Source: Candidatus Doudnabacteria bacterium
GTDB lineage: Bacteria > Patescibacteriota > Doudnabacteria > UBA920
Assembly: GCA_016218585.1 (NCBI GenBank)
Contig: JACRDK010000020.1
Location: 1 to 55,353, forward strand
Reading direction: 5' to 3'
DNA: 55,353 bases
Part shown: positions 1 to 55,353 of the stretch, in pieces
How the letters are laid out: each line of letters begins with the position of its first letter
How positions within the stretch are numbered: position 1 is the first letter of the stretch
Program-made: the position numbers and the translations under genes
The notes under the pieces: generated by a model
Databases searched by the model: none
The model's input: only the letters and a program-made list of their open reading frames with translations
Told to the model about the DNA's origin: nothing

Positions 1-20
1 AAAACCAGTTGGAAAATAAT

Positions 21-503
21 ATGTATACTTATCGAATAACAAAATATAACCCAAAAAATCGCAATAAAAATGGCATTTATTTGAAAGATGACTGGACTGA
101 TTTCTCGGATATTGGGAAAAAAATTAATGGAAAAATTTTTACCCTAAAACAATACTTGAAAGTTGAAAATTCTTATATACAAACAATTCTTTCTTTTTTG
201 AGCGGAAATGAAATATTGTCAATGAGAGTCGAAAAAATTCAAAATTTTAAAAAGATAAAATATAGAAATAAAGTTGTAAAAAAGAATCAGGTATATAAGC
301 TCGCAGATTTAAAAGAACTGTTAAAGCTTGTGTTACGGGGGCTGCTTTGGTGTAAATTCAAAAATAAAAATGGCTGTTATTTAGATTTTGGCGGTGATTA
401 CTATGTTTATATCGGTGTATTAAAAGAGTCCTCTGAGTCTATTATTTTTGCAAAAAAGCAAAAATTATTTGTTGAGCCATACATTGAGCCTGCTTTAGAT
501 TAA
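21..503 (+). CDS. hypothetical protein, possibly 5'-truncated by the window edge
   Basis: A 160-residue protein from the ATG at 21. The frame is open to the window edge and a TTG at 9 is also possible, so the true start may lie outside. The N-terminus (YRITKYNP, then a DDWTDFSDIGK stretch) recalls a small uncharacterised family seen in Firmicutes and other bacteria; I know no function for it. No signal peptide or membrane segment is visible. It is rich in Lys, Asn and Ile, in line with AT-rich native codon use. It stands alone, followed by a spacer with transposase debris, so it may be recently acquired. Confidence 0.6.
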   Translation: MYTYRITKYNPKNRNKNGIYLKDDWTDFSDIGKKINGKIFTLKQYLKVENSYIQTILSFLSGNEILSMRVEKIQNFKKIKYRNKVVKKNQVYKLADLKELLKLVLRGLLWCKFKNKNGCYLDFGGDYYVYIGVLKESSESIIFAKKQKLFVEPYIEPALD

Positions 504-530
504 ATAAAATAAAGCCATAAATGAAATAAA

Positions 531-539
531 GGGGTCAGG
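531..539 (+). repeat. GGGGTCAGG motif (REP/RAYT-associated type)
   Basis: The nine-base motif GGGGTCAGG lies 41 bases before the transposase remnant and recurs at 20911-20919. Motifs of this kind accompany RAYT (REP-associated tyrosine transposase) genes in many genomes. The assignment rests on motif plus neighbour. Confidence 0.4.
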
Positions 540-579
540 AGTCATTAATTTATAAATAAATATTTTTTATGCATAAATT

Positions 580-720
580 ATGCCAAGGTCTCAAAGAGTA
601 TATGTGGCAAATATGATTTACCATGTCGTTTAACAAAAAGGTTGCAGGTTTCTTTTGCACTACTTAACATATAAAAAGTAGGCAAAGTATTTATGAAAGA
701 TCTGTTTATTCAGTAATTTT
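580..720 (+). pseudogene. remnant of a RAYT / IS200-like Y1 transposase gene
   Basis: From the ATG at 580 the first 17 codons read MPRSQRVYVANMIYHVV and then meet a stop at 631. This is the typical N-terminus of REP-associated tyrosine transposases (MPR-x-R-x-Y-x-x-x-x-IYHV). In a working copy the next residues would be NRG or similar; here AAC AAA AAG follows directly after the stop, with only vague resemblance to the family. No HUH motif or catalytic Tyr region is left. The right boundary is approximate. Confidence 0.5.
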
Positions 721-827
721 GTCAGAAATCAGTTTTTATGTTGCAATAATGGAAATTTTGGGGTGGGGGAGTTTTTTAAAATAAATTTGTGGATAGCTTA
801 AACTCATAGAAACAAAATAAGCTCAGT

Positions 828-867
828 ATACCAAAAAGACCTCTTAAGTAAGAGGTCTTTTTGGTAT
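828..867. terminator. bidirectional intrinsic terminator
   Basis: Perfect 19-bp inverted repeat (828-846 and 849-867) with a 2-base loop. The A-rich and T-rich outer stems allow termination on either strand. It separates the transposase debris from the mraZ promoter region. Confidence 0.75.
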
Positions 868-920
868 TTGCTAAATATTTGAACCTTTGACCTATGGGTT
901 TAAGTGGAGTAAAATAAAGA

Positions 921-960
921 AGTAATGGTAAAAAGTGGTTGAAAGTGGGAATAAGTGGTA
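921..960 (+). promoter_or_regulatory. MraZ operator: phased AAGTGG boxes
   Basis: Three boxes (AAAGTGGTTG, AAAGTGGGAA, TAAGTGGTA) repeat at exactly 10-bp spacing in 932-960, with a weaker one (TAATGG) at 923-928. MraZ is known to bind TGGG or AAAGTG[G/T] direct repeats at 10-bp phase in front of its own operon. The position about 105-140 bases before mraZ fits autoregulation of the division cluster. Confidence 0.8.
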
Positions 961-989
961 AGTTCTGTGGACAAATACTACAGTGGGAA

Positions 990-1042
990 CACTACAGAAT
1001 CCTACAGAAGCAAACACTTTAATTCCGTAGGTTTCCGTAGTG
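990..1042 (+). promoter_or_regulatory. long imperfect hairpin in the mraZ leader
   Basis: The arms at 990-1009 and 1023-1042 pair at 17 of 20 positions, with a 13-base loop. Each arm contains a duplicated CTACAGAA or TTCCGTAG unit, and further CTACAG/CTGTAG copies lie at 978-983 and 1055-1060. It sits 22 bases before the mraZ ATG, so it could be a folded 5' leader or a second protein-binding palindrome. No U-tract follows, so it is not a standard terminator. Confidence 0.5.
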
Positions 1043-1064
1043 CAATAATTATTTCTGTAGATTT

Positions 1065-1496
1065 ATGTTTATCGGTGAATATCAAGCAACTTTAGACGAG
1101 AAAGGCAGAATTTCTATTCCCGTTAAATTTCGTGCCGAATTAAAGTCAAAAATTGTTGTTACCAGAGGTTTAGACAGTTCCTTGTTTTTGTACCCGATAG
1201 GTGAATGGAAAAAGCTTGGGGAAAAGTTGGCTAGTCTCCCAATTGCTACCGCCTCTACCCGCGCTTTTTCCCGCCATATGCTGGCCGGAGCAATGGACTG
1301 CGACATAGACAAACAAGGCAGAATAATTTTGCCAGGCTACCTGAAAGAATTCGCCAAAATAAATAAGAAAGTTGTGGTTGCGGGCCTCTATAACCGTATT
1401 GAGGTTTGGAGCGAAGAATTATGGTCCGCATATAAGGCGCAAACTGAAGCCGCCAGCAACCAAATTGCTGAACAGTTGGGGAGCCTGGGAGTCTAG
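1065..1496 (+). CDS. mraZ: MraZ, division/cell-wall cluster transcriptional regulator
   Basis: 143 residues, the usual length for the family. Two SpoVT-AbrB-like halves are visible: YQATLDEKGRISIPVKF near residues 6-22 and DIDKQGRIILPGYLK near 78-92. MraZ forms a ring-shaped oligomer that binds direct repeats before the dcw cluster and usually represses it. The phased boxes at 921-960 are the expected operator. The start codon gives the canonical N-terminus MFIGEYQ; there is no clear SD, as for most native genes here. First gene of a four-gene division operon. Confidence 0.95.
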   Translation: MFIGEYQATLDEKGRISIPVKFRAELKSKIVVTRGLDSSLFLYPIGEWKKLGEKLASLPIATASTRAFSRHMLAGAMDCDIDKQGRIILPGYLKEFAKINKKVVVAGLYNRIEVWSEELWSAYKAQTEAASNQIAEQLGSLGV

Positions 1497-1537
1497 GAAA
1501 TTAGCATATAGCATTTAGAATTTAGCATATAGGATTA

Positions 1538-2503
1538 ATGACAGAATATCAGCACATTCCGGTTTTATTAAAGGAAGTTTTGGAGTACTTACAGCCCAAT
1601 GAAGGACAGAATTTTGTTGATGCCACTTTAGGCGGAGGAGGATACACAGCGGCCATAGCAAATCTTGTAGCGCCGGAAGGAAAAGTGCTTTCCATAGATT
1701 TAGACGGAGATGCTATAAAGAATTTTCAATTTTTAATTTCTAATTTCCAAACAAATCCCAAGTTAAAAAAACACAATGACAAAAACATAACACTGCATAA
1801 AGGAAATTTCCAGGATATAGATAAAATTATTGAACATCACGAGTTTCCGGCGCCGGACGGCATAGTGGCAGACTTAGGGCTTTCATCTTACGAACTGGAA
1901 CACAGAGGCATTAGTTTTCAAACCAATCAGCCGCTGGATATGAGGTTTGACCAAAGCCAGGATCTAGACGCCAAATTTATTTTACAAAGTTACGGCCAAA
2001 AAGATCTGGAAAGAATTTTTAATGATTACGGCGAAGAAAAGTTTAGCAGGCAAATTGTTAGAAAAATACTTGAAGCAAGAATCAAGAATCAGCCATTAAA
2101 ACATACCGAAGATTTATATAAATTAATTGAGGAAGCGTTGCCCAAGCCGGTAAAACATAAGGCCGACGACAGCGCCAGAAGAATTTTCCAGGCATTAAGA
2201 ATAGAAGTGAATCACGAACTCAGGAACTTAGAAGAATTTTTACCCAAAGCCTTTGACCTGTTAAAGCCCGGGGGCCGGCTGGTGGTAGTAAGCTTTCACT
2301 CCCTTGAAGACCGCATAGTAAAACAGTTTTTTGTGGGGTTAACTAAGGGCTGTGTTTGTCCGCCGGAATTTCCCCAGTGTATTTGCGGGAAAAACCCAAA
2401 AGGAAAAATTTTAACCAAGAAAATAGTTTTAGCCGGAGAAGAAGAACTTCAAAAGAATCCTCGGGCCAAACCGGCCAAGTTAAGAGCCATTCAAAAGATT
2501 TAA
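1538..2503 (+). CDS. rsmH: 16S rRNA (cytosine(1402)-N(4))-methyltransferase RsmH
   Basis: 321 residues. Methylates N4 of C1402 in 16S rRNA using SAM. Visible: N-terminal HIPVLLKEVLEYL, the SAM motif DATLGGGGYT (about residues 29-38), GIVADLGLSSYELEHRGISF (about 107-126), and the C-terminal LKPGGRLVVVSFHSLEDR block. Between the SAM domain and the next strand, about residues 66-88 form a lysine- and asparagine-rich insertion encoded by AT-rich repeat-like DNA (about 1721-1795). It follows mraZ after 41 bases, the standard order. Confidence 0.95.
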   Translation: MTEYQHIPVLLKEVLEYLQPNEGQNFVDATLGGGGYTAAIANLVAPEGKVLSIDLDGDAIKNFQFLISNFQTNPKLKKHNDKNITLHKGNFQDIDKIIEHHEFPAPDGIVADLGLSSYELEHRGISFQTNQPLDMRFDQSQDLDAKFILQSYGQKDLERIFNDYGEEKFSRQIVRKILEARIKNQPLKHTEDLYKLIEEALPKPVKHKADDSARRIFQALRIEVNHELRNLEEFLPKAFDLLKPGGRLVVVSFHSLEDRIVKQFFVGLTKGCVCPPEFPQCICGKNPKGKILTKKIVLAGEEELQKNPRAKPAKLRAIQKI

Positions 2504-2615
2504 AGATTATTAGAGATTCAAAGATTGAAGGATTTAAAATTTAAAGATTACAAAGACCGCTTAAGCGGAAACAAAAATAAAAATTCAAAATTAATCAAAA
2601 TCAAAACATAAATTT

Positions 2616-2984
2616 ATGGAAAAAGTTTTAGCTCTCGACAATATTTTTGCCCCGGTTTTTGCCAGAAACAAATCCTTAGCCTCAAAATCAAAAAGCAGAG
2701 AAGTTAGCAATTTAAGATTCTTGCTGGCTTTAAGCTTGCTAGCCATTAACGGTATGCTGCTGTTTAGCTATATTTATGGGGTTAATAAATATGCCTCCGC
2801 AGGTTATGAAATAAAACAAAATCAAACCAAGCTCTCAGTGTTAAATGAAGCCAATAAAAAACTGAATGTAAAGATTGCTGAAATTTCTTCCATGGTTACC
2901 ATTCAAAACGACTTTTTAAGCAGTAATTTTGTTCCGGCTGGCACGCCGAAATTCATTCAAACTACCCAATTAACGCAAAGATAA
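2616..2984 (+). CDS. FtsL-like septum-formation membrane protein
   Basis: 122 residues with one transmembrane segment near residues 33-55 and a short heptad-like extracytoplasmic region (about 58-95). This topology and the position between rsmH and ftsI match FtsL, the small bitopic partner of FtsB/FtsQ that activates FtsWI. FtsL sequences diverge strongly, so the assignment rests on context and topology. The stop precedes ftsI by 9 bases, indicating an operon. Confidence 0.7.
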   Translation: MEKVLALDNIFAPVFARNKSLASKSKSREVSNLRFLLALSLLAINGMLLFSYIYGVNKYASAGYEIKQNQTKLSVLNEANKKLNVKIAEISSMVTIQNDFLSSNFVPAGTPKFIQTTQLTQR

Positions 2985-2993
2985 TATTTAGGC

Positions 2994-4733
2994 ATGGTAG
3001 GAAAAGTCCCAAAAAATTTATTTAATCAAAGAAGCGGTTTTTTAACTGCTTTTTTATTGTTATTTTTAGTTTTAATCGTGGGCCGCTTATTCAGCCTGCA
3101 AATTATTAACGGACAAGCGGCGCGGGAAGAAGCGGCGGCGCAGCACGGCATATACCGAAAACTTTTGCCTAGCCGCGGGGAAATAAAGTTGGCTGATAAA
3201 TTTTCCGTAAATACCGTAACCGTGGCCGCTAATTTAAAAAGCTATTTAGTTTATGCGGTGCCGCAGGATATAGCAAATCCGGAATTGGCCGCCGCCGGGT
3301 TGGCGAGCGTTTTGGATTTAGACAGCAAAGAAGTCCTGGCAAAAATTACGCAAAAAGATAAAAAGTATGTCCCGCTAAAAAAACAGCTTACGGAAGAGCA
3401 ACAGCAAAAAATTAAAGACCTGGCTTTACCCGGAATATATTTTGACTCCGAAGACACCAGATTCTATCCGGAAAAAAATTTACTGAGCCAAACTTTAGGC
3501 TTTGTCGGATACAAGGGGAGCGCTAAATCGGGCTTGTATGGGCTGGAAAGATATTTTGACAGCGACCTGGCCGGCACTGCCGGAGAATTAATTGCGGAAA
3601 AAGACAGCAGCGGAGCATTGATTTTCGGTTCCAATAAAGAAAACCGTCCCGAGCAGGATGGGGTGGATTTAATTTTAACTGTGGATAAAAATATTCAGTT
3701 CCAGGTGGAAAATGTATTAAAAGATACCGTAAGTAAAAACGGGGCGGACAGCGGCACGGTTATTGTGGTAAACCCAAAAACAGGCAGCGTGCTAGCCATT
3801 GCCAATTATCCGGATTTTGACCCGAACCTTTATAATAAAGTGGAAAATCCAAAAGATTTTACCAACGACGCCGTAACCGGCAACTATGAGCCGGGTTCTA
3901 TTTTTAAACCGTTAACTATGGCTGCGGCCATTAACGAAGGCAAGGTAACTCCGGATACAACTTATGTGGATACCGGACAAGTTGTGGAGTCCGACGGAAA
4001 AATTATTAAAAACGCGGACAATAAAGTATATGGCCTGCAGAATATGACCCAGGTTTTGGACGAGTCCATAAATACCGGAGCTGTTTTTGCCAAGGAACAG
4101 ATTGGCAACCAGAAATTTTATGAATATTTGAAAAATTTTGGTTTAGGCCAGGCAACCGGAATTGAGCTGCCGGAAACCAAAGGGAATTTGGATAACTTAA
4201 AAGCCAATATTGCCATTAACTATGACACTGCGAGTTTTGGGCAGGGCATTACCGCTACGCCAATTCAAATGGTGCAGGCTTTTACGGCGCTGGCTAATAA
4301 CGGGAAAATGATGAAGCCTTATTTAGTGCAAAGCAAAATTTATCCGGACGGTAAAGTGGAAAACACCAAACCGCAAGTGGTTAAGCAGGTGATTTCCGAC
4401 AAAACCGCCAACATGGTTTCGGCCATGCTGGTTTCCGTGGTGGAAAACGGCCACGGTAAAAAAGCCGGAGTGCCCGGGTATTACATTGCGGGAAAAACCG
4501 GTACCGCCCAGGTTGCGCGCAAAGACGGCAAGGGTTACGAGGAAAACAACAACATTGGAACTTTTTTGGGTTATGGCCCGGTGGAAGATCCCCAGTTTTT
4601 AATGCTGGTTAGAATTAACCATCCGCGCGACGTTAAATACGCGGAAGTTACCGCGGCGCCGGCCTGGGGAGAAATAGCCCAGTTTATTTTAAATTACTAT
4701 CATATTGCGCCAACCAGAACCGTTGGCAAATAG
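2994..4733 (+). CDS. ftsI: FtsI-type penicillin-binding protein (D,D-transpeptidase)
   Basis: 579 residues. Crosslinks septal peptidoglycan. An N-terminal transmembrane anchor lies near residues 16-38, followed by the PBP dimer domain and a C-terminal transpeptidase with all three motifs: SxxK (GSIFKPLT), SxN (ESINTG) and KTG (AGKTGTAQV). No PASTA domain is visible. Last gene of the mraZ operon; none of the usual mraY, mur or ftsW genes follow, a reduced dcw cluster. A bidirectional terminator starts just after the stop. Confidence 0.93.
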   Translation: MVGKVPKNLFNQRSGFLTAFLLLFLVLIVGRLFSLQIINGQAAREEAAAQHGIYRKLLPSRGEIKLADKFSVNTVTVAANLKSYLVYAVPQDIANPELAAAGLASVLDLDSKEVLAKITQKDKKYVPLKKQLTEEQQQKIKDLALPGIYFDSEDTRFYPEKNLLSQTLGFVGYKGSAKSGLYGLERYFDSDLAGTAGELIAEKDSSGALIFGSNKENRPEQDGVDLILTVDKNIQFQVENVLKDTVSKNGADSGTVIVVNPKTGSVLAIANYPDFDPNLYNKVENPKDFTNDAVTGNYEPGSIFKPLTMAAAINEGKVTPDTTYVDTGQVVESDGKIIKNADNKVYGLQNMTQVLDESINTGAVFAKEQIGNQKFYEYLKNFGLGQATGIELPETKGNLDNLKANIAINYDTASFGQGITATPIQMVQAFTALANNGKMMKPYLVQSKIYPDGKVENTKPQVVKQVISDKTANMVSAMLVSVVENGHGKKAGVPGYYIAGKTGTAQVARKDGKGYEENNNIGTFLGYGPVEDPQFLMLVRINHPRDVKYAEVTAAPAWGEIAQFILNYYHIAPTRTVGK

Positions 4734-4735
4734 CA

Positions 4736-4779
4736 AAAAAACATCCCGCCCTTTGAATTGTTTTGGGCGGGATGTTTTT
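4736..4779. terminator. bidirectional terminator between ftsI and a convergent gene
   Basis: GC-rich stem (CATCCCGCCC with GGGCGGGATG) flanked by A and T runs. It ends one base before the stop codon of the convergent membrane-protein gene, so it serves both genes. Confidence 0.9.
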
Positions 4780-4780
4780 A

Positions 4781-5158
4781 TTATTGAGTTAATTGCATTA
4801 TGTCGGAAGGTTTAATTTGCTCAACTTGCTGCAAGCTTGTGCCGCTTCCGGAAAAAAGCAGTTTGGCAAAGACCCACCACATTAGCAGGGCTAAGACGGT
4901 TAAAACTACGCAGGACCAGGCCACCTGCCTGGCATCGTCCTCATCGCTGAAAAAATATTTTACGGCAAACAAAATTCCAAAAGGAGGCGCGCCAATGGAT
5001 ATTAAATAAGCCCAGCGTTTGGTTTTTGCCGGCACTTCATTTTGCTTTTGGCTTTGCAGGGCGTTAAGCATTAGCATGCCCACGTCAATTTTTGGGTTCT
5101 CTTTGCCCAGGGACTGAAATTCGTTTATTTGTTTTTCTAATTTTTTGTCTTTATCCAT
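4781..5158 (-). CDS. small membrane protein, unknown function
   Basis: 125 residues starting MDKDKKLEKQI. A soluble charged N-terminal part (residues 1-45) is followed by two hydrophobic segments near 48-67 and 79-100, separated by an acidic loop (SDEDDARQ). No family that I can name with confidence. It converges with the division operon and has its own AT-rich upstream region. Confidence 0.7.
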   Translation of the reverse strand: MDKDKKLEKQINEFQSLGKENPKIDVGMLMLNALQSQKQNEVPAKTKRWAYLISIGAPPFGILFAVKYFFSDEDDARQVAWSCVVLTVLALLMWWVFAKLLFSGSGTSLQQVEQIKPSDIMQLTQ

Positions 5159-5281
5159 CTGTGGAATATTAAGTTGCTTTAATTTAAATTTTAAACTAAG
5201 CTTTTTATACGTTAGCTATTTACTTAATTATAGCATTCTGAAACAAAATCAACGATTTTACGATATTAAGAACAGAGCTTT

Positions 5282-5827
5282 ATGGATATTAACGACTTAA
5301 TAAAGCGCGTACAACAAGGCGATTCCGAGGCTTTTGGGCAAGTTTATGACATATTTGCCCAGCGAATCTTTAAATATATCCGCCTAAAAGTGCAAAATAA
5401 GGAACAGGCGGAGGATATTTTGCAGGAAGTATTTATTAAAGCCTATAAAGGAATAGCTGCCTTAAAGCTTGAGGGGCTGAACTTTAACGCCTGGCTTTAT
5501 CGGGTAGCGAGCAATACTGTAAATGACCATTTCCGGAAAAAATACCGGACCCCGGAAATTTTAAACATAGACGACCATCAGGATATATCTTCCAGCTCTT
5601 CGCCGCAAAAAGATATGGAATTCAGGTCGGAAATGTCCACAGTGCTGGCGGCTTTTGAAGATCTGTCGCCAATTTACCGGCAGGTTCTGGAACTAAGGTT
5701 TCTCCAGGATTTAACAATTAAAGAGACTGCGCATATTTTAAGCAAGAGCCAGTTGGCAATAAGACTTTTGCAACATCGGGCTTTAAAAAAAGTGGAGGGG
5801 ATAATTTCGAGAACAACACAGCAATGA
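5282..5827 (+). CDS. ECF-type RNA polymerase sigma-70 factor
   Basis: 181 residues, typical of extracytoplasmic-function sigma factors. Region 2 (EDILQEVFIKAYKG, about 45-58, then FNAWLYRVASNTVNDHFRKK) and region 4 (LSPIYRQVLELRFLQDLTIKETAHIL, about 127-152) are both present. Its stop overlaps the start of the next gene by four bases (ATGA), so it is translationally coupled to a membrane protein that resembles an anti-sigma factor in layout. Target promoters are unknown; the export operon downstream is a candidate. Confidence 0.9.
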   Translation: MDINDLIKRVQQGDSEAFGQVYDIFAQRIFKYIRLKVQNKEQAEDILQEVFIKAYKGIAALKLEGLNFNAWLYRVASNTVNDHFRKKYRTPEILNIDDHQDISSSSSPQKDMEFRSEMSTVLAAFEDLSPIYRQVLELRFLQDLTIKETAHILSKSQLAIRLLQHRALKKVEGIISRTTQQ

Positions 5828-6939
5828 ATAAAGATAAATTAAATAAGGTTATTACATTTTTAAAATCTGCCGACAACCGGCGTGATATATTAAGTGACAG
5901 CGAACTGCTTTCTTTAAAAAATAAAGTTTTAGTTGCCATTGCCAAGCCGCAGCCGGCCGCAAAACATAATTTTTCCTGGCGCTATAGCCGCCAGAAAATT
6001 GTCCGTTATGCGGTAAGTTTTTTGTTGGGATTTTCTTTAGTTGGCGGCACAGCTTTTGCTTCCACCTCAGCTAAGCCGGGCGATTTATTGTATCCGGTAA
6101 AGCTGGCAACGGAAAAAGCTAAATTAGGCTTTACTTTTAGCGAAAGCGCCAAGGTTAATTTGCAGGCGGAGTTTGCCGGGGAAAGGTTAAAAGAATTGCG
6201 CCAATTGGACGCGGTGTTCGCGGCCACCAGCAGCAAGCCTAGCGTAAAAGACAACCCGGGCAAAGACGACGATAAAAAAGAAGTTAACGTAAGGGTACAG
6301 GCCAGAGCCGAAGCGGAAACCGAAGTTAAGCAGGCAATTGAAGCGTTAAAGCAAGTGCAGGAAAAACAGCAGGCTAAAGGCAACAGCAAAGCAGCCGCAG
6401 AGTTGCTGCAAAACATTATAAAATTACAAACAGATGCTAAGTCCCAAAATTTAAAAATTTGGGGCAAAGAGGACAGCGAAGATGACCAGCAAAAAAATAA
6501 TTTTTGGCCCGCCACTACCACTATCCGCAGCCGGTTGAATCTGGATTCAGGCAGCAAAATAATTCGCAAGCGGGAAGTAATTAGGCCGCCTGTACGGTTT
6601 GAACGCGAGGATGGCGAAGATGAAAATGACGATGATGATAATAAGTCCAACAGTCAGCCGGTAGTAACTGCTCCGGCTACTTCAACTCCAGCCACCACTA
6701 CCGCAGCAAGCTACACTCTTGCCCAAGTTGCTTTGGCAAAAACTTCAGCTAAATGCTGGACGGCAATTAACGGCAAAGTTTACAATTTAACATCTTGGAT
6801 CAGCAAACATCCGGGCGGGGAGTCTGCAATTTTGCAGTTGTGCGGCAAAGACGGCACGTCTTTATTTATGGCGCAGCACGGCGGACAGACCAAGCCCGAA
6901 AGTGTTTTATCCGGTTATTTTATAGGAACTTTAAAGTAA
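5824..6939 (+). CDS. membrane protein: anti-sigma-like N-terminus, DUF5667 region, C-terminal cytochrome b5-like domain
   Basis: 371 residues. A short cytoplasmic N-terminus is followed by a transmembrane segment near 60-79. The motif GDLLYPVKLATEKAKL (about 87-102) is typical of DUF5667. Next come a helical and charged region, a low-complexity acid stretch (EDGEDENDDDD), a Pro/Thr linker, and from about residue 297 a cytochrome b5-like fold with the heme-ligand motif HPGG and a second candidate ligand in QHGG. Two Cys (KCW and LCGKDG) may form a disulfide outside the cell. Coupled to the ECF sigma gene, it may be a sensor or anti-sigma factor; that is inference. Confidence 0.75.
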   Translation: MNKDKLNKVITFLKSADNRRDILSDSELLSLKNKVLVAIAKPQPAAKHNFSWRYSRQKIVRYAVSFLLGFSLVGGTAFASTSAKPGDLLYPVKLATEKAKLGFTFSESAKVNLQAEFAGERLKELRQLDAVFAATSSKPSVKDNPGKDDDKKEVNVRVQARAEAETEVKQAIEALKQVQEKQQAKGNSKAAAELLQNIIKLQTDAKSQNLKIWGKEDSEDDQQKNNFWPATTTIRSRLNLDSGSKIIRKREVIRPPVRFEREDGEDENDDDDNKSNSQPVVTAPATSTPATTTAASYTLAQVALAKTSAKCWTAINGKVYNLTSWISKHPGGESAILQLCGKDGTSLFMAQHGGQTKPESVLSGYFIGTLK

Positions 6940-7013
6940 TTTCTTTTGGCTTTATTAAGGCAAGAACGGCAAAAAAGCTTGGAAGATTTTATTTTTTGTG
7001 CTTATAATTAAGT

Positions 7014-7589
7014 ATGCAAAATTTAGATGATAAACAACTTGTAAGCTTGGCAAAAAAAGGCAACAGCGATGCTTTGGAGACTTTGGTTGCGCGGTATTTA
7101 AAGTTGGTTTATTCTTTTGTTTTTACTTACTCCAAAAACCGTGATGACGCGGAAGACATAACCCAGGAAGTTTTTGTTAAAGTTTGGAAACATCTGGACA
7201 AGTACGACGCGGAAAAAGAGTTCCGCCCGTGGCTATATCAAATTGCTAAAAATACCGCTTTTGATTTGTTTAAGAAAAAATCCGCAATTCCTTTTTCAGA
7301 ATTTGAAAATGAGCAAGGCGACTCTTGGTTGACACAAGGACTTGCTGACAGCTCGCCGCAGCCGCAAATTCTCACCGACCGCTCTTTGCTGGGTGAAAGT
7401 CTAGCTTCCGCATTAAAAGAGCTTTCGCCAAAATATTCGGAAATTATTAGCCAGTATCATATTGAAGAATTAAATTTTCGCGAAATATCAGAGAGATCCA
7501 AGGAGTCAATTAACACCGTAAAGAGCCGCTATCGCCGGGCCGTTGCCAAGCTAAAAGAAATTTGGCCGGGAGCTGCACCAAAAAAATAA
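7014..7589 (+). CDS. second ECF-type sigma factor
   Basis: 191 residues. Region 2 shows DAEDITQEVFVKVWKHL and FRPWLYQIAKNTAFDLFKKK; region 4 shows LSPKYSEIISQYHIEELNFREI followed by the recognition helix with TVKSRYRRAVAKL. Distinct in sequence from the sigma factor 1.2 kb upstream. The ATG at 7014 has no SD. Two hairpins follow the stop, the second a terminator, before an anti-sigma-like membrane protein and the export operon. Confidence 0.9.
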   Translation: MQNLDDKQLVSLAKKGNSDALETLVARYLKLVYSFVFTYSKNRDDAEDITQEVFVKVWKHLDKYDAEKEFRPWLYQIAKNTAFDLFKKKSAIPFSEFENEQGDSWLTQGLADSSPQPQILTDRSLLGESLASALKELSPKYSEIISQYHIEELNFREISERSKESINTVKSRYRRAVAKLKEIWPGAAPKK

Positions 7590-7611
7590 TTTTATTCGTA
7601 TAATTTTACGT

Positions 7612-7674
7612 TAAGGCCGTTTGGCCTTACACACCCCTTTAGAAGAAAGAATGCACCAAAGTGCGTTCTTTTTT
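7612..7674 (+). terminator. tandem hairpins, the second an intrinsic terminator/attenuator
   Basis: First hairpin TAAGGCC/GGCCTTA (7612-7629). Second hairpin AAGAATGCAC/GTGCGTTCTT (7647-7670, one G-U pair) with a T run. It lies between the sigma gene and the next start, so it likely limits read-through into the downstream operon. Confidence 0.7.
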
Positions 7675-7692
7675 CGTATATATTTGGAAACT

Positions 7693-8100
7693 ATGCATAA
7701 ATTAAGCCCTCAAACCGAATTTATCCAGCCTTCCGATGAGCTTTTTAACAAAGTTATGTTAAGAATAAGCCGGGAACAGGAACTGCTGGTTTTAAAAAAG
7801 AAGCTTTATTCCACAGGGCTATTTTTTTTGTTGAACTTGGCGCTGGTTATTCCGGCCTGGATTTATTTTAAAACCCAAATGGCCTACACCGGTTTTGGCC
7901 AATACTTTTCTTTAATTTTTTCCGACTTAGGCAACATCGGCAGATATTGGCAGGACTTTGCCTTAACCTTGCTCGAATCTTTCCCGGCTTTGGCGGTGGC
8001 GGGATTCTTAGTGATTTTATTTTTTTCCAGTTTTTGCGCCGCCGCCATTGCCGATTGCTTTAAAGGCATTCGCAGCATTCATAAATTAACGCATCAATAA
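7693..8100 (+). CDS. two-TM membrane protein, probable anti-sigma partner
   Basis: 135 residues from the ATG at 7693. An upstream TTG (7621) in frame is rejected because a terminator hairpin lies between. A soluble N-terminus of about 40 residues (PSDELFNKVMLRISREQEL) resembles the short cytoplasmic helices of anti-sigma factors; two hydrophobic segments follow near 44-62 and 100-122. Position directly after an ECF sigma gene supports the role, but no zinc-binding HxxxCxxC motif is present. Confidence 0.6.
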   Translation: MHKLSPQTEFIQPSDELFNKVMLRISREQELLVLKKKLYSTGLFFLLNLALVIPAWIYFKTQMAYTGFGQYFSLIFSDLGNIGRYWQDFALTLLESFPALAVAGFLVILFFSSFCAAAIADCFKGIRSIHKLTHQ

Positions 8101-8105
8101 TTTTT

Positions 8106-8600
8106 ATGGACGAGCTATTACATTCAAAAAAAATTAAATTATTATTAGCCGTATTAGGCTCTTTGGTGGTTATGCTTTTGGTTTTTCAGCTTGGCGTTTT
8201 TGTCGGCGTAAGAAAAGCCACATTTGCTTATGGCTGGGGCGACAATTATCGCCGAAATTTTGGCATGCCGGCCCGGGGCCCGCTGGGAGAGTTGGAGGGG
8301 CTGGGGTTTATTGGCGGGCATGGCGTAGCCGGCGAAGTAATTAAAATTGACGGGCAGGATTTGGTTATTAAAGGTATTGATAATACGGAAAAAATTATTC
8401 AAATATCTAACAGCACAACCATTCGTCGCGGCCGTGAAAATATTTCCCTGGCGGACGTAAAGGTGGACGACGGTTTGGTGGTTATTGGCCAGCCAAATAA
8501 CGACGGTTCAATTTTTGCAAAGCTGGTGAGAATTTTTGACACAGACAACCCTCCGGGGCCGCCAATGCAAAATCAGCCGCAGATAAATTTTAACCAATAA
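8106..8600 (+). CDS. membrane-anchored DUF5666-like protein
   Basis: 164 residues. N-terminal transmembrane anchor near 12-33, a Gly-rich linker, and a small beta domain (about 78-145: GEVIKIDGQDLVIKG, then DVKVDDGLVVIGQPNNDGSIFAKLVRI) typical of DUF5666. Pro/Gln-rich tail. It starts 5 bases after the preceding gene and ends 3 bases before the adaptor gene, so it belongs to the export operon. A second DUF5666 protein follows the permease, so the pair brackets the transporter. Function unknown. Confidence 0.75.
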   Translation: MDELLHSKKIKLLLAVLGSLVVMLLVFQLGVFVGVRKATFAYGWGDNYRRNFGMPARGPLGELEGLGFIGGHGVAGEVIKIDGQDLVIKGIDNTEKIIQISNSTTIRRGRENISLADVKVDDGLVVIGQPNNDGSIFAKLVRIFDTDNPPGPPMQNQPQINFNQ

Positions 8601-8603
8601 CCA

Positions 8604-10316
8604 ATGGAATATTTAAAAAAAATTATAAAAAATAAGTTTGCCATAGGCGGCATTATTATTGTTGTTTTAATTGGCGGATACTTAATTTATAAAAAAGTTT
8701 CCGGCGCATCTGCCTCCGTAAGTTATGTAACTTCGCCGGTAACTAAGGGAACCTTAACGGTTTCCGTAAGTTCGTCCGGACAGGTGGAAGCTTCTAACCA
8801 GCTGGAAATTAAGCCGCAAACAGACGGCACCATTACTTCGGTTCGGGTAAAAGAAAACCAGCAGGTTAAAGCTGGCGACGTCCTGGCCATAATAGACCAA
8901 CAGTCCGCGGCTAACGACGTAGCCAAGGCTCAGGCTTCGTTGGAGCAGGCGCAGGCTTCCTATGAAAAATTAATTGAGGGCGCGACCAGCAATGAAATTG
9001 AAACGCAGAAATTAGCGGTTAAGTCCGCCCAGCAAGCTTTAGACCAGGCCAAGCAGGACTACAACGACACAGTGGAAGAGCAGCAGCAAAATGTGGACAG
9101 CGCTTTAAATAGTTATTTAAACTCGGGATTAGAAACAACCCCAAGCGATAATTTAAGCAGCATTCCCATTACTTTAAGCGGCAACTATTCTGGAACAGCC
9201 CAGGGAAAATATACCATTAGCACTTTTGTGGCCGGCGACGGCACGCATTATCAGTCCAGCGGGCTCGGCACGGGCAGCGGGGTAATTAATCGCGGACAGA
9301 AACAATCTTTGGGCAATGGTTTGTATATTACTTTTGGGACAAGCGGAACTATTTCCGGTTCTACTACTTGGACAATAGACGTGCCAAACAAAACTGCCGA
9401 CAATTATTCCACTAGCCTTGATGCTTATAATTCCGCCGTGCGCAACCAAAAACAGGCTGTGCAAAAAGCGCAGAATTCCATCGACTCGGCGCAAAATTCT
9501 TTAGACAAGGCAAATCTACAAATGGATAATTTGCTGGCAGCGGCATCTAACGCGGATATTTCTTCGGCCAAGGCGCAAATTACTTCGGCCAAAGCCCAAC
9601 TGGAAAACGCGCGCACCGCTTATAACAAAACAATTATTAAGGCTCCCTTTGACGGAGTTATTGCCTCGCTTACCGTAAGCGCCGGCGATGAAGCCAATGC
9701 CGGAACAACAATTTTAACTATTATTACCAAACAACAAGTCGCAAAAGTTTCTTTTAATGAGGTTGATGCCGCCAAGGTTAAAGTTGGCCAAAAAGCCGTG
9801 CTTACATTTTCTTCCGTGCCGGATTTAACCATAACCGGAGTGGTGGAAGATGTGGATAATATTGGCACAGTTTCCCAGAACGTGGTTAATTTTTCCGTGG
9901 TAATTTTATTTGATACCCAAGACGCGAGGATAAAGCCCGGCATGAGCGTTTCGGCTTCTATTATTACGGACGTTAAGCAAGATGTGTTAATGGTGCCTTC
10001 GGCTGCGGTAAAAACCAGCAACGGAAGTTCTTATGTGCAAGTGCTAAGCAACGGGCAGCCGGTGCAAAAAACTGTCACGGCGGGTTCTTCCAATGACACG
10101 GACACGGAAATTTCTGGGGACATAGCAGAAGGGGACGAAGTGGTTACGCAAACTATAACCGGGACAGCCGCAACTAAAACTTCAGGCACTAATCTTTTGC
10201 AGAGCTTGCTCGGTGGCAATCGCGCCCGCACTACTACAACCGGCAGCACATCCGCCAGAACAACTAGCGGGAGCGGAGCGACAGTAATACAAGGCGGACC
10301 GCCGGGAGGATTTTAA
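8604..10316 (+). CDS. HlyD/MacA-like membrane-fusion (adaptor) protein
   Basis: 570 residues. N-terminal membrane segment near 12-28; barrel-sandwich (lipoyl-like) half-motif GTITSVRVKENQQVKAGDVL near 74-93; a long alpha-helical hairpin (about 110-325) interrupted by a glycine/serine-rich beta insertion (about 165-270); second lipoyl half FDGVIASLTVSAGDEANAG; beta-barrel domain after that; Gly/Thr-rich tail. It would link the cytoplasmic-membrane MacB-like pump to export across the envelope. Its stop abuts the ATPase ATG without a gap. The organism probably has no outer membrane, as in Gram-positive MacA-like adaptors. Confidence 0.88.
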   Translation: MEYLKKIIKNKFAIGGIIIVVLIGGYLIYKKVSGASASVSYVTSPVTKGTLTVSVSSSGQVEASNQLEIKPQTDGTITSVRVKENQQVKAGDVLAIIDQQSAANDVAKAQASLEQAQASYEKLIEGATSNEIETQKLAVKSAQQALDQAKQDYNDTVEEQQQNVDSALNSYLNSGLETTPSDNLSSIPITLSGNYSGTAQGKYTISTFVAGDGTHYQSSGLGTGSGVINRGQKQSLGNGLYITFGTSGTISGSTTWTIDVPNKTADNYSTSLDAYNSAVRNQKQAVQKAQNSIDSAQNSLDKANLQMDNLLAAASNADISSAKAQITSAKAQLENARTAYNKTIIKAPFDGVIASLTVSAGDEANAGTTILTIITKQQVAKVSFNEVDAAKVKVGQKAVLTFSSVPDLTITGVVEDVDNIGTVSQNVVNFSVVILFDTQDARIKPGMSVSASIITDVKQDVLMVPSAAVKTSNGSSYVQVLSNGQPVQKTVTAGSSNDTDTEISGDIAEGDEVVTQTITGTAATKTSGTNLLQSLLGGNRARTTTTGSTSARTTSGSGATVIQGGPPGGF

Positions 10317-11015
10317 ATGATAGAGTGTTCAAGCATAACAAAATCTTATACCACCGGGGGCGAAGAAACTCAGGTGCTTAAAGGAGTTTCTTTTTCCATT
10401 AAGAGCGGCGAGTTTGTGGCGATTATGGGCCCTTCCGGCAGCGGCAAATCCACTTTAATGCATATTTTGGGCGCGCTAGATACGCCAACTTCCGGAAGCT
10501 ATATTTTAGACGGCAAAGACGTGTCTAAATTAAATGACGACGAACTAGCCGACATTCGCAAAGAAAAAATTGGTTTTGTATTCCAGGCTTTTAATTTGCT
10601 GCCGCGCGCCACTGTGCTGCGCAATGTGGCTTTGCCTTTGGTTTATGCCGAAATGCCAAAACCGGAACGCGAAAAAAAAGCTAAAACAGCTTTGCTCCAT
10701 GCCGGTTTAGACGAATCCCGCTTCTACCATTTGTCTAACCAGCTTTCCGGCGGGCAAATGCAGCGCGTGGCAATTGCGCGGGCGCTGGTTAATGATCCGG
10801 CTATAATTTTGGCGGATGAGCCAACCGGGAATTTAGACACTAAAACCGGGGAAATTGTTTTAAAAACATTTCAGGAATTAAACAGCCAGGGGCGCACCAT
10901 TATTTTAATTACCCACGAGCACGATGTGGCATCGCATGCTAAAAGAATAATCCATATTAAAGACGGCAATATTTTAAGCGACGAAACTAATCATCATCAG
11001 ATAATATTGAATTAA
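10317..11015 (+). CDS. ABC transporter ATP-binding protein, MacB/LolD type
   Basis: 232 residues with Walker [10 protein letters not shown] (about 40-48), Q-loop region [11 protein letters not shown], signature [15 protein letters not shown] (about 142-156), Walker [13 protein letters not shown] and H-loop ITHEHD. It energises a MacB-type permease encoded downstream. Directly adjacent to the adaptor gene; 135 bases of AT-rich TTCGTAATT-like repeats separate it from the permease. Confidence 0.95.
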
Positions 11016-11150
11016 CAACCCAGTGTTCGTATAATTCGCTTTGCTTCATTTTCACACTGTTCGCATAATTTGCATTTTAATTCGTAATTTCGCATTGCGC
11101 TCTGCATTTTAAATTTTAGTTAATTCCGATCAATTTTATTTAATTATTTT
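11016..11150. repeat. AT-rich TTCGTAATT-type repeat spacer
   Basis: Short degenerate copies of TTCG-TATAATTCG, TTCGCATAATTTG and TTCGTAATTTCGCA follow each other. They resemble the small AT-rich repeats in other spacers of this window (23009-23027, 37563-37660). No gene is seen. Confidence 0.45.
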
Positions 11151-12377
11151 ATGCGCACATCTGACCTATTAGAAGAAACGCTATCCGCGGTAACCGCCAA
11201 CAAAACCCGTTCCGGCCTAACTATGCTCGGCATTGTTATTGGCATTGCTTCGGTTATTGCGCTTGTGGCAATAGGCGCCGGCGCGCAAAATTCCATTGCC
11301 GCAAACATTCAGGCCTTGGGAGCCAATTTGCTTACCATCTCTCCCGGAGCTCAGCGCACTTTTGGCTCTACCGTAAGCAGCGGGCAGGGCAGCGCGCAAA
11401 GTTTAACAGCAGGGGACGCCGACGCAATTGCAAAAAATATTTCCGGAATAAAATACGTTTCGCCGGAAACCAGCGGACGATATCAAATTGTTGCCAAAGG
11501 CAACAACACTAATACCAGCGTCCTTGGAGTGAAGCCGGTTTATTTGCCGGTGCATAATTTAAGCGTCGAGAGCGGTTCGTTTTTTGCCGACTCGCAGGTT
11601 ACTAATTATGCCAAGGTCGCGGTAATTGGCCCTACTGTGCGGGATGATTTGTTCGGCGAGAATGCGGAAAATGTTGTGGGCCAAACTATTACCATTAAAG
11701 GCGTGCCGTTTACCGTAATCGGCATAACTTTAACTAAAGGCGGCACCGGCTTTAATAATCCGGACAACAATATTTACATTCCGCTTACAACGGCGCAAAG
11801 ATATTTTATTGGCAATGAAAATTTGGGAACTATTAGCGTACAGGCGGAAAACGCGGAAGTTATGACTCAGGTGCAAACAGACGCCACCGCACTCTTGATG
11901 CAGCGCCACAAAATTGCCGAAGGCGGCACCGCGGATTTTCGCATTTTAAACCAGTCCGACATTGTCTCAACCGCGTCTTCCGTTACCGGCGTATTAACGC
12001 AGCTGCTTGCCGCGGTGGCCGGAATTTCTTTAGTGGTCGGCGGCATTGGCATTATGAATATGATGCTTACTACTGTCACCGAACGCACCAGGGAAATTGG
12101 TTTGCGCAAAGCTATTGGCGCGCGCAGCAAAAATATTAATGCCCAGTTTTTAGCCGAAGCCGTGCTGCTTACTTTTTTTGGCGGAGCTATTGGCGTGTTT
12201 TTAGGGTGGCTAATTTCGTTTATTGTTTCGTATTTTAATATTGTCGCGGCCTCAGTGTCTTTAAATTCCATTTTATTGGCTTTTAGCGTCTCCGCGGGCG
12301 TGGGGATAATTTTTGGCTATTATCCGGCGCGTAAAGCCGCGCGGATGAGCCCAATAGAGGCTTTAAGATATGAGTAG
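11151..12377 (+). CDS. MacB-like ABC transporter permease
   Basis: 408 residues. N-terminal transmembrane segment (about 20-42, MLGIVIGIASVIALVAIG), a large extracytoplasmic MacB_PCD domain (about 45-265), then an FtsX-type domain with three transmembrane segments near 282-306, 332-356 and 367-392. The motif ERTREIGLRKAIGA is typical of this family. Together with the adaptor and ATPase it forms a complete MacAB-type complex; the substrate is unknown. Confidence 0.93.
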   Translation: MRTSDLLEETLSAVTANKTRSGLTMLGIVIGIASVIALVAIGAGAQNSIAANIQALGANLLTISPGAQRTFGSTVSSGQGSAQSLTAGDADAIAKNISGIKYVSPETSGRYQIVAKGNNTNTSVLGVKPVYLPVHNLSVESGSFFADSQVTNYAKVAVIGPTVRDDLFGENAENVVGQTITIKGVPFTVIGITLTKGGTGFNNPDNNIYIPLTTAQRYFIGNENLGTISVQAENAEVMTQVQTDATALLMQRHKIAEGGTADFRILNQSDIVSTASSVTGVLTQLLAAVAGISLVVGGIGIMNMMLTTVTERTREIGLRKAIGARSKNINAQFLAEAVLLTFFGGAIGVFLGWLISFIVSYFNIVAASVSLNSILLAFSVSAGVGIIFGYYPARKAARMSPIEALRYE

Positions 12378-12568
12378 TAAAGCTATTTTAAAATTGTAGT
12401 TCGCCGATTTATCACTGTCGTTCGCGAACGACGTGATTTATCGGATTGTAATTTAATTTGCATTCAGGGGCTAGGAGGGGAGAGAATTATTTATTTATAA
12501 TTAATTCTTTTGTCCTCTCCTAACCTCCGTTTGTAAAACGGAACTAAAATAATTAAACAGATTTAAAT
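12378..12568. other. spacer with two palindromes, no gene seen
   Basis: A perfect 16-bp palindrome, GTCGTTCGCGAACGAC, lies near 12417-12432 between direct GATTTATC repeats. A longer interrupted hairpin at about 12472-12527 pairs TAGGAG-GGGAG-AGAATTA with the TAATTCT...CTCTCC...CCTCC side. The second is not followed by a T run, so it looks like a repeat element rather than a terminator. Confidence 0.5.
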
Positions 12569-13021
12569 ATGAGCAAGAAACACATAATCGTCGTTGCCGT
12601 TATAGTTATTGTAGCGGCCGGGGCCGGGTTTTTTGGAGGGATAAAATACCAGCAGGCAAAAGTTGCCTCAGCTTTCAAAAGCGGCAATTTTGCCGCGGGA
12701 AACCGCACCGGGATGTTCCAGCAAGGCGCGACAGGCGCTCGCCGCGCAGGCGGGCAGGGAATGGGCGGACAGTTTATTACCGGCCAGGTAATTAGCAAAG
12801 ACGACAAGAGCATTACTGTTAAGGTGGGGGATACGGGATCAAAAATAATTTTTTATTCCAACAGCACCAGCATTGGCAAAACCACAAGCGGCACCGCAAG
12901 CGATATTGCCGTAGGCCAGGAAATTATGGCCAGCGGCACCAGCAATTCCGACGGATCAGTAACGGCGCAGAATATTCAAATTCGCCCCGGCATAGCTTCT
13001 TCCACTCCGCCAACAAAATAG
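12569..13021 (+). CDS. second DUF5666-like membrane-anchored protein
   Basis: 150 residues. N-terminal transmembrane segment (about 5-25), Gly/Arg-rich linker (about 40-68), then a small beta domain FITGQVISKDDKSITVKVG ... DIAVGQEIMASGTSNSDGSVTAQNIQI. Same architecture as the protein before the adaptor gene, although sequence similarity outside the domain is low. Probably an envelope protein linked to the export system. Confidence 0.72.
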   Translation: MSKKHIIVVAVIVIVAAGAGFFGGIKYQQAKVASAFKSGNFAAGNRTGMFQQGATGARRAGGQGMGGQFITGQVISKDDKSITVKVGDTGSKIIFYSNSTSIGKTTSGTASDIAVGQEIMASGTSNSDGSVTAQNIQIRPGIASSTPPTK

Positions 13022-13083
13022 TTGCCTAACAAAAATATTTACGATAAAATAATTAAACTAATAACTAAGAGTACAAACAAATT

Positions 13084-13482
13084 ATGAAACCAACCGCAAA
13101 AACAATAATTTTAGCTTCTTCAATATTTTTGCTTGCCGCCGGATGCAACAGCGCCACTCAGCCAACAACCAACAATTCCACGGGATCAAATACTAACCAA
13201 ACCGAAAGCTCCAGCCAAACTTCTTCTTCCACAGGCGCATCGGGACAAAAAACTTATACAATGGCCGATGTCCAGGCTGCCAATACTCCGGAGAAGTGCT
13301 GGTCAGCAATTAACGGACAGGTTTATGATCTAACCGCGTGGATAAACAAGCACCCGGGCGGAGATAAAAATATTTTAAAGATTTGCGGTAAAGACGGCAG
13401 CGCTGCTTTTAACGGCCAGCATGGCGGCCAGGCCAAGCCGGCCCAGGTTTTAGCCGGGTTTGAAATAGGCGTATTAAAATAG
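13084..13482 (+). CDS. lipoprotein with cytochrome b5-like heme-binding domain
   Basis: 132 residues. Signal peptide with lipobox LLAAGC (Cys at about 21), a Ser/Thr/Asn linker (about 22-55), and a C-terminal cytochrome b5-like domain with the HPGG heme-ligand motif and a second QHGG histidine. It is closely similar to the C-terminal domain of the sigma-linked protein ending at 6939; both keep the two Cys (KCW, ICGKDG). It would be anchored outside the membrane and could be a redox or heme carrier. Heme binding is inferred from the motif only. Confidence 0.8.
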   Translation: MKPTAKTIILASSIFLLAAGCNSATQPTTNNSTGSNTNQTESSSQTSSSTGASGQKTYTMADVQAANTPEKCWSAINGQVYDLTAWINKHPGGDKNILKICGKDGSAAFNGQHGGQAKPAQVLAGFEIGVLK

Positions 13483-13524
13483 TCTGATATAATATAAAAT
13501 ATTAAATCATTAACATAAAAACCA

Positions 13525-13836
13525 ATGAAAAAAGTTTTAGCGGCAGCCGGACTTATAGTCCTGCTCGCTGCCGGGTGCAACAGCGCCTCGCAGCAGAGCA
13601 TGGAAAATCAACCGGTTAATAAAACCGCAAATGAGCAATCGCAAAGCAACCAACAGGTTGCGGCCCAGCCAAGCGCAGACGCAAGTAAAGTTAAAAACAC
13701 GGACGACGCGGTAAACTTGTTGGAGGCTCATGCCTCCAGCGAGCAGAATATCGCTGCGGGAACAGACGACAGCGATTTAACCTCGTCCGATTCTTCAGAA
13801 TTAAATTCAATGACGGAGGTGCCAAATGCGCAATAA
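13525..13836 (+). CDS. small lipoprotein, unknown function
   Basis: 103 residues. Signal peptide and lipobox LLAAGC nearly identical to that of the preceding gene, followed by a Gln/Asn/Ser/Asp-rich, probably unstructured tail ending in an acidic stretch (TDDSDLTSSDSSEL). Its last 11 bases overlap the next gene, so the two are coupled. No recognisable domain. Confidence 0.7.
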   Translation: MKKVLAAAGLIVLLAAGCNSASQQSMENQPVNKTANEQSQSNQQVAAQPSADASKVKNTDDAVNLLEAHASSEQNIAAGTDDSDLTSSDSSELNSMTEVPNAQ

Positions 13837-14599
13837 ACAAGTTGCCGTGGCAGTCTTAATGGTTGCCGCCAGTATATTACCAAATTTTGCTTTTGCCGCT
13901 CTTGGCGCAAGAGTAAATGCCAGCGCTGAAATTAGCGCCAAAGTTCCGGCCGGAGCAAATTTTTGCACAAACTTAAATACTTACGCCGCCAGAATTACCG
14001 AAAATTTAACCAAAGGTTCCGGTAATTTGGAAAACAAACAGGGAGAAAATAAACAAAAGCTGCAGGAACGCCAGGTGAGCAGGGCGGAAAAATTAAGCGA
14101 AACCCGTGACACCGGCGATGCCGACAGACAGGCTATTTATGCCAAATTAATGGCTAATGCCAGCACAACCGAAGCCCACAAACAGGCAGTAATCCAATTT
14201 CAGGCAACTGTAGAAGCAGCCGTTACTACCCGCCGCGCTGCGGTTGATGCGGCAATAAAAGCTTATTGGGACGGAATGAATTCCGCGCTCTCAGGCAGGC
14301 AAGCCAGCATAGAAGCCGCCAGAACTAAATTTATTACCGCAATTAACGCTGCAATTTCCACTGCTCAATCTTCCTGCGCTTCCAATGCGGATGCCGGAAT
14401 GGTTAAGGCTCAATTTAGAACTTCTGTGGAAGCAGCCAGAACTCAATTTGCCACTGACCGCAAGGCCATAGACAAATACGGTCCGCAGGTAAAGGCGTTG
14501 GTACAGACGCGCAATGCGGCGGTAAGGAAAGCCTTTGACGCTTTCCATGCCACAATGGAACAAGCCCGCATTACCTTAAAAGCCGCACTCAAAGCATAA
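13826..14599 (+). CDS. secreted alpha-helical protein, unknown function
   Basis: 257 residues. Signal peptide (about 1-24, ending NFAFA), then an almost wholly helical Ala/Arg/Lys/Glu-rich region with repeated R-x-A-x-x-A-x-x-A spacing (for example TTRRAAVDAAIKAYWDG and TRNAAVRKAFDAFHATMEQAR), consistent with a long coiled coil or helical bundle. Two Cys (about 48 and 180). It overlaps the upstream lipoprotein gene and ends the export operon; a terminator follows. Confidence 0.7.
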   Translation: MRNKQVAVAVLMVAASILPNFAFAALGARVNASAEISAKVPAGANFCTNLNTYAARITENLTKGSGNLENKQGENKQKLQERQVSRAEKLSETRDTGDADRQAIYAKLMANASTTEAHKQAVIQFQATVEAAVTTRRAAVDAAIKAYWDGMNSALSGRQASIEAARTKFITAINAAISTAQSSCASNADAGMVKAQFRTSVEAARTQFATDRKAIDKYGPQVKALVQTRNAAVRKAFDAFHATMEQARITLKAALKA

Positions 14600-14639
14600 A
14601 AGAAACACCCCGATTTTAAGGGTCTTAAAAAAGCCAAAT

Positions 14640-14671
14640 AAAAGCCCGGCCCATTCTGGAGCCGGGCTTTT
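14640..14671 (+). terminator. intrinsic terminator of the export operon
   Basis: Stem AAAGCCCGGC / GCCGGGCTTT with a 10-base loop and T run, 40 bases after the last stop. Confidence 0.85.
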
Positions 14672-14679
14672 ATAAATAT

Positions 14680-14725
14680 GTCATCCCGGAATTTTGAATG
14701 CATCTGAAAAATATCCGGGATCCAG
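14680..14725. repeat. interspersed GTCATCCCGGA...CCGGGATCCAG repeat, copy A
   Basis: This segment (GTCATCCCGGA, then TGAATGCATCTGAA, then TCCGGGATCCAG) recurs almost base for base at 51704-51750, 37 kb away. The ends are complementary, so the unit can fold. A degenerate trace lies at 53286-53311. Confidence 0.7.
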
Positions 14726-14742
14726 AAATAAATAATGTCTAA

Positions 14743-15078
14743 TTAGAAAAGTTTTGTAACCTCAAACGATAGCACAATTACGAATTCATCATCTTCAACT
14801 TTTCTACCATAATACTTTTCAAATAAATTTCTCTGTTCTTCTTTTGTTCCGTAAATTTCGTGACCGCTGTTATTTAGTGGTAAATCTTTAAAAGTCGTGT
14901 AGGCCTTATTTGTAATTTTTAGTTCTGCAAAAACTTCCCCGGACTCGCTATTCTTTGTTGGAATAACGTCTCCGGGATTAAGAAAATCGTATTTATTTCC
15001 TAAACGATAGGTTTTAGTTTTCTCCCCAGATTTTACCAGTTTAACTAAATCTGGAGCGAATCCAATCTCTTTATTCAT
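14743..15078 (-). CDS. ASCH-domain protein
   Basis: 111 residues covering one ASCH domain: IGFAPDLVKLVKSGEKTKTYRLG near the N-terminus (the typical start 'F....l.l..GkKt.T.R'), GDVIPTKNSESGEVFAELKI in the middle, and a C-terminal beta strand FVIVLSFEV. ASCH folds bind RNA or modified nucleosides and some hydrolyse N4-acetylcytidine. It stands alone on the minus strand. Confidence 0.8.
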   Translation of the reverse strand: MNKEIGFAPDLVKLVKSGEKTKTYRLGNKYDFLNPGDVIPTKNSESGEVFAELKITNKAYTTFKDLPLNNSGHEIYGTKEEQRNLFEKYYGRKVEDDEFVIVLSFEVTKLF

Positions 15079-15191
15079 GGGTTAAAGGTATCTTCCTAAC
15101 TAAAAACTCTTAATATAGCTTATTATAGCATAATTTAAGGTCTTTTCTTTTTTCCCGTTTTATTTTATAATATGTGATAGTTGTCTAATAT

Positions 15192-15266
15192 TGGGGCGTA
15201 GCCAAGCGGTAAGGCACGGGCCTTTGAAGCCTGCATTCCCAGGTTCGATCCCTGGCGCCCCAGCCA
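15192..15266 (+). tRNA. tRNA-Gln (anticodon TTG), CCA encoded
   Basis: Full cloverleaf: acceptor TGGGGCG/CGCCCCA with the U1-A72 pair typical of tRNA-Gln, D-loop AGCGGTAA, anticodon stem CGGGC/GCCTG around loop CTTTGAA (anticodon TTG), T-arm CCAGG-TTCGATC-CCTGG, discriminator G, encoded CCA. Confidence 0.95.
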
Positions 15267-15273
15267 ATAAACC

Positions 15274-15297
15274 AAACCGTCTACAAAGACGGTTTTA
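15274..15297 (+). terminator. terminator after tRNA-Gln
   Basis: Stem AAACCGTC/GACGGTTT with 6-base loop and short T run, 7 bases after the tRNA. Confidence 0.8.
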
Positions 15298-15359
15298 AAA
15301 TTGACTTTAAATAAAGCAAGTTATATATTTAACCTATGTAGATAAATTAAAATTATCAA

Positions 15360-15542
15360 ATGAAGAATTCTCTCGGTTTGCTAATCACTAGTTTAATTTT
15401 TTTGATTTTGGGTGGCATTTGTATTTATTATGGGCTTAAGTTTATTCCGGCCATAACAGCCTATATATTTGGAGGATTGTTGTTATTTGCCGGCCTGGTT
15501 ATTTTTGTTATGAGTATTGCATCTTTTTTTAAAAAAGACTAA
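15360..15542 (+). CDS. small two-TM membrane protein
   Basis: 60 residues made almost entirely of two hydrophobic helices (about 6-27 and 30-53) with a lysine C-terminus. AT-rich native codon use. 32 bases before another membrane protein with which it may be cotranscribed. No known family. Confidence 0.6.
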   Translation: MKNSLGLLITSLIFLILGGICIYYGLKFIPAITAYIFGGLLLFAGLVIFVMSIASFFKKD

Positions 15543-15574
15543 ACATATAAAAAATAATTGTTAAATTTGAAATC

Positions 15575-16126
15575 ATGGAAAATAAAAATAAATTTTGGCT
15601 TCCTTACGCAGCAATAATTGGTATTGCGGTCTATGCAATTTTTTGGATTTTATTGGTAGTTAAAAATCCCGCGTATTTCCTATATGATTTTAAGAGTTTT
15701 GTTGTATTTTTTATTTGTCTGGTTTTAACTTGGGTTTTTTATAGTATGGTTGTGAATCAGCCTGGGTGGGTAAATCAAAGAGGGATTACTATTAAAACCT
15801 ATCTGCAAATTTTTCCTTTGTTTATAATTTTTTACATTCCTCTGGCTTGGTATTCCTTTGCATCGCCCGGGTGGTTTAGCGGCGTCGGGGCAATCCTTTA
15901 TGCTGTAATTGGCATCCCCGTGCTCTTAATTGTTGGCGGAATATTCTCCTTTATTCTAAAAAAACAGGAGGTAAGCCAGCCAAGTAGCGCAGTTAGCGGG
16001 GCGATTGTTATTTTGTGCTTAATTTCTTTGTGTTTTTTTATTATCTCTCTATATAGCTATATGAGGCCTTTAAACAAATATCAAAAAGCCGAGAAGGTTT
16101 TGATACAGCGAAAGGTTGTTAAATAA
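15575..16126 (+). CDS. multi-TM membrane protein, unknown function
   Basis: 183 residues with about five hydrophobic segments (near 9-29, 36-56, 74-95, 102-127, 142-163). C-terminus charged (RPLNKYQKAEKVLIQRK). No motif I recognise. A terminator hairpin follows. Confidence 0.65.
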   Translation: MENKNKFWLPYAAIIGIAVYAIFWILLVVKNPAYFLYDFKSFVVFFICLVLTWVFYSMVVNQPGWVNQRGITIKTYLQIFPLFIIFYIPLAWYSFASPGWFSGVGAILYAVIGIPVLLIVGGIFSFILKKQEVSQPSSAVSGAIVILCLISLCFFIISLYSYMRPLNKYQKAEKVLIQRKVVK

Positions 16127-16138
16127 TTTATTTTACAA

Positions 16139-16173
16139 CATAGGCGCTTCCTCGTTTTCGGGGAGGCGCCTAT
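16139..16173 (+). terminator. intrinsic terminator
   Basis: Stem ATAGGCGC(T)TCCTCG / CGGGGAGGCGCCTAT with short loop, about 12 bases after the membrane protein stop. The downstream T run is weak. Confidence 0.65.
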
Positions 16174-16234
16174 TCATTTTATTGTGGGTTGCCTCAATAC
16201 CTCGCATCCGCCTCAGGCGGATCCAGGATCAACT

Positions 16235-16256
16235 TCATTTTAAATAATCTTCCGAA
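16235..16256 (-). pseudogene. 17-22 bp remnant matching the 3' end of an M23 gene
   Basis: Read on the minus strand this gives ...SEDYLK-stop, the last codons of the M23 lipoprotein at 17909-18550 (AEDYLK-stop). A longer copy of the same tail lies at 16630-16684. The match is short, so it is only suggestive by itself. Confidence 0.35.
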
Positions 16257-16285
16257 GTTTTAAAATTTGTTCTATAATTTTATTT

Positions 16286-16525
16286 ATGAAGATAATGGGC
16301 TTAGTGTTGGCTGTTTTTCTGGCTGTCTCAGCTCCTGAATTGGTGGCCTCTTCTTGGTCCAAGTGGACTAAGATTAGCGCTTACATCTTCGTTATGTGGC
16401 TCTGTGCGCTCATGCTTTGGTGGACGGGGTTTCCCTTCTTCCAGACGCTTTGGGTTCACGGGATCCTGGCTGTGAGTGTTTTGACCATGATTTGGGGTCT
16501 AACGCGCCCCAAGCCTTCCACGTAG
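16286..16525 (+). CDS. small membrane protein, orphan
   Basis: 79 residues with three hydrophobic stretches (about 1-20, 30-48, 53-72) and several Trp. The sequence is more GC-rich than the AT-rich neighbours. A TATAAT sits at about 16272-16277 but I see no clear -35 or SD. A strong hairpin (16585-16622) follows. It resembles the single-gene units elsewhere in the window, but lacks their SD, so confidence is moderate. Confidence 0.5.
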   Translation: MKIMGLVLAVFLAVSAPELVASSWSKWTKISAYIFVMWLCALMLWWTGFPFFQTLWVHGILAVSVLTMIWGLTRPKPST

Positions 16526-16584
16526 GAGGACGGAGAGTTACGGCAGACCGTAGTTTGCCGCTAACCAAAGACCAGTGTGTATTC

Positions 16585-16622
16585 ACCCCGCGCTTTTAGA
16601 CGTTCAGTCAATTGCGCGGGGT
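16585..16622 (+). terminator. intrinsic terminator
   Basis: Stem ACCCCGCGC/GCGCGGGGT with a long loop, followed by TAACTTTTT. Confidence 0.7.
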
Positions 16623-16629
16623 TAACTTT

Positions 16630-16684
16630 TTACTTTAAATAATCTTCCGCGTTTAGCCAGTTGGAAAGATCGGATTTGTTTTTA
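16630..16684 (-). pseudogene. truncated M23-peptidase gene tail (paralog remnant)
   Basis: 52 bases match the 3' end of the M23 lipoprotein gene (17910-17961) at 48 positions. Read on the minus strand it encodes KNKSDLSNWLNAEDYLK-stop, against NKADLSSWLNAEDYLK-stop in the intact gene. The reading frame and stop are kept, but everything upstream is replaced by the terminator and body of the next unit. This is a relic of a duplicated or displaced M23 gene. Confidence 0.7.
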
Positions 16685-16696
16685 TTAAAAAAACAA

Positions 16697-16763
16697 CGCC
16701 CGATCGGTTGTGCAAATGAGTTGGCCGATTGCGCGGAAAACTATTTGACAACCGATCGGGCAC
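16697..16763 (-). terminator. terminator of the minus-strand orphan unit
   Basis: Long inverted repeat: GCCCGATCGGTTGT near 16698-16711 pairs with ACAACCGATCGGGC near 16748-16761. On the minus strand it is followed by a T run (16685-16694). Confidence 0.75.
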
Positions 16764-16767
16764 GTAG

Positions 16768-16989
16768 CTAGTGCAAAAAGGTGGCGATCGTTCCACCTGC
16801 CACAACGAAGAGGGTTACCGCAAGCCCAAAGCGGATTATGAACGACCCGAAGGTTGTTAGCTTTCGGGTGTAGTTTCCCGCCTCCTCGAACGGCCGCCTG
16901 CCCATGTAGGCCTGATTCGCGTCGTCCTTGCGGACCATCCAGTCGAGGTTGAACCCCGACGAATGCTTCAGTTGCACGTACTCAAACAT
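16768..16989 (-). CDS. orphan single-TM protein in a strong-SD unit
   Basis: 73 residues from the ATG at 16989, chosen over upstream codons because a perfect AGGAGG lies 4 bases before it (16994-16999). A polar N-terminal half (MFEYVQLKHSSGFNLDW...) is followed by one transmembrane helix near 50-70 (FIIRFGLAVTLFVVAGG). Codon use is GC-rich compared with adjacent genes. No family recognised. The unit has its own consensus promoter (17006-17034) and terminator (16697-16763). Confidence 0.75.
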   Translation of the reverse strand: MFEYVQLKHSSGFNLDWMVRKDDANQAYMGRRPFEEAGNYTRKLTTFGSFIIRFGLAVTLFVVAGGTIATFLH

Positions 16990-17005
16990 AGAACCTCCTG
17001 TCGTG

Positions 17006-17034
17006 TTTATAACATAAATATAATAAATTGTCAA
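17006..17034 (-). promoter_or_regulatory. consensus sigma-70 promoter
   Basis: Minus strand TTGACA, 17-bp spacer, TATAAA, ending 17 bases before the SD-led start at 16989. Confidence 0.85.
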
Positions 17035-17147
17035 TAACAGGACGGGGTGATTATTGTTATAATTTTGCGGCCGGAAGGCAAGTTAATAATTTAGACCATA
17101 ATTTTAGGAGCGGTTTCGTGTTATAGTATAGGTAAAAGTAAATATTT

Positions 17148-17858
17148 ATGAAAAATATATTCCCAATATTTTTACTATTAGTTTTGGTTTCCTCTGGGTG
17201 TAATAAAAATCAACAGTCTGTTCAATCGGGGAATGACTCAAATCAAACCTCGGTTAAAGTTATAGAAAGTCCGTATAAGATTGTTGTGAGCTCCCAGGTG
17301 CCAACAAAAAAATTAACATCACCTGATGATGTTGGTATGTTCTTAAATACGGAAGACCCAGAAAGTAAGGTTTATATAAATAATAATCTTGGTATTCAAA
17401 TAAATCTTTCAAAAAAATGGGAGTTGGGAGATATTTATGACAAAAATTATATAATTTTTATTGATCCCGCAGATGCAAAAATAAATTATGATGAAAATAA
17501 TAAAAAAAGTTTTGCCTGGTATACGAAAGATCAAACCATGCAGTCATGGCTTGATAATTCAGGATATACAGTTAAATATTATAAAGATTTTAATGCTTGG
17601 AAGGAACAGTCTGGATACTTTTGGTGCGAATCGATGATGAAATGTTTTGTAAACGATGTTGCACATGGTGTTGAATATAAAAAAATCGACGGCAGCCAAG
17701 CAGCTCTAGTAACTTCAGAGGAAGGGGATGCATTTACTAGTTTTATACTTGTTGAACATGGTGGATTTTTTGAATTTTCCGCTTCGCTCAATGGTTTTGT
17801 CGCCGCGTCATCTTATCCGTATCCATCTATTGAAAATTCTTTAAAGTTTTTAAAATAG
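17148..17858 (+). CDS. lipoprotein, unknown function
   Basis: 236 residues. Signal peptide with lipobox VSSGC (Cys near 18). The mature part begins with an Asn/Gln/Ser linker, then a probable beta-rich domain (SKVYINNNLGIQINLSKKWELGD; later FAWYTKD, and GGFFEFSASLNGF near the C-terminus). This pattern recalls PsbP-like envelope proteins, not certain. AT-rich native codon use. Confidence 0.65.
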   Translation: MKNIFPIFLLLVLVSSGCNKNQQSVQSGNDSNQTSVKVIESPYKIVVSSQVPTKKLTSPDDVGMFLNTEDPESKVYINNNLGIQINLSKKWELGDIYDKNYIIFIDPADAKINYDENNKKSFAWYTKDQTMQSWLDNSGYTVKYYKDFNAWKEQSGYFWCESMMKCFVNDVAHGVEYKKIDGSQAALVTSEEGDAFTSFILVEHGGFFEFSASLNGFVAASSYPYPSIENSLKFLK

Positions 17859-17908
17859 AATTACAAACATTAGTATTTGGAAGACCGACATCGAAGTGTT
17901 GGGTTACC

Positions 17909-18550
17909 TTACTTTAAATAATCCTCCGCATTTAGCCAGCTGGAAAGATCGGCTTTGTTTTGGGTGTAGCCAAGCAAAACTACGCCAGTGCCTTTGTGGA
18001 TTGAAAGGTGAAGATGTTTTCTTTCGCCGTCGGTTTCCGTGGAATAACCTTTGCCTAAAATTCCTAAGTTTTGCCCTGCCACAATGCTATCGCCAACTTT
18101 TAAAGTTATGCTGGCTAGCTTTAAATGGCCGTAGAGCACGGTAACATTTTCCCCGTTAAGAACGCAAGATTGAACCATAACGCCCCCATAACCGGTGGCG
18201 TATTTTTTAAGCAAAAGTTCGCCGTCGCAGGCCGCGGAAATTGCTACGTCGGCATCCTGTTCTTCGACTGTGGTTTCAAAGTCCGTGCCGGTGTGGTAGC
18301 CTTTAAATTTTTCTGGGGAGACCGGAGAGTTTTGTGGAGTTATATAAATGCCAAAAGGTTTTTTGGTTATGCGGCCAAGGCCGTTTGCAATTGGCATGCT
18401 AAGTTTGGCTGTGGTTGCCGGAGCAGGGGATGCGGGAGTATTTGTTGTAGTTGATGCGTTTTGGTTATTACTCTGCACATTTGTTGCCGGAGTTTTTTGG
18501 CACCCAGCAGCCAAACCCACCAAAATAAAAATAAAAATTATTTTTTTCAT
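17909..18550 (-). CDS. M23-family zinc endopeptidase lipoprotein
   Basis: 213 residues. Lipobox GLAAGC near the N-terminus, then a Thr/Pro/Ala linker. The peptidase domain shows HTGTDFE (first zinc ligands His and Asp, HxxxD) and HLHLSIH (HxH), both required in M23. GYGGVMVQS and VGDSIVAGQNLGILGKG are typical lysostaphin-fold strands. Likely cuts peptidoglycan peptide bridges outside the membrane. The minus-strand SD (GGAGGGAG) precedes the ATG. A 42-bp palindrome lies 10 bases upstream of the start and is repeated before the next gene up, a Cas2-fold regulator. Confidence 0.88.
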   Translation of the reverse strand: MKKIIFIFILVGLAAGCQKTPATNVQSNNQNASTTTNTPASPAPATTAKLSMPIANGLGRITKKPFGIYITPQNSPVSPEKFKGYHTGTDFETTVEEQDADVAISAACDGELLLKKYATGYGGVMVQSCVLNGENVTVLYGHLKLASITLKVGDSIVAGQNLGILGKGYSTETDGERKHLHLSIHKGTGVVLLGYTQNKADLSSWLNAEDYLK

Positions 18551-18560
18551 ACTCCCTCCA

Positions 18561-18602
18561 ACTTGTCTAAAATATTCACAAATGTGAGAGTTTTAGACAA
18601 GT
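18561..18602. repeat. 42-bp palindrome, copy 1 (upstream of M23 gene)
   Basis: Outer 12-bp arms (ACTTGTCTAAAA, TTTTAGACAAGT) and a concentric inner TCACA-AA-TGTGA dyad. Identical over all 42 bases to 19298-19339. Copy 1 lies 10 bases upstream of the M23 start codon and 6 bases after the stop of the Cas2-fold gene. Candidate operator; could also form a hairpin in RNA. Confidence 0.9.
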
Positions 18603-18608
18603 TTAATT

Positions 18609-19277
18609 TTAAAGAATGTGATGCAGGTTAAAGTATTTTTTTAAAACTTTTTCATCTTGAATATCCATTCTGCTTATCTCCATCACCGTGACAAATTTAT
18701 CAATCCCGTAATGGTTAGCTATTACCTCCAGTTGTTGTCTTGGATCGTAAGGATAAAACCATAAAGTCCTTTGCAACGAGCAAAAGCCCATTTGTTTAAG
18801 TTTGGTTCGTAGCGCATCTGCACCCTGCCTGTATCCTTTAGTTGGAATGTCCGCAGCCACCTGCCACCATTTGCCATCCCATTTTTTTGGCTTGGAAACT
18901 GATAAAGCCTCAAAGCTTATTTGTTCCATTTTCTTTTGCCCTAAGGAGCTTAAAAATAAGCTAACGCCGTTTTTGTCCCTAGTAAATTTAATTAATCCTG
19001 ACTTTTTTAAATAATAGAAAGCGTGGGCGGTTTTTATCTCTTTCTCCCTCTTGCTTAGTTTTTTACCTTTTAGTTTATATAGCTTATCAAGTGCTACAAA
19101 AATATTTGGCGCTGTTGCTGCTAAAGTGGCAATGCCCGCCGCTGCAATAACAGCCAATATTATTTTACTTGCGTTGCCAATAAGTTCAATTTGTTCTTTA
19201 TTTAAATCAAAAATAGGGTCTTTTGTGGGATCCGCAGTTCGTAAAGTCGTTCCAATTTTGTATTTCGAATACGACAT
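18609..19277 (-). CDS. membrane-anchored PaaX-like regulator with Cas2-fold C-terminal domain
   Basis: 222 residues. One hydrophobic segment near 38-62 (IILAVIAAAGIATLAATA), then a basic winged-helix-like region (about 76-125: AHAFYYLKKSGLIKFTRDKNGVSLFLSSLG), then a Cas2/PaaX-C fold (about 132-205: WDGKWWQVAADIP, RTKLKQMGFCSLQRTLWFYPY, IDKFVTVMEI). In true Cas2 the Asp of the first strand is catalytic; an Asp is present here (AADIP). PaaX proteins are DNA-binding repressors. The gene is bracketed by identical 42-bp palindromes. No CRISPR array or cas1 is present in the window. Confidence 0.8.
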   Translation of the reverse strand: MSYSKYKIGTTLRTADPTKDPIFDLNKEQIELIGNASKIILAVIAAAGIATLAATAPNIFVALDKLYKLKGKKLSKREKEIKTAHAFYYLKKSGLIKFTRDKNGVSLFLSSLGQKKMEQISFEALSVSKPKKWDGKWWQVAADIPTKGYRQGADALRTKLKQMGFCSLQRTLWFYPYDPRQQLEVIANHYGIDKFVTVMEISRMDIQDEKVLKKYFNLHHIL

Positions 19278-19297
19278 ATAATCACCCCAATTTTACC

Positions 19298-19339
19298 ACT
19301 TGTCTAAAATATTCACAAATGTGAGAGTTTTAGACAAGT
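19298..19339. repeat. 42-bp palindrome, copy 2 (upstream of Cas2-fold gene)
   Basis: Exact duplicate of 18561-18602, 737 bases away, starting 21 bases upstream of the start codon at 19277. Flanking bases outside the 42 do not match. Confidence 0.9.
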
Positions 19340-19371
19340 GTATTTTGTTGATGGTTTGGTTAACTATAATA

Positions 19372-19409
19372 AAATTCCCATCCAATAAATTGGGATGGGA
19401 ATTTTATTT
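19372..19409. terminator. bidirectional terminator
   Basis: Stem AAAATTCCCATCC / GGATGGGAATTTT, loop AATAAATTGG-like. It lies after the minus-strand deaminase gene and before the Cas2-fold gene's upstream region. Confidence 0.8.
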
Positions 19410-19434
19410 GTGACTTAGAGCGAGAGAAAAGTTT

Positions 19435-20424
19435 TTATTTTATAAAAGTTGATTCAAGGGCAATTTTTGTGCAATTGTCGATTTCTTTTTGGGTCAAAAT
19501 TTTATTCGTTAAAAGTAACTCATGCTCTTTTAAGATGTTGGTTCTATACATTTCCGCGCCATCGGTATTTATGGTGAATTTGACTTTGTTTTTTAACAGA
19601 GTTCTGTAAATATTTTTTAGCTCTTTTAAGTCTTTAACCACATTATTTTTTAAGTTGGATGTAGGGCAGGTTTCCAAAATAATTCCCTGTTTTATAATAT
19701 CCTTCATTATGCTTTTATCTTTCACGCATAATATTCCGTGGCCAATGCGGTCGGGTTTTATTTCTCTAACCACATAGGCAAGTTCTTCCAAAGACCCGGC
19801 TTCGCCCGTGTGGATGGTAATGCCTAAGCCGGCCTTTCTGACTCTGTTAAAAATTGGCTTGTAAGCCCGCATAGAAAAAGTTTTTTTCTCGGCTCCGGCA
19901 ATATCCACGCCAATGACTCCTCGCTTGGAATATTTAATGGCTTTGTTGAAAATAATTTCGCCAAGATCCATCGATTGCAATCTTTCCACCATTAAAATTA
20001 AACCGGCTTTAACCTGAGGGTATTCTAAAATGGCCTGCTCCATACCCCAAATGGCAGAAGTTATAATGTGGTCTAAATCTCTTTCGCCGCCGCGGTTGCG
20101 GAACATTGGGTTAAAACGCAATTCCTGGACTGTAATATTGCATGCACGATAGCCGCCGCCAATAACGCTTTTTACGGATTCCTGAATGGCTTCCGGAGAA
20201 GACTGGATTAATTCCGTCCAGTGGAAAAAATTATTATGCATATCATCCAGGTCATTGTTTTTCCGATTTCTGTCCATGGTGATCATTTCCTGAAAATCCC
20301 AGTAATCTTTAACCGGCAATTTAATTCCCTGGCGATGGGCAATGGACCACAAAATAGAAGGCGCAACAGAAGAGCCTAAATGAGCATGTAAATCTACGGC
20401 AATTTTTCGTTTTGGTTGAGTCAT
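19435..20424 (-). CDS. adenosine deaminase-like amidohydrolase
   Basis: 329 residues with the metal and substrate motifs of the ADA family: DLHAHLGSS (zinc HxH) near residue 11, HTGEAG near 205, RIGHG near 228, and TINTDG near 290. In classical adenosine deaminases the last motif is NTDDP; the first Asp (zinc ligand) is kept but the second is Gly, so the substrate or chemistry may differ. TCPTSN is present. Likely hydrolyses an amino group from a purine nucleoside or related compound. Confidence 0.85.
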   Translation of the reverse strand: MTQPKRKIAVDLHAHLGSSVAPSILWSIAHRQGIKLPVKDYWDFQEMITMDRNRKNNDLDDMHNNFFHWTELIQSSPEAIQESVKSVIGGGYRACNITVQELRFNPMFRNRGGERDLDHIITSAIWGMEQAILEYPQVKAGLILMVERLQSMDLGEIIFNKAIKYSKRGVIGVDIAGAEKKTFSMRAYKPIFNRVRKAGLGITIHTGEAGSLEELAYVVREIKPDRIGHGILCVKDKSIMKDIIKQGIILETCPTSNLKNNVVKDLKELKNIYRTLLKNKVKFTINTDGAEMYRTNILKEHELLLTNKILTQKEIDNCTKIALESTFIK

Positions 20425-20528
20425 AAAAAAGTTTAAATATTAGAGCAATCTTAACAGAAATTTTGATAATATTCAAGGCTTTAGTATAATTATAGTAGGT
20501 AATTACGGATTATAAATAATACAGATTT

Positions 20529-20894
20529 ATGAACAATAACTATATAGAACAGCGCCCCTGGGGACAATTTGAGATTTTGGCCAAGTTTGAGGTAAAACCC
20601 CAAGGAGATGTCTGCGTAAAAATTATTACGGTTAGACCAAAAGCTAAACTCTCTTATCAGTCCCATAAACTGCGCGGGGAGCATTGGACTTTTGTGCAAG
20701 GCAGGGGAACGGTAATTTTGGACGGGGAGGAGAGTACTGTAGTCCCGGGTAGCGGCATAAATATTCCCGTTGGCACTAAGCACCGGGTAATAAACGAAAG
20801 CGAAGTTGATTTGGTATTTATTGAAACATCTTCCGGCCATTTTGATGAAAATGACATTGAAAGGTTTGAAGATGATTATGGAAGGATAAAATAG
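20529..20894 (+). CDS. cupin, mannose-6-phosphate isomerase type II-like
   Basis: 121 residues making one cupin barrel. It starts RPWGQFEIL and continues with SYQSHKLRGEHWTFVQG, PVGTKHRVIN and VFIETSSG, closely following the C-terminal domain of bifunctional mannose-1-phosphate guanylyltransferase / phosphomannose isomerase. The guanylyltransferase domain is absent. Metal ligands would be the His/Glu of SHKLRGEHW and His of KHRV. Two bases separate it from the next gene. Confidence 0.85.
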   Translation: MNNNYIEQRPWGQFEILAKFEVKPQGDVCVKIITVRPKAKLSYQSHKLRGEHWTFVQGRGTVILDGEESTVVPGSGINIPVGTKHRVINESEVDLVFIETSSGHFDENDIERFEDDYGRIK

Positions 20895-20896
20895 AG

Positions 20897-21604
20897 ATGA
20901 TAAGAGAACAGGGGTCAGGGTATATGGAGGGGGAGGCTCAAAAAGGGGAGGAAGAAGTTTCAGAGCGGAAATTTAGCGAAGGGAAAATAAAACTACCGGT
21001 TGACTCAAATAAAAATCCGGAGACTTTTGACGTAGACGTCGAAGAGAGCCTTAAAATTTTAGACGAAAAAATAAAAGGCTATTGTATGAGTTTGACATTG
21101 GGCGACAAAAAACTTTTTTCTTTAGCTGAGGACGCGCATCAGAACGCTTTAATGAGAGCCTGGAAATTTAGAGAATCTTTTCATGGAGATTCAGCTTTTT
21201 CTACTTGGGTTTTTAAGATTGCCAAACATGAGTATTTAACCTTGATTAGGAAAACCAAAACAAAGTTTAGAGGTTTTGATCATGATAAGATTGACACTGC
21301 TGGGTTTGACAACGATTTTTCTTTTGATGTTGCTGATGCTAAAAGGAGCTTTGCGGATGTTTTACAGGACCGCCAATTAATTGAAAGATTGTTGTCTGTC
21401 CTTCCAAATAAGAGGAGAAAAATAATTACACGTCATTATCTAGAGGGGGTTTCAGTCAAAGATATTGCGAAAGAAGAAAATACCGAGGAGCAAAATATAA
21501 AAAATGAAATAATACGTGGCAGAAGAAAAATGTTAAAAGTTTATGACAAAATGAATGATAAATATTCATTAATAAATTTGGCAAAAAGAAAAGAACAAAT
21601 TTAA
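20897..21604 (+). CDS. sigma-70 family RNA polymerase sigma factor
   Basis: 235 residues. Region 2: AEDAHQNALMRAWKFRESF, then FSTWVFKIAKHEYLTLIRK (about 75-120). Region 4: LPNKRRKIITRHYLEGVSVKDIA plus a helix-turn-helix with EEQNIKNEIIRGRRKM (about 170-215). The first ~45 residues are charged and low in complexity; they include a GGGGTCAGG repeat motif (20911-20919), and an alternative ATG lies at 20924, so the real start is uncertain. Ends at a shared bidirectional terminator. Confidence 0.82.
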   Translation: MIREQGSGYMEGEAQKGEEEVSERKFSEGKIKLPVDSNKNPETFDVDVEESLKILDEKIKGYCMSLTLGDKKLFSLAEDAHQNALMRAWKFRESFHGDSAFSTWVFKIAKHEYLTLIRKTKTKFRGFDHDKIDTAGFDNDFSFDVADAKRSFADVLQDRQLIERLLSVLPNKRRKIITRHYLEGVSVKDIAKEENTEEQNIKNEIIRGRRKMLKVYDKMNDKYSLINLAKRKEQI

Positions 21605-21645
21605 AATCACCCCGCCCTTTTACAAAAAGAGCGGGGTGATTTTTT
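21603..21645. terminator. bidirectional terminator
   Basis: Stem AAAATCACCCCGC / GCGGGGTGATTTT with a T run, shared by the sigma gene and the convergent glutamine synthetase gene. Confidence 0.9.
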
Positions 21646-21647
21646 GT

Positions 21648-22706
21648 TTAAGACAGGAATTTAAAGTTTTCCCAGTGATATTTGTCGGGGTCAAAACCTT
21701 CCCCGCAAGTTGTTTCTATTAACGCGGTGCAAATTTGGTATGGGTCCAAGTTAGCAGCCGGCCTTCTGTCTTCCAAATAACCTTTGCCTTCATTTGCGGT
21801 GGCCATAGGAATGCGAATGGAAGCTCCGCGATCGGAAACGCCGTAGCGGAATTCTTTATAGCTGCAAGTTTCGTGCTTGCCGGTTAAACGCTTGTCGTTG
21901 TCCGCGCCATAAACGCGCATATGCTGGGTGTGGAATTTTCCCAATTTTTCACAAGCCTGCTTAACTACTTCCAATCCGCCTTCTTCGCGCATCGCTTTGG
22001 TGGAATAGTTAGTGTGTCCGCCCGCGCCGTTCCAGTCTCCGGCCATTGGCTTTGGGTCTAATTTGGCGTACATTTCAAAGTCTTCGCCGTGGCGGTATAA
22101 AATCCATCTGGCTAGCCATAATTGGTCGGCAGCTTCCAGCGGTCCTAATGTTCCAACCTGAAACTCCCATTGCGCCGGCATAACTTCGGCGTTAATTCCG
22201 GAAATAGCAATTCCGGCTTTTAAGCAGTCTCTCATATGGGCCTCTACCAGTTTGCGGCCATAAACTTCGTCGCTGCCAACGCCGCAGTAATACCTCCCTT
22301 GTGGGTGAGGAAAACCGTCTTTTGGCCAGCCTACGGGCCATTCTTTGCGATATAGGGTGTATTCCTGCTCAAAACCGAACCATGGTTCCTGGTCTTTGTA
22401 TTTTTCCACCAGGCCGGCCAAAACATGGCGGGTGTTGGTAATGTGAGGCGTGCCGTCGGCATTCATAACCTCGCACATAACTAAAATGTTCGGTTCCCCG
22501 CGAATCGGGTCGGGGATATAGTAAACCGGCTTTAGCGCGCAATCGCTAAAGTGTCCTTCGGCTTGCTCGGTGGAAGATCCGTCAAAACCCCAGGCCGGAA
22601 TTTCCGAAACGTCTTTAACCTGATTAATAATCTTGGTTTTTGAGCGCAGTTTGGCGGTCGGTTTTTTTCCGTCCATCCAAATGTACTCGGCAAAAATTTT
22701 TGGCAT
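21648..22706 (-). CDS. glutamine synthetase, eukaryotic-like type II (GSII)
   Basis: 352 residues from the ATG at 22706 (MPKIFAEYIWMDG), preferred over an ATG 30 bases upstream because GGAAAGGA precedes it. Makes glutamine from glutamate, ammonia and ATP. Signatures: EIPAWGFDGSSTEQAEG (about 35-51), GFEQEYTLY, GINAEVMPAQWEFQVG, and the ATP-binding DWNGAGGHTNYSTKAMR. Length and these motifs match GSII (decameric), not the 440-470-residue GSI of most bacteria. No nitrogen-regulatory gene is adjacent. Confidence 0.92.
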   Translation of the reverse strand: MPKIFAEYIWMDGKKPTAKLRSKTKIINQVKDVSEIPAWGFDGSSTEQAEGHFSDCALKPVYYIPDPIRGEPNILVMCEVMNADGTPHITNTRHVLAGLVEKYKDQEPWFGFEQEYTLYRKEWPVGWPKDGFPHPQGRYYCGVGSDEVYGRKLVEAHMRDCLKAGIAISGINAEVMPAQWEFQVGTLGPLEAADQLWLARWILYRHGEDFEMYAKLDPKPMAGDWNGAGGHTNYSTKAMREEGGLEVVKQACEKLGKFHTQHMRVYGADNDKRLTGKHETCSYKEFRYGVSDRGASIRIPMATANEGKGYLEDRRPAANLDPYQICTALIETTCGEGFDPDKYHWENFKFLS

Positions 22707-23079
22707 ACCAAAAATCCTTTCCGTCCAAGAATCCAAAACGATAATGCGTTATGCGGGGTTGAAGGCGTTTTTGTAAATTTAGCCGTGGTCCCGAATATCC
22801 GACTTAACGTTTTAAATTTTGGCAATTTAATTATAGATCGCGGATGCGCTGATGTTCACAGATTACGCAGATGCAATGTATCTGTAAAAAGCAAAAGCAC
22901 CCGGACAAACTAACAGGGTGTTTTTTTTGAAGACTAATATTTAGTTTTCTATTTTTATTTTAACAAAGTTTTTTATTTTAGCAAATTGTGGATAAGGTGG
23001 GGCCTGAATTAGGAATTAGGAATTAGCCTGCCCTGTCTACCGATAGGCAGGCGGCAGGGAATTATGGGGGAGGGGAGAT
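22707..23079. other. spacer: glnA leader, bidirectional hairpin, repeats
   Basis: No convincing gene. It holds the upstream region of glutamine synthetase; an ACAGATTACGCAGATG-type repeat (22858-22888, related to 51655-51700); a hairpin with CACCC/GGGTG and T runs (22904-22930); a perfect DnaA-box-like TGTGGATAA (22987-22995); tandem GAATTAG units (23009-23027); and a folded CCTGCC...GGCAGG palindrome (23028-23058) of the type also inserted in mnmA. Confidence 0.5.
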
Positions 23080-23084
23080 ATGAT

Positions 23085-23116
23085 GAAAGGGTGGGCTCTG
23101 CAGAGGCCCACCCTTT
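23085..23116 (-). terminator. hairpin after the 68-residue orphan unit
   Basis: Near-perfect stem AAAGGGTGGGC / GCCCACCCTTT around TCTGCAGAG. No clear T run on the minus strand, so termination strength is uncertain. Confidence 0.55.
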
Positions 23117-23127
23117 CGGGTTGCGCT

Positions 23128-23334
23128 TTACAAGCGGCTGGTGTCATGCGGCTTGCATTTTTTCCCAAGGACAGCTGTCATCACCTCGCCAACCCACGCG
23201 GGTCGGGAGGTAACCGTCGCCTGAGTGGTTTGGGTTGTGGATTGCTTCTCAGTTGGCCGTGGAAAGAGTGCTTCCACGGGCTCATCAATGGTCAAGCCCT
23301 GACAGTAGTAGTCAGGCTTCTTAACATCCCTCAT
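23128..23334 (-). CDS. orphan small protein in a strong-SD unit
   Basis: 68 residues from the ATG at 23334, six bases after AGGAGG (23341-23346). Polar, Pro/Thr-rich, no membrane segment (MRDVKKPDYYCQGLTIDEP...). GC-rich codon use. A good promoter at 23487-23514 leaves a long leader of about 140 bases containing a hairpin (AGCCGCAATTGCGGCT, 23383-23398). A ribosome site this strong argues that the short ORF is translated; function unknown. Confidence 0.6.
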   Translation of the reverse strand: MRDVKKPDYYCQGLTIDEPVEALFPRPTEKQSTTQTTQATVTSRPAWVGEVMTAVLGKKCKPHDTSRL

Positions 23335-23486
23335 CACAGTCCTCCTGTGCGTTGGTATTAGTGCCTGCCACGAGCCTTTCGAGCTGCCGCAATTGCGGCT
23401 CGCTTTCTGGACACAGTGGGCGTGCTCGTTTCCGGCTGCCCTCGTAGGCCCCGGCGTTGTGTAAGGTTTTTGGCCATATGGGTTAA

Positions 23487-23514
23487 ATAATACTCTTTTA
23501 AGCCAAAAAGTCAA
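23487..23514 (-). promoter_or_regulatory. sigma-70-like promoter
   Basis: Minus strand TTGACT, 16-bp spacer, TATTAT, upstream of the 68-residue unit. Confidence 0.75.
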
Positions 23515-23562
23515 TATAAAAAGACCAGCGGTGCCGGTCATTTTATATTGAGTAGCTATTAT

Positions 23563-24501
23563 TTAAATTTCAAAATGTGTCAGGGTTTTAAAGTCATTCA
23601 TCCGTTTTTGAATATTGTTTTCTGTAAGATTTTGCAAACGCTCGGTGCCAAGTTTTTCCACACAAAAAGAAGCTAAAGCAGAACCTGCCACACAGGCTTG
23701 TTTTAAGCTTTCCATATTAGTCGCATCAATTTTTGCCAAATAACCCATAAACCCTCCGGCAAAGCTGTCGCCGGCGCCGGTTGGGTCTATTACATCTTCC
23801 AGCGGGTAGCCTGGTAAATTAAAAATTTCGTTTTCCGCAAACAACAACAAGCCGTATTCACCGCGTTTAATAATTAGCGCGGTTTTTGGGCTTTGCTTTA
23901 GCAACAATAAAATTTGCTTTACCGCCTTAACTAAATTGTGCTCGCCGCTTAATTCGCGCGCCTCGGAATCGTTAATTACCAAAAGATCAACCTTGCCTAA
24001 GACATTTTTTAAATCCGGCAGCGCTTTTTCTATCCAGTAGTTCATTGTATCCAAGCCAACCAGCTTGGGAGATGAAATTTGGTTTAAAACTTCCAGTTGC
24101 AAAGCCGGATGCGTGTTGCCCAAAAAAACATATTGCGCTTGGCTTTGGGTTTCGGAAAGTTGGGGTTTAAAATTTTCAAAAACATTTAGTTCGGTAAACA
24201 GAGTAGTGCGGGTGTTCATATCAAAACTGTATTCGCCGCCCCAGGCAAAAGTTTTTCCCGGTATTTTTTTTAGCCCCTCCAAATTAACATTTCTTTTTGC
24301 CAAAACATCCTTGTCGGCATCGGCAAAGTCTTCGCCGACCACAGCAACTAGGGCGGCCGTTGTGAAATAAGAGGCGGCCAGGGAGAAATACGAGGCGCTG
24401 CCGCCTAAGGTTTTGTCAATTTTACCAAAAGGGGTCTTAATGCTGTCATAAGCTACAGAGCCTACTATAAGTAAGCCGTTATTTGACGATTTTGTATTCA
24501 T
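23563..24501 (-). CDS. PfkB-family sugar/nucleoside kinase
   Basis: 312 residues, ribokinase fold. N-terminal GSVAYDSIKTPFG and GGSASYFSLAASYF (substrate-binding glycine pair), and the C-terminal signature DPTGAGDSFAGGFMGYL (about 238-254) with the catalytic Asp. Family members phosphorylate sugars or nucleosides with ATP; the substrate cannot be read from sequence. Divergent from the attenuator leader that begins just upstream. Confidence 0.9.
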   Translation of the reverse strand: MNTKSSNNGLLIVGSVAYDSIKTPFGKIDKTLGGSASYFSLAASYFTTAALVAVVGEDFADADKDVLAKRNVNLEGLKKIPGKTFAWGGEYSFDMNTRTTLFTELNVFENFKPQLSETQSQAQYVFLGNTHPALQLEVLNQISSPKLVGLDTMNYWIEKALPDLKNVLGKVDLLVINDSEARELSGEHNLVKAVKQILLLLKQSPKTALIIKRGEYGLLLFAENEIFNLPGYPLEDVIDPTGAGDSFAGGFMGYLAKIDATNMESLKQACVAGSALASFCVEKLGTERLQNLTENNIQKRMNDFKTLTHFEI

Positions 24502-24511
24502 ATAATAATAT
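24483..24511 (+). promoter_or_regulatory. possible promoter of the leader-peptide RNA
   Basis: TTGACG (24483-24488), 17-bp spacer, TAATAT (24506-24511), directly before the short leader ORF. It overlaps the 5' end of the divergent kinase gene. Confidence 0.5.
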
Positions 24512-24523
24512 TAGCATATAGTT

Positions 24524-24586
24524 ATGAAATCCTCGAAATTACAACAGTTTTACTGGATGATGATGCCTTTGTTAAGCAAGGGTTAA
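24524..24586 (+). CDS. putative 20-residue leader peptide
   Basis: Short ORF MKSSKLQQFYWMMMPLLSKG. It has three consecutive aromatic codons (Phe-Tyr-Trp) followed by three Met codons. Its last codons (24575-24583) form segment A of the attenuator that follows. This size and placement are typical of leader peptides. Translation is not proven; no SD is seen. Confidence 0.45.
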   Translation: MKSSKLQQFYWMMMPLLSKG

Positions 24587-24633
24587 TTTGCGCTGCAAAT
24601 TTTCGCACCCTTGCTATGGAGCAAGGGTTTTTT
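24575..24633 (+). promoter_or_regulatory. attenuator with mutually exclusive hairpins
   Basis: Segment A AGCAAGGGT (24575-24583), segment B ACCCTTGCT (24607-24615), segment C AGCAAGGGT (24620-24628). B-C with the following T6 is an intrinsic terminator; A-B would be an antiterminator and encloses a further AATTTGC/GCAAATT stem (24585-24601). A ribosome stalled on the leader ORF could decide between them. The regulated gene would be the 124-residue protein at 24729. Confidence 0.6.
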
Positions 24634-24728
24634 GTTTGAAAATGGTTTGCTAGAACATGAAATTAATTTCGTGTTTAAGAATGCCCTTTTCAAGGGAACA
24701 GGGTAATATTTAGAAAGAGGGTATTATT

Positions 24729-25103
24729 ATGATGGACAGACAGGCGCAAAGTATCGCATTTGCCATCAAAGGCGCTCCAAGCTTTGCCGCGCAAATCAGT
24801 GAAATGCAAGACTCTCCCGAATTTCTTCTGTCTACCGGCGGGGTTTATCTGTTCTATGCCGGTTTCAGATGTGATGTTATGTTCAACGGGTCTGTTGCGA
24901 CCGTGCTCGCTCTGAGCAAGGAGGAAATAATTGAAGAAGGGCCGCACAAGACTCCCAAGCTCGATAGCCGGTCGTTTTACAAAATACTGTATAACGCGGA
25001 CTATGTTGTCCTTGTCGAAGATGGGGTTTTTATTCCACTAAAACTGCTTACCACCCAGGACGGGGTATTCCTGCTCGACTACGCATTGCCATCTTTTGAT
25101 TAG
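24729..25103 (+). CDS. orphan protein behind an attenuator
   Basis: 124 residues (MMDRQAQSIAFAIKG...). No membrane segment; a mix of short beta strands (GGVYLFYAGFRCDVMFNG, NADYVVLVEDGVFIPLKLL). AAAGAGG SD lies 8 bases before the ATG at 24729; a second ATG is at 24732. GC-rich codon use compared with neighbours. No convincing promoter lies between it and the attenuator, so it is likely read from the leader promoter. A GC-rich terminator follows. No family recognised. Confidence 0.75.
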   Translation: MMDRQAQSIAFAIKGAPSFAAQISEMQDSPEFLLSTGGVYLFYAGFRCDVMFNGSVATVLALSKEEIIEEGPHKTPKLDSRSFYKILYNADYVVLVEDGVFIPLKLLTTQDGVFLLDYALPSFD

Positions 25104-25125
25104 ACTGCTGTCCGCACGAACTTGT

Positions 25126-25161
25126 GCCGGGGAGAGATTGCAAATCTCCCCGGCATTTTGC
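25126..25161 (+). terminator. intrinsic terminator
   Basis: Stem GCCGGGGAG / CTCCCCGGC around AGATTGCAAAT, with T-rich tail (ATTTTGCTTTTTT). Confidence 0.85.
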
Positions 25162-25264
25162 TTTTTTATGTTAAAATAACAATATGCCCGGCAGAGCTGC
25201 TTTACAAGCGCCAGAAAAAACGGGTTTGTAATTTAAAAATAATTTTAAAACGATTCTACCGGAT

Positions 25265-25813
25265 ATGCCAAAAATTTGGAAAAAGCTATCATCAAAAGTA
25301 ATACATAAGGATCCTTGGTCCACGATTCATTTGGACACTGTAATTAAACCAGATGGCAAGCCAGGTAATTATGCTTGGTTGCAGGTTCCCAGCCAAGGAG
25401 TTATGGTGCTGGCTATAACGGAGAAACAGGAAATCTATTTAGTAAAACTATTTAGATACCCCACCAAAATGTATTTTTGGGAATTGCCTGGCGGGGGATC
25501 GGGCAATCAAAACAGTTTAAAGGCGGCAAAAAGAGAATTATGGGAAGAGACTGGCCTTGTAGCAAAAACATGGAAGAAATTGGGAGAGAGTCAAAATTTC
25601 AATTCTTTTTCCGATGCTAAAACGGATATTTATATTGCTACCAATTTAACTCAAACAGGTTTGGATAAAAAACATGAAGATGGAATTGTGGAAGTTAAAA
25701 AAATCCCATTAAAAAAAGTTTTGCAGATGGTTGAGTCAAAAAAAATAACTGAGGTAAAGGTTATAGCGGCTTTGACTTTATATTTTTTAAAAAACAAAAA
25801 AATTAAAATTTAA
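25265..25813 (+). CDS. NUDIX hydrolase, ADP-ribose pyrophosphatase-like
   Basis: 182 residues. Nudix box around residues 77-99 with REL-WEETGL; the usual first Glu of Gx5Ex7REUxEExGU is Gln here (SGNQNSLKAAKREL), while the catalytic REUxEE core is intact. The upstream part (VYLVKLFRYP-like: EIYLVKLFRYPTKMYFWELPGG) is typical of ADP-ribose pyrophosphatases. Hydrolyses nucleoside diphosphate derivatives. Two bases before the next gene. Confidence 0.88.
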   Translation: MPKIWKKLSSKVIHKDPWSTIHLDTVIKPDGKPGNYAWLQVPSQGVMVLAITEKQEIYLVKLFRYPTKMYFWELPGGGSGNQNSLKAAKRELWEETGLVAKTWKKLGESQNFNSFSDAKTDIYIATNLTQTGLDKKHEDGIVEVKKIPLKKVLQMVESKKITEVKVIAALTLYFLKNKKIKI

Positions 25814-25815
25814 AT

Positions 25816-26355
25816 ATGAACCCGCATCCAATATTAGTGCATTTTCCTATTGCTCTTTTAACGGTTTATTCCTTAATGGAGTTGGTGAGGATTAAAAAAG
25901 TATCTCAACAAGCATATTGGTTTTATGCTAAAGCCTTATTTGTAATGATTGGCGGACTTGGAGCGCTAGCCGCTCTTTATACCGGAGACTTTGCCGTAGC
26001 GGCAGCCAGAAGCGGGGAAGTGTCTTTGGCAATAACCAATTTCCGTGAAGTTGTTTCTATGCATGAAAATTTTGCGGACGCATCTGTAGCTATTTACGGA
26101 ATTATTGCCGCCGGGTATTTGGTTTTATGGTTTAATCGCGAACGCTTTGGCGAGTGGCTAAAGCCCGAAGTTTTAAAGAAAATATGGGTAATTTTAGTAA
26201 AAGTCTTTGGGTTTGTTATTGAAACCCGTTTTGTTGTATTATTAGCTTTGGCAGGGTTGGTGGCCGTAACTATTACCGGAGCCTTAGGGGGAGCTATGGT
26301 TTATGGGCCAAACGTCGACCCTGTAGTTCGGCTAATATATAGTATGTTTTTTTAG
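25816..26355 (+). CDS. DUF2231-like membrane protein
   Basis: 179 residues with four hydrophobic segments (about 8-22, 38-58, 94-112, 139-163). It begins MNPHPILVHFPIALL, the hallmark of DUF2231, whose conserved histidines suggest heme or metal binding in the membrane. Cotranscribed with the preceding NUDIX gene by spacing. Confidence 0.8.
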   Translation: MNPHPILVHFPIALLTVYSLMELVRIKKVSQQAYWFYAKALFVMIGGLGALAALYTGDFAVAAARSGEVSLAITNFREVVSMHENFADASVAIYGIIAAGYLVLWFNRERFGEWLKPEVLKKIWVILVKVFGFVIETRFVVLLALAGLVAVTITGALGGAMVYGPNVDPVVRLIYSMFF

Positions 26356-26383
26356 TTTAATTTTTTAATATCAATTATTTTGT

Positions 26384-26457
26384 GCGGGATTAGTACAATG
26401 GTAGTATGAGACCTTCCCAAGGTTTAGACACGGGTCCGATTCCCGTATCCCGCTCCA
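26384..26457 (+). tRNA. tRNA-Gly (anticodon CCC), CCA encoded
   Basis: Acceptor GCGGGAT/ATCCCGC, D-loop ACAATGGTAGTA, anticodon loop TTCCCAA (CCC) on stem AGACC/GGTTT, T-arm CGGGT-CCGATTC-CCG-type, discriminator T, encoded CCA. Confidence 0.93.
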
Positions 26458-26503
26458 GCGAGTCAAACTCGCTTTGACGAGCGCAGGCCAGTCAGACTGG
26501 CCC
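26458..26503 (+). terminator. two hairpins after tRNA-Gly
   Basis: GCGAG-TCAAA-CTCGC (26458-26472) and GGCCAGT-CAG-ACTGGCC (26487-26503). No T run; they may be processing signals or allow read-through into the NUDIX operon that starts 10 bases later. Confidence 0.45.
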
Positions 26504-26512
26504 AAGTGAAGT

Positions 26513-26956
26513 ATGATTATGGAAAAAATTAGGCCAAAAATTGGTATCGGCATGTATATAACAGATGGTAAGGGAAATCTGTTAATGATGTTGCGGAAAG
26601 GCCCTAATGAGGCTGGAACTTGGAGTCCACCTGGCGGGCATTTGGAAATGGGAGAAAGTTTTTTGGAATGTTGCAAAAAAGAAGTTAAGGAAGAGGTTGG
26701 TTTGGACTTAGAAGATATTGAAATGCTCGGAACCGTAAATAACATTTTCTCCGAGCAAAAGCATTATGTAAACGTTGATTTTCTTATAAAAGGGGTTTCG
26801 GGGAAGCCTATTATTGGCGAGTCGGATAAGTGTGCCGAGATTGGTTGGTATTCAATAGATAATCTTCCGCAACCACTTATGTTATCCTCTGTCAATTTGT
26901 TCAAAGCCTACCCGGATGTTTTGGAAAAGTTAAAAAGTTTTAACAGCTTAGCATGA
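26513..26956 (+). CDS. NUDIX hydrolase, MutT-like
   Basis: 147 residues with a complete Nudix box GGHLEMGESFLECCKKEVKEEVGL-type (split: GGHLEMGESFLE then CCKKEVKEEVGL). An ATG six bases on (26519) is an alternative start. Likely removes non-canonical or surplus nucleoside triphosphates. First gene of a tight cluster; its last four bases overlap the HD gene (ATGA). Confidence 0.88.
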   Translation: MIMEKIRPKIGIGMYITDGKGNLLMMLRKGPNEAGTWSPPGGHLEMGESFLECCKKEVKEEVGLDLEDIEMLGTVNNIFSEQKHYVNVDFLIKGVSGKPIIGESDKCAEIGWYSIDNLPQPLMLSSVNLFKAYPDVLEKLKSFNSLA

Positions 26957-27543
26957 ATAAAAAAGACTTGGAATTTTTATATGAGATTGGCACGCTGAGC
27001 AATATGCAGCGCGGCTGGGGCCAACATATTAAACAAAAAGTGGCAAGCGTCTCCGAGCATATGTACCGCGTAATGTGGCTGGCTTTAATTATTTCCCGAA
27101 TGGAAAAAGCAGGGGATGAAAATAAAATTATAAAAATGGCCATGTCGCACGACTTGGCCGAAACACGGGTCTCGGATCTTAGTTATGTGCAAAAAGTTTA
27201 CGCTCATCCGGACGAAACCTCCGCGTTTAAAGATTTATTTAACGGAACAATTGTAGAAAATTTTTATGCCGATGTTGTTGAGGAATATGAAAAGCGTGAA
27301 AGCCTGGAGGCAAAAATAGTCAAAGATGCCGACAATTTGGACGTAGATTTGGAAATGCGGGAGATTCAGGCAAATGGTTTTATAATTCCAAAAGAATGGG
27401 ATGGTTTTAGAAGAGATTTACGCGACAAGAAACTTTATACCGAATCAGCCAAAAAAATCTGGGACGAAATTCAGAACTCAAATATAAACGATTGGCACGT
27501 AAAAGCTAATAAGTGGTTAAAAATCCCCGGAGCAGGAAGATAA
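26953..27543 (+). CDS. HD-domain phosphohydrolase, YfbR/5'-deoxynucleotidase-like
   Basis: 196 residues. HD metal ligands: SEHMYRV (His, about 36), MSHDLAET (HD, about 63-64), and KDADNLD (Asp, about 117). The layout matches the YfbR/HDDC2 group that dephosphorylates deoxynucleoside 5'-monophosphates. Overlaps the preceding NUDIX gene by four bases and precedes the next gene by three. Confidence 0.85.
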   Translation: MNKKDLEFLYEIGTLSNMQRGWGQHIKQKVASVSEHMYRVMWLALIISRMEKAGDENKIIKMAMSHDLAETRVSDLSYVQKVYAHPDETSAFKDLFNGTIVENFYADVVEEYEKRESLEAKIVKDADNLDVDLEMREIQANGFIIPKEWDGFRRDLRDKKLYTESAKKIWDEIQNSNINDWHVKANKWLKIPGAGR

Positions 27544-27546
27544 TTT

Positions 27547-27930
27547 ATGACAATTACGATTTGCGGCAGCATAAAATTTTATAATGATTTTTTAACTTTG
27601 GGGAAAGAGCTGGAACGCCAGGGGCATAAAATTTTACAACCACAGGAACCAATAATAAATTCCGAATCATCAGGTTTTTTAAAAGACGAAGGTATGGTTA
27701 GGCGGCATATGGACAAAATTGCTATTTCTGATGCCGTATTAATTGCCAATTATCCAAAGAACAACATAGAGGGATATATTGGGCCAAATACCCTAATGGA
27801 AATGGCTGTGGCCTTTCATTTAAAGAAAAAAATTTACTTATTGAATCCTGTGCCAGATCAGGCCTGGAAAGAAGAGGTGCTGTCGTTAAGTCCAATTATA
27901 TTAACTAATGACCTGGGTAAGATTAGGTAA
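27547..27930 (+). CDS. nucleoside 2-deoxyribosyltransferase-like protein
   Basis: 127 residues. MTITICGSIKFYNDF is the nucleotide-binding first strand and loop of the deoxyribosyltransferase/DNPH1 fold; DAVLIANYPKNNIEGYIGPNTLMEMAVAF carries the usual Asp and Glu of the active-site region (GxNTxxExG-like). Distinct paralog of the protein at 28711. Probably acts on (deoxy)nucleosides or nucleotides. Confidence 0.75.
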   Translation: MTITICGSIKFYNDFLTLGKELERQGHKILQPQEPIINSESSGFLKDEGMVRRHMDKIAISDAVLIANYPKNNIEGYIGPNTLMEMAVAFHLKKKIYLLNPVPDQAWKEEVLSLSPIILTNDLGKIR

Positions 27931-27934
27931 AATT

Positions 27935-28714
27935 ATGACTGAACAAATCGATATTGAAAAGATTATAGAGGCTGCAAAAGCCGGTGGGGAAGTTTTAAAA
28001 AAATATTTTGGCCAAACGCTGGAAGTGATTGCCAAAACCAAAGCGGCAGATTTTAAAACAAAGGCTGATATTGAATCGGAAGCCGCTATTTTGGCGGTGC
28101 TAGACAAAAATTTCCCAACCTTCAATATTTATTCGGAAGAGGCCGGAGAAATTAAGAAAAATTCAGAATGCACCTTTTATATTGACCCCCTTGATGGAAC
28201 GAATAATTTTGTTTTAGGGATACCAAATTTTTCCGTTTCAATAGGTTTGGTAAAAAATAATGAAATTTTGGCAGGGGTAATTTATAGCCCTGTGGTTGAA
28301 AATTTGTGCCATGCGATAAAAGGCCAAGGCGCATTTTGTGGAGGCGAAAAACTTTTTGTGAGCAAAGAGACCAATATAGAAAATGCAACAGTGTGCCATA
28401 ATTGCGGATACGATGGTTATCACGAACACACCGTGAATGCTTTTGATAAATTATATTCCAAAAAAGCAAAGCGATTCATGAGTAATTGGTCGCCAACTTT
28501 TGATTTTTGCATGCTTGCGCTGGGAAGAGTCGAATCGATAATCAACAACAATTCAGAATTGTACGATTTTACCGCAGGTAAGTTAATTGCAAAAGAAGCC
28601 GGAGCAATGGTGACGGATTTTAATGGATTACCGGAATCTTCCGAGTTAAATAGGCAATTTGTAATTTCCTGCACAAATGAAATTAATAAGGAAGTTTTGG
28701 AGGCAATTAAATGA
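27935..28714 (+). CDS. inositol monophosphatase-family phosphatase
   Basis: 259 residues from the ATG at 27935; an in-frame ATG at 27908 is rejected because it overlaps the upstream gene. Motifs: EEAGE (first metal Glu, about 69-73), DPLDGTNNFVLGIPNFSVSIG (about 87-107, metal Asp residues), and YDFTAGKLIAKEAG near the C-terminus (usual WDxAAG, here YDFTAG). Family members hydrolyse inositol phosphate, 3'-phosphoadenosine phosphate or NADP phosphate; context favours a nucleotide substrate. Confidence 0.85.
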   Translation: MTEQIDIEKIIEAAKAGGEVLKKYFGQTLEVIAKTKAADFKTKADIESEAAILAVLDKNFPTFNIYSEEAGEIKKNSECTFYIDPLDGTNNFVLGIPNFSVSIGLVKNNEILAGVIYSPVVENLCHAIKGQGAFCGGEKLFVSKETNIENATVCHNCGYDGYHEHTVNAFDKLYSKKAKRFMSNWSPTFDFCMLALGRVESIINNNSELYDFTAGKLIAKEAGAMVTDFNGLPESSELNRQFVISCTNEINKEVLEAIK

Positions 28715-29130
28715 AAATATATTTTTGCGGGTCAATAACCGGAGGCAGGCAGGATGCTGAAGTTTATTCTGAACTAATAAAACATTTGCAAAAGCATGGC
28801 TCGGTGCTTACCGAGCATGTTGGCCAAAAAGGTTTAACTATGACAGGACAGGTTGGTATAAATGGTATTACAGCTGAAGATGTTTACGAAAAAGACGTTA
28901 ATCTGCTTAAAGAGTCTGACTTGGTAGTTGCCGAAGTAACCACTCCGTCTCTTGGTGTGGGCTATGAACTTGGCTTGGCAGAATCCTTAGGCAAAAAAGT
29001 TTTGTGTTTATATCGAGTCAAAGAAGGCAAAAAAGCATCGGCAATGATTTTAGGGAATAAAAACTTTGTTTGTAAAGAATATGCCGGACTGGCTGAGGCG
29101 TATAAATTAATGGACAGTTTTTTGTCATAA
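28711..29130 (+). CDS. DNPH1/Rcl-like 2'-deoxynucleoside 5'-monophosphate N-glycosidase
   Basis: 139 residues. MKIYFCGSITGGRQD is the hallmark first strand and loop of DNPH1 (Rcl), with SDLVVAEVTTPSLGVGYELG carrying the catalytic Glu context (GVGYELG). The family hydrolyses the glycosidic bond of deoxynucleoside monophosphates, in human cells sanitising modified dNMPs. Overlaps the preceding gene by four bases, last gene of the nucleotide-cleaning operon. Confidence 0.85.
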   Translation: MKIYFCGSITGGRQDAEVYSELIKHLQKHGSVLTEHVGQKGLTMTGQVGINGITAEDVYEKDVNLLKESDLVVAEVTTPSLGVGYELGLAESLGKKVLCLYRVKEGKKASAMILGNKNFVCKEYAGLAEAYKLMDSFLS

Positions 29131-29188
29131 ATTTGTAAAATCAGCTAGTTTTTAGTATAATTAAGGCTACTAATGCCTTAATTTTTTT

Positions 29189-30481
29189 ATGTCTGAAATA
29201 AAAAAACTTTCAACAGAAGCATACAAAGGGACGAGAGATTTTTACCCAAGGGATCAATTTATTCAAAATCATATTTTTAACATTTGGCGAAAGACGGCCG
29301 AAAGTTTTGGATATTTGGAATATAACGCATCCATTTTAGAAGAAACCGAACTTTACCGCGCCAAAAGCGGCGAAGAAATTGTAAATGAACAAACTTATTC
29401 TTTTACCGACCGCGGCGGGCGCGACGTAACCATCCGTCCGGAAATGACCCCCACGGTAGCCCGCATGGTTGCCCAAAAACGCAAAGAACTTACTTTTCCG
29501 CTTCGCTGGTATTCTGTTCCCAACCTTTTCCGCTACGAACGCCCGCAGCGCGGCCGCTTGCGCGAACACTGGCAGCTGAACGTGGATTTATTTGGCGTGG
29601 ACGGCGTGGAAGCAGACGTGGAAATCATTTCCGTGGCCTCGGCTATTATGAAGTCTTTTGGCGCCAGTACGGAAGATTTTGAAATTCGGATTAATGACCG
29701 CCGGTTGTTAAATTATTTATTGCGCCAGCACTTAGAGCTAAATGAAGAGCAGGTGCATAAAATTTCCAAACTAATAGACAAAATGAAAAAAATGAAGGCG
29801 GAAGAATTCTTAAAGGAAGCCGCTGAAGTAATTGGCGAAAAGGCTGTTAAGCTGGAAGAAGTTTTGTTTGTAAAGAGCTTGGACGAGCTTGGAGAAAAAG
29901 CCCCTAAGAGCCAGGGCGCGCACGAATTGCAAACGGTTTTTAAAAATTTGGAAGGTTTGGGAATTAAAAATTTTGTTTATGACCCAAGCATTGTCCGCGG
30001 GTTTGATTATTACACCGGCGTAGTTTTTGAAGTTTATGACACCAGTCCGGTAAATAACCGTTCAGTATTCGGCGGCGGGCGCTATGACGACTTGGTAGGC
30101 CTGTTTGAGGTGGAAAAAGTCTCGGGCGTGGGTTTTGGCGCCGGCGATGTAACCATTCGCGATTTCTTGGAAACTCATGGGCTTTTGCCGGAATATCAGC
30201 CGCCGGTAAAATTATATATTTGCCATTTGGAAAATTATCTTAACTCCGCCAATGAACTGGGAGCGCAACTGCGCGCTGCCGGTTTAAATGTGGCCGTAGA
30301 TTTAACCGGCCGCAAAGTTTCCCAGCAAGTAAAGACCGCTGACCGCGAAAGCATCCCATATGTTTTAGTGGTAGGGGAAGAAGAAGTAAAAACCGGAAAA
30401 TATAAAGTGAAAAATTTGAAAGACGGAAATGAAATGCTAGTCGCTGAAGGCGATATTTATAATTTAATTTTGCCAAGGTAA
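29189..30481 (+). CDS. hisS: histidyl-tRNA synthetase
   Basis: 430 residues. Class II motifs: motif 2 FRYERPQRGRLREHWQLNVD (about 110-129), histidine-specific GFDYYTGVVFEVYD (about 271-284) and motif 3 GGGRYDDLVGLF. C-terminal anticodon-binding domain (about 335-430). Charges tRNA-His. A TATAAT-like promoter (TAGTATAATTAAGG, about 29154-29167) precedes it. Its stop overlaps the next start (TAATG). Confidence 0.96.
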   Translation: MSEIKKLSTEAYKGTRDFYPRDQFIQNHIFNIWRKTAESFGYLEYNASILEETELYRAKSGEEIVNEQTYSFTDRGGRDVTIRPEMTPTVARMVAQKRKELTFPLRWYSVPNLFRYERPQRGRLREHWQLNVDLFGVDGVEADVEIISVASAIMKSFGASTEDFEIRINDRRLLNYLLRQHLELNEEQVHKISKLIDKMKKMKAEEFLKEAAEVIGEKAVKLEEVLFVKSLDELGEKAPKSQGAHELQTVFKNLEGLGIKNFVYDPSIVRGFDYYTGVVFEVYDTSPVNNRSVFGGGRYDDLVGLFEVEKVSGVGFGAGDVTIRDFLETHGLLPEYQPPVKLYICHLENYLNSANELGAQLRAAGLNVAVDLTGRKVSQQVKTADRESIPYVLVVGEEEVKTGKYKVKNLKDGNEMLVAEGDIYNLILPR

Positions 30482-31617
30482 TGAAATCAAAGCCCCCGGT
30501 TAATAATCAAACATCAGGAAACTTGGTTAGTTACGAAGCCGGTCCGGAATCGTACCAAATTAGAAATGACGTAATTCCAAGTCCGGAGAAAATGCGGCAG
30601 GAGCTCCTGGGCGTGTTAGGGTATTATAATGAGAGCTCTGACGTTGATAAATCCGGTTTGGAAATTGGCCAAACAAACAGCCAAAAAGATGTTGTGAATA
30701 AAGTAGCCGAATCTGTTTTACAAGGTGATTATGCTACGGCTCAGGCCATACTTTTTCGTGAAGATATAAAAATCACTCCCCAGATGGAAGAAATTGCTTT
30801 GCGTTTAAATCGCTTGGTTCAGGTGGATGTAAGACAAGGGACTACGGACACTCCGGAATTTGCCGATGCAAAAGAAATTATTAAAACTCACGAAGACGAA
30901 TTGGTAAAATTCAGTAGCCGGGAAAATAAACAGGAAGCGCGTTTAATTTTGGAAAACGTCATTGAGTCCGTTGCCGGAACGAGGGAGATGGGGGAAACTG
31001 AGTTGTCTGAAGCTAGAGAAATGCTGCAGCGAGCTTTAAAAAATGAAATAAAAAGCAATTATGAACAGCCTTTGCCTCCCCACCAGCTATCCGGGCAAAA
31101 AGAAGGCGCTCATTTTATTAACAGAGACGGGAATCCGAAGCTGACTGAATATTTCAGGTTGTTTGGCGCGTTGACTTTGGAAATGAGAAGACAGCGGAAG
31201 ATTGCTTCGGCTCAGGAGAAAGATATTACAGTAGATCGCAATTTAGTAGCAACCTTGCTGGATAATTTGTCTAAAACCCCGGGAATAGAGTTTGATGAGA
31301 ATTTAAAAAATAAATTTGTCCAGAAGATCGCGGTAATGGATTTAAATCAACTTGCATATTTTGAGCAAAAAATTAGAGAATTGAAAAGAAATTTGGAAAA
31401 TACTAATATAAGCCCCGAGTCGGCAGGCGCAGAAATTCGCGGCTGGATGGCAAAAGATTTTACCCCGCAGGAGCTTAGCGCAGATTTGCAAAAAGTTAAA
31501 GAAGAGAACGATAAGTTAAGAAACGAGCAGCTGGAGGTATTGAGGGGGAGCTTAAATAAACCAATATTACACCCAATTGATAAGCCGGTGGCCCCAGAGG
31601 AATATTTTAAAAAATAA
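30481..31617 (+). CDS. hypothetical helical protein
   Basis: 378 residues, soluble, rich in Glu, Lys and Leu. No signal peptide or membrane segment. Predicted mostly helical, with a coiled coil near the C-terminus (about 340-360, LQKVKEENDKLRNEQLEVL). Coupled to hisS by a one-base overlap of stop and start, so coexpressed with it. No family recognised. Confidence 0.75.
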   Translation: MKSKPPVNNQTSGNLVSYEAGPESYQIRNDVIPSPEKMRQELLGVLGYYNESSDVDKSGLEIGQTNSQKDVVNKVAESVLQGDYATAQAILFREDIKITPQMEEIALRLNRLVQVDVRQGTTDTPEFADAKEIIKTHEDELVKFSSRENKQEARLILENVIESVAGTREMGETELSEAREMLQRALKNEIKSNYEQPLPPHQLSGQKEGAHFINRDGNPKLTEYFRLFGALTLEMRRQRKIASAQEKDITVDRNLVATLLDNLSKTPGIEFDENLKNKFVQKIAVMDLNQLAYFEQKIRELKRNLENTNISPESAGAEIRGWMAKDFTPQELSADLQKVKEENDKLRNEQLEVLRGSLNKPILHPIDKPVAPEEYFKK

Positions 31618-31635
31618 CAGTAGTTTGCCAAATTT

Positions 31636-32094
31636 ATGGAACTCCAGGTTGGCGTAAAAATTTTATTAAAAAACAGCGACGGCAAATATTTGCTGGTGCG
31701 CCGCAACCCAAAAAAATATCCGGAAGTGGGGCCAAAATGGGACATTGTAGGCGGGCGCATAAACCCGGGCACGCCCTTGCTGGAAAATTTGCAGCGGGAA
31801 ATTAAAGAAGAAGTGGGTTTGGATTATAACGGAAAACCCGAGCTGGTTGCCGCACAGGACATATTTGTTCGCAGACAAGCGGATTCCGCAAATAACGCGG
31901 ATAAGGCACCGGAGGAAATTTTTAGGCACGTGGTGCGTTTAACTTTTTTAGGAGAGCTTAACGGCGAGCCAACAATAGACGAAGAGCATTTGGAAGCAGG
32001 CTGGTTTAGCGCGGAAGAAATAAGCCACATAGACCCGAATCTTTTAGACGGATTTTTTAACTCTTTGCTTGCGGAAAAAGTCATAACTTTATAA
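31636..32094 (+). CDS. NUDIX hydrolase
   Basis: 152 residues. Nudix box GGRINPGTPLLENLQ-REIKEEVGLDY near 36-61; the first conserved Glu is replaced by Thr, the REUxEE core is intact. N-terminus MELQVGVKILLKNSDGKYLLVRR is typical of MutT-like strands. It abuts the next gene without spacing (stop then ATG). Confidence 0.87.
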   Translation: MELQVGVKILLKNSDGKYLLVRRNPKKYPEVGPKWDIVGGRINPGTPLLENLQREIKEEVGLDYNGKPELVAAQDIFVRRQADSANNADKAPEEIFRHVVRLTFLGELNGEPTIDEEHLEAGWFSAEEISHIDPNLLDGFFNSLLAEKVITL

Positions 32095-32775
32095 ATGAAG
32101 GAAAAGTTAATCGCCGCCCATCGCGGTTTCCACAAAAATTTTCCCGAAAACTCCATAGCCGCCTTTAACGCGGCTATTTCCGCAAAAGCCGATATTATTG
32201 AGCTGGATGTGAGGAAAACAAAAGACAACATGCTGGTGGTAAGCCATAATCCGGATTTTAACGGAAAAATTATTAGCCGGACTAATTCTGTAGATTTGCC
32301 GGAACTGGCCCGTTTGGAAAGCGTGCTGGATTTGGCCAAGGGAAAAGTTGTGCTGGACATTGAATTAAAAGAGTCCGGTTACGAGGAAAAGGCGGTAAGT
32401 TTGGCTTTAAAGCACTTGCAGCCAAAAGATTTTGTTTTTACCTCATTTAAAAAATTGTCCATGGTGAAAATAAAAAGACATTTTCCGGAAATTAAAGTTG
32501 GCTGGCTATTTTCCCCAAATTTCTTGGCGCGGATAATTGACTGGTTCTGGCTCCATAGCCCTTATTTAAAATACACCGACTTTCTGGCTCCTCACTATTC
32601 TTTGGAAAAAAACTTTAGCGGAAAAAATAATCTTTGGTTTTGGACAATAGATGGAGAAGAAAATCTTATAAAATTTATAGCGCATTCAGGAGCCGAGGTA
32701 ATTATTACCAATGAGCCTGATGTTGCCTTACAATTAAAAATTGAAAACTATGATACCGGGCATGAACAAAAGTAG
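32095..32775 (+). CDS. glycerophosphodiester phosphodiesterase
   Basis: 226 residues, TIM-barrel GDPD. Motifs: AHRGFHKNFPENSIAAF (HR and E/N, about 8-24), ADIIELDVRKTKDNMLVVSHNP (metal E and D, then catalytic His, about 32-53), DIELKE, and the C-terminal LWFWTIDGEENL...VIITNEPD. Hydrolyses glycerophosphodiesters to glycerol-3-phosphate; short but complete. Confidence 0.92.
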   Translation: MKEKLIAAHRGFHKNFPENSIAAFNAAISAKADIIELDVRKTKDNMLVVSHNPDFNGKIISRTNSVDLPELARLESVLDLAKGKVVLDIELKESGYEEKAVSLALKHLQPKDFVFTSFKKLSMVKIKRHFPEIKVGWLFSPNFLARIIDWFWLHSPYLKYTDFLAPHYSLEKNFSGKNNLWFWTIDGEENLIKFIAHSGAEVIITNEPDVALQLKIENYDTGHEQK

Positions 32776-33067
32776 GGTTTATTTTGGGTTTTTTCTGGTA
32801 GTGTTTGTTGCTATAATTGTGGCTATAGTTTTGCAAAAAATACAGCCGGCGCCTGCGGAAAATAAAGTAGAAATTCAAACCTTTGAACAGTGCGTTAGGG
32901 CCGGAAATCCGGTTATGGAAAGCTATCCCAGACAGTGCAGCCTGCCAAGCGGAAAATTTTTTGTAGAAAAAATAGAAGACAAACAATGCACATCTAATAA
33001 AGACTGTTCTTCCGGGCTCGCTTGCCTGGACGGCCAGTGTAGACAATTAAAAGTTAAAGGAAACTAA
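32762..33067 (+). CDS. small membrane-anchored Cys-rich protein
   Basis: 101 residues from the ATG at 32762 (a start farther upstream would overlap GDPD more). N-terminal transmembrane segment near 6-26. FEQCVRAGNPVMESYPRQC is a motif seen in many Patescibacterial small secreted proteins. The C-terminal QCTSNKDCSSGLACLDGQCR has four closely spaced Cys, a likely disulfide knot. Overlaps GDPD by 14 bases. Function unknown. Confidence 0.7.
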   Translation: MNKSRVYFGFFLVVFVAIIVAIVLQKIQPAPAENKVEIQTFEQCVRAGNPVMESYPRQCSLPSGKFFVEKIEDKQCTSNKDCSSGLACLDGQCRQLKVKGN

Positions 33068-33333
33068 TGAACGAACAAGAAATTATTGAACAGTTAAAAT
33101 CAGAGGGCTTTAATGAAGTTGAAGTTTATGAAGATAAACCAAATTTTGAATATGCGGAGCACACTCATGAAAAAGCCGGAATTCATGTTATTTTGCGGGG
33201 CGAAATGACATTAACGGAAAAATCCGGCAGCAAGACTTATAAAGCCGGGGAGACAATAAATATTCCTTCCGGTACGGCGCATTCGGCAAAAATGGGTCCG
33301 GACGGCTGCAGATATGCGGTTGGAGAAAAGTAA
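33067..33333 (+). CDS. small cupin-domain protein
   Basis: 88 residues with one cupin fold: YAEHTHEKAGIHVILRGEM (metal His pair and Glu position) and GETINIPSGTAHSAKMG (second His). Starts with the last base of the preceding gene's stop. Substrate unknown. Confidence 0.82.
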   Translation: MNEQEIIEQLKSEGFNEVEVYEDKPNFEYAEHTHEKAGIHVILRGEMTLTEKSGSKTYKAGETINIPSGTAHSAKMGPDGCRYAVGEK

Positions 33334-33347
33334 TCTACTTTTAATTT

Positions 33348-34226
33348 ATGAAAAAAATAGCCATAGCAGTTTTAATAATTTTATTAGCCGGTTTGGGCTG
33401 GTATTTTAGGAAAGATTTGCTGGGACTGGCAAACCGAAATTTATTGGCCATAAAAACCGACATAAAAAACAGCGGCATTATAAATAAAGTGGAAGAATCG
33501 GTTGGCCAGGTTTCCACTCCAACGCCGTTGGTAAGTTCGCGGCAAGGCTCTGGTTCCGAGTTGAGCATTTCCGGAGTTATTAGCTGGACTAATACGCAAA
33601 GAAAACAAAACGGTTCCTTAGCCCCTTTGGCGGAAAATAAAAAGTTAGACGCAGCCGCTAAAGCAAAATTGGAAGATATGTTTAAGCAACAGTATTTTGA
33701 GCACGAATCGCCGCAAGGCGCGGGTCCGGCGGATTTAGCCAAAGCAGCCGGATATGTTTATATTGCCATTGGAGAAAATTTGGCCTTGGGAAATTTTGAT
33801 AACGACAAGACGTTGGTGCAGGATTGGATGGACAGCCCCGGACACCGGGCAAATATTTTAAACAGCAAGTACGAAGAAATTGGGGTAGCGGTAGGCGAGG
33901 GGAATTATCAGGGAAAAAAGGTTTGGCTGGCGGTGCAGGAATTTGGTCGTCCGGCTTCAAGCTGCCCAAGCGTTGATTCTAGTTTGAAAACGGAAATGTC
34001 CAGCCTGCAAAAAGAAATAGACCAAATGGAAACTTCCATGACGGCTCTAAAAGCAGATATCGACTCGAGCAGCCCAAAAACCCAAAGCGAAGTTGACGCC
34101 TATAATGCCAAAGTCGCGAGTTATAACAGCCAGGTAAAAATTTATAATAACAAAGTTGATACTTTAAAGTCTTTAACCGAACAGTATAACAGCCAGGTAA
34201 AAGCTTATAACGGATGTTTGGATTAG
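33348..34226 (+). CDS. secreted CAP-domain protein with C-terminal coiled coil
   Basis: 292 residues. Membrane anchor near 3-17, a linker, and a CAP/SCP domain (about 78-205): NTQRKQNGSLAPL, FEHESPQGAGPADLAKAAGY, GENLALG, WMDSPGHRANILN, and the strand WLAVQEFG. The conserved His and Glu of the CAP cavity are present. The last ~75 residues (SSLQKEIDQMETSMTALKAD ... YNSQVKAYN) form a coiled coil. Extracellular role unknown. Confidence 0.85.
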   Translation: MKKIAIAVLIILLAGLGWYFRKDLLGLANRNLLAIKTDIKNSGIINKVEESVGQVSTPTPLVSSRQGSGSELSISGVISWTNTQRKQNGSLAPLAENKKLDAAAKAKLEDMFKQQYFEHESPQGAGPADLAKAAGYVYIAIGENLALGNFDNDKTLVQDWMDSPGHRANILNSKYEEIGVAVGEGNYQGKKVWLAVQEFGRPASSCPSVDSSLKTEMSSLQKEIDQMETSMTALKADIDSSSPKTQSEVDAYNAKVASYNSQVKIYNNKVDTLKSLTEQYNSQVKAYNGCLD

Positions 34227-34335
34227 GCCCTGAATTTTGGTATAATTAAGTCGTATAAAAATTAAAATCAATGAGCTGCGTTAATAGCCGTTTACGGCTG
34301 ATAACAAGGTTAATATTAATACGAAAGGAACCATT
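34227..34335 (+). promoter_or_regulatory. promoter and leader of the polymer-forming protein gene
   Basis: TTTTGGTATAATTAAG (about 34236-34251) gives a TATAAT-type -10. The leader contains a small hairpin AGCCGTTTACGGCT (about 34286-34299) and AAAGGAA as SD, 10 bases before the ATG. Confidence 0.5.
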
Positions 34336-35493
34336 ATGACTGCTTCTAATGGGGTAAAATTTAAGAAAATTTTTGCCGGTTTCGGGCTGGTTGCTTTTTT
34401 GGGTTTGGTGGCAACGCCGGCGTTTGCCGCGGAGCTTTTGGCTCCGGATAAAGCCTCAGGCAATGTGGTGGTCGGTTCCCAGCAAACTTTAAAAAATGTT
34501 TATACTTCGGGCGGCAACATAACAATGAATGGAACTATTAACGGCGATTTAACCGTAGCCGGAGGAACAATTACTCTTGCCGGAAAAGTTGAAAATGAAG
34601 TTCTTGCCGCAGGAGGCAATTTGTATTTAAGCGCTCCAACCGGTTCCCATATTCGCGCCGCAGGAGGCAACATTACCGTCGGCGCTCCGGTGGGCGGAGA
34701 TTTGGTGCTTTTAGGGGGAACAGTAAATATTACCGACAAAGCTTCTGTTGCCGGCGACCTGTTAGTCTTAGGCGGCACAGTAGTTGTGGATGCTCCGATT
34801 GCCGGAAGCGTTAGAATTCTTGGCGGCAGCGTAACTATTAACAATAAAGTTTCGGGAAACATTTATGTACAGGCATCGCAAGGTTTAACCTTTGGTCCGC
34901 AAAGCGAAGCCTTGGGCAGCATTGAATATAAAGGAGCTAACCAGGCGCAAGTTTCTCCAACCGCCAAAGTCGGCGCTATTCAGTTTACGCAAATGGAGAA
35001 GAAGAATTTTCAGCGTACAATGAAAGGCCTGCTGACTATTGGCTTCTTAATTAAATTATTGGCCTGGTTTATTGCTGGTATGGTGGTTGTAAGATTAATG
35101 AAAAATTCCGTTCACGGCTTAGTAACTGAATTCCGCTCAAAGCCCTGGTCAAATTTGGGTTTTGGCTTGGTGGTTTCCATTGTTACCCCAATTACCGTAA
35201 TTTTATTGTTAATTACTTTTGTCGGTTATTACTTAGGCTTCCTGCTCGGGGCTGCATATTTGTTATTTATGTTGTTGGCCGGGCTGCTCGCTTCCGTTGT
35301 CACCGGTTATTATTTGTTGGCCTTTATGAACAAGCCGGGAGAAACTCCGTCTGACTGGCAAGCTGTATTAATTGGCGTGGTGGTTTGGTCAATTTTAGGT
35401 TTGATTCCGGTTTTAGGCTGGTTGGTTATGTGCCTGATTTGTCTGATGACAATGGGAATTTTAGCCAAAGCCTTGAAAGCCAAGCTAAATTAA
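34336..35493 (+). CDS. polymer-forming (bactofilin-like) repeat protein with C-terminal TM domain
   Basis: 385 residues. Signal peptide (about 1-32, PAFA), then about 12 short beta-helix turns (residues 45-200) with repeats such as GGNITMNGTINGDLTVAGGTI, GGNLYLSAP, GGDLVLLGGTVNI, typical of polymer-forming cytoskeletal folds. Three to four transmembrane segments follow (about 230-250, 272-298, 300-326, 350-383). Extracytoplasmic beta-helix on a membrane base; possibly a surface layer scaffold. Confidence 0.75.
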   Translation: MTASNGVKFKKIFAGFGLVAFLGLVATPAFAAELLAPDKASGNVVVGSQQTLKNVYTSGGNITMNGTINGDLTVAGGTITLAGKVENEVLAAGGNLYLSAPTGSHIRAAGGNITVGAPVGGDLVLLGGTVNITDKASVAGDLLVLGGTVVVDAPIAGSVRILGGSVTINNKVSGNIYVQASQGLTFGPQSEALGSIEYKGANQAQVSPTAKVGAIQFTQMEKKNFQRTMKGLLTIGFLIKLLAWFIAGMVVVRLMKNSVHGLVTEFRSKPWSNLGFGLVVSIVTPITVILLLITFVGYYLGFLLGAAYLLFMLLAGLLASVVTGYYLLAFMNKPGETPSDWQAVLIGVVVWSILGLIPVLGWLVMCLICLMTMGILAKALKAKLN

Positions 35494-35578
35494 TTTATTA
35501 TTAGTTAACGACGCAATGTTGGAGCCGTATATTTTAATACGGATTCCTTACTGAATATTAATTTGAAAAAGGATTACT

Positions 35579-35857
35579 ATGGGTTTAATGGATAAGTTAA
35601 AAGATATAAACGAAATGCGAAAACAAGCTAAGGTTATGGAAACCTTGCTTGCCGGGGAGACTGTTTCCGGAAAATCATCCGGCGGAAAAATAGTTTTGAC
35701 TATAGACGGAAATCAAAATGTAAAAAGCGTGGAAGTGGCTCCGGAAATTGCCGGCGACAAGGCCGAAGTGGCCCGCCATATCCGCTCCGCTCTGGAAGAT
35801 TTGTTCAAACAGCACAGAAAAATGCTGCAGAGCAAATTTGGAAGCATGATGCAGTAG
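35579..35857 (+). CDS. YbaB/EbfC-family nucleoid-associated protein
   Basis: 92 residues, close to the family length. MDKLKDINEMRKQAKVMETLLAGE helix, KSSGGKIVLTIDGNQNVKSVEV strands, and a C-terminal helix ALEDLFKQHRKMLQSK. DNA-binding dimer that often accompanies recR/dnaX, absent here. AAAAGGA lies 6 bases before the ATG. Confidence 0.85.
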   Translation: MGLMDKLKDINEMRKQAKVMETLLAGETVSGKSSGGKIVLTIDGNQNVKSVEVAPEIAGDKAEVARHIRSALEDLFKQHRKMLQSKFGSMMQ

Positions 35858-35867
35858 ACTAGAATTT

Positions 35868-35940
35868 AGATGTAGGAATTATGAATTAAGGAACTTTGTT
35901 AAAGGCTTAATTCTAAATTCACAATTCATAATTCAAAAAT
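35868..35940. repeat. AT-rich inverted repeat spacer
   Basis: GGAATTATGAATTAAGG at the left and TTAATTC...CAATTCATAATTC at the right are complementary in part, forming a loose hairpin of GAATTA units. The same class as 37563-37660. Confidence 0.5.
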
Positions 35941-35945
35941 AAAAT

Positions 35946-36872
35946 ATGGTAAAAAAATATTTACTAATAACAATTTTATGTTTGTCGTTGTCCGGCCCAA
36001 GTGTGGCTAGCGCATTATTTATGCCTGCCAATGGCAGCGAGTTGGCGGATATGTCCGGCGTAAGCGCTAAGGCTTATGTGGTTATTAACACGGAAACCGG
36101 CGAAGTGCTGGCGGCAAAAAATCAGGCAATGCCGCGCGTGCCGGCTTCGCTAACCAAACTTGTTACCGCTTTGGTGGTTTTGGACACCAAGCCAAAGTTA
36201 ACTAAAGTCGTCACAATGACCGCGGCAGATCAGGTTGCCGGCAGTTGCGGCAAGGGTGGAGCCTGCATTAAGTCTAAAGCCGGGGTTAAATTCACGGTGG
36301 ACGGTTTATTCCACGCCTTATTGCTTCCTTCGGCAAACAACGCGGCCAATGCCTTAGCCAGAAGCACCGGCTTATCCGCGGAACAGTTTGCACAAAAAAT
36401 GAATGCCAAAGCGGCGGAACTCGGCGCAACCAACTCAAAGTTTTATGAACCGACGGGACTGGACCCAAACAATATAATTACAGCCGAAGATTACGCTAAA
36501 ATTCTTACTGCAGCTTTTAAAAATAGTTATTTAACAAAAGTTGCCGCACAGCAAAAATTCACTTTGCGTTCCAGTAATAACAAAGCTTATACTCAAACCA
36601 TAAAAAATACCGACAAGCTGCTAGCGGATGAAGACATAGATATTTTAGGATCAAAGACCGGTTATTTAAATGAATCGCAATATAATTTTGCCGCAATGGC
36701 CACTTACCATAACGGGCCAAAATTGGCTATTGTGGTTTTAGGCGAAGATCATTTATATTCCGCTTTCGCGGAAACTAAAATTTTAGCCAGCCTGGCGGAA
36801 GAAGCCCAAATGCTGGCAATGTTAAATGGTTCCGGGCTGGTGCTTGGAGCCAATACCGGAAATATTAAATAA
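35946..36872 (+). CDS. D-alanyl-D-alanine carboxypeptidase (S11/PBP5-like)
   Basis: 308 residues. Signal peptide (about 1-21). Catalytic motifs: SLTK (ASLTKLVTAL, about 61-70), SAN (PSANNAANAL, about 120-129), KTG (SKTGYLNES, about 238-246). Trims the terminal D-Ala of peptidoglycan stems. No C-terminal amphipathic anchor is obvious. 15 bases before the DsbA-like gene. Confidence 0.92.
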   Translation: MVKKYLLITILCLSLSGPSVASALFMPANGSELADMSGVSAKAYVVINTETGEVLAAKNQAMPRVPASLTKLVTALVVLDTKPKLTKVVTMTAADQVAGSCGKGGACIKSKAGVKFTVDGLFHALLLPSANNAANALARSTGLSAEQFAQKMNAKAAELGATNSKFYEPTGLDPNNIITAEDYAKILTAAFKNSYLTKVAAQQKFTLRSSNNKAYTQTIKNTDKLLADEDIDILGSKTGYLNESQYNFAAMATYHNGPKLAIVVLGEDHLYSAFAETKILASLAEEAQMLAMLNGSGLVLGANTGNIK

Positions 36873-36887
36873 TTAAATTTTTAAAGA

Positions 36888-37562
36888 ATGAAAAAGATTA
36901 TTACAATAAGTGTTGTAGTTTTACTGGCTTTGGGTTTTGGTTTCTTTTTGTTTAAAATTTCCCCTCAGGAACAACAGCAGACGCAAAACGCCACGTCTGA
37001 TTTCGATCTTTCCGCGGTCAAAGCCGCCACAGAGCCAAGGGCTCTGAGCGTGGATGATCATATTCAGGGAAAGCCGGATGCAAAAAATGTTCTTATTGCC
37101 TATGAAGATTTTCAGTGTCCGTCTTGCGCCGCCACAGCCGATATGCTAAAGCAAATACCAACAGAATTTACAGATACCAAATTTGTCTTCCGCTATTTTC
37201 CGCTTTATCAAATCCACAAAAATGCGGTGGTTTCAGCCTACGCGGCAGAAGCAGCCGGCGCTCAAAATAAATATTGGGAAATGCATGACTTGTTGTTTAA
37301 GAACCAGAACTCCTGGGCGGAATTGGCAGACCCAACCGATTATTTTGTCCAGCTGGCTCAGCAGGCGGGAGTTTCTAACATAGATCAATTTAAGAGCGAT
37401 ATTGCCAACAAAAAATTTAAAGACCGCGTACAAAAAGATTTAGTCGATTCTTTAAGCCTAAATATTCCCGGTACTCCGACTTTCTTCTTTAACGGGCATC
37501 AGTTAAAAAATGACGACTTGGCCGGCCTAAAAAAGCAAGCCGAGCAGTATTATATTAAGTAG
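36888..37562 (+). CDS. DsbA-like thiol-disulfide oxidoreductase
   Basis: 224 residues. N-terminal membrane anchor (about 4-21), thioredoxin fold with active-site CPSC (EDFQCPSCAATADML, about 66-80), cis-Pro loop IPGTPTFFFNG (about 194-204). Likely forms disulfides in secreted proteins, fitting the Cys-containing envelope proteins in the window. Cotranscribed with the carboxypeptidase by spacing. Confidence 0.9.
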   Translation: MKKIITISVVVLLALGFGFFLFKISPQEQQQTQNATSDFDLSAVKAATEPRALSVDDHIQGKPDAKNVLIAYEDFQCPSCAATADMLKQIPTEFTDTKFVFRYFPLYQIHKNAVVSAYAAEAAGAQNKYWEMHDLLFKNQNSWAELADPTDYFVQLAQQAGVSNIDQFKSDIANKKFKDRVQKDLVDSLSLNIPGTPTFFFNGHQLKNDDLAGLKKQAEQYYIK

Positions 37563-37660
37563 AATTAAGAATAAGGAATTAAGAGTTAGGAATTAGGAAT
37601 ACAGAATTAAGAATTAAGGAAAATGCAGCAGCATAATTCTTAATTCAAAATACTTAATAC
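37563..37660. repeat. tandem GAATTAAGAATTAAGG-type AT-rich repeats
   Basis: At least six degenerate units of GAATTA(A/G)G(A/G) followed by the inverted TAATTCTTAATTC, so the region can fold back. Similar units at 23009-23027 and 35868-35940. Confidence 0.6.
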
Positions 37661-37669
37661 TATAACAAA

Positions 37670-38092
37670 ATGACTTGGGCAATATACGCAATCTTTTCCG
37701 CTTTCTTTGCTTCGTTGGTGGCAATCTTTGCCAAAATCGGCATTAAAGGAGTAAACAGCAATTTAGCCGTGGCGGTTCGCACGGTTATAATTGTGTTTTT
37801 TGCCTGGGGAATAGTTTTTGCCCAAGGTACGGCAGCGCAGGTAAAAGATTGGTCCAGGCATACATGGATATTTATAATTTTATCGGCTTTAGCCACAGGG
37901 CTTTCCTGGCTGTTTTATTACAAAGCCTTGCAAGTTGGCGAAGCCAGCAGGGTAGCGCCAATAGATAAATTGTCCGTGGCTTTAACAATTATTTTGGCTT
38001 TATTATTTTTGGGGGAAAAACCGGAACTGGGAAATATTTTGGGCGGGCTTCTTGTTACCGCCGGAATATTAGTAACGGTATTTGTAAAATAA
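37670..38092 (+). CDS. half-size EamA/DMT-family transporter
   Basis: 140 residues with about five hydrophobic segments and the EamA signature in WLFYYKALQVGEASRVAPIDKLSVALTIILALLFLGEKP (split over residues 84-123). Full-length EamA proteins are two such units; one unit would dimerise, as in SMR-like transporters. Substrate unknown. Confidence 0.85.
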   Translation: MTWAIYAIFSAFFASLVAIFAKIGIKGVNSNLAVAVRTVIIVFFAWGIVFAQGTAAQVKDWSRHTWIFIILSALATGLSWLFYYKALQVGEASRVAPIDKLSVALTIILALLFLGEKPELGNILGGLLVTAGILVTVFVK

Positions 38093-38136
38093 AAAAGCCC
38101 CTGCCTAGCCCCGACTTATCGGGATTCGGCAGGGGA
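38093..38136 (-). terminator. terminator of the minus-strand orphan unit
   Basis: Outer stem GCCCCTGCC/GGCAGGGG and inner CCCGA-CTTA-TCGGG. T run on the minus side (38091-38096). It lies immediately after the EamA stop. Confidence 0.8.
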
Positions 38137-38162
38137 CCGCGTAGTGGGCACAGCGGAGAAAT

Positions 38163-38429
38163 TTATTTGAGGGTGTCCCAAAAGCGCAGGACGATCCTTT
38201 TTGGAAGGGCTTGGGTGCGGCGGTGCATGTACAGCGCAATCCTCGGGTTTAACCCCTGGATCGCGATCCTTTCCCCACCATAAGGTGTGAATGTCGTGAC
38301 GGCCACCACCTTCCCTCTGTGGTAGTGGACAATGCCACTGTCGTGGTGAAATCTTACATCGCGCTCTGCGGCTGTAGACAGAGCCGCAAAAACCAACACC
38401 AAAAATGCAACAAGTGTTGCAATCCTCAT
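38163..38429 (-). CDS. secreted orphan protein in a strong-SD unit
   Basis: 88 residues. Signal peptide (about 1-21, ending STAAE), then a basic, His- and Arg-rich mature domain (FHHDSGIVHYHRGKVV, LYMHRRTQALPKR). AGGAGGGA SD 4 bases before ATG at 38429 and a perfect promoter (38458-38486). GC-rich codon use next to AT-rich native genes. No known family. Confidence 0.75.
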   Translation of the reverse strand: MRIATLVAFLVLVFAALSTAAERDVRFHHDSGIVHYHRGKVVAVTTFTPYGGERIAIQGLNPRIALYMHRRTQALPKRIVLRFWDTLK

Positions 38430-38457
38430 CAGTCCCTCCTGCAGGGGATTTTAGTAA

Positions 38458-38486
38458 ATAGTAAAGGAAAAAGGTTTTACTGTCAA
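38458..38486 (-). promoter_or_regulatory. consensus sigma-70 promoter
   Basis: Minus strand TTGACA, 17-bp spacer, TACTAT, upstream of the secreted orphan unit. Confidence 0.85.
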
Positions 38487-38528
38487 AGCCTTGTTTTGGG
38501 TTAACTTTTATGATAAAATAATCCGGCT

Positions 38529-39803
38529 ATGAAAAAGCCGCAAGCTAAAAAAACTAAAAAAGTGCTAATCGCTCGCAACCCTCTCTCCCGCTCGCTTCGC
38601 TCGGGATCTCTCCCCCAAAAAGGGGAGAGTAGAAAAGTGCTAATCGCTCTATCCGGAGGAATAGATAGCGCGGTTTCGGCGTACCTTTTAATAAAACAGG
38701 GTTATCAAGTAGAAGCCGCTTTTATGAAAAATTGGTCGTCTACGGCCGGACTTTTAAAAAACGAATGTCCCTGGCTGGCGGACCGCCAGGAGGCTTTGCG
38801 CGTGGCCGCGTTTTTGCGAATAAAGTTGCACACTCTGGATTTTGAAAAGCAATACCAGGACACGGTAATGAAATATTTTTTTACCGAATACAAAGCGGGC
38901 CGCACCCCAAACCCGGACGTAATGTGCAATAAAGAAATTAAATTTAAACTGCTCTATAACTGGGCAATGAAAAATGGTTTTGATTATTTAGCCACCGGGC
39001 ATTATGCGCAAACTAGAATTAAGAATCAGGAATTACCTGCCCGCCATTTGCTGGAGCATCAGGCGACTGCAGGCGGGAGAATTAAGGGGAACAAGGCCTC
39101 AACCCTCAACCCTCAACCCTCTGCGCTACTGCGAAGCAAAGATGAATTTAAAGACCAAACTTACTTTATTTACAATATAAAATCCGAGCAGCTGCCCCAT
39201 ATTCTTTTTCCAATTGGCGGAATGAAAAAAACCGCGGTAAAAAAATTAGCGGATAAATTGCATTTGCCAAATGCCGGGCGAAAAGAATCAATGGGTTTGT
39301 GTTTTGTTGGAAAAATCAGGTTAAATGAATTTTTGGGCCAGAAGCTAAAACCTAAAATGGGCAAAATAGTTGACCAGGACGGACAAATTTTAGGCCACCA
39401 TGAAGGGTTGCAGCAGTTTACTATTGGGCAGAGGCAGGGGATTAAAGTCGGCGCTAATGGGCCTTATTTTGTGTTTAAAAAGGACTTAAAGGCTAACACC
39501 CTCTATGTAACCAACAATCCGGCAGATGAACGTCTTTTTGTAAAAGAAATCCAGCTTCACTCATTAAATTGGATTTCTCCGCACTATAATCTGGAATCTA
39601 AAATCCCTGCCTACCGGACAGGCAGGTATAATCTAACCGGCCGCTACAGACACCAAGGAGAGCTAGTTCCTCTTACTATTAGCAAAATAAAAAAAGATTT
39701 ATACCGCGTGGTATTTAACAAGCCGCAAAAAGCCGTGGCTTCCGGACAAAGCCTGGTTTTATATAAAGGAAAAGAGTGCGTGGGCGGGGGAGTAATTGTT
39801 TAA
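38529..39803 (+). CDS. mnmA: tRNA-specific 2-thiouridylase MnmA carrying in-frame repeat insertions
   Basis: 424 residues, longer than the usual ~360. Thiolates U34 of tRNA. The PP-loop is ALSGGIDSAVSAYLL (about 39-53); MCNKEIKF with the first catalytic Cys (about 136-143), ATGHYAQ, the second catalytic Cys in ESMGLCFVGK (about 255-264), and a C-terminal barrel (GQSLVLYKGKECVGGG) are intact. Three insertions by palindromic repeats keep the frame: 38575-38649, about 39020-39120, and 39603-39628. They fall at the N-terminus and in loops. Confidence 0.92.
   Translation: MKKPQAKKTKKVLIARNPLSRSLRSGSLPQKGESRKVLIALSGGIDSAVSAYLLIKQGYQVEAAFMKNWSSTAGLLKNECPWLADRQEALRVAAFLRIKLHTLDFEKQYQDTVMKYFFTEYKAGRTPNPDVMCNKEIKFKLLYNWAMKNGFDYLATGHYAQTRIKNQELPARHLLEHQATAGGRIKGNKASTLNPQPSALLRSKDEFKDQTYFIYNIKSEQLPHILFPIGGMKKTAVKKLADKLHLPNAGRKESMGLCFVGKIRLNEFLGQKLKPKMGKIVDQDGQILGHHEGLQQFTIGQRQGIKVGANGPYFVFKKDLKANTLYVTNNPADERLFVKEIQLHSLNWISPHYNLESKIPAYRTGRYNLTGRYRHQGELVPLTISKIKKDLYRVVFNKPQKAVASGQSLVLYKGKECVGGGVIV
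38558..38649 (+). repeat. palindromic element inserted in mnmA with 17-bp duplication
   Basis: AAAAGTGCTAATCGCTC occurs at 38558-38574 and again at 38633-38649. Between them are 58 bases with palindromes (CCCGCTCGCTTCGCTCGGG and CTCTCCCCC...GGGGAGAG). The 75-bp period keeps the reading frame and duplicates the residues KVLIA. This is the signature of an insertion with target duplication. Confidence 0.8.
39020..39121 (+). repeat. second repeat insertion inside mnmA
   Basis: Encodes about 35 residues not expected in MnmA between ATGHYAQ and the KDQTYF motif. Holds a foldable CCTGCCCGCC...GCAGGCGGG pair and three tandem CAACCCT units (about 39099-39119). Boundaries approximate. Confidence 0.65.
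39603..39632 (+). repeat. third palindrome insertion in mnmA
   Basis: CCTGCCT-ACCGGAC-AGGCAGG hairpin, encoding PAYRTGR in the C-terminal domain. Same class as 23028-23058. Confidence 0.65.
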
Positions 39804-39808
39804 AAGTT

Positions 39809-39817
39809 TATCCACAG
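39809..39817 (+). promoter_or_regulatory. isolated DnaA-box-like sequence
   Basis: Perfect TTATCCACA. A second perfect copy in reverse lies at 22987-22995. Without a cluster or dnaA nearby, this does not indicate an origin. Confidence 0.25.
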
Positions 39818-39834
39818 GCAAAAAGTTTTTAAAC

Positions 39835-39863
39835 TTGACAAAACTGCTTGAAAAGAGTATAGT
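39835..39863 (+). promoter_or_regulatory. consensus sigma-70 promoter of secreted protein gene
   Basis: TTGACA, 17-bp spacer, TATAGT, 47 bases before the ATG at 39911. Confidence 0.85.
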
Positions 39864-39910
39864 AATAAGCTATATTAATAATAGCTATTAAATAAATTAA
39901 AGCAATTATT

Positions 39911-40444
39911 ATGAAAAAAGTTTTAGTGTTATTAGCAGCCTATGTCTTGATGGCGCCGATGGCTTTAGCCGCAGGGTCTTTAGGGACTTGGGAAAAATCT
40001 GTTACTGTGGGGCAGACTTTAACTGTTGCGCTTAACCCAAGCGCTTCCGCCAGATGGTTCTTGCCAAAACTCAGCATTACAAACCCTGAAGTTGCGGTTG
40101 TTAGCACTAAAGGAACCAGCTTGATTATTCAAGGTAAAAAAGTTGGAACAACCAGTTTTGAAGTTTGCACAGATTTATTTAACACCAACTGTCTTACGGT
40201 TAATGTTACTGTAAGCCCGGATGTTTTAGGTGCTTATACTTCCATAGTTCATCAGCCAGGCGCGTGGATTATAAATAACGGAACTGTTTACTATGTAGTT
40301 GCCGATGGAATAATTCCTGTCCCAACCTGGGAAATTTTTACCAGCAATACCGGCAGAGCGTCAATGCTGCAAGAGGCAAATTCTGAAGACTTAAAATTAC
40401 AGATGTTGCCGGCAATGACCTTAAAAGATTCTCGAGTTAAATAA
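39911..40444 (+). CDS. secreted two-domain protein, paralog 1
   Basis: 177 residues. Signal peptide (1-20, ending ALAA). N-terminal Ig-like beta domain (about 24-105: KSVTVGQTLTVALNPSASARWFLPKLSITNPEVAVV ... FEVCTDLFNTNCLTVNVTV, split) with a Cys pair likely bridged. A C-terminal motif GAWIINNGTVYYV...GIIPVPTWEIFTSN follows. Paralog of the next gene (same order, similar ends DSRVK/DSRVR). Likely a surface protein. Confidence 0.8.
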   Translation: MKKVLVLLAAYVLMAPMALAAGSLGTWEKSVTVGQTLTVALNPSASARWFLPKLSITNPEVAVVSTKGTSLIIQGKKVGTTSFEVCTDLFNTNCLTVNVTVSPDVLGAYTSIVHQPGAWIINNGTVYYVVADGIIPVPTWEIFTSNTGRASMLQEANSEDLKLQMLPAMTLKDSRVK

Positions 40445-40449
40445 TTTTA

Positions 40450-40484
40450 AATACCGCTCCGGTCAGCCGGGGCGGTATTTTTTT
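40450..40484 (+). terminator. intrinsic terminator
   Basis: Stem ATACCGC(TCC)GG / CCGGGGCGGTAT with T7. Confidence 0.85.
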
Positions 40485-40508
40485 ATTTAAGTGCTATAAA
40501 AGTAATAC

Positions 40509-40537
40509 TTGACTTTATTATAAATAATTGGTATAAT
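40509..40537 (+). promoter_or_regulatory. consensus sigma-70 promoter
   Basis: TTGACT, 17-bp spacer, TATAAT, 30 bases before the ATG at 40567. Confidence 0.85.
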
Positions 40538-40566
40538 AAATAGTTATAATAATTAAGCCATATTTT

Positions 40567-41115
40567 ATGTTAAAAAAGCTTTTATTTTATACCTTTTCAA
40601 GCTTATTATTGGCTGCGGCGCCAACATTGGCTTTAGCCGCGGGAACAATACAAACTGTTACCGAGACAATTGCTGTTGGCAAAACTCTGTCTGTTGGTTT
40701 AGGGCAAAGCCCGACCGGAAATTGGTATGTGCTAAGCAATGCTAATCCATCGGCGGCCAGTGCAGTGTTAGGCTTTAACACTGAGCCTTTGGTTTTAATA
40801 AGCGGCCAGTCCGCCGGATCATCCGAAATTAAAGTTTGTTCTGAACAATCGGCAATCAACTGCTTAGTTGTAAAAGTCGCCGTAAGCGGAAATGTCTTGG
40901 GAGCTAGCGTTTTTAACTCCCATGCAATTGGCTCCTGGGTTATTAGCGATGGAACTGTTTATTATGTTTCTTCCAACGGTTTAATTCCAATTCCCACCTG
41001 GGAAATTTTTCTCTCTAATGGCGGCAAACAAGCCGACATTACAGAAATAAATAATGGCGATATGCAGCTGCCGTTGCTGCCATTGATGTCAGCAGCCGAC
41101 AGCAGAGTAAGGTAG
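40567..41115 (+). CDS. secreted two-domain protein, paralog 2
   Basis: 182 residues, same architecture as the preceding gene: signal peptide (about 1-25), beta domain with the Cys pair VCSEQSAINCLVVKVAV, and the C-terminal motif GSWVISDGTVYYVSSNGLIPIPTWEIFLSN. Each paralog has its own promoter and terminator, so the two can be expressed independently. Function unknown; a fimbria- or adhesin-like surface role is possible. Confidence 0.8.
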   Translation: MLKKLLFYTFSSLLLAAAPTLALAAGTIQTVTETIAVGKTLSVGLGQSPTGNWYVLSNANPSAASAVLGFNTEPLVLISGQSAGSSEIKVCSEQSAINCLVVKVAVSGNVLGASVFNSHAIGSWVISDGTVYYVSSNGLIPIPTWEIFLSNGGKQADITEINNGDMQLPLLPLMSAADSRVR

Positions 41116-41126
41116 CTTTAATTTTC

Positions 41127-41163
41127 AAATCACCCGGTCTTTTTGCAAAAGCCGGGTGATTTT
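41127..41163 (+). terminator. intrinsic terminator
   Basis: Stem AATCACCCGG(TC) / CCGGGTGATT with T run. Confidence 0.85.
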
Positions 41164-41183
41164 ATATAAATTCACATAAACGC

Positions 41184-41223
41184 TTCATTCACTTCATTCA
41201 CGGCCGTGAATGAAGTGAATGAA
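41184..41223. repeat. perfect 40-bp palindrome
   Basis: Twenty bases on each side of CGG|CCG are fully complementary with no loop. Each arm is built from TTCATTCAC units in direct repeat (ATGAA/TGAATGAA). Could be a regulator site or a cruciform. Confidence 0.9.
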
Positions 41224-41239
41224 ATAAAATTAAAAAATA

Positions 41240-41268
41240 TTTACAAGACCCCATATGTTTGTTATAAT
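41240..41268 (+). promoter_or_regulatory. sigma-70 promoter for a short RNA / leader
   Basis: TTTACA (41240-41245), 17-bp spacer, TATAAT (41263-41268), followed about 10 bases on by the hairpin-terminator below. Confidence 0.75.
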
Positions 41269-41273
41269 CTAAA

Positions 41274-41335
41274 TATAAAATCATCTACGTTTTTCAAAGT
41301 ATGATTTGAAAAGGTTCGCAGACGATTTTTTATTT
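41274..41335 (+). ncRNA. candidate ~60-nt RNA ending in a long hairpin terminator (ppa leader)
   Basis: Outer arms AATCATCTACG / CGCAGACGATT (9 of 11 paired) and inner TTTTCAAA-GTATGA-TTTGAAAA (8 bp perfect), then GATTTTTTATTTT. The promoter sits directly upstream. It may be an independent small RNA or an attenuator for the pyrophosphatase gene 57 bases further on. Confidence 0.5.
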
Positions 41336-41391
41336 TGTGGCCAAAACCTGCACGCTCAGGCGGTGCCGGGTCCAGCTTAATTAACTGTTTT

Positions 41392-41892
41392 ATGATTTCA
41401 AAAATTCCTTTCGGCACAGCCGACGAATTTAATGTAATAATCGAGGTTCCGCAGGGCGAAGCAAAAAAATACGCTTACGACGCGGAAATAGAAGCGGTTA
41501 AGCTTAGCCGCGTGCTTTATGACGGCTTGGTTTTTCCGTTTAACTATGGTTTTGTAGCGGAAACGGAAAGCGGAGACGGCAGGCATTTGGACGCCTTTAT
41601 TTTAGCAACCCACCCTCTCTCGCGCGGAACCGTAGTTTTATGCCGGGCGATAGGCATGCTAAAAATGAAGGATCGCGGCAAGCAGGATAACAAAATTATC
41701 GCCGTGCCGATTTCAGAAAACCGCATGGAAGGATTAAATGATATTACCGATTGGCCTGAAGAGGAAAAAGAGAAAATTAAAGATTTTTATAAAATCGCCG
41801 CAGCTCAATGGGATAGCACTATTGAACTGCTGGGTTACGAAAATAAAGATGCCGCAAAGAAAGAATTACTGAGAACTTTGGAATATAACTAG
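41392..41892 (+). CDS. ppa: soluble family I inorganic pyrophosphatase
   Basis: 166 residues from the ATG at 41392, the usual family length; upstream in-frame codons are ignored because they enter the terminator-hairpin leader. NVIIEVPQGEAKKYAYD, FPFNYGFVAETESGDGRHLDAFIL (family signature D-x-D region varies: GDGRHLDAF), and ITDWPEEEKEKIKDFY. Hydrolyses cytoplasmic PPi. Convergent with the membrane pyrophosphatase hppA, with one orphan unit between. Confidence 0.9.
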   Translation: MISKIPFGTADEFNVIIEVPQGEAKKYAYDAEIEAVKLSRVLYDGLVFPFNYGFVAETESGDGRHLDAFILATHPLSRGTVVLCRAIGMLKMKDRGKQDNKIIAVPISENRMEGLNDITDWPEEEKEKIKDFYKIAAAQWDSTIELLGYENKDAAKKELLRTLEYN

Positions 41893-41939
41893 AGGTAGTA
41901 GTCATCCATAATTGGTCAGCAGCTAATATTCAAAAATCA

Positions 41940-41983
41940 AACTGGTCAAAATACGACGATTGTTGTATTTTGACCAGTTTTTT
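41940..41983 (+). terminator. ppa terminator
   Basis: Perfect 15-bp stem AACTGGTCAAAATAC / GTATTTTGACCAGTT with T run. The next promoter starts 5 bases later. Confidence 0.9.
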
Positions 41984-41987
41984 GCAA

Positions 41988-42016
41988 TTGACTTTTTTAT
42001 GCACATATGATTAAAT
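41988..42016 (+). promoter_or_regulatory. sigma-70-like promoter of orphan unit
   Basis: TTGACT, 17-bp spacer, TTAAAT. Confidence 0.65.
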
Positions 42017-42051
42017 GCCAATTAGTCTGAAAGAAAAAAGGAGTGTAAGGT

Positions 42052-42351
42052 GTGATGATAACAGTCTATTGCTGTTGTATGGTCGTTATCGGCTTTGTCG
42101 CCGGCGCTGTCGGTTTTAACCAAACAGACTGCAGCGTCCAGCGCCTAGCCAAGCCTTTATGTGCTTTGGGGTTCGTGCCGATGGTGTTGCTGATTGTGTT
42201 CATTCTCTCATTCAGCGGCACCTTGACTGAGCGGTATTTGTTTACGAACTCCCGGTCAGTACTGTTGGTCCTTGCGTTCAGCTGGGCACCCCTGGCCGGG
42301 TACCTGCTTGGACTGAACGTCGGTAAGAGGTACGATGGACGAATTACATAA
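42052..42351 (+). CDS. orphan three-TM protein in a strong-SD unit
   Basis: 99 residues; GTG at 42052 or ATG at 42055, AAGGAG upstream at 42038-42043. Three hydrophobic segments (about 3-22, 37-56, 68-88), several Cys at the N-terminus (YCCCMVV). GC-rich codon use. No known family. A strong terminator follows. Confidence 0.7.
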   Translation: MMITVYCCCMVVIGFVAGAVGFNQTDCSVQRLAKPLCALGFVPMVLLIVFILSFSGTLTERYLFTNSRSVLLVLAFSWAPLAGYLLGLNVGKRYDGRIT

Positions 42352-42371
42352 ATCGGAGCATGGCCGTTTTA

Positions 42372-42408
42372 CGGGGTGCGGGCATTTTGCTTGCACCCGA
42401 TTTTTTTT
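42372..42408 (+). terminator. terminator of orphan unit
   Basis: Stem CGGGGTGC / GCACCCG around GGGCATTTTGCTT, then T8. Confidence 0.85.
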
Positions 42409-42410
42409 GT

Positions 42411-42447
42411 AAAAAAAGACACCTCTTTTTAAAAGAGGTGTCTTTTT
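42411..42447. terminator. bidirectional terminator before hppA end
   Basis: AAAAAGACACCTCTTTT / AAAAGAGGTGTCTTTTT; serves the minus-strand hppA gene. Confidence 0.85.
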
Positions 42448-42460
42448 AATTTAAACAAGA

Positions 42461-44467
42461 CTACGGCTTTAGGAATTTTACCATCAGTAAGGCCACAATG
42501 TTTATAATCTTAATCATTGGGTTAATGGCCGGGCCGGCTGTGTCTTTGTATGGGTCGCCAACAGTGTCGCCGGTTACGGCAGCTTTGTGGGCATCGGAAC
42601 CTTTGCCGCCGAAAGAACCTTCTTCAATATACTTTTTAGCATTATCCCAGGCAGCGCCGCCGGTGGTCATAGAAATGCCAACGAACAATCCTGTAACAAT
42701 GGTGCCAACGAGCAACCCGCCCAAAGCAGCGGCGCCCAAGAAGTAACCAACAACAATTGGAACGATTACCGGAATTAACGCCGGAATAATCATTTCTTTA
42801 ATGGCGGCTTTAGTAACAATGTCTACGGCGCGGGAGTAATCCGGTTTTGCAGTGCCTTCCATAATCCCTTTAATTTCACGGAACTGTCTGCGCACTTCTT
42901 CTACTACGGCCTTAGCGGCATTGCCAACGGCAGACATAGCGATAGAAGCAAACAAATATGGCAACAAACCGCCAATTAACAAACCTACTAAAACTTTGCT
43001 GTCAGACAAATCGAATACGGAAGAAATTCCATTAACTTGCAATTCCTGAGTGTAAGCGGCAAACAAAACCATTGCGGCTAAACCGGCGGAAGCAATAGCA
43101 TAACCTTTTGTTACAGCTTTGGTGGTGTTGCCAACCGCGTCGAGCGGATCGGTTACATCTCTTACCGATTTATCTAATCCGGCCATTTCAGCAATACCGC
43201 CGGCATTGTCGGTGATAGGGCCAAAAGCATCAATAGCCACAACAATGCCTGTGAGAGACAACATAGACATAACCGCTAAGGCAATGCCATAAAGTCCGGC
43301 TAATTTAAAGGCGATTAAAATGGCCACCACAATTACAATTACGGGAGCGGCAGTGGACTGCATGCCAACGGCCAAACCTTTAATAATGTTGGTGCCGTGT
43401 CCGGTGGTGGAAGCCTCGGCAATGTCTTTTACCGGAGAGAAAGATTTAGAAGTGTAGTATTCGGTAATAACAACAATTGCCGCGGTAACCGCTAAACCGA
43501 GCAAGGCAGAGTAGAACAAACTCATTACAGAGTACTGGCCGTTGTCAGCCATTAAATTTTTGGTAATTGGGTAGAAAGAAATAGCAGACAAAACGCCGGT
43601 AACTACCAAGCTCTTGTACAAAGCGCCCATAATATTTTGGGATTTTCCTAAGCGTACAAACCAGCTGCCAACAATGGTGGTAATAATAGAAGCAGCGCCA
43701 ATCATTAACGGGAAAACAATCGCATTGGCATAACCCGGGAAAACAACGTTGCCCAAAAGAATAACAGCAATAGCGGATACGACATAAGTTTCAAATAAGT
43801 CAGCTGCCATGCCGGCGCAGTCGCCAACGTTGTCGCCAACGTTGTCTGCGATAACTCCCGGGTTGCGCGGATCGTCTTCCGGAATTCCGGCTTCAACTTT
43901 ACCAACCATATCTGTTCCTACGTCAGCGCCTTTGGTAAAAATACCGCCGCCCAAACGGGCAAAAACGGAAATTAAAGATGCGCCAAAAGCCAAACCGGCT
44001 AGAGCGTTTAGGTCGTGGGTGGTCATGTAAAAACCGGTAACGGCCAACAAGCCTAAGCCTGCTACAAATAATCCGGTAACAGCGCCGCCTTCAAAAGCCA
44101 AAGACAAAGCCGCGCCCAAACCTTTTTTAGCAGCTTCGGCAGTGCGGACGTTAGCGCGAACGGAAATATTCATACCGACAAAACCGGCAACCGCAGAAAG
44201 CACAGCTCCCAAAATAAAACCGTAAATGGTGTTATTGGAAAAGCTAAAGGCATACATTAAAATAATAATGGCTAAGGCTACCAAGCCAACAGTCTTGTAT
44301 TGTCTGGTTAAATAAGCCTTGGCTCCGTCCTGGATGGCTTTGGCAATTTCCAGCATTTTTCCGCTGCCGGAAGGGGATTTTAAGATTTTATAAATTAAAA
44401 ACGACCCGTAAAGAAGGGCCACTATAGCCGCAAAAACGGCATACCATAAAAGAGTGTTTTCTGTCAT
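42461..44467 (-). CDS. hppA: membrane-bound ion-translocating pyrophosphatase, probably H+ type
   Basis: 668 residues with about 16 hydrophobic segments. Couples PPi hydrolysis to ion export. Catalytic site: [20 protein letters not shown] (about 178-197) and [19 protein letters not shown] (about 207-225), and the C-terminal [17 protein letters not shown]. The residue after GNTT is Lys ([10 protein letters not shown]); in this family Lys at that place marks K+-independent enzymes, Ala marks K+-dependent ones. It would let the cell store PPi energy as an ion gradient, useful for a fermenter. Confidence 0.95.
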
Positions 44468-44540
44468 AAAAGAACTTGATTATTAATAATCTTGTATAAT
44501 TATAAAGCTTTTGGCGTAAAAGTCAAAGCCTTAAGATAAT

Positions 44541-44584
44541 AAAAAACACCCCGCCTTGGGTTTGCCTAGGGGCGGGGTGTTTAA
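44541..44584. terminator. intrinsic terminator
   Basis: AAACACCCCGCC / GGCGGGGTGTTT stem. On the minus strand it ends the 183-residue membrane protein gene. Confidence 0.85.
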
Positions 44585-44586
44585 AA

Positions 44587-45138
44587 TTATTCGCTAAAGG
44601 AAACGGAATGAATTAGGCCGTTAAAGTCGTTGGTAAGGCTTGAGGAAAGGCCAACATCAAATGTGAAAAATGTGTTCTTGTTTTTAACGCCGTAAAGCAT
44701 ATTATTAACATTTATGGCCGGCTGTCCGCCAATGCTGTCCGGTTTTGTTGGCAGGCCGCTCATAGCGTAATAGTCGGTAGGGCTAATGTATATTTTTATG
44801 TTGTAGAATTTTTTGCCCGGATCTATTTCAATAATTCTATACCCGTCTTTTTCCACGGCAGGTTTTACCTTCCAGTCCGGCTTGTATTTAAAATTTAAAC
44901 CAGAGGCTTTGTCGGTATAAGCTTGCCAGGAGGAAGTGTCTATGTTTGGTATTTGGGTGTTAAACAACGAAGAGGCGTAGGCAACCGCTGTGCCATTTTG
45001 GTCGGTCTTCGAGTTTGCCGGCAAATAAACAGAGCCCGGGTTTAAATCCGCCCAAAGCATTAAGCACAAATAAGTGCCGACGATTGCAATTCCAAACAAA
45101 ATAATAAAGCTTTTATTTTGGAATGATATTTTTGGCAT
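44587..45138 (-). CDS. membrane-anchored PsbP-like protein
   Basis: 183 residues. N-terminal anchor (about 10-31), linker, then a beta-rich domain (about 68-180) starting WQAYTDKASGLNFKYKPDW, the 'G..F.YP..W' motif common in PsbP-fold lipoproteins of Patescibacteria, and ending in a FDVGLSSSL strand. Function unknown. Confidence 0.7.
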   Translation of the reverse strand: MPKISFQNKSFIILFGIAIVGTYLCLMLWADLNPGSVYLPANSKTDQNGTAVAYASSLFNTQIPNIDTSSWQAYTDKASGLNFKYKPDWKVKPAVEKDGYRIIEIDPGKKFYNIKIYISPTDYYAMSGLPTKPDSIGGQPAINVNNMLYGVKNKNTFFTFDVGLSSSLTNDFNGLIHSVSFSE

Positions 45139-45222
45139 ATTGTTTTACTAATTTTGTTTCTATAACTTCTTAGAACTTTTCTTTATTATAAGATGTTATT
45201 TTATTTGCGTCAAATTAAACAA

Positions 45223-45402
45223 CTATTTGCTAAAAAGCTTGTCTAATCCGGCATTATTGCCGCAATAGTAAATGTGAGAGGTTAGGTTAACGCAATAGCC
45301 GGGATTTTTGGCAACAAATGAATATTTGGGCAAAAACCAATACAAAAAAGCAATGGCCAGGGCAATAACTAAGTAAAAAAATAATTTTAACAACCGGAAC
45401 AT
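45223..45402 (-). CDS. 59-residue membrane protein, short
   Basis: Reads MFRLLKLFFYLVIALAIAFL, then YWFLPKYSFVAKNPGYCVNL, then a tail with a second Cys (YYCGNNAGLDKLFSK). One transmembrane helix (about 6-25) and a short outside domain with two Cys that may pair. AT-rich native codon use and a sensible stop support it. Confidence 0.6.
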   Translation of the reverse strand: MFRLLKLFFYLVIALAIAFLYWFLPKYSFVAKNPGYCVNLTSHIYYCGNNAGLDKLFSK

Positions 45403-45535
45403 TTTTGTTTCTGAATAATAGCCTTACTCTATATATAATAGCACATTTTGATATTGTGATAAATTTTTTCGCTTGGTTTGAGGGAAAATTATTTTTTTAT
45501 TCGGCAGGAGCAAAAGTAATGGTATAATAAATAAT

Positions 45536-46870
45536 ATGAGTAAATTAAAAAAAGCTTTTGTAATTTCTTTTGTAATATTTGGCCTTTTGGGCTCTGCCGG
45601 GGTTTTAGCCCAAACAGCCGCTACCACCAACCTTTCTTTGGAAGAAAAAACCCAGTTGCAAAAGCAATTAGACGAAATTAATAGCCAAATTGCGGATATT
45701 CAGCAGCAGCTAAACGATGTAAAGGGCCAAAAAAATACTTTGCAGAATAAAGTTAAGCAATTGCAAAAACAGCAGGCAGCTTTAAATTTGCAAATCCAAG
45801 CCACCACATTGCAGGTGGCTAGCCTGCAAAACCAAATTGTAGAGACTCAGGGGTCTATAGATGTAAACACTCAAAAAATTAACCAACTTCAGCAAAGTAT
45901 TGCCAATTATATTCGTTTAATTAACCAGCGGGACGGATATCCGTTTTTGTACGTGCTCGTGGGCAGGAATAATTTATCCGATGCGGCGGGCGAGTTGGAA
46001 AATTTAAGCAAGGTTTCATCCGGCTTGCGGAGCGTGCTGGCTCAGGCAAAAGATTTAAACAACCAACTTGGCCTTCAAAAGGAAAGTTTATCGCAGCAGG
46101 AAGACCAGGCAAACAATCTGCTCTCTATAAAAGGACTGCAACAGCAGCAGGTGCTGGCTTCGGTGAGCGAGCAAAGCACACTGCTGCAGCAGACAAAAGG
46201 CAGAGAAGCGGACTATCAAATTACTTTAAACGACACGCAAAAAAGAGCAAATGAAATTCGCAGCAGGTTGTACCAGCTGCTTGGCGTGTCCACGCAAATC
46301 ACTTTTGGCGATGCCGTAAAAATTGCCCAATGGGCCGAACAGCAGACCGGCGTGCGCGCGGCATTTTTGCTGGCAATTTTAACTCAGGAATCAAACCTGG
46401 GAAAAAATGTCGGCACTTGCAATCGCCCCGGCGACCCGCCGGAAAAATCCTGGAAAGTGGTAATGAAGCCGACTCGCGACCAAGAACCGTTTTTAAAAAT
46501 TACTTCCGAGCTTGGCCTAGACCCTGACACAACCCCGGTATCCTGCCCAATGAAGGACAGCAAAGGCAGGCAAGTAGGCTGGGGTGGGGCAATGGGTCCC
46601 GCGCAGTTTATCCCTTCCACCTGGATGGGTTATAAAGACAAAGTGGCGGCAATGACAGGCAAGGCGGCGAACCCTTGGGACATTCGGGATGCATTTATTG
46701 CCTCGGCAATAAAACTTGGAGCCGATGGCGCCACAGCGCAGTCAGGGGAGTGGGCAGCGGCAATGAAATATTTTTCCGGTTCAACAAATACCAAGTACAG
46801 ATTTTATGGAGACAATGTAGTTGCTCAGGCGGAAAAATATCAGAATGATATAAACGACTTAAATAAATAA
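45536..46870 (+). CDS. secreted lytic transglycosylase with N-terminal coiled coil
   Basis: 444 residues. Signal peptide (about 1-26), a CwlO/EnvC-like coiled coil (about 30-240, Gln- and Leu-rich), then a lysozyme-like lytic transglycosylase domain (about 255-435): catalytic Glu in LTQESNLG, GWGGAMGPAQFIPSTW, FIASAIKLGADG. Cleaves glycan strands of peptidoglycan. A TATAAT (45522-45527) lies just upstream of the ATG, giving a near-leaderless transcript. Terminator follows. Confidence 0.9.
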   Translation: MSKLKKAFVISFVIFGLLGSAGVLAQTAATTNLSLEEKTQLQKQLDEINSQIADIQQQLNDVKGQKNTLQNKVKQLQKQQAALNLQIQATTLQVASLQNQIVETQGSIDVNTQKINQLQQSIANYIRLINQRDGYPFLYVLVGRNNLSDAAGELENLSKVSSGLRSVLAQAKDLNNQLGLQKESLSQQEDQANNLLSIKGLQQQQVLASVSEQSTLLQQTKGREADYQITLNDTQKRANEIRSRLYQLLGVSTQITFGDAVKIAQWAEQQTGVRAAFLLAILTQESNLGKNVGTCNRPGDPPEKSWKVVMKPTRDQEPFLKITSELGLDPDTTPVSCPMKDSKGRQVGWGGAMGPAQFIPSTWMGYKDKVAAMTGKAANPWDIRDAFIASAIKLGADGATAQSGEWAAAMKYFSGSTNTKYRFYGDNVVAQAEKYQNDINDLNK

Positions 46871-46875
46871 ATTTT

Positions 46876-46908
46876 AAAAAATGCTCCGGCTAGCTGGAGC
46901 ATTTTTTG
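46876..46908 (+). terminator. intrinsic terminator
   Basis: Stem AAATGCTCC / GGAGCATTT with T6; 14 bases before the next promoter. Confidence 0.85.
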
Positions 46909-46921
46909 TTTACACCTAACA

Positions 46922-46950
46922 TTGACCGTTCTCGGTTTTTATGTTATTTT
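46922..46950 (+). promoter_or_regulatory. sigma-70-like promoter
   Basis: TTGACC, 17-bp spacer, TATTTT, upstream of the LuxR-type orphan unit. Confidence 0.7.
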
Positions 46951-46990
46951 TAAACGTCGTAGTAAAAAAATAGAACTAACAGGGGGCAGT

Positions 46991-47560
46991 ATGAAGATAG
47001 GGTTGTTTTGCAACTACAGCGAAATTTTCGCTGTGTGTCTGCGCACCATGATTCAACATCACGGCAAAGACGTCCTTCGTCTGAGATCTTTGGATAAATT
47101 GCCGAATGCCAAGTTCGGCGGAGTGGTAATTTGTTCTGAAAAGCCATACTGGGAGATACCAGCTGGCGTTATCCAACACAAATACGGCTGTCCTATAATC
47201 TTGCTCACCGACTCGATTGTCTGTCGGGTGTCGGTAGTGAGGTTCGGAGTGGTTGCAGCCTTGCCCACGACAGCAGGACTGGGCGATGTTGATATTGCGT
47301 TGGGGTGTCTGAACTCTCCAATGCAGTTTGAACACCCGGGTGTCATTTTCCGCAGGGCGAAACCGCGCGTAAGCAAGAGGGACGCCGAGATCCTGTTGCT
47401 CATTGCGAGTGGTGTGACCAACGCAGAAATCGAGAAGCAGATGGGTTTGGGTCCGCGGAGCGTAAGCTATATTCTTAGCTGTTTGCGTAACCGGTTTGGA
47501 ATAGACCGGAACGGTGATTTGCGCAAGACCGCCTCGGACCTGGGGTGCATTGAAGTTTGA
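46991..47560 (+). CDS. LuxR-type HTH regulator with pseudo-receiver, in a strong-SD unit
   Basis: 189 residues from the ATG at 46991 (AGGGGG SD 4 bases upstream). Residues 1-105 have a receiver-like alternation (MKIGLFCNYSEIFAVCLRTMI, FGGVVICSEKPYW) but the phospho-acceptor Asp position is not Asp, so it is probably not phosphorylated. Residues 118-175 are a LuxR/GerE helix-turn-helix (SKRDAEILLLIASGVTNAEI, RSVSYILSCLRNRFGI). GC-rich codon use. It is the only unit with a recognisable regulator. Confidence 0.8.
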   Translation: MKIGLFCNYSEIFAVCLRTMIQHHGKDVLRLRSLDKLPNAKFGGVVICSEKPYWEIPAGVIQHKYGCPIILLTDSIVCRVSVVRFGVVAALPTTAGLGDVDIALGCLNSPMQFEHPGVIFRRAKPRVSKRDAEILLLIASGVTNAEIEKQMGLGPRSVSYILSCLRNRFGIDRNGDLRKTASDLGCIEV

Positions 47561-47575
47561 AACAACCAAGCAAAG

Positions 47576-47614
47576 AAACGCCGTAAGTTCCTTGGAGGGG
47601 AGCTTACGGCGTTT
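47576..47614. terminator. terminator of LuxR unit, also before MarR end
   Basis: AAACGCCGTAAG / CTTACGGCGTTT stem and T-rich tail. Confidence 0.85.
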
Positions 47615-47620
47615 TGCGTT

Positions 47621-48043
47621 TTAAATTGTTTTGCCTAATTGGCTGAGAAGCTCGGAGAACTCTTCGAGCTTTTTTGTTTTGCCGCTTGGCGTTAAACTTT
47701 CGGCCAGGCGCTCGGCGCGCTCAATGGATTCTTCCAAATGGCGTTTGCCGCCCGGAGCAAGCACAACACAACTTACGCGGGCATCGCCGGGAACGGTTTC
47801 TCTTTTTATAAGGCCAACCTTTTCCATTGGGGCAAGTAGGCGAGTAATGCCCGAGGCGGTAAGGCCTAAAGCATCGGCCAAATCAGACCGGCGCATGCAG
47901 GTTTTATCCGCCTGGCTTAAATGGTAGAGAATGGCAAATTCGCTCATTCCTAAACCGCCTAAGCCCGCGTCAAACCTTCTGGTAAGCGCGCTTTGCACCT
48001 TAGCTAAATTTAAATAAAACAAAACATTGTTATTCAATTTCAT
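47621..48043 (-). CDS. MarR-family transcriptional regulator
   Basis: 140 residues. Winged-helix core: GMSEFAILYHLSQADKTCMRRSDLADALGLTASGITRLLAPMEKVGLIKRE and wing DARVSCVVLAPGGKRHLEE, over residues 35-115. Binds palindromic operators as a dimer. Its own promoter overlaps a TACTTGA-N4-TCAAGTA palindrome, indicating autorepression. No efflux or detox gene is adjacent to suggest a ligand. Confidence 0.9.
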   Translation of the reverse strand: MKLNNNVLFYLNLAKVQSALTRRFDAGLGGLGMSEFAILYHLSQADKTCMRRSDLADALGLTASGITRLLAPMEKVGLIKRETVPGDARVSCVVLAPGGKRHLEESIERAERLAESLTPSGKTKKLEEFSELLSQLGKTI

Positions 48044-48061
48044 ATATTTAATAATTGATTA

Positions 48062-48105
48062 ATACTTGACTAATCAAGTATATATCAACTTTCAAAAAGT
48101 GTCAA
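48062..48105 (-). promoter_or_regulatory. marR promoter with overlapping operator palindrome
   Basis: Minus strand TTGACA (48100-48105), 17-bp spacer, TATACT (48077-48082). The palindrome ATACTTGA-CTAA-TCAAGTAT spans 48062-48081 over the -10. Confidence 0.85.
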
Positions 48106-48121
48106 GTAAATATGTTCGACC

Positions 48122-48151
48122 TTGAGTTTTTCTGTACAAAGATGTTATTAT
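48122..48151 (+). promoter_or_regulatory. sigma-70-like promoter
   Basis: TTGAGT, 18-bp spacer, TATTAT, before the 109-residue orphan unit; 16 bases from the divergent marR -35. Confidence 0.65.
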
Positions 48152-48171
48152 AAGCAGCAAAGGAGGCAGAA

Positions 48172-48501
48172 ATGCCGATTATCCAATCACTATCGTGGGC
48201 GGCGTTGCTCACGATAGTTCTCGGCCAAATTTTCGTCTGGCGGGTCAGGGTTTTTGACCAACAGGCGGAAGATGGCGACAACGAGATGGTAGAAGTGTTC
48301 TTGCTTATGGTTGTCCTGCTGGTCGCCAGCTACTTAATCGGCCTCGCTGTCGGCTTAGCGGTAGGCCTAGGGGCTTGGTCTCTTGCGGTGGGCTTCGGTT
48401 ATGTTGTTATCATAACCCTGGCCGCCATTGCAGGGTTTTGGGCGTTGCATATATGGGATCGGTTGGTCCGGCGCGTGAGAGCATCGGAGACGGCGAGTTG
48501 A
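48172..48501 (+). CDS. orphan membrane protein in a strong-SD unit
   Basis: 109 residues, three hydrophobic segments (about 5-22, 42-67, 70-92) and a basic C-terminus (WDRLVRRVRASE). AGGAGG SD 5 bases before the ATG. GC-rich codon use. No family recognised. Similar in size and style to the next unit, possibly related in function. Confidence 0.75.
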   Translation: MPIIQSLSWAALLTIVLGQIFVWRVRVFDQQAEDGDNEMVEVFLLMVVLLVASYLIGLAVGLAVGLGAWSLAVGFGYVVIITLAAIAGFWALHIWDRLVRRVRASETAS

Positions 48502-48509
48502 ACAAAGCG

Positions 48510-48568
48510 AAAATCGGCAAGGGAGATAATTGGCGCGACTGCGCTGACGAATCTCCCTTGCCGATTTT
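48510..48568 (+). terminator. long hairpin terminator
   Basis: Perfect 18-bp stem AAAATCGGCAAGGGAGAT / ATCTCCCTTGCCGATTTT enclosing a small GCGC stem. Confidence 0.85.
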
Positions 48569-48582
48569 AAATTGGTTAAGGC

Positions 48583-48611
48583 TTGAACTTTTTGTATAAA
48601 TTAGCTATTAT
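48583..48611 (+). promoter_or_regulatory. sigma-70-like promoter
   Basis: TTGAAC, 17-bp spacer, TATTAT; 15 bases after the previous unit's terminator. Confidence 0.75.
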
Positions 48612-48634
48612 TAAGCCCTTAAGGAGGCTCTTAA

Positions 48635-49030
48635 ATGAGCAAAGAGACTAAGGCTGCGGCCATTTCCGCTGGTGTCGTGGTGGCGATTTTCGTCATCGCA
48701 ATTATTCAACAGCTCCATTTTATTGCCATTGCCGCGGTGGCTTCCTGCCTTATCGGCTGCGGCTTTGGCGTATGGATCGTGCTGCGCGATTACCAGGTCA
48801 AACAGCACGAAGATGAAGGAGACTCTTGGGTCAGGCTCGGCATGTTCGGCTTGTTGTTGGTGGTGTTGTTTGGCATAGGTTGTTTCGCAGGTGGCGCCAA
48901 CGGCGGGGTTTTGTGGAAAGTTTCGTCTGTCGCGGTCAACTGGATTTCCTTCATTATCGGCGCCGTCGTGTCGAGTGAGAAGGAACAAGAGATTGTTGGA
49001 TTGTTCTACTTCAGAGTGCTGAGTCACTAG
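48635..49030 (+). CDS. orphan four-TM protein in a strong-SD unit
   Basis: 131 residues with four hydrophobic segments (about 8-26, 28-48, 67-86, 92-112). AAGGAGG SD 7 bases before the ATG. GC-rich codon use. No family recognised. Confidence 0.75.
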   Translation: MSKETKAAAISAGVVVAIFVIAIIQQLHFIAIAAVASCLIGCGFGVWIVLRDYQVKQHEDEGDSWVRLGMFGLLLVVLFGIGCFAGGANGGVLWKVSSVAVNWISFIIGAVVSSEKEQEIVGLFYFRVLSH

Positions 49031-49069
49031 CGCTTGTCGGCACCGGAATTCACCTTGCTCAAAAATCCC

Positions 49070-49108
49070 GAAGCCCGTTCTAACCTCGAAAAGGTGAAAA
49101 CGGGCTTC
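49070..49108 (+). terminator. hairpin after orphan unit
   Basis: GAAGCCCGTT / AACGGGCTTC with inner ACCT/AGGT; weak T tail. Confidence 0.65.
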
Positions 49109-49279
49109 TGTAATTTAAAAGAAAAGCGCTCAGCTTAAACTAAATATTGTTATAACGCTGGAATTCAAAGGCGGGGTTGAATAAAATGTAAGAATTTGCT
49201 AAAATAACGAAAGTTTGTGGTATTGAAATATTTTATTGGGGGTATCACATAACTAATAACTCGCAACTAATTGATTCAT

Positions 49280-49354
49280 TGGGGCGTAGCCAAGCGGTAA
49301 GGCAGAGGACTCTGAATCCTCCATTCGTAGGTTCGATCCCTACCGCCCCAGCCA
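49280..49354 (+). tRNA. tRNA-Gln (anticodon CTG), CCA encoded
   Basis: Acceptor TGGGGCG/CGCCCCA, same D-arm as the first tRNA-Gln, anticodon stem GAGGA/TCCTC around CTCTGAA (CTG), T-arm GTAGG-TTCGATC-CCTAC, discriminator G, CCA. The acceptor and D-arm are identical to 15192-15266. Confidence 0.95.
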
Positions 49355-49389
49355 TTAAAATCCACCAGTGCAAGCTGGTGGATTTTAAT
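49354..49389 (+). terminator. terminator after tRNA-Gln(CTG)
   Basis: Perfect 15-bp stem ATTAAAATCCACCAG / CTGGTGGATTTTAAT. Confidence 0.85.
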
Positions 49390-49444
49390 ATATAATAACG
49401 CAAAGACGCATACAGATTACGGCGTAAATTAAAAGTATCCTAGT

Positions 49445-49969
49445 ATGATAAAAGAGTCTCAAGAAAAATATTTAGAATCATTACCCGATGGAAAAATTAT
49501 TGAAGTAAAACCTTTTGACCCAAATGCTCGTAAGGCCGCGGATAATATAATTATGGAGATAAAAGACGCTTTGCCTGAAGCGGATGTATATTTTTTTGGG
49601 GCAGTTGCTTTAGGGATTGCCGGGCAAAACGACATTGATATTTCAATAGCATATAACCTCAAAGACTTTGATTATTATTTTGCAACTCTTAAAAAGCTTT
49701 TTGGCCCCCCTTCACGTATTGGAACCTCTCCAAAAAACAAGTCAGTCAAATGGGAATTTAAAAGAAATAGTTTTGATATTGAATTATATATGGCATTAAA
49801 AGATTCTCCGGGATTTGAGGAACAGAGAAAGGTTTTTGAAATTTTGTCGCAGGACAAAAGAATGCGCGATGAATATGAAAAGTTAAAACTTCCATATGGT
49901 CCGATTGACTTTAAAGCATATATGAGGAAGAAGTACGAATTTTTTAATAAAATTTTGAGCAACAGTTAA
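49445..49969 (+). CDS. GrpB-like nucleotidyltransferase-fold protein
   Basis: 174 residues. FFGAVALGIAGQNDIDISI (about 56-74) matches the GrpB/UPF0157 nucleotidyltransferase motif (GS-x-x-x-x-G-x-x-x-x-x-D-I-D). The segment WEFKRNSFDIELYMAL carries the third acidic residue. The N-terminal ITVKPFDP-like text (IIEVKPFDPNAR) is also typical. Activity unproven in the family. Confidence 0.8.
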   Translation: MIKESQEKYLESLPDGKIIEVKPFDPNARKAADNIIMEIKDALPEADVYFFGAVALGIAGQNDIDISIAYNLKDFDYYFATLKKLFGPPSRIGTSPKNKSVKWEFKRNSFDIELYMALKDSPGFEEQRKVFEILSQDKRMRDEYEKLKLPYGPIDFKAYMRKKYEFFNKILSNS

Positions 49970-50002
49970 AGGTAAAAACGCGCAAATACCACAGATGCAA
50001 AT

Positions 50003-50037
50003 GCCGGCCCAGGTTCGTTAAACGATCCTGGGCCGGC
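50003..50037 (-). terminator. terminator of minus-strand orphan unit
   Basis: GCCGGCCCAGG / CCTGGGCCGGC stem with inner CGTTAAACG; weak T tail on the minus side. Confidence 0.7.
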
Positions 50038-50057
50038 GCAGTTAGTGCTGGACGCAG

Positions 50058-50537
50058 TTAGTCCCAAAGGTGGTCGGGGATGCGGACTATCTCTCCGCCC
50101 TCTTCATTTGTGTGCTTTTTTAGTCCGGCGGTCTCACCGTCCGGGCAAACATACGCTGTGTAGCATCCGTAGCGAATGAGGTACAAAGTCCTCCGCACCC
50201 ACGCTTCCGGCACGTAGGTTGTGTTGCTTATTATCGCGTCGGCAGCCTCCGGCCATGACATTCTGATCCAGTCGACCTTGATGATTCTGGTAGACTTCCC
50301 ATCGTTGCTGAACCTCAGGATTGTCTCCTTGTCAGCATATTGTTTGCCGGCCAGAATGCCGAACTTCTTGACCAGTTGGAGTATGTTGATCTTGAGGCTT
50401 TGGCCTTTGCTGTCAATCGCGCCAACCACATTGTTTATCTCGTAGGCTGCCTCAATAACGTCTTCCATTACGCACCATCGGCCTTGATTGAGCGGCAGCT
50501 CAAAAAGGGAAGGAAACACCAACATCGGCTTCTCCAT
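50058..50537 (-). CDS. orphan soluble protein in a strong-SD unit
   Basis: 159 residues, no membrane segment. Mixed alpha/beta (MEDVIEAAYEINNVVGAID, ILRFSNDGKSTRIIKVDWI, GCYTAYVCPDGETAG). AAGGAGG SD 4 bases before the ATG and a promoter at 50562-50590. GC-rich codon use. No family recognised. Confidence 0.75.
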   Translation of the reverse strand: MEKPMLVFPSLFELPLNQGRWCVMEDVIEAAYEINNVVGAIDSKGQSLKINILQLVKKFGILAGKQYADKETILRFSNDGKSTRIIKVDWIRMSWPEAADAIISNTTYVPEAWVRRTLYLIRYGCYTAYVCPDGETAGLKKHTNEEGGEIVRIPDHLWD

Positions 50538-50561
50538 CCAACCTCCTTAAATTTCTTGCTT

Positions 50562-50590
50562 AGTATAGTAGATAATATTTAATTAAACAA
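50562..50590 (-). promoter_or_regulatory. sigma-70-like promoter
   Basis: Minus strand TTGTTT, 17-bp spacer, TATACT. Confidence 0.75.
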
Positions 50591-50620
50591 GGCTTATTCC
50601 AAATATAAATTTTTACGTCA

Positions 50621-50649
50621 TTGACGTTTGCAGCCCTCTTCTATAAACT
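50621..50649 (+). promoter_or_regulatory. sigma-70-like promoter
   Basis: TTGACG at 50621-50626 and TATAAACT at 50642-50649 (spacer 15 to TATAAA, 17 to TAAACT). Divergent from the preceding unit. Confidence 0.65.
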
Positions 50650-50667
50650 GGCCACAAAGGGGGTTGT

Positions 50668-50973
50668 ATGTCCAAAGAAGTACGTCGGGCCGATGTTGCA
50701 GTCTTTGACAATCCCGCCCTAATTCGTGAGTCGCTGGAAAGCGCCGAAAAACTGATTGGGGCTATTCTGGTAGGGGATATGAGCCATGGCTATGTCTACC
50801 AGGCGCTGGATCGAATAACAGAGCTGGTTATGGATGCAGACAAACGTTTTTGCCTGCATTACTATGATCAGATTCCTGAGGGGGCTCCGGAACTGAGTTT
50901 TGGCGAGCTGGTAGCTGGCAGAAAAATACGGGGCAAGACAAAATCAGCCGCCGCGAATCGTTCTTCTTTGTAA
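50668..50973 (+). CDS. orphan soluble protein in a strong-SD unit
   Basis: 101 residues. N-terminal helix pair (RESLESAEKLIGAILVGDMSHGYV, YQALDRITELVMDAD), then a basic tail (GRKIRGKTKSAAANR). GGGGG SD 5 bases before the ATG. Could be a small nucleic-acid-binding or adaptor protein, but nothing specific is recognised. Confidence 0.72.
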   Translation: MSKEVRRADVAVFDNPALIRESLESAEKLIGAILVGDMSHGYVYQALDRITELVMDADKRFCLHYYDQIPEGAPELSFGELVAGRKIRGKTKSAAANRSSL

Positions 50974-50986
50974 TGCTTTGGAGGCT

Positions 50987-51020
50987 AAATGCCGCGGTAC
51001 TTCGGTCCCGCGGCATTTTC
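50987..51020 (+). terminator. terminator of orphan unit
   Basis: AAATGCCGCGG / CCGCGGCATTTT with a TTCG tetraloop-like apex. Confidence 0.85.
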
Positions 51021-51071
51021 TATTTAAAGATTCTGTGCAAACTGGTGGGTTTTGATATATAATTCATATAT

Positions 51072-51647
51072 ATGCGTAGTATGTGGAAAATTTATAAGGC
51101 GTTTGCTGTGGCGGCTTTTAGCTTGCTCCTTTTAGACTTGGCTGTAGTAGTCTTTTTTGGTTTGTACCGGCCGCAAGTAAAACCGGCCGATGCCATTGTG
51201 GTTTTGGGCGCGGCTATAAATACCCCGGCTCTATATAATAGGAGTTTGCATGGCCTAAAATTATATGAAGAAGGGGATGCAAAAGTTATGGTGCTTTCGG
51301 GCGGCAGGATTTCCGACAAAGATATTTCCGAGGCAGGGTATATGCGTAAAGTTATAGAGGGTAATGCAACCGGTCCGGTGCCGCTAATTTTAGAAGAAGA
51401 TTCGCATTCCACTTATGAGAATTTAAAAAATACCAAAGCCAAAATTGGTTCGGACAAAAGTTTAATTATTGTAAGCGACGAATATCATTTAGCCCGCGCG
51501 GTTATTATGGCCAAGCGGAATGGGTTTGGGCCGGTATACTGGAGTTCGCCTAAGGCAACATATTACAAAAATTCTGAACTGGCTTTTTACTATTTGCGCG
51601 AGCTCGTTGCTATGTTGGCTTATATTCCTAAATTTATAATGGGGTAA
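51072..51647 (+). CDS. YdcF/SanA-like DUF218 membrane protein
   Basis: 191 residues. One transmembrane helix (about 9-32), then a DUF218 domain: ADAIVVLGAAI (about 40-50), MVLSGGRISD, ILEEDSHSTYENLKNTKA (the conserved E-D-x-S-x-x-T-x-x-N), and LIIVSDEYHLARAVIMAK. Family members affect envelope polymer synthesis or vancomycin sensitivity in Gram-negative bacteria. Confidence 0.88.
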   Translation: MRSMWKIYKAFAVAAFSLLLLDLAVVVFFGLYRPQVKPADAIVVLGAAINTPALYNRSLHGLKLYEEGDAKVMVLSGGRISDKDISEAGYMRKVIEGNATGPVPLILEEDSHSTYENLKNTKAKIGSDKSLIIVSDEYHLARAVIMAKRNGFGPVYWSSPKATYYKNSELAFYYLRELVAMLAYIPKFIMG

Positions 51648-51703
51648 CAAATGCAGATTTACGGATTTATTCAGATTTACAGATAACTACAGATGCTATT
51701 TTG

Positions 51704-51802
51704 TGTCATCCCGGAACACTGAATGCATCTGAAGGGTGTCCGGGATCCAGTTGTTTAAACTCATGGATTCCGGATCTCGGTTGCACTCGTCCGGAATGAC
51801 AC
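51704..51802. repeat. interspersed repeat, copy B (long form)
   Basis: The left half (GTCATCCCGGA ... GTCCGGGATCCAG, 51704-51750) matches 14680-14725. The right half continues with ATGGATTCCGGATCTCGG and ends TCCGGAATGACAC, complementary to the left end, so the whole unit is about 99 bases with terminal inverted repeats. Preceded by CAGATTTACGG/ACAGATAACTACAGATG repeats (51654-51696). Confidence 0.7.
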
Positions 51803-51815
51803 GGGTTAGGGGAAT

Positions 51816-51844
51816 TTGACGGAATTTAGGGGTTCTGGTATAAT
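51816..51844 (+). promoter_or_regulatory. rplJL promoter
   Basis: TTGACG, 17-bp spacer, TATAAT, in front of the L10 leader. Confidence 0.85.
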
Positions 51845-51854
51845 GCTTTTAACT

Positions 51855-52026
51855 AAATATCCAAAGACAGTTGGCGTCCCGATGTATCGGGACATAATCC
51901 GTAAAGTAAGCGGTAAGCCCACCGAGGATCCCGTACCAATCTCGACAAGTCGAGATGCTACGGGACAAGACATCAATTATTAACTTAGTTGATATTTTGC
52001 ACTCGGGAAAACCCGAGTTTTTGTTT
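51855..52026 (+). promoter_or_regulatory. ribosomal protein L10 leader with terminator
   Basis: CCAAAGACAGTTGGCG (51861-51876) and GTAAGCCCACCGAGG (51913-51927) match the conserved core of L10 leaders, bound by L10(L12)4 for feedback. Two extra palindromes are inserted, TCCCGATGTATCGGGA (51877-51892) and CCCGTA...TCTCGACAAGTCGAGA...TACGGG (51930-51964). An ACTCGGG/CCCGAGT terminator (52001-52022) can act as attenuator. Confidence 0.7.
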
Positions 52027-52146
52027 TATAAAGGATATTTAACCATTAAAGGTCGGACAAGAAGTTAAAAGTTTATCAAGTTAATCAAGTTCCAAAGGTT
52101 ATACTTTAAGAACTTTATAACTTTATAAGCTTGAAAAACTAGTTAT

Positions 52147-52686
52147 ATGGCTAAATTAAAATCACAAAAAGAAAAAGATTTAACCGAACTCACCGAGAAG
52201 CTTAAGGGCGCCAAGTCTATTGTTATTACTTCTTACAGAGGTACAACAGTAAAAGATATGGACACCTTTAGAAACTCCTTGCGCAAGGAAAAAGTCTTTT
52301 CCAAGGTATACAAAATTCCGTTGGTAAAAAAAGCTATGGAAGCTAACGGCATTGCCGCCGCTACCGTGGACTATAAAGAACCAGTAATTTTGTCTATTTC
52401 CCAGGACGACGAAACCGTTGCCGCCAGAATCATTAAAGGTTTAATGAAAGACATAAAAACCTTTACTATGCTGGAAGGTGTTATAGAAGGCAAAATGTTG
52501 TCTAAAGTGGAAATTACCGCTCTTGCCGACTTGCCGAGCAAAGATCAACTCCGCGCTCAGTTTATGTCCGTGTTGAATGGTCCGGTGTCCGCCTTTGCCA
52601 GAGTCTTAAAAGCTCGCGCAGAGAAAATGGGCGAAGCTGTGAGCAACGCTGCCCCTGCGGCAGAAGCTGCCCCGGTTGCAGCCTAA
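52147..52686 (+). CDS. rplJ: 50S ribosomal protein L10
   Basis: 179 residues. Starts with a K-rich helix (KSQKEKDLTELTEKLKGAKS), then VITSYRGTTVKDMDTFRNSLRKE and KVYKIPLVKKAMEANG, typical of L10, and an Ala/Glu-rich C-terminal tail that binds L7/L12 dimers. Follows its leader and precedes rplL, the standard order. Confidence 0.95.
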   Translation: MAKLKSQKEKDLTELTEKLKGAKSIVITSYRGTTVKDMDTFRNSLRKEKVFSKVYKIPLVKKAMEANGIAAATVDYKEPVILSISQDDETVAARIIKGLMKDIKTFTMLEGVIEGKMLSKVEITALADLPSKDQLRAQFMSVLNGPVSAFARVLKARAEKMGEAVSNAAPAAEAAPVAA

Positions 52687-52792
52687 GAATAATTTATTTA
52701 TCATTTTAACATACTAACATTTAAACATAATAACAGTTTGGCTAATGCTAAAATGTTAATATGATTAAATGCTTACATGAAAGGTAATCGTT

Positions 52793-53194
52793 ATGTCAGA
52801 AGAGACAAAGACTACCGTTGTCCCCGAAAAGTTTAAAGCTATTGTGGAAGCGGTTGAAAAACTTACAGCGATTGAGCTGTCTGAACTTGTAAAAGTTTTA
52901 GAAGAAAAATTTGGCGTTTCCGCCGCTGCCCCGATGATGATGGGCGCTGCCGCCGGAGCTGGTGCCGCCGCTGTCGAAGAAAAGACTGAATTCACAGTTG
53001 AATTAGCCGATGCCGGTGCCAACAAAATCAATGTTATTAAAGTAGTCCGTGAAGTAACCGGATTAGGCTTGAAAGAAGCCAAAGACATTGTCGACGCCGC
53101 CCCGAAGGCTGTTAAAGAAAACATGCCGAAAGCCGACGCCGAAGCCCTTAAGAAAAAACTTGAGGAAGCAGGAGCTAAGGTAAATCTTAAGTAA
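52793..53194 (+). CDS. rplL: 50S ribosomal protein L7/L12
   Basis: 133 residues. N-terminal dimerisation domain ([26 protein letters not shown]), Ala-rich hinge ([15 protein letters not shown]), C-terminal domain ([41 protein letters not shown]). AAAGG upstream of ATG. Confidence 0.96.
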
Positions 53195-53253
53195 TTTTGG
53201 AAGAAGTTTACCCCGTATAGGCCTTTAGGCATTGTACGGGGCTGGTGCAAAAG

Positions 53254-53287
53254 TGAATTTGAAATAGTAGTTTTATATTTCAAATTC
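53254..53287. repeat. perfect 13-bp hairpin after rplL
   Basis: TGAATTTGAAATA / TATTTCAAATTCA, loop of 8. A second GAAATAGTAGT copy at 53314-53324 and a CATCCGAGGGATCC segment (53297-53311) make this a repeat-rich spacer. No T run. Confidence 0.65.
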
Positions 53288-53368
53288 ATCCCGAGTGCAT
53301 CCGAGGGATCCCTTGAAATAGTAGTACCCGATCCGAATACAACGAATTTGTATCCGAATGATCCGAAT

Positions 53369-53400
53369 AAACCGCCGCGATTTACATCGTGGCGGTTTTA
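53369..53400 (+). terminator. hairpin terminator, also flanking repeat of the 495-residue unit
   Basis: AAACCGCC / GGCGGTTTTA with internal CGCGATTTACATCGTG. 24 of 27 bases recur at 55065-55091, on the other side of the next unit. Confidence 0.75.
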
Positions 53401-53407
53401 AAATTGG

Positions 53408-53437
53408 TTGACTTTTTGCCCTTAGTCTGGCTATAAT
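53408..53437 (+). promoter_or_regulatory. sigma-70 promoter
   Basis: TTGACT, 18-bp spacer, TATAAT, 9 bases after the terminator. Confidence 0.8.
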
Positions 53438-53463
53438 TGCTATCAAGTTGAAGGAGGCGGAAT

Positions 53464-54951
53464 ATGGAAGTATTGAACGTTTTTCCACCGTCTCCTAGGG
53501 ATACGGTGGTTGTGGTTAGCAGTCTAGAGCTTGTTACGCTTAAGGATTACGATTTGCCGGTTCGCTGGCTATCGCTCTGGCAGCTTTGTCAGATGATGTC
53601 TAACCAAGATTTGCTTCAGACAATAGGACTAGCGGACTGCGTCATAATAATGGGGCTGCACGGACTTGTGGCTCCATGGAAAAAGAGACAGATTCATAGT
53701 TTTTGCCGGCATTGGGGTGTAAAAACCTTATGCTGGACAAAAGACGAATTTAGTCTGTTGAGGTCTTGTTTGAAAAAGGAGGCGCCTGTGAGTACCAATG
53801 GAAAAGAGGCGCTTTCGCCTCTGAGTCATCATGTCCTGGTCTGCGGAGTTAGCGGATTAGATTCGCTTTTTTCTTCGCTGGACTATTTGCATTTTTCTCC
53901 CACCCCCGAGAGCCCCTTAAACGGTTTGAATGTTGGGAAGATTACGGAAATCATTCTGCCCGATGACGCGCTGCCCAGGAATTGGCTAAAGTTTTGGGTT
54001 GGGATGACTCCGCCCAAGGTAACAAAAGTGCCGGTTGGTTTTGCCATCCGGTATTTGCAGAACAGGTTTTCACCCAGCCCTCAAGTGAACGCGAATCCCG
54101 GTTCGAACAGCAAGAAGATATTTCTAGTTGTTAATGCCAGCCGTCCCGTCAAGTTCAAGGACAACAGGCTTGTTGTTTGGACAAAAGGCGCGGAATTCGG
54201 AGAAGAGCCTCTTGAGGACTTTGATCAGGTGTGGGTTTGTCCGAGCGATGTGGACCGGGAGGCAAGAGAGGAATGGAGAAGGCTGGCCGGATGCCGCAGC
54301 GCGGAATTTAAAGAGTTTTTCTCCCAAGAGGAACTCGATCAGCTTTGCAAACAAGCGGGAATATCTCCGGCGCAGTCGAAAGAACCCGTTGCCGCGAAAC
54401 CTGCTAAAACTGAAAACGAGAAAGTAGAAGATGGAAAGGACAAGCAAGTGCCGATAAATAAAACCGTCAGTGTAGCGTCTGTGGTCAGAAAGTATTTGGG
54501 TCTTCCAGGAGGAACCGTCGCAATAGTCAACGCTGTTCTGACAGAACTCCCACACACGAGCAGGTCAACGATTTATGCCACAATTTCCCAGCAAAAGAAC
54601 AAAGGTTCGAAAAGGCCTTCTATCCCGGCCGTTCCCGCAAAGGCTCCGGCGCAACCCCCGTCGCCGGCTGTGAATAACAGCAGCCCGGGAGATTCAATCG
54701 ATCACTTGGGGTTGGCCATTGCGGGGTTGCAGGCTGTTGCCGGCCATCTGGAGCACGTGAAGGGTGACTTGGCCGAGATTTTCGGCCAACAGGCTGAGCT
54801 GATCCAGCTTTTGGTAACGCAACAGCGCGCTGCAAAAGAGTTCGGAGAAGGCATGCGCCTGCTGCGGGAAGGGTTGGACGCGCTGGGGCAAGTGGCTCCG
54901 GCCGTTGAGGCTCTAAACAGCTTTGTAAAGCGTCGCTACCCCGACGTTTAA
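53464..54951 (+). CDS. large orphan protein in a strong-SD unit
   Basis: 495 residues; AAGGAGG SD before the ATG. Residues 1-105 form an alpha/beta domain (VVVVSSLELVTL, ADCVIIMGLHGLVAPWKKRQI, GVKTLCWTKDEF) loosely like DUF2325 or a nucleotide-binding fold. Residues 118-330 hold further strands (HHVLVCGVSGL, KKIFLVVNASRPV, FDQVWVCPSDVD). About 350-395 looks like a winged-helix (SVASVVRKYLGLPGG, HTSRSTIYATISQQK). A Pro linker and a C-terminal helix (about 425-490) follow. No named family. Much the largest of the units. Confidence 0.78.
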   Translation: MEVLNVFPPSPRDTVVVVSSLELVTLKDYDLPVRWLSLWQLCQMMSNQDLLQTIGLADCVIIMGLHGLVAPWKKRQIHSFCRHWGVKTLCWTKDEFSLLRSCLKKEAPVSTNGKEALSPLSHHVLVCGVSGLDSLFSSLDYLHFSPTPESPLNGLNVGKITEIILPDDALPRNWLKFWVGMTPPKVTKVPVGFAIRYLQNRFSPSPQVNANPGSNSKKIFLVVNASRPVKFKDNRLVVWTKGAEFGEEPLEDFDQVWVCPSDVDREAREEWRRLAGCRSAEFKEFFSQEELDQLCKQAGISPAQSKEPVAAKPAKTENEKVEDGKDKQVPINKTVSVASVVRKYLGLPGGTVAIVNAVLTELPHTSRSTIYATISQQKNKGSKRPSIPAVPAKAPAQPPSPAVNNSSPGDSIDHLGLAIAGLQAVAGHLEHVKGDLAEIFGQQAELIQLLVTQQRAAKEFGEGMRLLREGLDALGQVAPAVEALNSFVKRRYPDV

Positions 54952-54967
54952 CGTTAACGTTCAAGCA

Positions 54968-55008
54968 AAAAATCGCCCCCGGAAGTTCTGCGGACCGGGG
55001 GCGATTTT
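54968..55008 (+). terminator. terminator of the 495-residue unit
   Basis: Perfect 14-bp stem AAAATCGCCCCCGG / CCGGGGGCGATTTT. Confidence 0.9.
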
Positions 55009-55064
55009 GAATTTATATTGCCTCAGTATAAATGAATAAAAGTTTTTTAAAAAAATGTATGTTG

Positions 55065-55091
55065 TGCTGCGATTTACATCGCGGCGGTTTT
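55065..55091 (+). repeat. second copy of the CGATTTACATCG hairpin
   Basis: TGCTGCGATTTACATCGCGGCGGTTTT, differing from 53373-53399 at three of 27 positions. It brackets the 495-residue unit. Confidence 0.75.
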
Positions 55092-55108
55092 GATTTAAAC
55101 TATTAGGT

Positions 55109-55353
55109 ATGTTCAATTTTTGGAAGAAGAAAACAGAAAAGAATTTTTGGGCCCGAATGCCGCGGCCGATTTTTGCATTGGCGCCAATGGAAGAGGTTAC
55201 GGATGTTGTTTTTCGGGAAATGTTTGCTAAATATAGTGAAGATAAAGAAAAATTAAAATACTTAGCCGCAAAGATTTTAAACAAGGCTGAAAAACATACA
55301 GGTAATCAGGAAAAAATTGTCAGGATTTGCTGGAATGATTATAATTGGCAAAA
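55109..55353 (+). CDS. tRNA-dihydrouridine synthase-like N-terminus, partial
   Basis: 81 codons to the window end. After a charged start ([14 protein letters not shown]), [22 protein letters not shown] matches the FMN-binding first strand of Dus enzymes (APMxxVTDxxFR). The following text ([20 protein letters not shown], then [15 protein letters not shown]) does not look like the usual next Dus segment, so either an insertion is present or the protein is divergent. The gene continues beyond the window. Confidence 0.6.

Follow-up and report, generated by a model that had tools for sequence, protein, structure and literature searches.

The described systems closest to the locus analyzed here are the REP/RAYT modules (REPtrons), in which a single small gene is flanked by palindromes of its own type and cognate solo palindromes are dispersed (PMC2817692, PMC3733652). 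We compared them, by comparative sequence analysis of draft genomes, with a unit found in the window, which is the whole 55,353-nucleotide stretch of DNA that was analyzed and represents contig C16 of a 1.19-Mb Patescibacteria genome (Candidatus Doudnabacteria). The unit resembles REP/RAYT in that its gene lies between two copies of a palindrome, that cognate palindromes of this family are scattered extragenically in the same genome, although at a low copy number, and that there are several palindrome types per genome with complementary stem changes. It differs in its protein, which combines a winged helix with a Cas2-like (PaaX_M) domain and gives only PaaX_M and weak Cas2 matches, and in its palindromes, which are symmetric and occur in few copies per family (approximately 4–8, far fewer than the tens to hundreds of classical REPs). 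Pfam and PDB fold searches of the window protein returned no Y1_Tnp or HUH/Tyr transposase domain, and no GTAG or CGTC head is shared beside the palindromes, the sequence outside the stems differing between copies. Lacking an HUH/Tyr protein as well as the head sequence, the unit is, as judged from its sequence, outside the REP/RAYT family.

Other known systems share single features with the unit. PaaX has a common winged-helix plus Cas2-like (PaaX_M) core, but its chain comprises 305 residues as against 222 in the window protein, whose PaaX_M match ends at residue 209. Against TIGR02277, the full-length PaaX equivalog, the window protein scores 26.6 bits (cut-off, 264.55), and no C-terminal domain was seen. 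The window protein and its close homologues, designated as clade A, also differ from PaaX in having an N-terminal membrane helix, in being bracketed by palindromes and in the absence of phenylacetate genes nearby. The likeness to Cas2 and VapD lies in the fold of the C-terminal domain and in an invariant Asp at the end of its first strand, whereas the window-type protein is fused to a winged helix and a membrane helix. No cas1-like gene was present among the neighbours examined, nor was a CRISPR-like array detected in repeat scans of the stretches examined. pdif modules and integron cassettes are mobile units in which a small gene lies between short palindromic repeats. Here, in contrast, the palindrome type differs from unit to unit, and a single host recombinase such as XerCD or IntI therefore cannot be the reader. 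IS200/IS605 elements have hairpin ends and a small transposase with a ferredoxin-like fold; unlike them, the present unit ends on each side in a complete copy of one palindrome, and neither an HUH motif nor a catalytic Tyr domain was recognised. In the literature outside subscription journals and preprints, we found no account of palindrome-bearing units with a PaaX-like or Cas2-like protein in Patescibacteria.

The first-pass annotation of the window had proposed a membrane-anchored protein of PaaX/Cas2 fold; the fold was borne out, and the N-terminal helix is probably membrane-spanning (Table 1). The Pfam family matched is PaaX_M, described as "Cas2-like domain", and the top match in a PDB fold search was E. 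coli PaaX (E = 5.9e-6), with Cas2 structures lower in the list. The domain order of clade A proteins is a membrane helix, a winged helix and a Cas2-like domain. The N-terminal helix of the window protein has a mean Kyte-Doolittle value of 2.15, and the value is at least 1.6 in all 16 clade A members; the AlphaFold model has low confidence in this region. Neither a transposase nor a recombinase catalytic motif was found by the Pfam and PDB fold searches, and the modelled combination of a winged helix with a Cas2-like fold fits a DNA-binding function.

Table 1. Positions of the unit, its neighbour and solo palindromes in the window
Feature	Position	Strand	Remarks
M23 peptidase lipoprotein gene	17909..18550	-	Neighbour outside the unit; PF01551, E = 4.8e-11
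Palindrome copy 1	18561..18602	.	Unit end downstream of its gene; 10 bp ahead of the M23 gene start
PaaX/Cas2-like gene (222 aa, clade A)	18609..19277	-	PF20803, E = 1.2e-14; AlphaFold model; fold match to PaaX (8a39)
PaaX_M Cas2-like ferredoxin domain	18651..18887	-	Residues 131-209; model beta-alpha-beta-beta-alpha-beta with high pLDDT
Winged-helix region	18909..19052	-	Residues ~76-123; model H76-92, E96-101, E104-109, H111-123
Hydrophobic N-terminal helical region, probably membrane-spanning	19098..19199	-	Residues ~27-60; Kyte-Doolittle; model helix 27-46
Palindrome copy 2	19298..19339	.	Unit end upstream of its gene; 20 bp ahead of the PaaX/Cas2-like gene start
Solo palindrome, family bracketing the contig C30 unit	41184..41223	.	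TTCATTCACTTCATTCACGGCCGTGAATGAAGTGAATGAA
Solo palindrome, family bracketing the contig C8 unit	41942..41982	.	AACTGGTCAAAATACGACGATTGTTGTATTTTGACCAGTT

The two palindromes around the gene are exact 42-bp duplicates with nested dyads, as the first reading of the DNA had it. Each consists of a 12-bp outer dyad (ACTTGTCTAAAA/TTTTAGACAAGT) and a concentric inner core (TCACA-AA-TGTGA), with a 3-nt unpaired internal stretch (TAT/GAG) between them. When folded as single-stranded DNA, each copy reaches -10.6 kcal/mol (z -5.4), which none of 200 shuffled sequences equalled. Contig C5 has two further exact copies, one on each side of an unrelated 258-aa ORF with no Pfam match, and variants occur at C5:34477 and C30:54735, giving approximately six sites of this type in the genome. 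The segment C5:34477-35707 (L009:7478-8709) contains three window-type palindromes, two of which bracket the 258-aa ORF, and is surrounded by GC-richer ORFs and repeated intergenic segments.

The same arrangement recurs throughout the gene family. Almost all named relatives with this gene are Candidatus Doudnabacteria MAGs. Each of the 16 close homologues that carry the membrane helix has a palindrome of approximately 38 bp beside its gene; it lies upstream and, in nearly all cases, downstream as well. Most soluble homologues across the phylum also have a palindrome beside the gene. These include soluble paralogues of approximately 175–200 aa (clade B), which are arranged likewise but whose palindromes have a different centre, in most cases CGGCCG or CGATCG. 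A third group, clade C (approximately 160 aa), is conserved and found in many genomes of the family without palindromes, and thus serves as an internal control. When a palindrome was required on both sides of the gene within 200 bp, with the copies alike, 12 of 16 clade A members, 37 of 57 clade B members and none of the seven clade C members passed. Clades A and B together gave 49 of 73, so that approximately one-third of the scanned members fail this strict test, as compared with a pass rate of 2/576 for control ORFs of at least 150 aa from the window's own genome. One of the two passing controls is itself a clade B unit, and the other is a Trp_repressor-family gene. The sequence of the palindrome varies from gene to gene, while the copies flanking any one gene match each other: they agree at approximately 29–30 of 38 positions on average within a unit and at 16–19 between units. 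Of 380 Patescibacteria genomes, 123 had relatives in a profile search with clade B, with hit numbers running from one to at least nine, some of the matches presumably being clade C. No relatives of the family were found in the viral contigs searched, and a viral origin of the unit was rejected.

Comparison of the two copies within units indicated which parts of the palindrome are constrained. The copies agree in the centre (approximately 5 bp per side) and in an outer box approximately 11–17 bp from the centre, and the spacer between them varies while staying self-complementary. A first compensation test gave 49 versus 4 but was biased, because palindromes had been selected, and it was rerun with the second copy located by its centre and left outer box only and with no selection for complementarity. 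In the rerun, changed spacer positions had a complementary right partner in 77 of 89 cases (a quarter being expected), a count that is partly doubled since each copy of a unit was used as reference.

Palindromes at both gene ends, together with nuclease relatives, would also suit hairpins in the mRNA that stabilize or regulate the gene and are bound or cut by the Cas2-like domain. Cas2 and VapD are such nucleases. On the gene strand, G-T and A-C mismatches are equally frequent (44 and 45, respectively), and the lack of a wobble bias makes an RNA stem unlikely. Solo copies between convergent genes and in either orientation relative to genes, and the failure of the palindromes to reach the gathering score of any Rfam family, also speak against RNA hairpins, an account we find scarcely credible. 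Given that the spacers change yet remain self-complementary and that there is no G·U bias, the constraint appears to act on DNA.

A process at the DNA level that could by itself keep palindromes perfect is template switching during replication (quasi-palindrome correction), with no selection for structure. In one pair of solo copies, which share an identical 28-bp core, the outer arms differ completely and yet extend the palindrome by 9 and 7 bp, which suggests that flanking DNA was copied in inverted form or that templates were switched. Nevertheless, template switching leaves the association with a gene family, the matching pairs and the conserved boxes unexplained, and as the sole cause we regard it as very improbable; it may act alongside the mechanism considered next.

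The reading we favour, with a probability of roughly 0.58, is that the unit represents an element widespread in Patescibacteria, the protein of which binds and spreads its private palindromes. The element would consist of a single PaaX/Cas2-fold gene between two copies of a private palindrome of approximately 38–42 bp, plus dispersed solo copies. The protein most likely binds its palindrome as a dimer, contacting the centre (approximately ±5 bp) and the outer box (approximately 11–17 bp out), and such recognition would leave the spacer free but self-complementary. Acting alone or together with host enzymes of replication and repair, the protein would help the palindrome, and sometimes the entire unit, to be copied or inserted, much as in REP/RAYT. 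A candidate for the DNA-cutting activity is the invariant Asp of the Cas2-like domain, D143 in the window protein, or else host replication and repair. The architecture of the units, the private matching of their two palindromes, the dispersal of palindromes, their presence and absence between species and the complementarity at the DNA level are visible in the sequences themselves; binding, dimerisation on the site and mobilisation of the unit are inferred. An earlier suggestion that the repeats delimit a small mobile unit of approximately 780 bp fits best with the data, with the refinement that palindromes also occur alone.

Dispersal was examined by scanning approximately 858 kb (72%) of the window's own genome, read as stretches. 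The scan yielded 17 palindromes at the scored quality, approximately one-third of which resemble ordinary terminators, as compared with none in Markov-simulated sequence of equal size. Solo palindromes of several types were found between genes; of 13 such sites, 4 separate convergent genes. In genome G000, one and the same 34-bp palindrome stands at C29:40736 and C27:44679, with unrelated flanks. The type with the centre GCGGCCGC (C5:176622 and C27:25411) has no cognate gene, since the five PaaX_M genes of the genome carry other palindromes or none. In the window, an ORF at 41335-41892 (inorganic pyrophosphatase-like by eye) lies between the solo palindromes of two unit families, and a palindrome at 42413-42447 was set aside as terminator-like.

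Dispersed cognate sites and a membrane helix in 16 of 16 clade A members and 14 of 34 distant units could alternatively mean that the clade A protein tethers the chromosome to the membrane at its palindromes as a Noc-like organiser. We consider this improbable: soluble clade B units lack the helix yet are built in the same way, the genome has only about six window-type sites, and site positions vary between species.

The neighbourhoods of the units change markedly between genomes. Flanking genes were shared in 3 of 105 pairs of clade A loci versus 51 of 55 for a control gene, with neighbourhood genes called as open reading frames rather than taken from curated annotation. All three sharing pairs are at the maf/parB region. 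One palindrome type lies 3' of a parB-like gene in G000 and another in G020; in G007, G021 and G008, there are few bases from the parB-like stop codon to the next promoter-like sequence. At an intergenic site of contig C30, a unit is present in G000, G003 and G001, solo palindromes of other families are present in G005 and G007, and neither is present in G002 and G006. The protein of G001 at this site did not group with those of G000 and G003 in a tree, with modest support there. The solo sites lack conservation among closely related species. Neither a target-site duplication nor a base-exact empty site was found, the flanks of the presence/absence sites being too diverged for exact junctions. 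Some units are stably inherited, given that G003 and G005 retain a unit at a common location; their palindromes have changed together.

This joint change is also what an ordinary autoregulated PaaX-like repressor would produce, with operators on both sides of its own gene and solo palindromes as its regulon: the copies would match because one protein reads both, and they would change jointly when its specificity shifts. PaaX is a known repressor and the nearest fold, and the upstream palindromes lie approximately 10–80 bp ahead of the start codon. A plain regulator–operator model would likewise explain the Trp_repressor-family gene bracketed in the same genome. Such a repressor accounts for the matching pairs but not for the solo sites between convergent genes, of which there are several, the complementarity of the variable spacer (77/89), which operators do not need, or the changing neighbourhoods of units without conserved neighbours. 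A simple operator also predicts no downstream site, and the solo sites vary between close species. We therefore regard the repressor as an unlikely, albeit serious, alternative.

The Trp_repressor-family gene (L188:9537-10028, contig C27) has a unit-like architecture with an unrelated HTH protein. Its two matching imperfect palindromes are AGTCTATTAC-TCCAGT-GTAATAGACT and ACTCTATTAC-TCCAGT-GTATTAGAGT, and the difference between them is compensated.

The first-pass annotation had also proposed that the protein binds the palindromes and controls the neighbouring M23 peptidoglycan hydrolase. The tie between protein and palindrome stood, in that each gene has its privately matching palindrome, but the role of M23 did not. 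When the flanking genes of clade A units were compared, no other unit shared those of the window or lay beside an M23 gene, and this neighbour is thus not conserved. G006, a close relative, has its M23 and ADA genes near each other on either side of an EamA-like gene (named by eye), with no unit, palindrome or Cas2-fold gene there. Control of the hydrolase by the Cas2-fold protein was accordingly rejected. The supposed link from envelope state to wall cleavage fared no better, the palindrome occurring also at unrelated and convergent intergenic sites. On contig C4 of G006 (L127:1-1800), the EamA-like transporter gene, apparently frameshifted, is found where the window carries the unit.

Returning to the spreading element, we give even odds to the further proposition that it belongs to a new class of mobile or selfish DNA in Patescibacteria: a private hairpin palindrome, with or without its gene, would be recognised and spread by a PaaX/Cas2-fold protein and no known transposase. 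If the units move, Patescibacteria carry a widespread multi-copy mobile element that annotation would mask as "PaaX-like" or "Cas2", and a REP-like system exists in which the palindromes are partnered by a protein other than an HUH transposase. Cas2-fold proteins would then possibly have a role in DNA mobility beyond CRISPR adaptation, in what may be an independent use of the fold. Should they prove to be regulators, the units would be unusual, fast-evolving protein–operator pairs that could be used for reading recognition codes. Since each protein is accompanied by its presumed site, both readings are testable by ordinary DNA-binding assays.

One further solo family, GTTGCACT-spacer-GCTCGGCCGAGC, was found in two species at different loci, namely L130:7249-7290 in G001 and contig C59 of G007 (L271/L265). 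Their spacers are AAT and TAC, and both are complementary.

Follow-up and report, generated by a model that had tools for sequence, protein, structure and literature searches.

What does a 20-codon reading frame do when it runs into a set of mutually complementary segments and a terminator in front of an orphan gene, and, if these parts form a switch, what does the switch sense? This question is raised by a locus in a Candidatus Doudnabacteria genome of 1.19 Mb in 31 contigs. The window, i.e. the whole stretch of DNA analysed here (55,353 nucleotides), is contig 16 of this genome. The locus contains the following features, and all promoters named here and below are consensus matches.

23563..24501, minus strand: pfkB-family kinase gene, divergent to the leader, a conserved neighbour
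24483..24511, plus strand: promoter-like site TTGACG-17-TAATAT, directly upstream of the leader
24524..24586, plus strand: leader ORF MKSSKLQQFYWMMMPLLSKG, 20 codons, with the stop TAA ending at 24586; kept in homologs
24557..24565, plus strand: putative control codons Met-Met-Met (codons 12-14); Met-x-Met conserved in homologs
24566..24571, plus strand: segment 1, CCTTTG, pairing with segment 2, assigned from sequence and alignment
24575..24583, plus strand: segment 2, AGCAAGGGT, pairing with segment 1 or 3
24585..24601, plus strand: small hairpin AATTTGC-GCT-GCAAATT between segments 2 and 3
24607..24615, plus strand: segment 3, ACCCTTGCT, pairing with segment 2 (antiterminator) or 4 (terminator)
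24620..24633, plus strand: segment 4, AGCAAGGGT, plus T run, forming an intrinsic terminator with segment 3
24636..24693, no strand assigned: imperfect 58-bp palindrome between the terminator and the 124-aa gene
24729..25103, plus strand: 124-aa orphan protein gene, the predicted regulated gene
25126..25154, plus strand: terminator-like hairpin followed by T's, 3' of the 124-aa gene, read from the sequence

The leader ATG (24524) lies 12 nt downstream of the promoter-like site with no clear Shine-Dalgarno sequence before it, which would make the transcript leaderless or nearly so; in homologs the promoter-to-ATG spacing is likewise 6-12 nt. The original prediction had described three segments, A, B and C (our segments 2, 3 and 4), of which A and C are identical and both pair with B, together with a T run and a 20-codon ORF ending in A. 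Our inspection agreed: C occupies 24620-24628, the T run (24628-24633) takes in its last base, and the B:C stem appears among the intrinsic terminators listed for the window. That anatomy held for its three segments but overlooked segment 1 (24566-24571) and the hairpin at 24585-24601. Segment 1 lies directly 3' of the Met codons and completes the trp-type set of 1:2, 2:3 and 3:4 pairings, the classical four-segment design. Searches with Rfam covariance models returned only tRNAs and otherwise sub-threshold matches; no leader or riboswitch family (Trp_leader, His_leader, SAM, T-box and others) matched at the gathering score.

We consider the unit a likely trp/his-type transcription attenuator, mediated by the ribosome and most probably sensing charged Met-tRNA. 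Its short upstream ORF is enriched for the codons of one amino acid (Met-Met-Met in the window); from these codons we infer the Met sensing, and the stalling and the direction of the response are likewise inferred. RNA polymerase would start just 5' of the leader ATG, and ribosomes would load on the near-leaderless ORF. With ample Met-tRNA, the ribosome would travel on to the stop codon, where segment 2 ends, and cover segments 1 and 2; 3:4 would form, and transcription would end at about 24633. If Met-tRNA runs short, the ribosome would stall in ATGATGATG and cover segment 1 only, leaving segment 2 free to pair with segment 3; no terminator would then form and the 124-aa gene would be transcribed. 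Without translation, 1:2 would form and the terminator would win. On standard ribosome footprints, a ribosome with Met13 in its A site would have its front edge at about 24572-24574, so that segment 1 is covered and segment 2 stays accessible; once the stop codon has entered the A site, both segments would be covered. The leader is not considered to control the divergent pfkB gene.

Homologous loci were located via this conserved neighbour. BLASTN with the window leader found four relatives. Upstream of pfkB, the leader unit was present in 11 of the 17 genomes inspected, and two further genomes carry a Met leader within about 1.5 kb (L044, L073), where L073 was counted as genome G016 because its pfkB upstream sequence is identical. 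G011 has two Met leaders, and G016 has its second one before a cupin gene (L047). Altogether, we counted 15 Met leaders in 13 genomes and 6 genera of one Doudnabacteria family, most of them adjoining a divergent pfkB; G004, G005, G018 and G040 have pfkB and no leader. The original prediction had named in advance one adverse pattern, homologous loci that keep the terminator without the leader ORF or segment A. We found the opposite: ORF, switch and terminator were all kept, along with their complementarity, in support of the proposed attenuator logic.

The leader peptides differ considerably in sequence. Besides the window leader, they are MKFNLAFLSQNMMMPLPGKG, MKFQNLQLHGLMMMPLLGKG, MEYLKFANCGWMKMSFA, MKFIFAQFGWMVMPLPARAV, MKYSIAQSSTMMMPLTSKG, MKFQNLQHRGLMMMALSS, MKFQSRQYRGLMMMAKKYRKRSV, MNLQNFQSANMLMPLPLWKRPDWN, MNNQIYRTAVGMMMPLS, MEFRNIQFSSGKMLCLF, MNNRNINTTMRMGRLWQGDRV, MNQQSFVKSITMWMPLSTKGWF, MNQLKFAKTEMMMQLMNLNRKGWI and MSAMYAVKIMMEMLMPPIMG. 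Met-x-Met stands immediately 5' of segment 1 in 14 of the 15, the exception being MEFRNIQFSSGKMLCLF, and its middle codon varies widely (ATGATGATG, ATGTTAATG, ATGAAGATG, ATGGTGATG, ATGTGGATG, ATGAGAATG), which points to selection for Met codons as such and not for an invariant DNA motif. The 1:2 hairpin accounts for the PL, LP and KG residues that recur. Beyond these residues and Met-x-Met nothing is conserved in the peptides, and they show no conserved nascent-peptide arrest sequence. The suggestion that the aromatic and Met run senses aminoacyl-tRNA supply is therefore retained for its Met part, since M-x-M is conserved, and a Phe-Tyr-Trp sensor is rejected, since FYW is not conserved among the homologous leaders. 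Leader L026 has a single Met codon, and leader L012 has lost segment 1.

For complementarity, MAFFT on all 12 leaders misregistered the two switch types, so formal pair counting was restricted to six sequences of the GCAAGGG type, and the other leaders were assessed by a segment-swap test. In the six-sequence alignment the 3:4 helix showed compensatory changes, with its covariation score reached in 2 of 500 shuffles, and the 2:3 helix was 98% paired with little variation, as was likewise the case for variation in the 1:2 helix. Covariation of A, B and C, proposed earlier as a check, was found for B:C; A:B is kept paired and varies little. The segment-swap set comprised 20 leaders (15 Met, 2 Trp, 2 Ser and 1 Ile). 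On average, segment 3 paired with its own upstream region at -11.6 kcal/mol, compared with -7.9 kcal/mol for swapped regions, a difference reached in 0 of 20000 permutations, a figure to be read as a guide and not as a probability because related leaders are not independent. The mutually exclusive antiterminator and terminator pairings are kept in the homologs and are weak in the L014/L018/L026 group, in which the computed 2:3 duplexes reach about -5 to -7 kcal/mol and the own segment has no advantage over swapped ones. The weak matches of covariance model R1 were mostly ordinary terminators.

The link between the leader and the gene behind it was examined by distance and by a consensus scan for promoters. 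At 8 loci the downstream start codon lies 4-38 nt past the terminator, and among the 13 loci scanned no promoter-like site stood between the terminator and the located start. In the window this distance is 100 nt, likewise without a promoter-like site; by consensus scan only, the gene is preceded by an intrinsic terminator with no later promoter. The 58-bp palindrome in this interval may not be part of the attenuator unit; possible roles are those of an operator or of a further hairpin. Owing to the terminator-like hairpin at 25126..25154, the unit is probably monocistronic.

The 124-aa protein had no Pfam or NCBIfam match above cutoff, no relatives in phages or viral contigs and one marginal match among relatives, in keeping with the earlier description of it as an unknown protein, to which these searches added no convincing relatives. 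A DsrH identity was discarded (E 0.042, below cutoff), as was a G035 match (E 5.5e-4) that lies inside a different, 286-codon reading frame. The genes behind the leader differ among genomes and include several zinc-ribbon-like kinds, cupins and orphans, with a 135-aa pair in G012 and G019. Within the family, G011 and G016 alone have cupin genes of the leader-linked kind, in each case following a Met leader; a possible cupin-leader link was tested and dropped, as a cupin in another family has no Met leader. An acireductone dioxygenase identity for one cupin was a weak match (E 0.021, below cutoff). These sequence comparisons indicate that the conserved element is the attenuator and that the target gene is exchanged. 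At locus L009 (G002, minus strand), a tandem leader-like ORF, MKIYLFPYLYFEMLLPFPSWKRPFCV, a hairpin and then a zinc-ribbon gene were seen downstream of the Met leader.

Leaders of the same build were found elsewhere in the lineage, and the statement that no such leader was known there does not hold: in the window's own genome, trpB is preceded by a Trp leader and another orphan gene by a Ser leader. The Trp-Trp leader MQIIKYNIIFWWTAQNHRVV lies directly upstream of trpB (G000:C5 178074, minus strand, locus L190) and is conserved in G007 (L191) as MRHLISNSSIWWTAQKLWVD, with switch segments that are changed but complementary. In G012 (L188 8513, plus strand, G012:C16), DAHP synthase is preceded by a leader rich in Phe, MVKSTQNFWFFYFTEAQLRLEILS, which has a promoter-like TTGACA-16-TATACT and a terminator. 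Both resemble the Met leader in near-leaderless promoter spacing, a length of 20-24 codons, control codons near position 8-14, competing segments and a terminator, and differ from it in having cognate amino-acid genes (Trp, Phe) as targets. A shared build with cognate targets supports the Met codons as the sensor of the Met leader.

Some other leader-like ORFs were observed in passing. Six-serine leaders, MIKSALQFMISFSSSSSSRKAEWDF (G000:C25 3042, minus strand, L138) and MIKSSFHFLVSFSSSSSSTLLPQR (G005, L037), have attenuator-like switches before small orphan genes. The leader at L040 (G001:C13, about 138893, minus strand), MQKIYSSSIIISIIIPSPLGKGRVLV, is rich in Ile and is accompanied by TTGACA and TATAAT elements and by a terminator. 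An orphan of about 88 aa (HWNGxQQQLF..GKRGLWSVRCC..VPGDYVSAW) occurs in two genera, at G000:C18 47741 (plus strand) and at L188 downstream of DAHP synthase, and the G000 copy sits behind a possible leader, MNNLNNSFSVSWYTLPGV.

Could such an arrangement have come together by chance, as a short ORF meeting an ordinary terminator and a repeated stem? We counted the A/B/C switch with a 10-40-codon ATG ORF ending at A across the whole 1.19-Mb genome and in a second-order Markov copy of it. The bare pattern is weak evidence by itself, with 33 cases in the genome vs 17 in the copy. With a promoter required (at least 9 of 12 consensus positions, 3-16 nt before the ATG), there were 3 cases vs 0, namely the window leader, the leader of a 94-aa orphan (MIKSALQFMISFSSSSSSRKAEWDF) and that of trpB (MQIIKYNIIFWWTAQNHRVV). 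Conservation in 6 genera, with the sequence rewritten and complementarity kept, refutes coincidence and leaves it hardly credible. The exact pattern GCAARGGY..RCCYTTGC..GCAARGGY was confined to one Doudnabacteria family (reversed-pattern controls 0) and gave 0 cases in about 344 genomes from other orders of the phylum; because it captures just one of the switch sequences, its absence there shows sequence specificity and not a lack of attenuators. It is equally far-fetched that the long palindrome formed by segments 1-2-3-4 marks a recombination or cassette site for orphan-gene exchange with an incidental ORF. The palindrome does persist while the gene behind it differs in nearly every genome, but the ORF and its Met codons are kept, the same build precedes fixed metabolic genes, and unsystematic inspection brought up no integrase gene, attC-type motif or repeat.

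It is very unlikely that we are dealing with a small terminated RNA, or a gene for a small peptide, that stands on its own and has no control over the downstream gene. This option, which the original prediction had kept, would suit a downstream gene that differs among genomes and, in the window, a 100-nt gap with space for an unrecognised promoter; it is weakened by the 4-38-nt gap in 8 homologs together with the absence of a promoter-like site, and a terminator alone needs no matching segments 1 and 2, yet their complementarity is kept. A ribosome-mediated attenuator that senses a general slowdown of translation, caused by a ribosome-targeting antibiotic or an arrest peptide, instead of Met-tRNA is also unlikely, if less so. 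Any stall before segment 2 would operate the switch, the targets are not methionine genes, and uORFs responsive to several antibiotic classes exist (PMC12121999). However, an arrest peptide would need a conserved sequence, which is missing outside Met-x-Met, and leaders of the same build have Trp where trpB follows and Phe where DAHP synthase follows. Several observations count against the Met-tRNA attenuator as well: the downstream genes have no known methionine link; 2:3 and 1:2 vary little in the sequences that could be aligned; and there are the single Met of L026, the missing segment 1 of L012, the four genomes with pfkB but without leader, and the weak 2:3 pairing in L014/L018/L026. A target in the metabolism of the sensed amino acid is usual for this class, not essential, and the 124-aa orphan offers none. 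We still favour the Met-tRNA attenuator.

E. coli trpL, pheL and hisL are trp-type ribosome-mediated attenuators.

The trp, leuS and ilvB leaders of Actinobacteria belong to the same class (PMC1262725). The Met leader shares with trp-type attenuators a short ORF with a run of one codon and a stop near segment 2, exclusive 1:2, 2:3 and 3:4 pairings and an intrinsic terminator before the gene; unlike them, it has Met codons, occurs in Patescibacteria and precedes a genome-varying orphan rather than a cognate biosynthetic operon. In Streptomyces lividans, the metL leader before metNIQ is leaderless, has Met codons and was proposed to act by attenuation (PMC8079986). The likeness drawn here is one of architecture, and metL differs in its Met-importer target and its scattered Met codons, and in that no typical intrinsic terminator was found for it (PMC8079986). 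The Sinorhizobium meliloti trpL/peTrpL attenuator also has a leader mRNA beginning at the ATG of the leader ORF (PMC7298713), but with Trp codons and a trpE target; its leader RNA and peptide also act in trans. The mechanism class and leaderless leader mRNAs are thus already known (PMC1262725, PMC7298713). We found no paper on leader-peptide attenuation in Patescibacteria in the open literature, most subscription papers lying outside this coverage; the features that look new are the patescibacterial setting, the specificity for Met and the exchange of orphan targets, and it is unusual for an attenuator with Met codons to have a clear intrinsic terminator.

Taken together, the Met, trpB and DAHP synthase leaders indicate coupled transcription-translation attenuation in a reduced, uncultured lineage. 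We suggest, tentatively and with considerable doubt, that amino-acid attenuators (Met, Ser, perhaps Ile) in auxotrophic Patescibacteria may be starvation switches for an exchangeable orphan slot and not for biosynthesis, perhaps serving nutrient acquisition from a host, with one conserved attenuator controlling whichever gene sits behind it. The Met leader also predicts an inducing condition, methionine shortage, for orphan genes whose function is otherwise without any hint.

Follow-up and report, generated by a model that had tools for sequence, protein, structure and literature searches.

The window, a stretch of 55,353 nucleotides, is contig C16 of a 1.19-Mb, 31-contig Doudnabacteria genome (G000), which we compared within a family set of 22 genomes that includes it. 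Positions 38529–39803 of the forward strand, on which all features of the gene given below also lie, form a 424-aa ORF for the tRNA 2-thiouridine synthase MnmA, host of three in-frame palindromic inserts and uninterrupted by stops across its full length, inserts included. Its identity is supported by an NCBIfam score of 381.7 bits (cut-off 284) and a Pfam score also well over the cut-off, and solved MnmA structures match the ORF on either side of the second insert. An initial sequence-only reading had proposed three in-frame palindromic insertions with the catalytic motifs intact, and both parts of this proposal hold: the conserved motifs SGGIDS and CNKEIKF are present, and each insert consists of a palindromic repeat that is translated through, in frame, within a loop of the predicted protein. 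Alignment with relatives, which that reading had suggested as a check, revealed all three inserts as extra in comparison with most homologues. The borders of inserts 2 and 3 were refined to 39036–39077 and 39606–39626 respectively.

Insert 1 (38575–38632) is a 58-bp double hairpin (38586–38606 and 38608–38629; fold z −3.05 for the 58 bp) that separates two copies of a host segment: copy A (38558–38574), the duplicated segment with the KVLIA codons upstream of the insert, and copy B (38633–38649), which encodes the original HUP-domain strand, KVLIALSGG. As first described, the 17 bp of AAAAGTGCTAATCGCTC are exact in both copies, with a 75-bp period that keeps the frame, and similarity extends over 20 nt at 95% from 38555/38630. 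Since exact 17-mer repeats within 200 bp occur at one other stretch only in the whole window (34122/34185), the repeat around insert 1 is not due to chance. That other stretch (34122–34202) holds an 18-bp direct repeat, 63 bp apart, in a 292-aa ORF (YNSQVK...YNSQVKAYN), in what resembles a coiled-coil tail and without a palindrome.

MnmA was matched in 18 family genomes out of 22, and in 16 the N-terminus could be read. Among these 16, a duplicated KVLIA with a palindromic insert in between was found in four, namely G000, G006, G009 and G001 (the last a relative from the same genus, Candidatus Doudnabacteria), which represent four species of two genera; 11 lack the insert and have one KVLIA-type segment only, and G005 retains a remnant with the right part only (AAAGGGGAGAG). 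The two KVLIA copies are spaced by 75, 69, 69 and 105 nt in the four genomes, all multiples of three and stop-free, and G001 has a second palindrome nested within hairpin 2 of insert 1. Over 15 nt, copies A and B show 6 mismatches in G006 and 4 each in G009 and G001, whereas those of G000 are identical. Within copy A, all differences among the four genomes in the V-L-I-A codons are synonymous, with the preceding K replaced by N in G009. Because the body of insert 1 is homologous to the G001 insert (18 identical nt) and the copies have diverged in three relatives, the 17-bp identity in the window probably reflects an old duplication of host coding sequence that was homogenised later. The MnmA gene tree lacks resolution inside the family, and gains of insert 1 could not be counted from it; the inner sequence common to the carriers nonetheless argues for a putative single gain.

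Outside mnmA, the uvrA gene of G004 has an in-frame 54-bp relative of insert 1, which would encode NPLSPSLRSGHSLPKGE as compared to NPLSRSLRSGSLPQKGE in MnmA, and a related piece occurs in alaS of G007 (both gene names read from sequence). An insert-1 pattern search of the 22 genomes returned only G000, G006 and G009, with G001 missed through the gap limit of the pattern. Four other CTCTCCC..GGGAGAG sites in G000 were considered as further copies of the element and set aside, their contexts looking like those of terminators. The related copy of the 58-bp element in G004 uvrA has no duplicated flanks, identity there reaching 5 bp at most. This bears on the suggestion, made in the sequence-only reading, that the duplication is a clue to transposition, that is, a true target-site duplication generated by a transposase moving the 58-bp element into mnmA. 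The exactness of the repeat in the window, and the presence of two KVLIA-type segments in the four carriers and one in the 11 insert-free genomes, are as this would predict. Against it, divergence of the copies in three of the carriers implies that their identity in the window is not fresh, the uvrA element lacks matching flanks, and four insertions of another palindrome family, described below, are clean. We therefore consider a target-site duplication at insert 1 unlikely.

Insert 2 (39036–39077), a 42-bp imperfect palindrome (CCTGCCCGCC...GGCGGG), has an unexceptional fold z of only −1.30 and is accompanied by short heptamer arrays. AGAATTA AGAATCA GGAATTA lies immediately to its left (39015–39035), with one more AGAATTA at 39078, and CCTCAAC repeated 3.6 times occupies the same loop at 39097–39121. 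On contig C22 of G000 (L170), a membrane-protein-like ORF of 406 aa has an in-frame copy with 93% identity, and another copy, 95% identical over 61 nt including the heptamer flanks, is found in a 289-aa glycosyltransferase-like ORF of G002 (L180), both labels being read from sequence. Elsewhere in the window, at 23006–23058, a GAATTAG array of three units is followed directly by a CCTGCC palindrome, in a layout like that at insert 2. In the MnmA of G017 (L013), a near-identical insert peptide, LSVSxxDISPKGGEKDR, occurs twice, in two different loops.

Insert 3 (39606–39626), which folds into a single hairpin (z −3.21), is a 21-bp member of a genome-wide CCTGCCTRCCGGCAGGCAGG family and a clean seven-codon insertion, whose removal leaves WISPHYNLESKIYNLTGRYRHQ, of the same length as in G006 and G001. 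The pattern CCTGCCN{2,30}GGCAGG occurs at 46 sites in G000 (overlaps counted) versus two for the reversed control pattern. For a count of copy lengths, 31 distinct matches in the stretches examined were reduced to 25 by dropping six with an edit distance >4 from the consensus. All five copies in verified genes are 21 bp long, and the other 20 measure 20 bp (14 copies), 16 bp (four), 19 bp (one) and 21 bp (one, a near-copy of a composite in uvrC). Lengths are therefore multiples of three in 5/5 coding versus 1/20 other copies (Fisher p 1.1e-4), where the five coding copies correspond to four distinct 21-mers, those in MnmA and TsaD being identical on opposite strands, and where the 5/5 is partly survivorship, given that a frame-breaking 20-bp copy in a gene would not be classed as coding. 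Because frame-breaking copies would escape the coding class in this way, the 21-bp coding lengths show a frame filter rather than a targeting rule. A separate REP-like family is present in the 1.1-Mb genome of G005, with 35 sites of CCCTCTCC..GGAGAGGG, of which nearly all are 21-bp hairpins and one is located in tsaD.

Besides mnmA, the genes of G000 with an in-frame CCTGCC copy are those for UvrC, TsaD and one protein each of the PGI and FemAB families, as identified by family calls. The TsaD insert faces a seven-residue gap in 18/18 aligned relatives. In the PGI-like protein (matched in all 22 genomes, 20 of them aligned), a hairpin insert is present in G000 and G016 only, and solely in G000 does a CCTGCC palindrome nest within it. 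The FemAB-like loop (12 genomes aligned of 20 with a match) is occupied by heptamer arrays in several genomes and, in G006, by another palindrome. Among 19 aligned of 20 genomes, the loops of UvrC are highly variable, and the uvrC composite has a 65-nt copy on contig C22. In three of these genes (MnmA, TsaD and UvrC), 79 insert segments of at least eight residues, delimited automatically with rough borders such that several inserts are cut or non-palindromic, had a mean stem of 6.11 versus 4.90 in 220 same-gene controls, stems of at least 7 in 29% versus 13%, and a mean fold z of −1.31 versus −0.26. The repeats dispersed in frame through other genes, here and in relatives, and presumably different in sequence from Rickettsia palindromic elements, bear out the likeness to those elements that had been proposed for mnmA.

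How the palindromes enter could be read from empty sites. Insert 3 and the TsaD copy amount to exactly seven codons more than in relatives. Two further CCTGCC copies, of 20 bp (L119:10449–10468 and L161:5623–5642, on contigs C8 and C29 of G000), interrupt 5′ tRNA fragments, at AGAG^CGTTGC and GGCAGA^CACAAACG, for which the intact adjoining tRNAs provide the uninterrupted sequence. We had considered that these palindromes might interrupt working tRNAs, but ARAGORN, Rfam and the sequence itself identified the hosts as 5′ fragments that adjoin intact tRNAs (tRNA-Val, tRNA-Leu) and were apparently left behind by integration at tRNA genes. In these comparisons, the four empty sites (insert 3, TsaD and the two tRNA fragments) show CCTGCC palindromes entering cleanly, without target duplication. 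A duplication of fixed length, as made by MITEs and DNA transposons, was absent from all the empty sites compared, and a host duplication was seen at insert 1 only. Direct repeats of at least 7 bp do flank 14 of the 31 CCTGCC matches, against 9% for mismatched pairs of flanks, an excess also expected from a duplication mechanism; in the cases inspected (FemAB and insert 2), however, they are heptamer arrays. Target-site duplication was accordingly rejected as a general rule, with empty sites that are clean and with the inspected flanking repeats being arrays that are also present in relatives. Inverted arms of at least 7 bracket 7 of 25 CCTGCC copies, against 11% for mismatched pairs, as would be expected if copies nest within older hairpins.

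Insertion of the IS200/IS605 type proceeds through single strands and is not known to leave a target duplication. A Y1 transposase gene is present in 14 of the 22 family genomes, including G000, where it lies at C29:54292 and scores 77.2 bits with NF047646, just under the 80-bit cut-off for REP transposases; CCTGCC or CTCTCCC hairpins were absent within about 1.2 kb of this gene (3-kb locus L245). Because transposases of this class are not known to make target duplications, we favour a single-strand HUH/Y1 transposase of the REP type as the most likely carrier of the palindromes.

Could the inserts instead have arisen locally, through slippage during replication and template switches at loops, with no transposition involved? 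Such growth would fit the heptamer arrays that occupy the same loops in relatives, the enrichment of flanking direct repeats, and the palindromes with the same core and different arms that share one TsaD site in G016, G009 and G001. It would not readily place the same palindromes at unrelated loci, as with the 42–61 nt copies of insert 2 together with their flanks and the 65-nt uvrC composite on C22, and we regard it as improbable, to about the degree of the target-site duplication at insert 1. The TsaD palindromes (L189, L191 and L198) have the common core ACGGCCGT, in an arrangement suggestive of inversion and duplication of the flanks on either side.

The frame is open through all the inserts, whose translation itself we infer, so that peptides such as NPLSRSLRSGSLPQK and IPAYRTGR would be added to MnmA loops, and LPTGQAG to TsaD. 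In an AlphaFold2 model computed with 26 sequences (mean pLDDT 78.4), most of the core is confident, with pLDDT <50 at MnmA residues 1–31 and 167–195, at inserts 1 and 2, and about 60–71 in blocks of 351–370 around insert 3. Since the segments of low pLDDT fall at the inserts and the core is confident, the inserts are predicted to lie outside both the folded core and the conserved motifs. A reading of insert 1 as untranslated leader would have MnmA begin at 38636, the GTG in copy B; GGGGAGAG, which belongs to hairpin 2 and is suitably spaced upstream of that GTG, would act as ribosome binding site, and the hairpin would regulate translation. This codon is GCG in G006 and GTT in G001, neither of them a start, so that initiation at copy B was discarded; moreover, four spacings that are in frame and stop-free, and a copy A whose V-L-I-A codons vary synonymously, make a leader quite improbable. 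It is less probable still that the loop peptides are functional extensions selected for a role in the protein, for despite the retention of insert 1 in four species of two genera, every site differs greatly in content from one species to another, inserts are missing from most relatives, and the structure prediction gives these segments low confidence or a loop conformation.

Taken together, the data are best explained, with a probability that we put at about 0.8, by mnmA having gained three short, non-autonomous REP-like palindromes at loops, which were kept in frame and translated, the 17-bp repeat being separate and old. Short palindromic repeats of several families would insert at surface loops of MnmA and persist where their net length is a multiple of three and free of stops, giving rise to extra loop peptides. 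On the evidence of the CCTGCC family, the palindrome would enter as a clean unit without target duplication, presumably carried by a single-strand HUH/Y1 transposase of the REP type; judging from single cases, its entry points would often be short heptamer arrays or the loops of earlier hairpins. The 17-bp repeat, from its comparison among relatives, would be a separate, old duplication of host sequence that was homogenised in G000. More tentatively, and at somewhat less than even odds, we envisage an ongoing, family-wide invasion of Doudnabacteria genes by several families of cleanly inserting palindromes, often into heptamer arrays or hairpin loops, which pass the frame filter as 21-bp units of seven codons and write new loop peptides into core enzymes. 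If true, this would constitute an extensive system of protein-coding palindromes outside Rickettsiales. The present case extends the notion of selfish DNA in protein genes to an uncultured lineage with reduced genomes, in core enzymes such as MnmA, TsaD and UvrC. The empty sites are good enough for studying repeat insertion and the frame filter, and loop peptides of Patescibacteria may be derived from repeats rather than functional, with consequences for annotation and phylogenetic alignments.

Several known systems resemble the one described here in part. With REPs and REPINs, the CCTGCC family shares GC-rich palindromes of ~20 bp in many copies, mostly intergenic (20/25 outside verified genes), and a genome with a Y1 transposase. 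REPs are described as rarely overlapping coding regions (PMC12306157) and as having a GTAG/GTGG foot beside the hairpin (PMC6006769); the CCTGCC flanks, read by eye, have no such foot in common, and the Y1 gene of G000, unlike the RAYT (TnpA-REP) of REPs, is without flanking CCTGCC or CTCTCCC hairpins. ERIC, NEMIS and RU elements, bacterial MITEs with reading frames, are small mobile repeats that form in-frame fusions with genes, and most of them have TA ends and target duplications (PMC2229807). The palindromes described here are likewise small repeats in frame but have neither TA ends nor target duplications.

A search of the open-licence literature returned no report of protein-coding palindromes in Patescibacteria, and as far as that search reached, what is new is the lineage, the small units, of REP size and from several families, the empty sites that are clean, and the difference in frame-compatible length between coding and other copies. 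The closest parallel is with the palindromic elements of Rickettsia and Wolbachia (RPE/WPE), described as in-frame palindromes of housekeeping genes, solvent-exposed, at shared sites or hotspots and with uvrC among the hosts (PMC3767692; PMC4224334; PMC2229807). The likeness lies in the in-frame palindromes of conserved protein genes (MnmA, UvrC, TsaD, PGI-like and FemAB-like), and relatives with the same extensions do have the repeat DNA, the opposite case having been named by the sequence-only reading as one that would speak against it. RPEs are given a length of 100–150 bp (PMC3767692) and a "?" for target duplication (PMC2229807), whereas the palindromes here, set apart by length and lineage, measure 20–58 bp, belong to several unrelated families in Patescibacteria and include one family whose insertions are clean. 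By analogy, then, the MnmA case works like RPE/WPE while apparently lying outside those sequence families.
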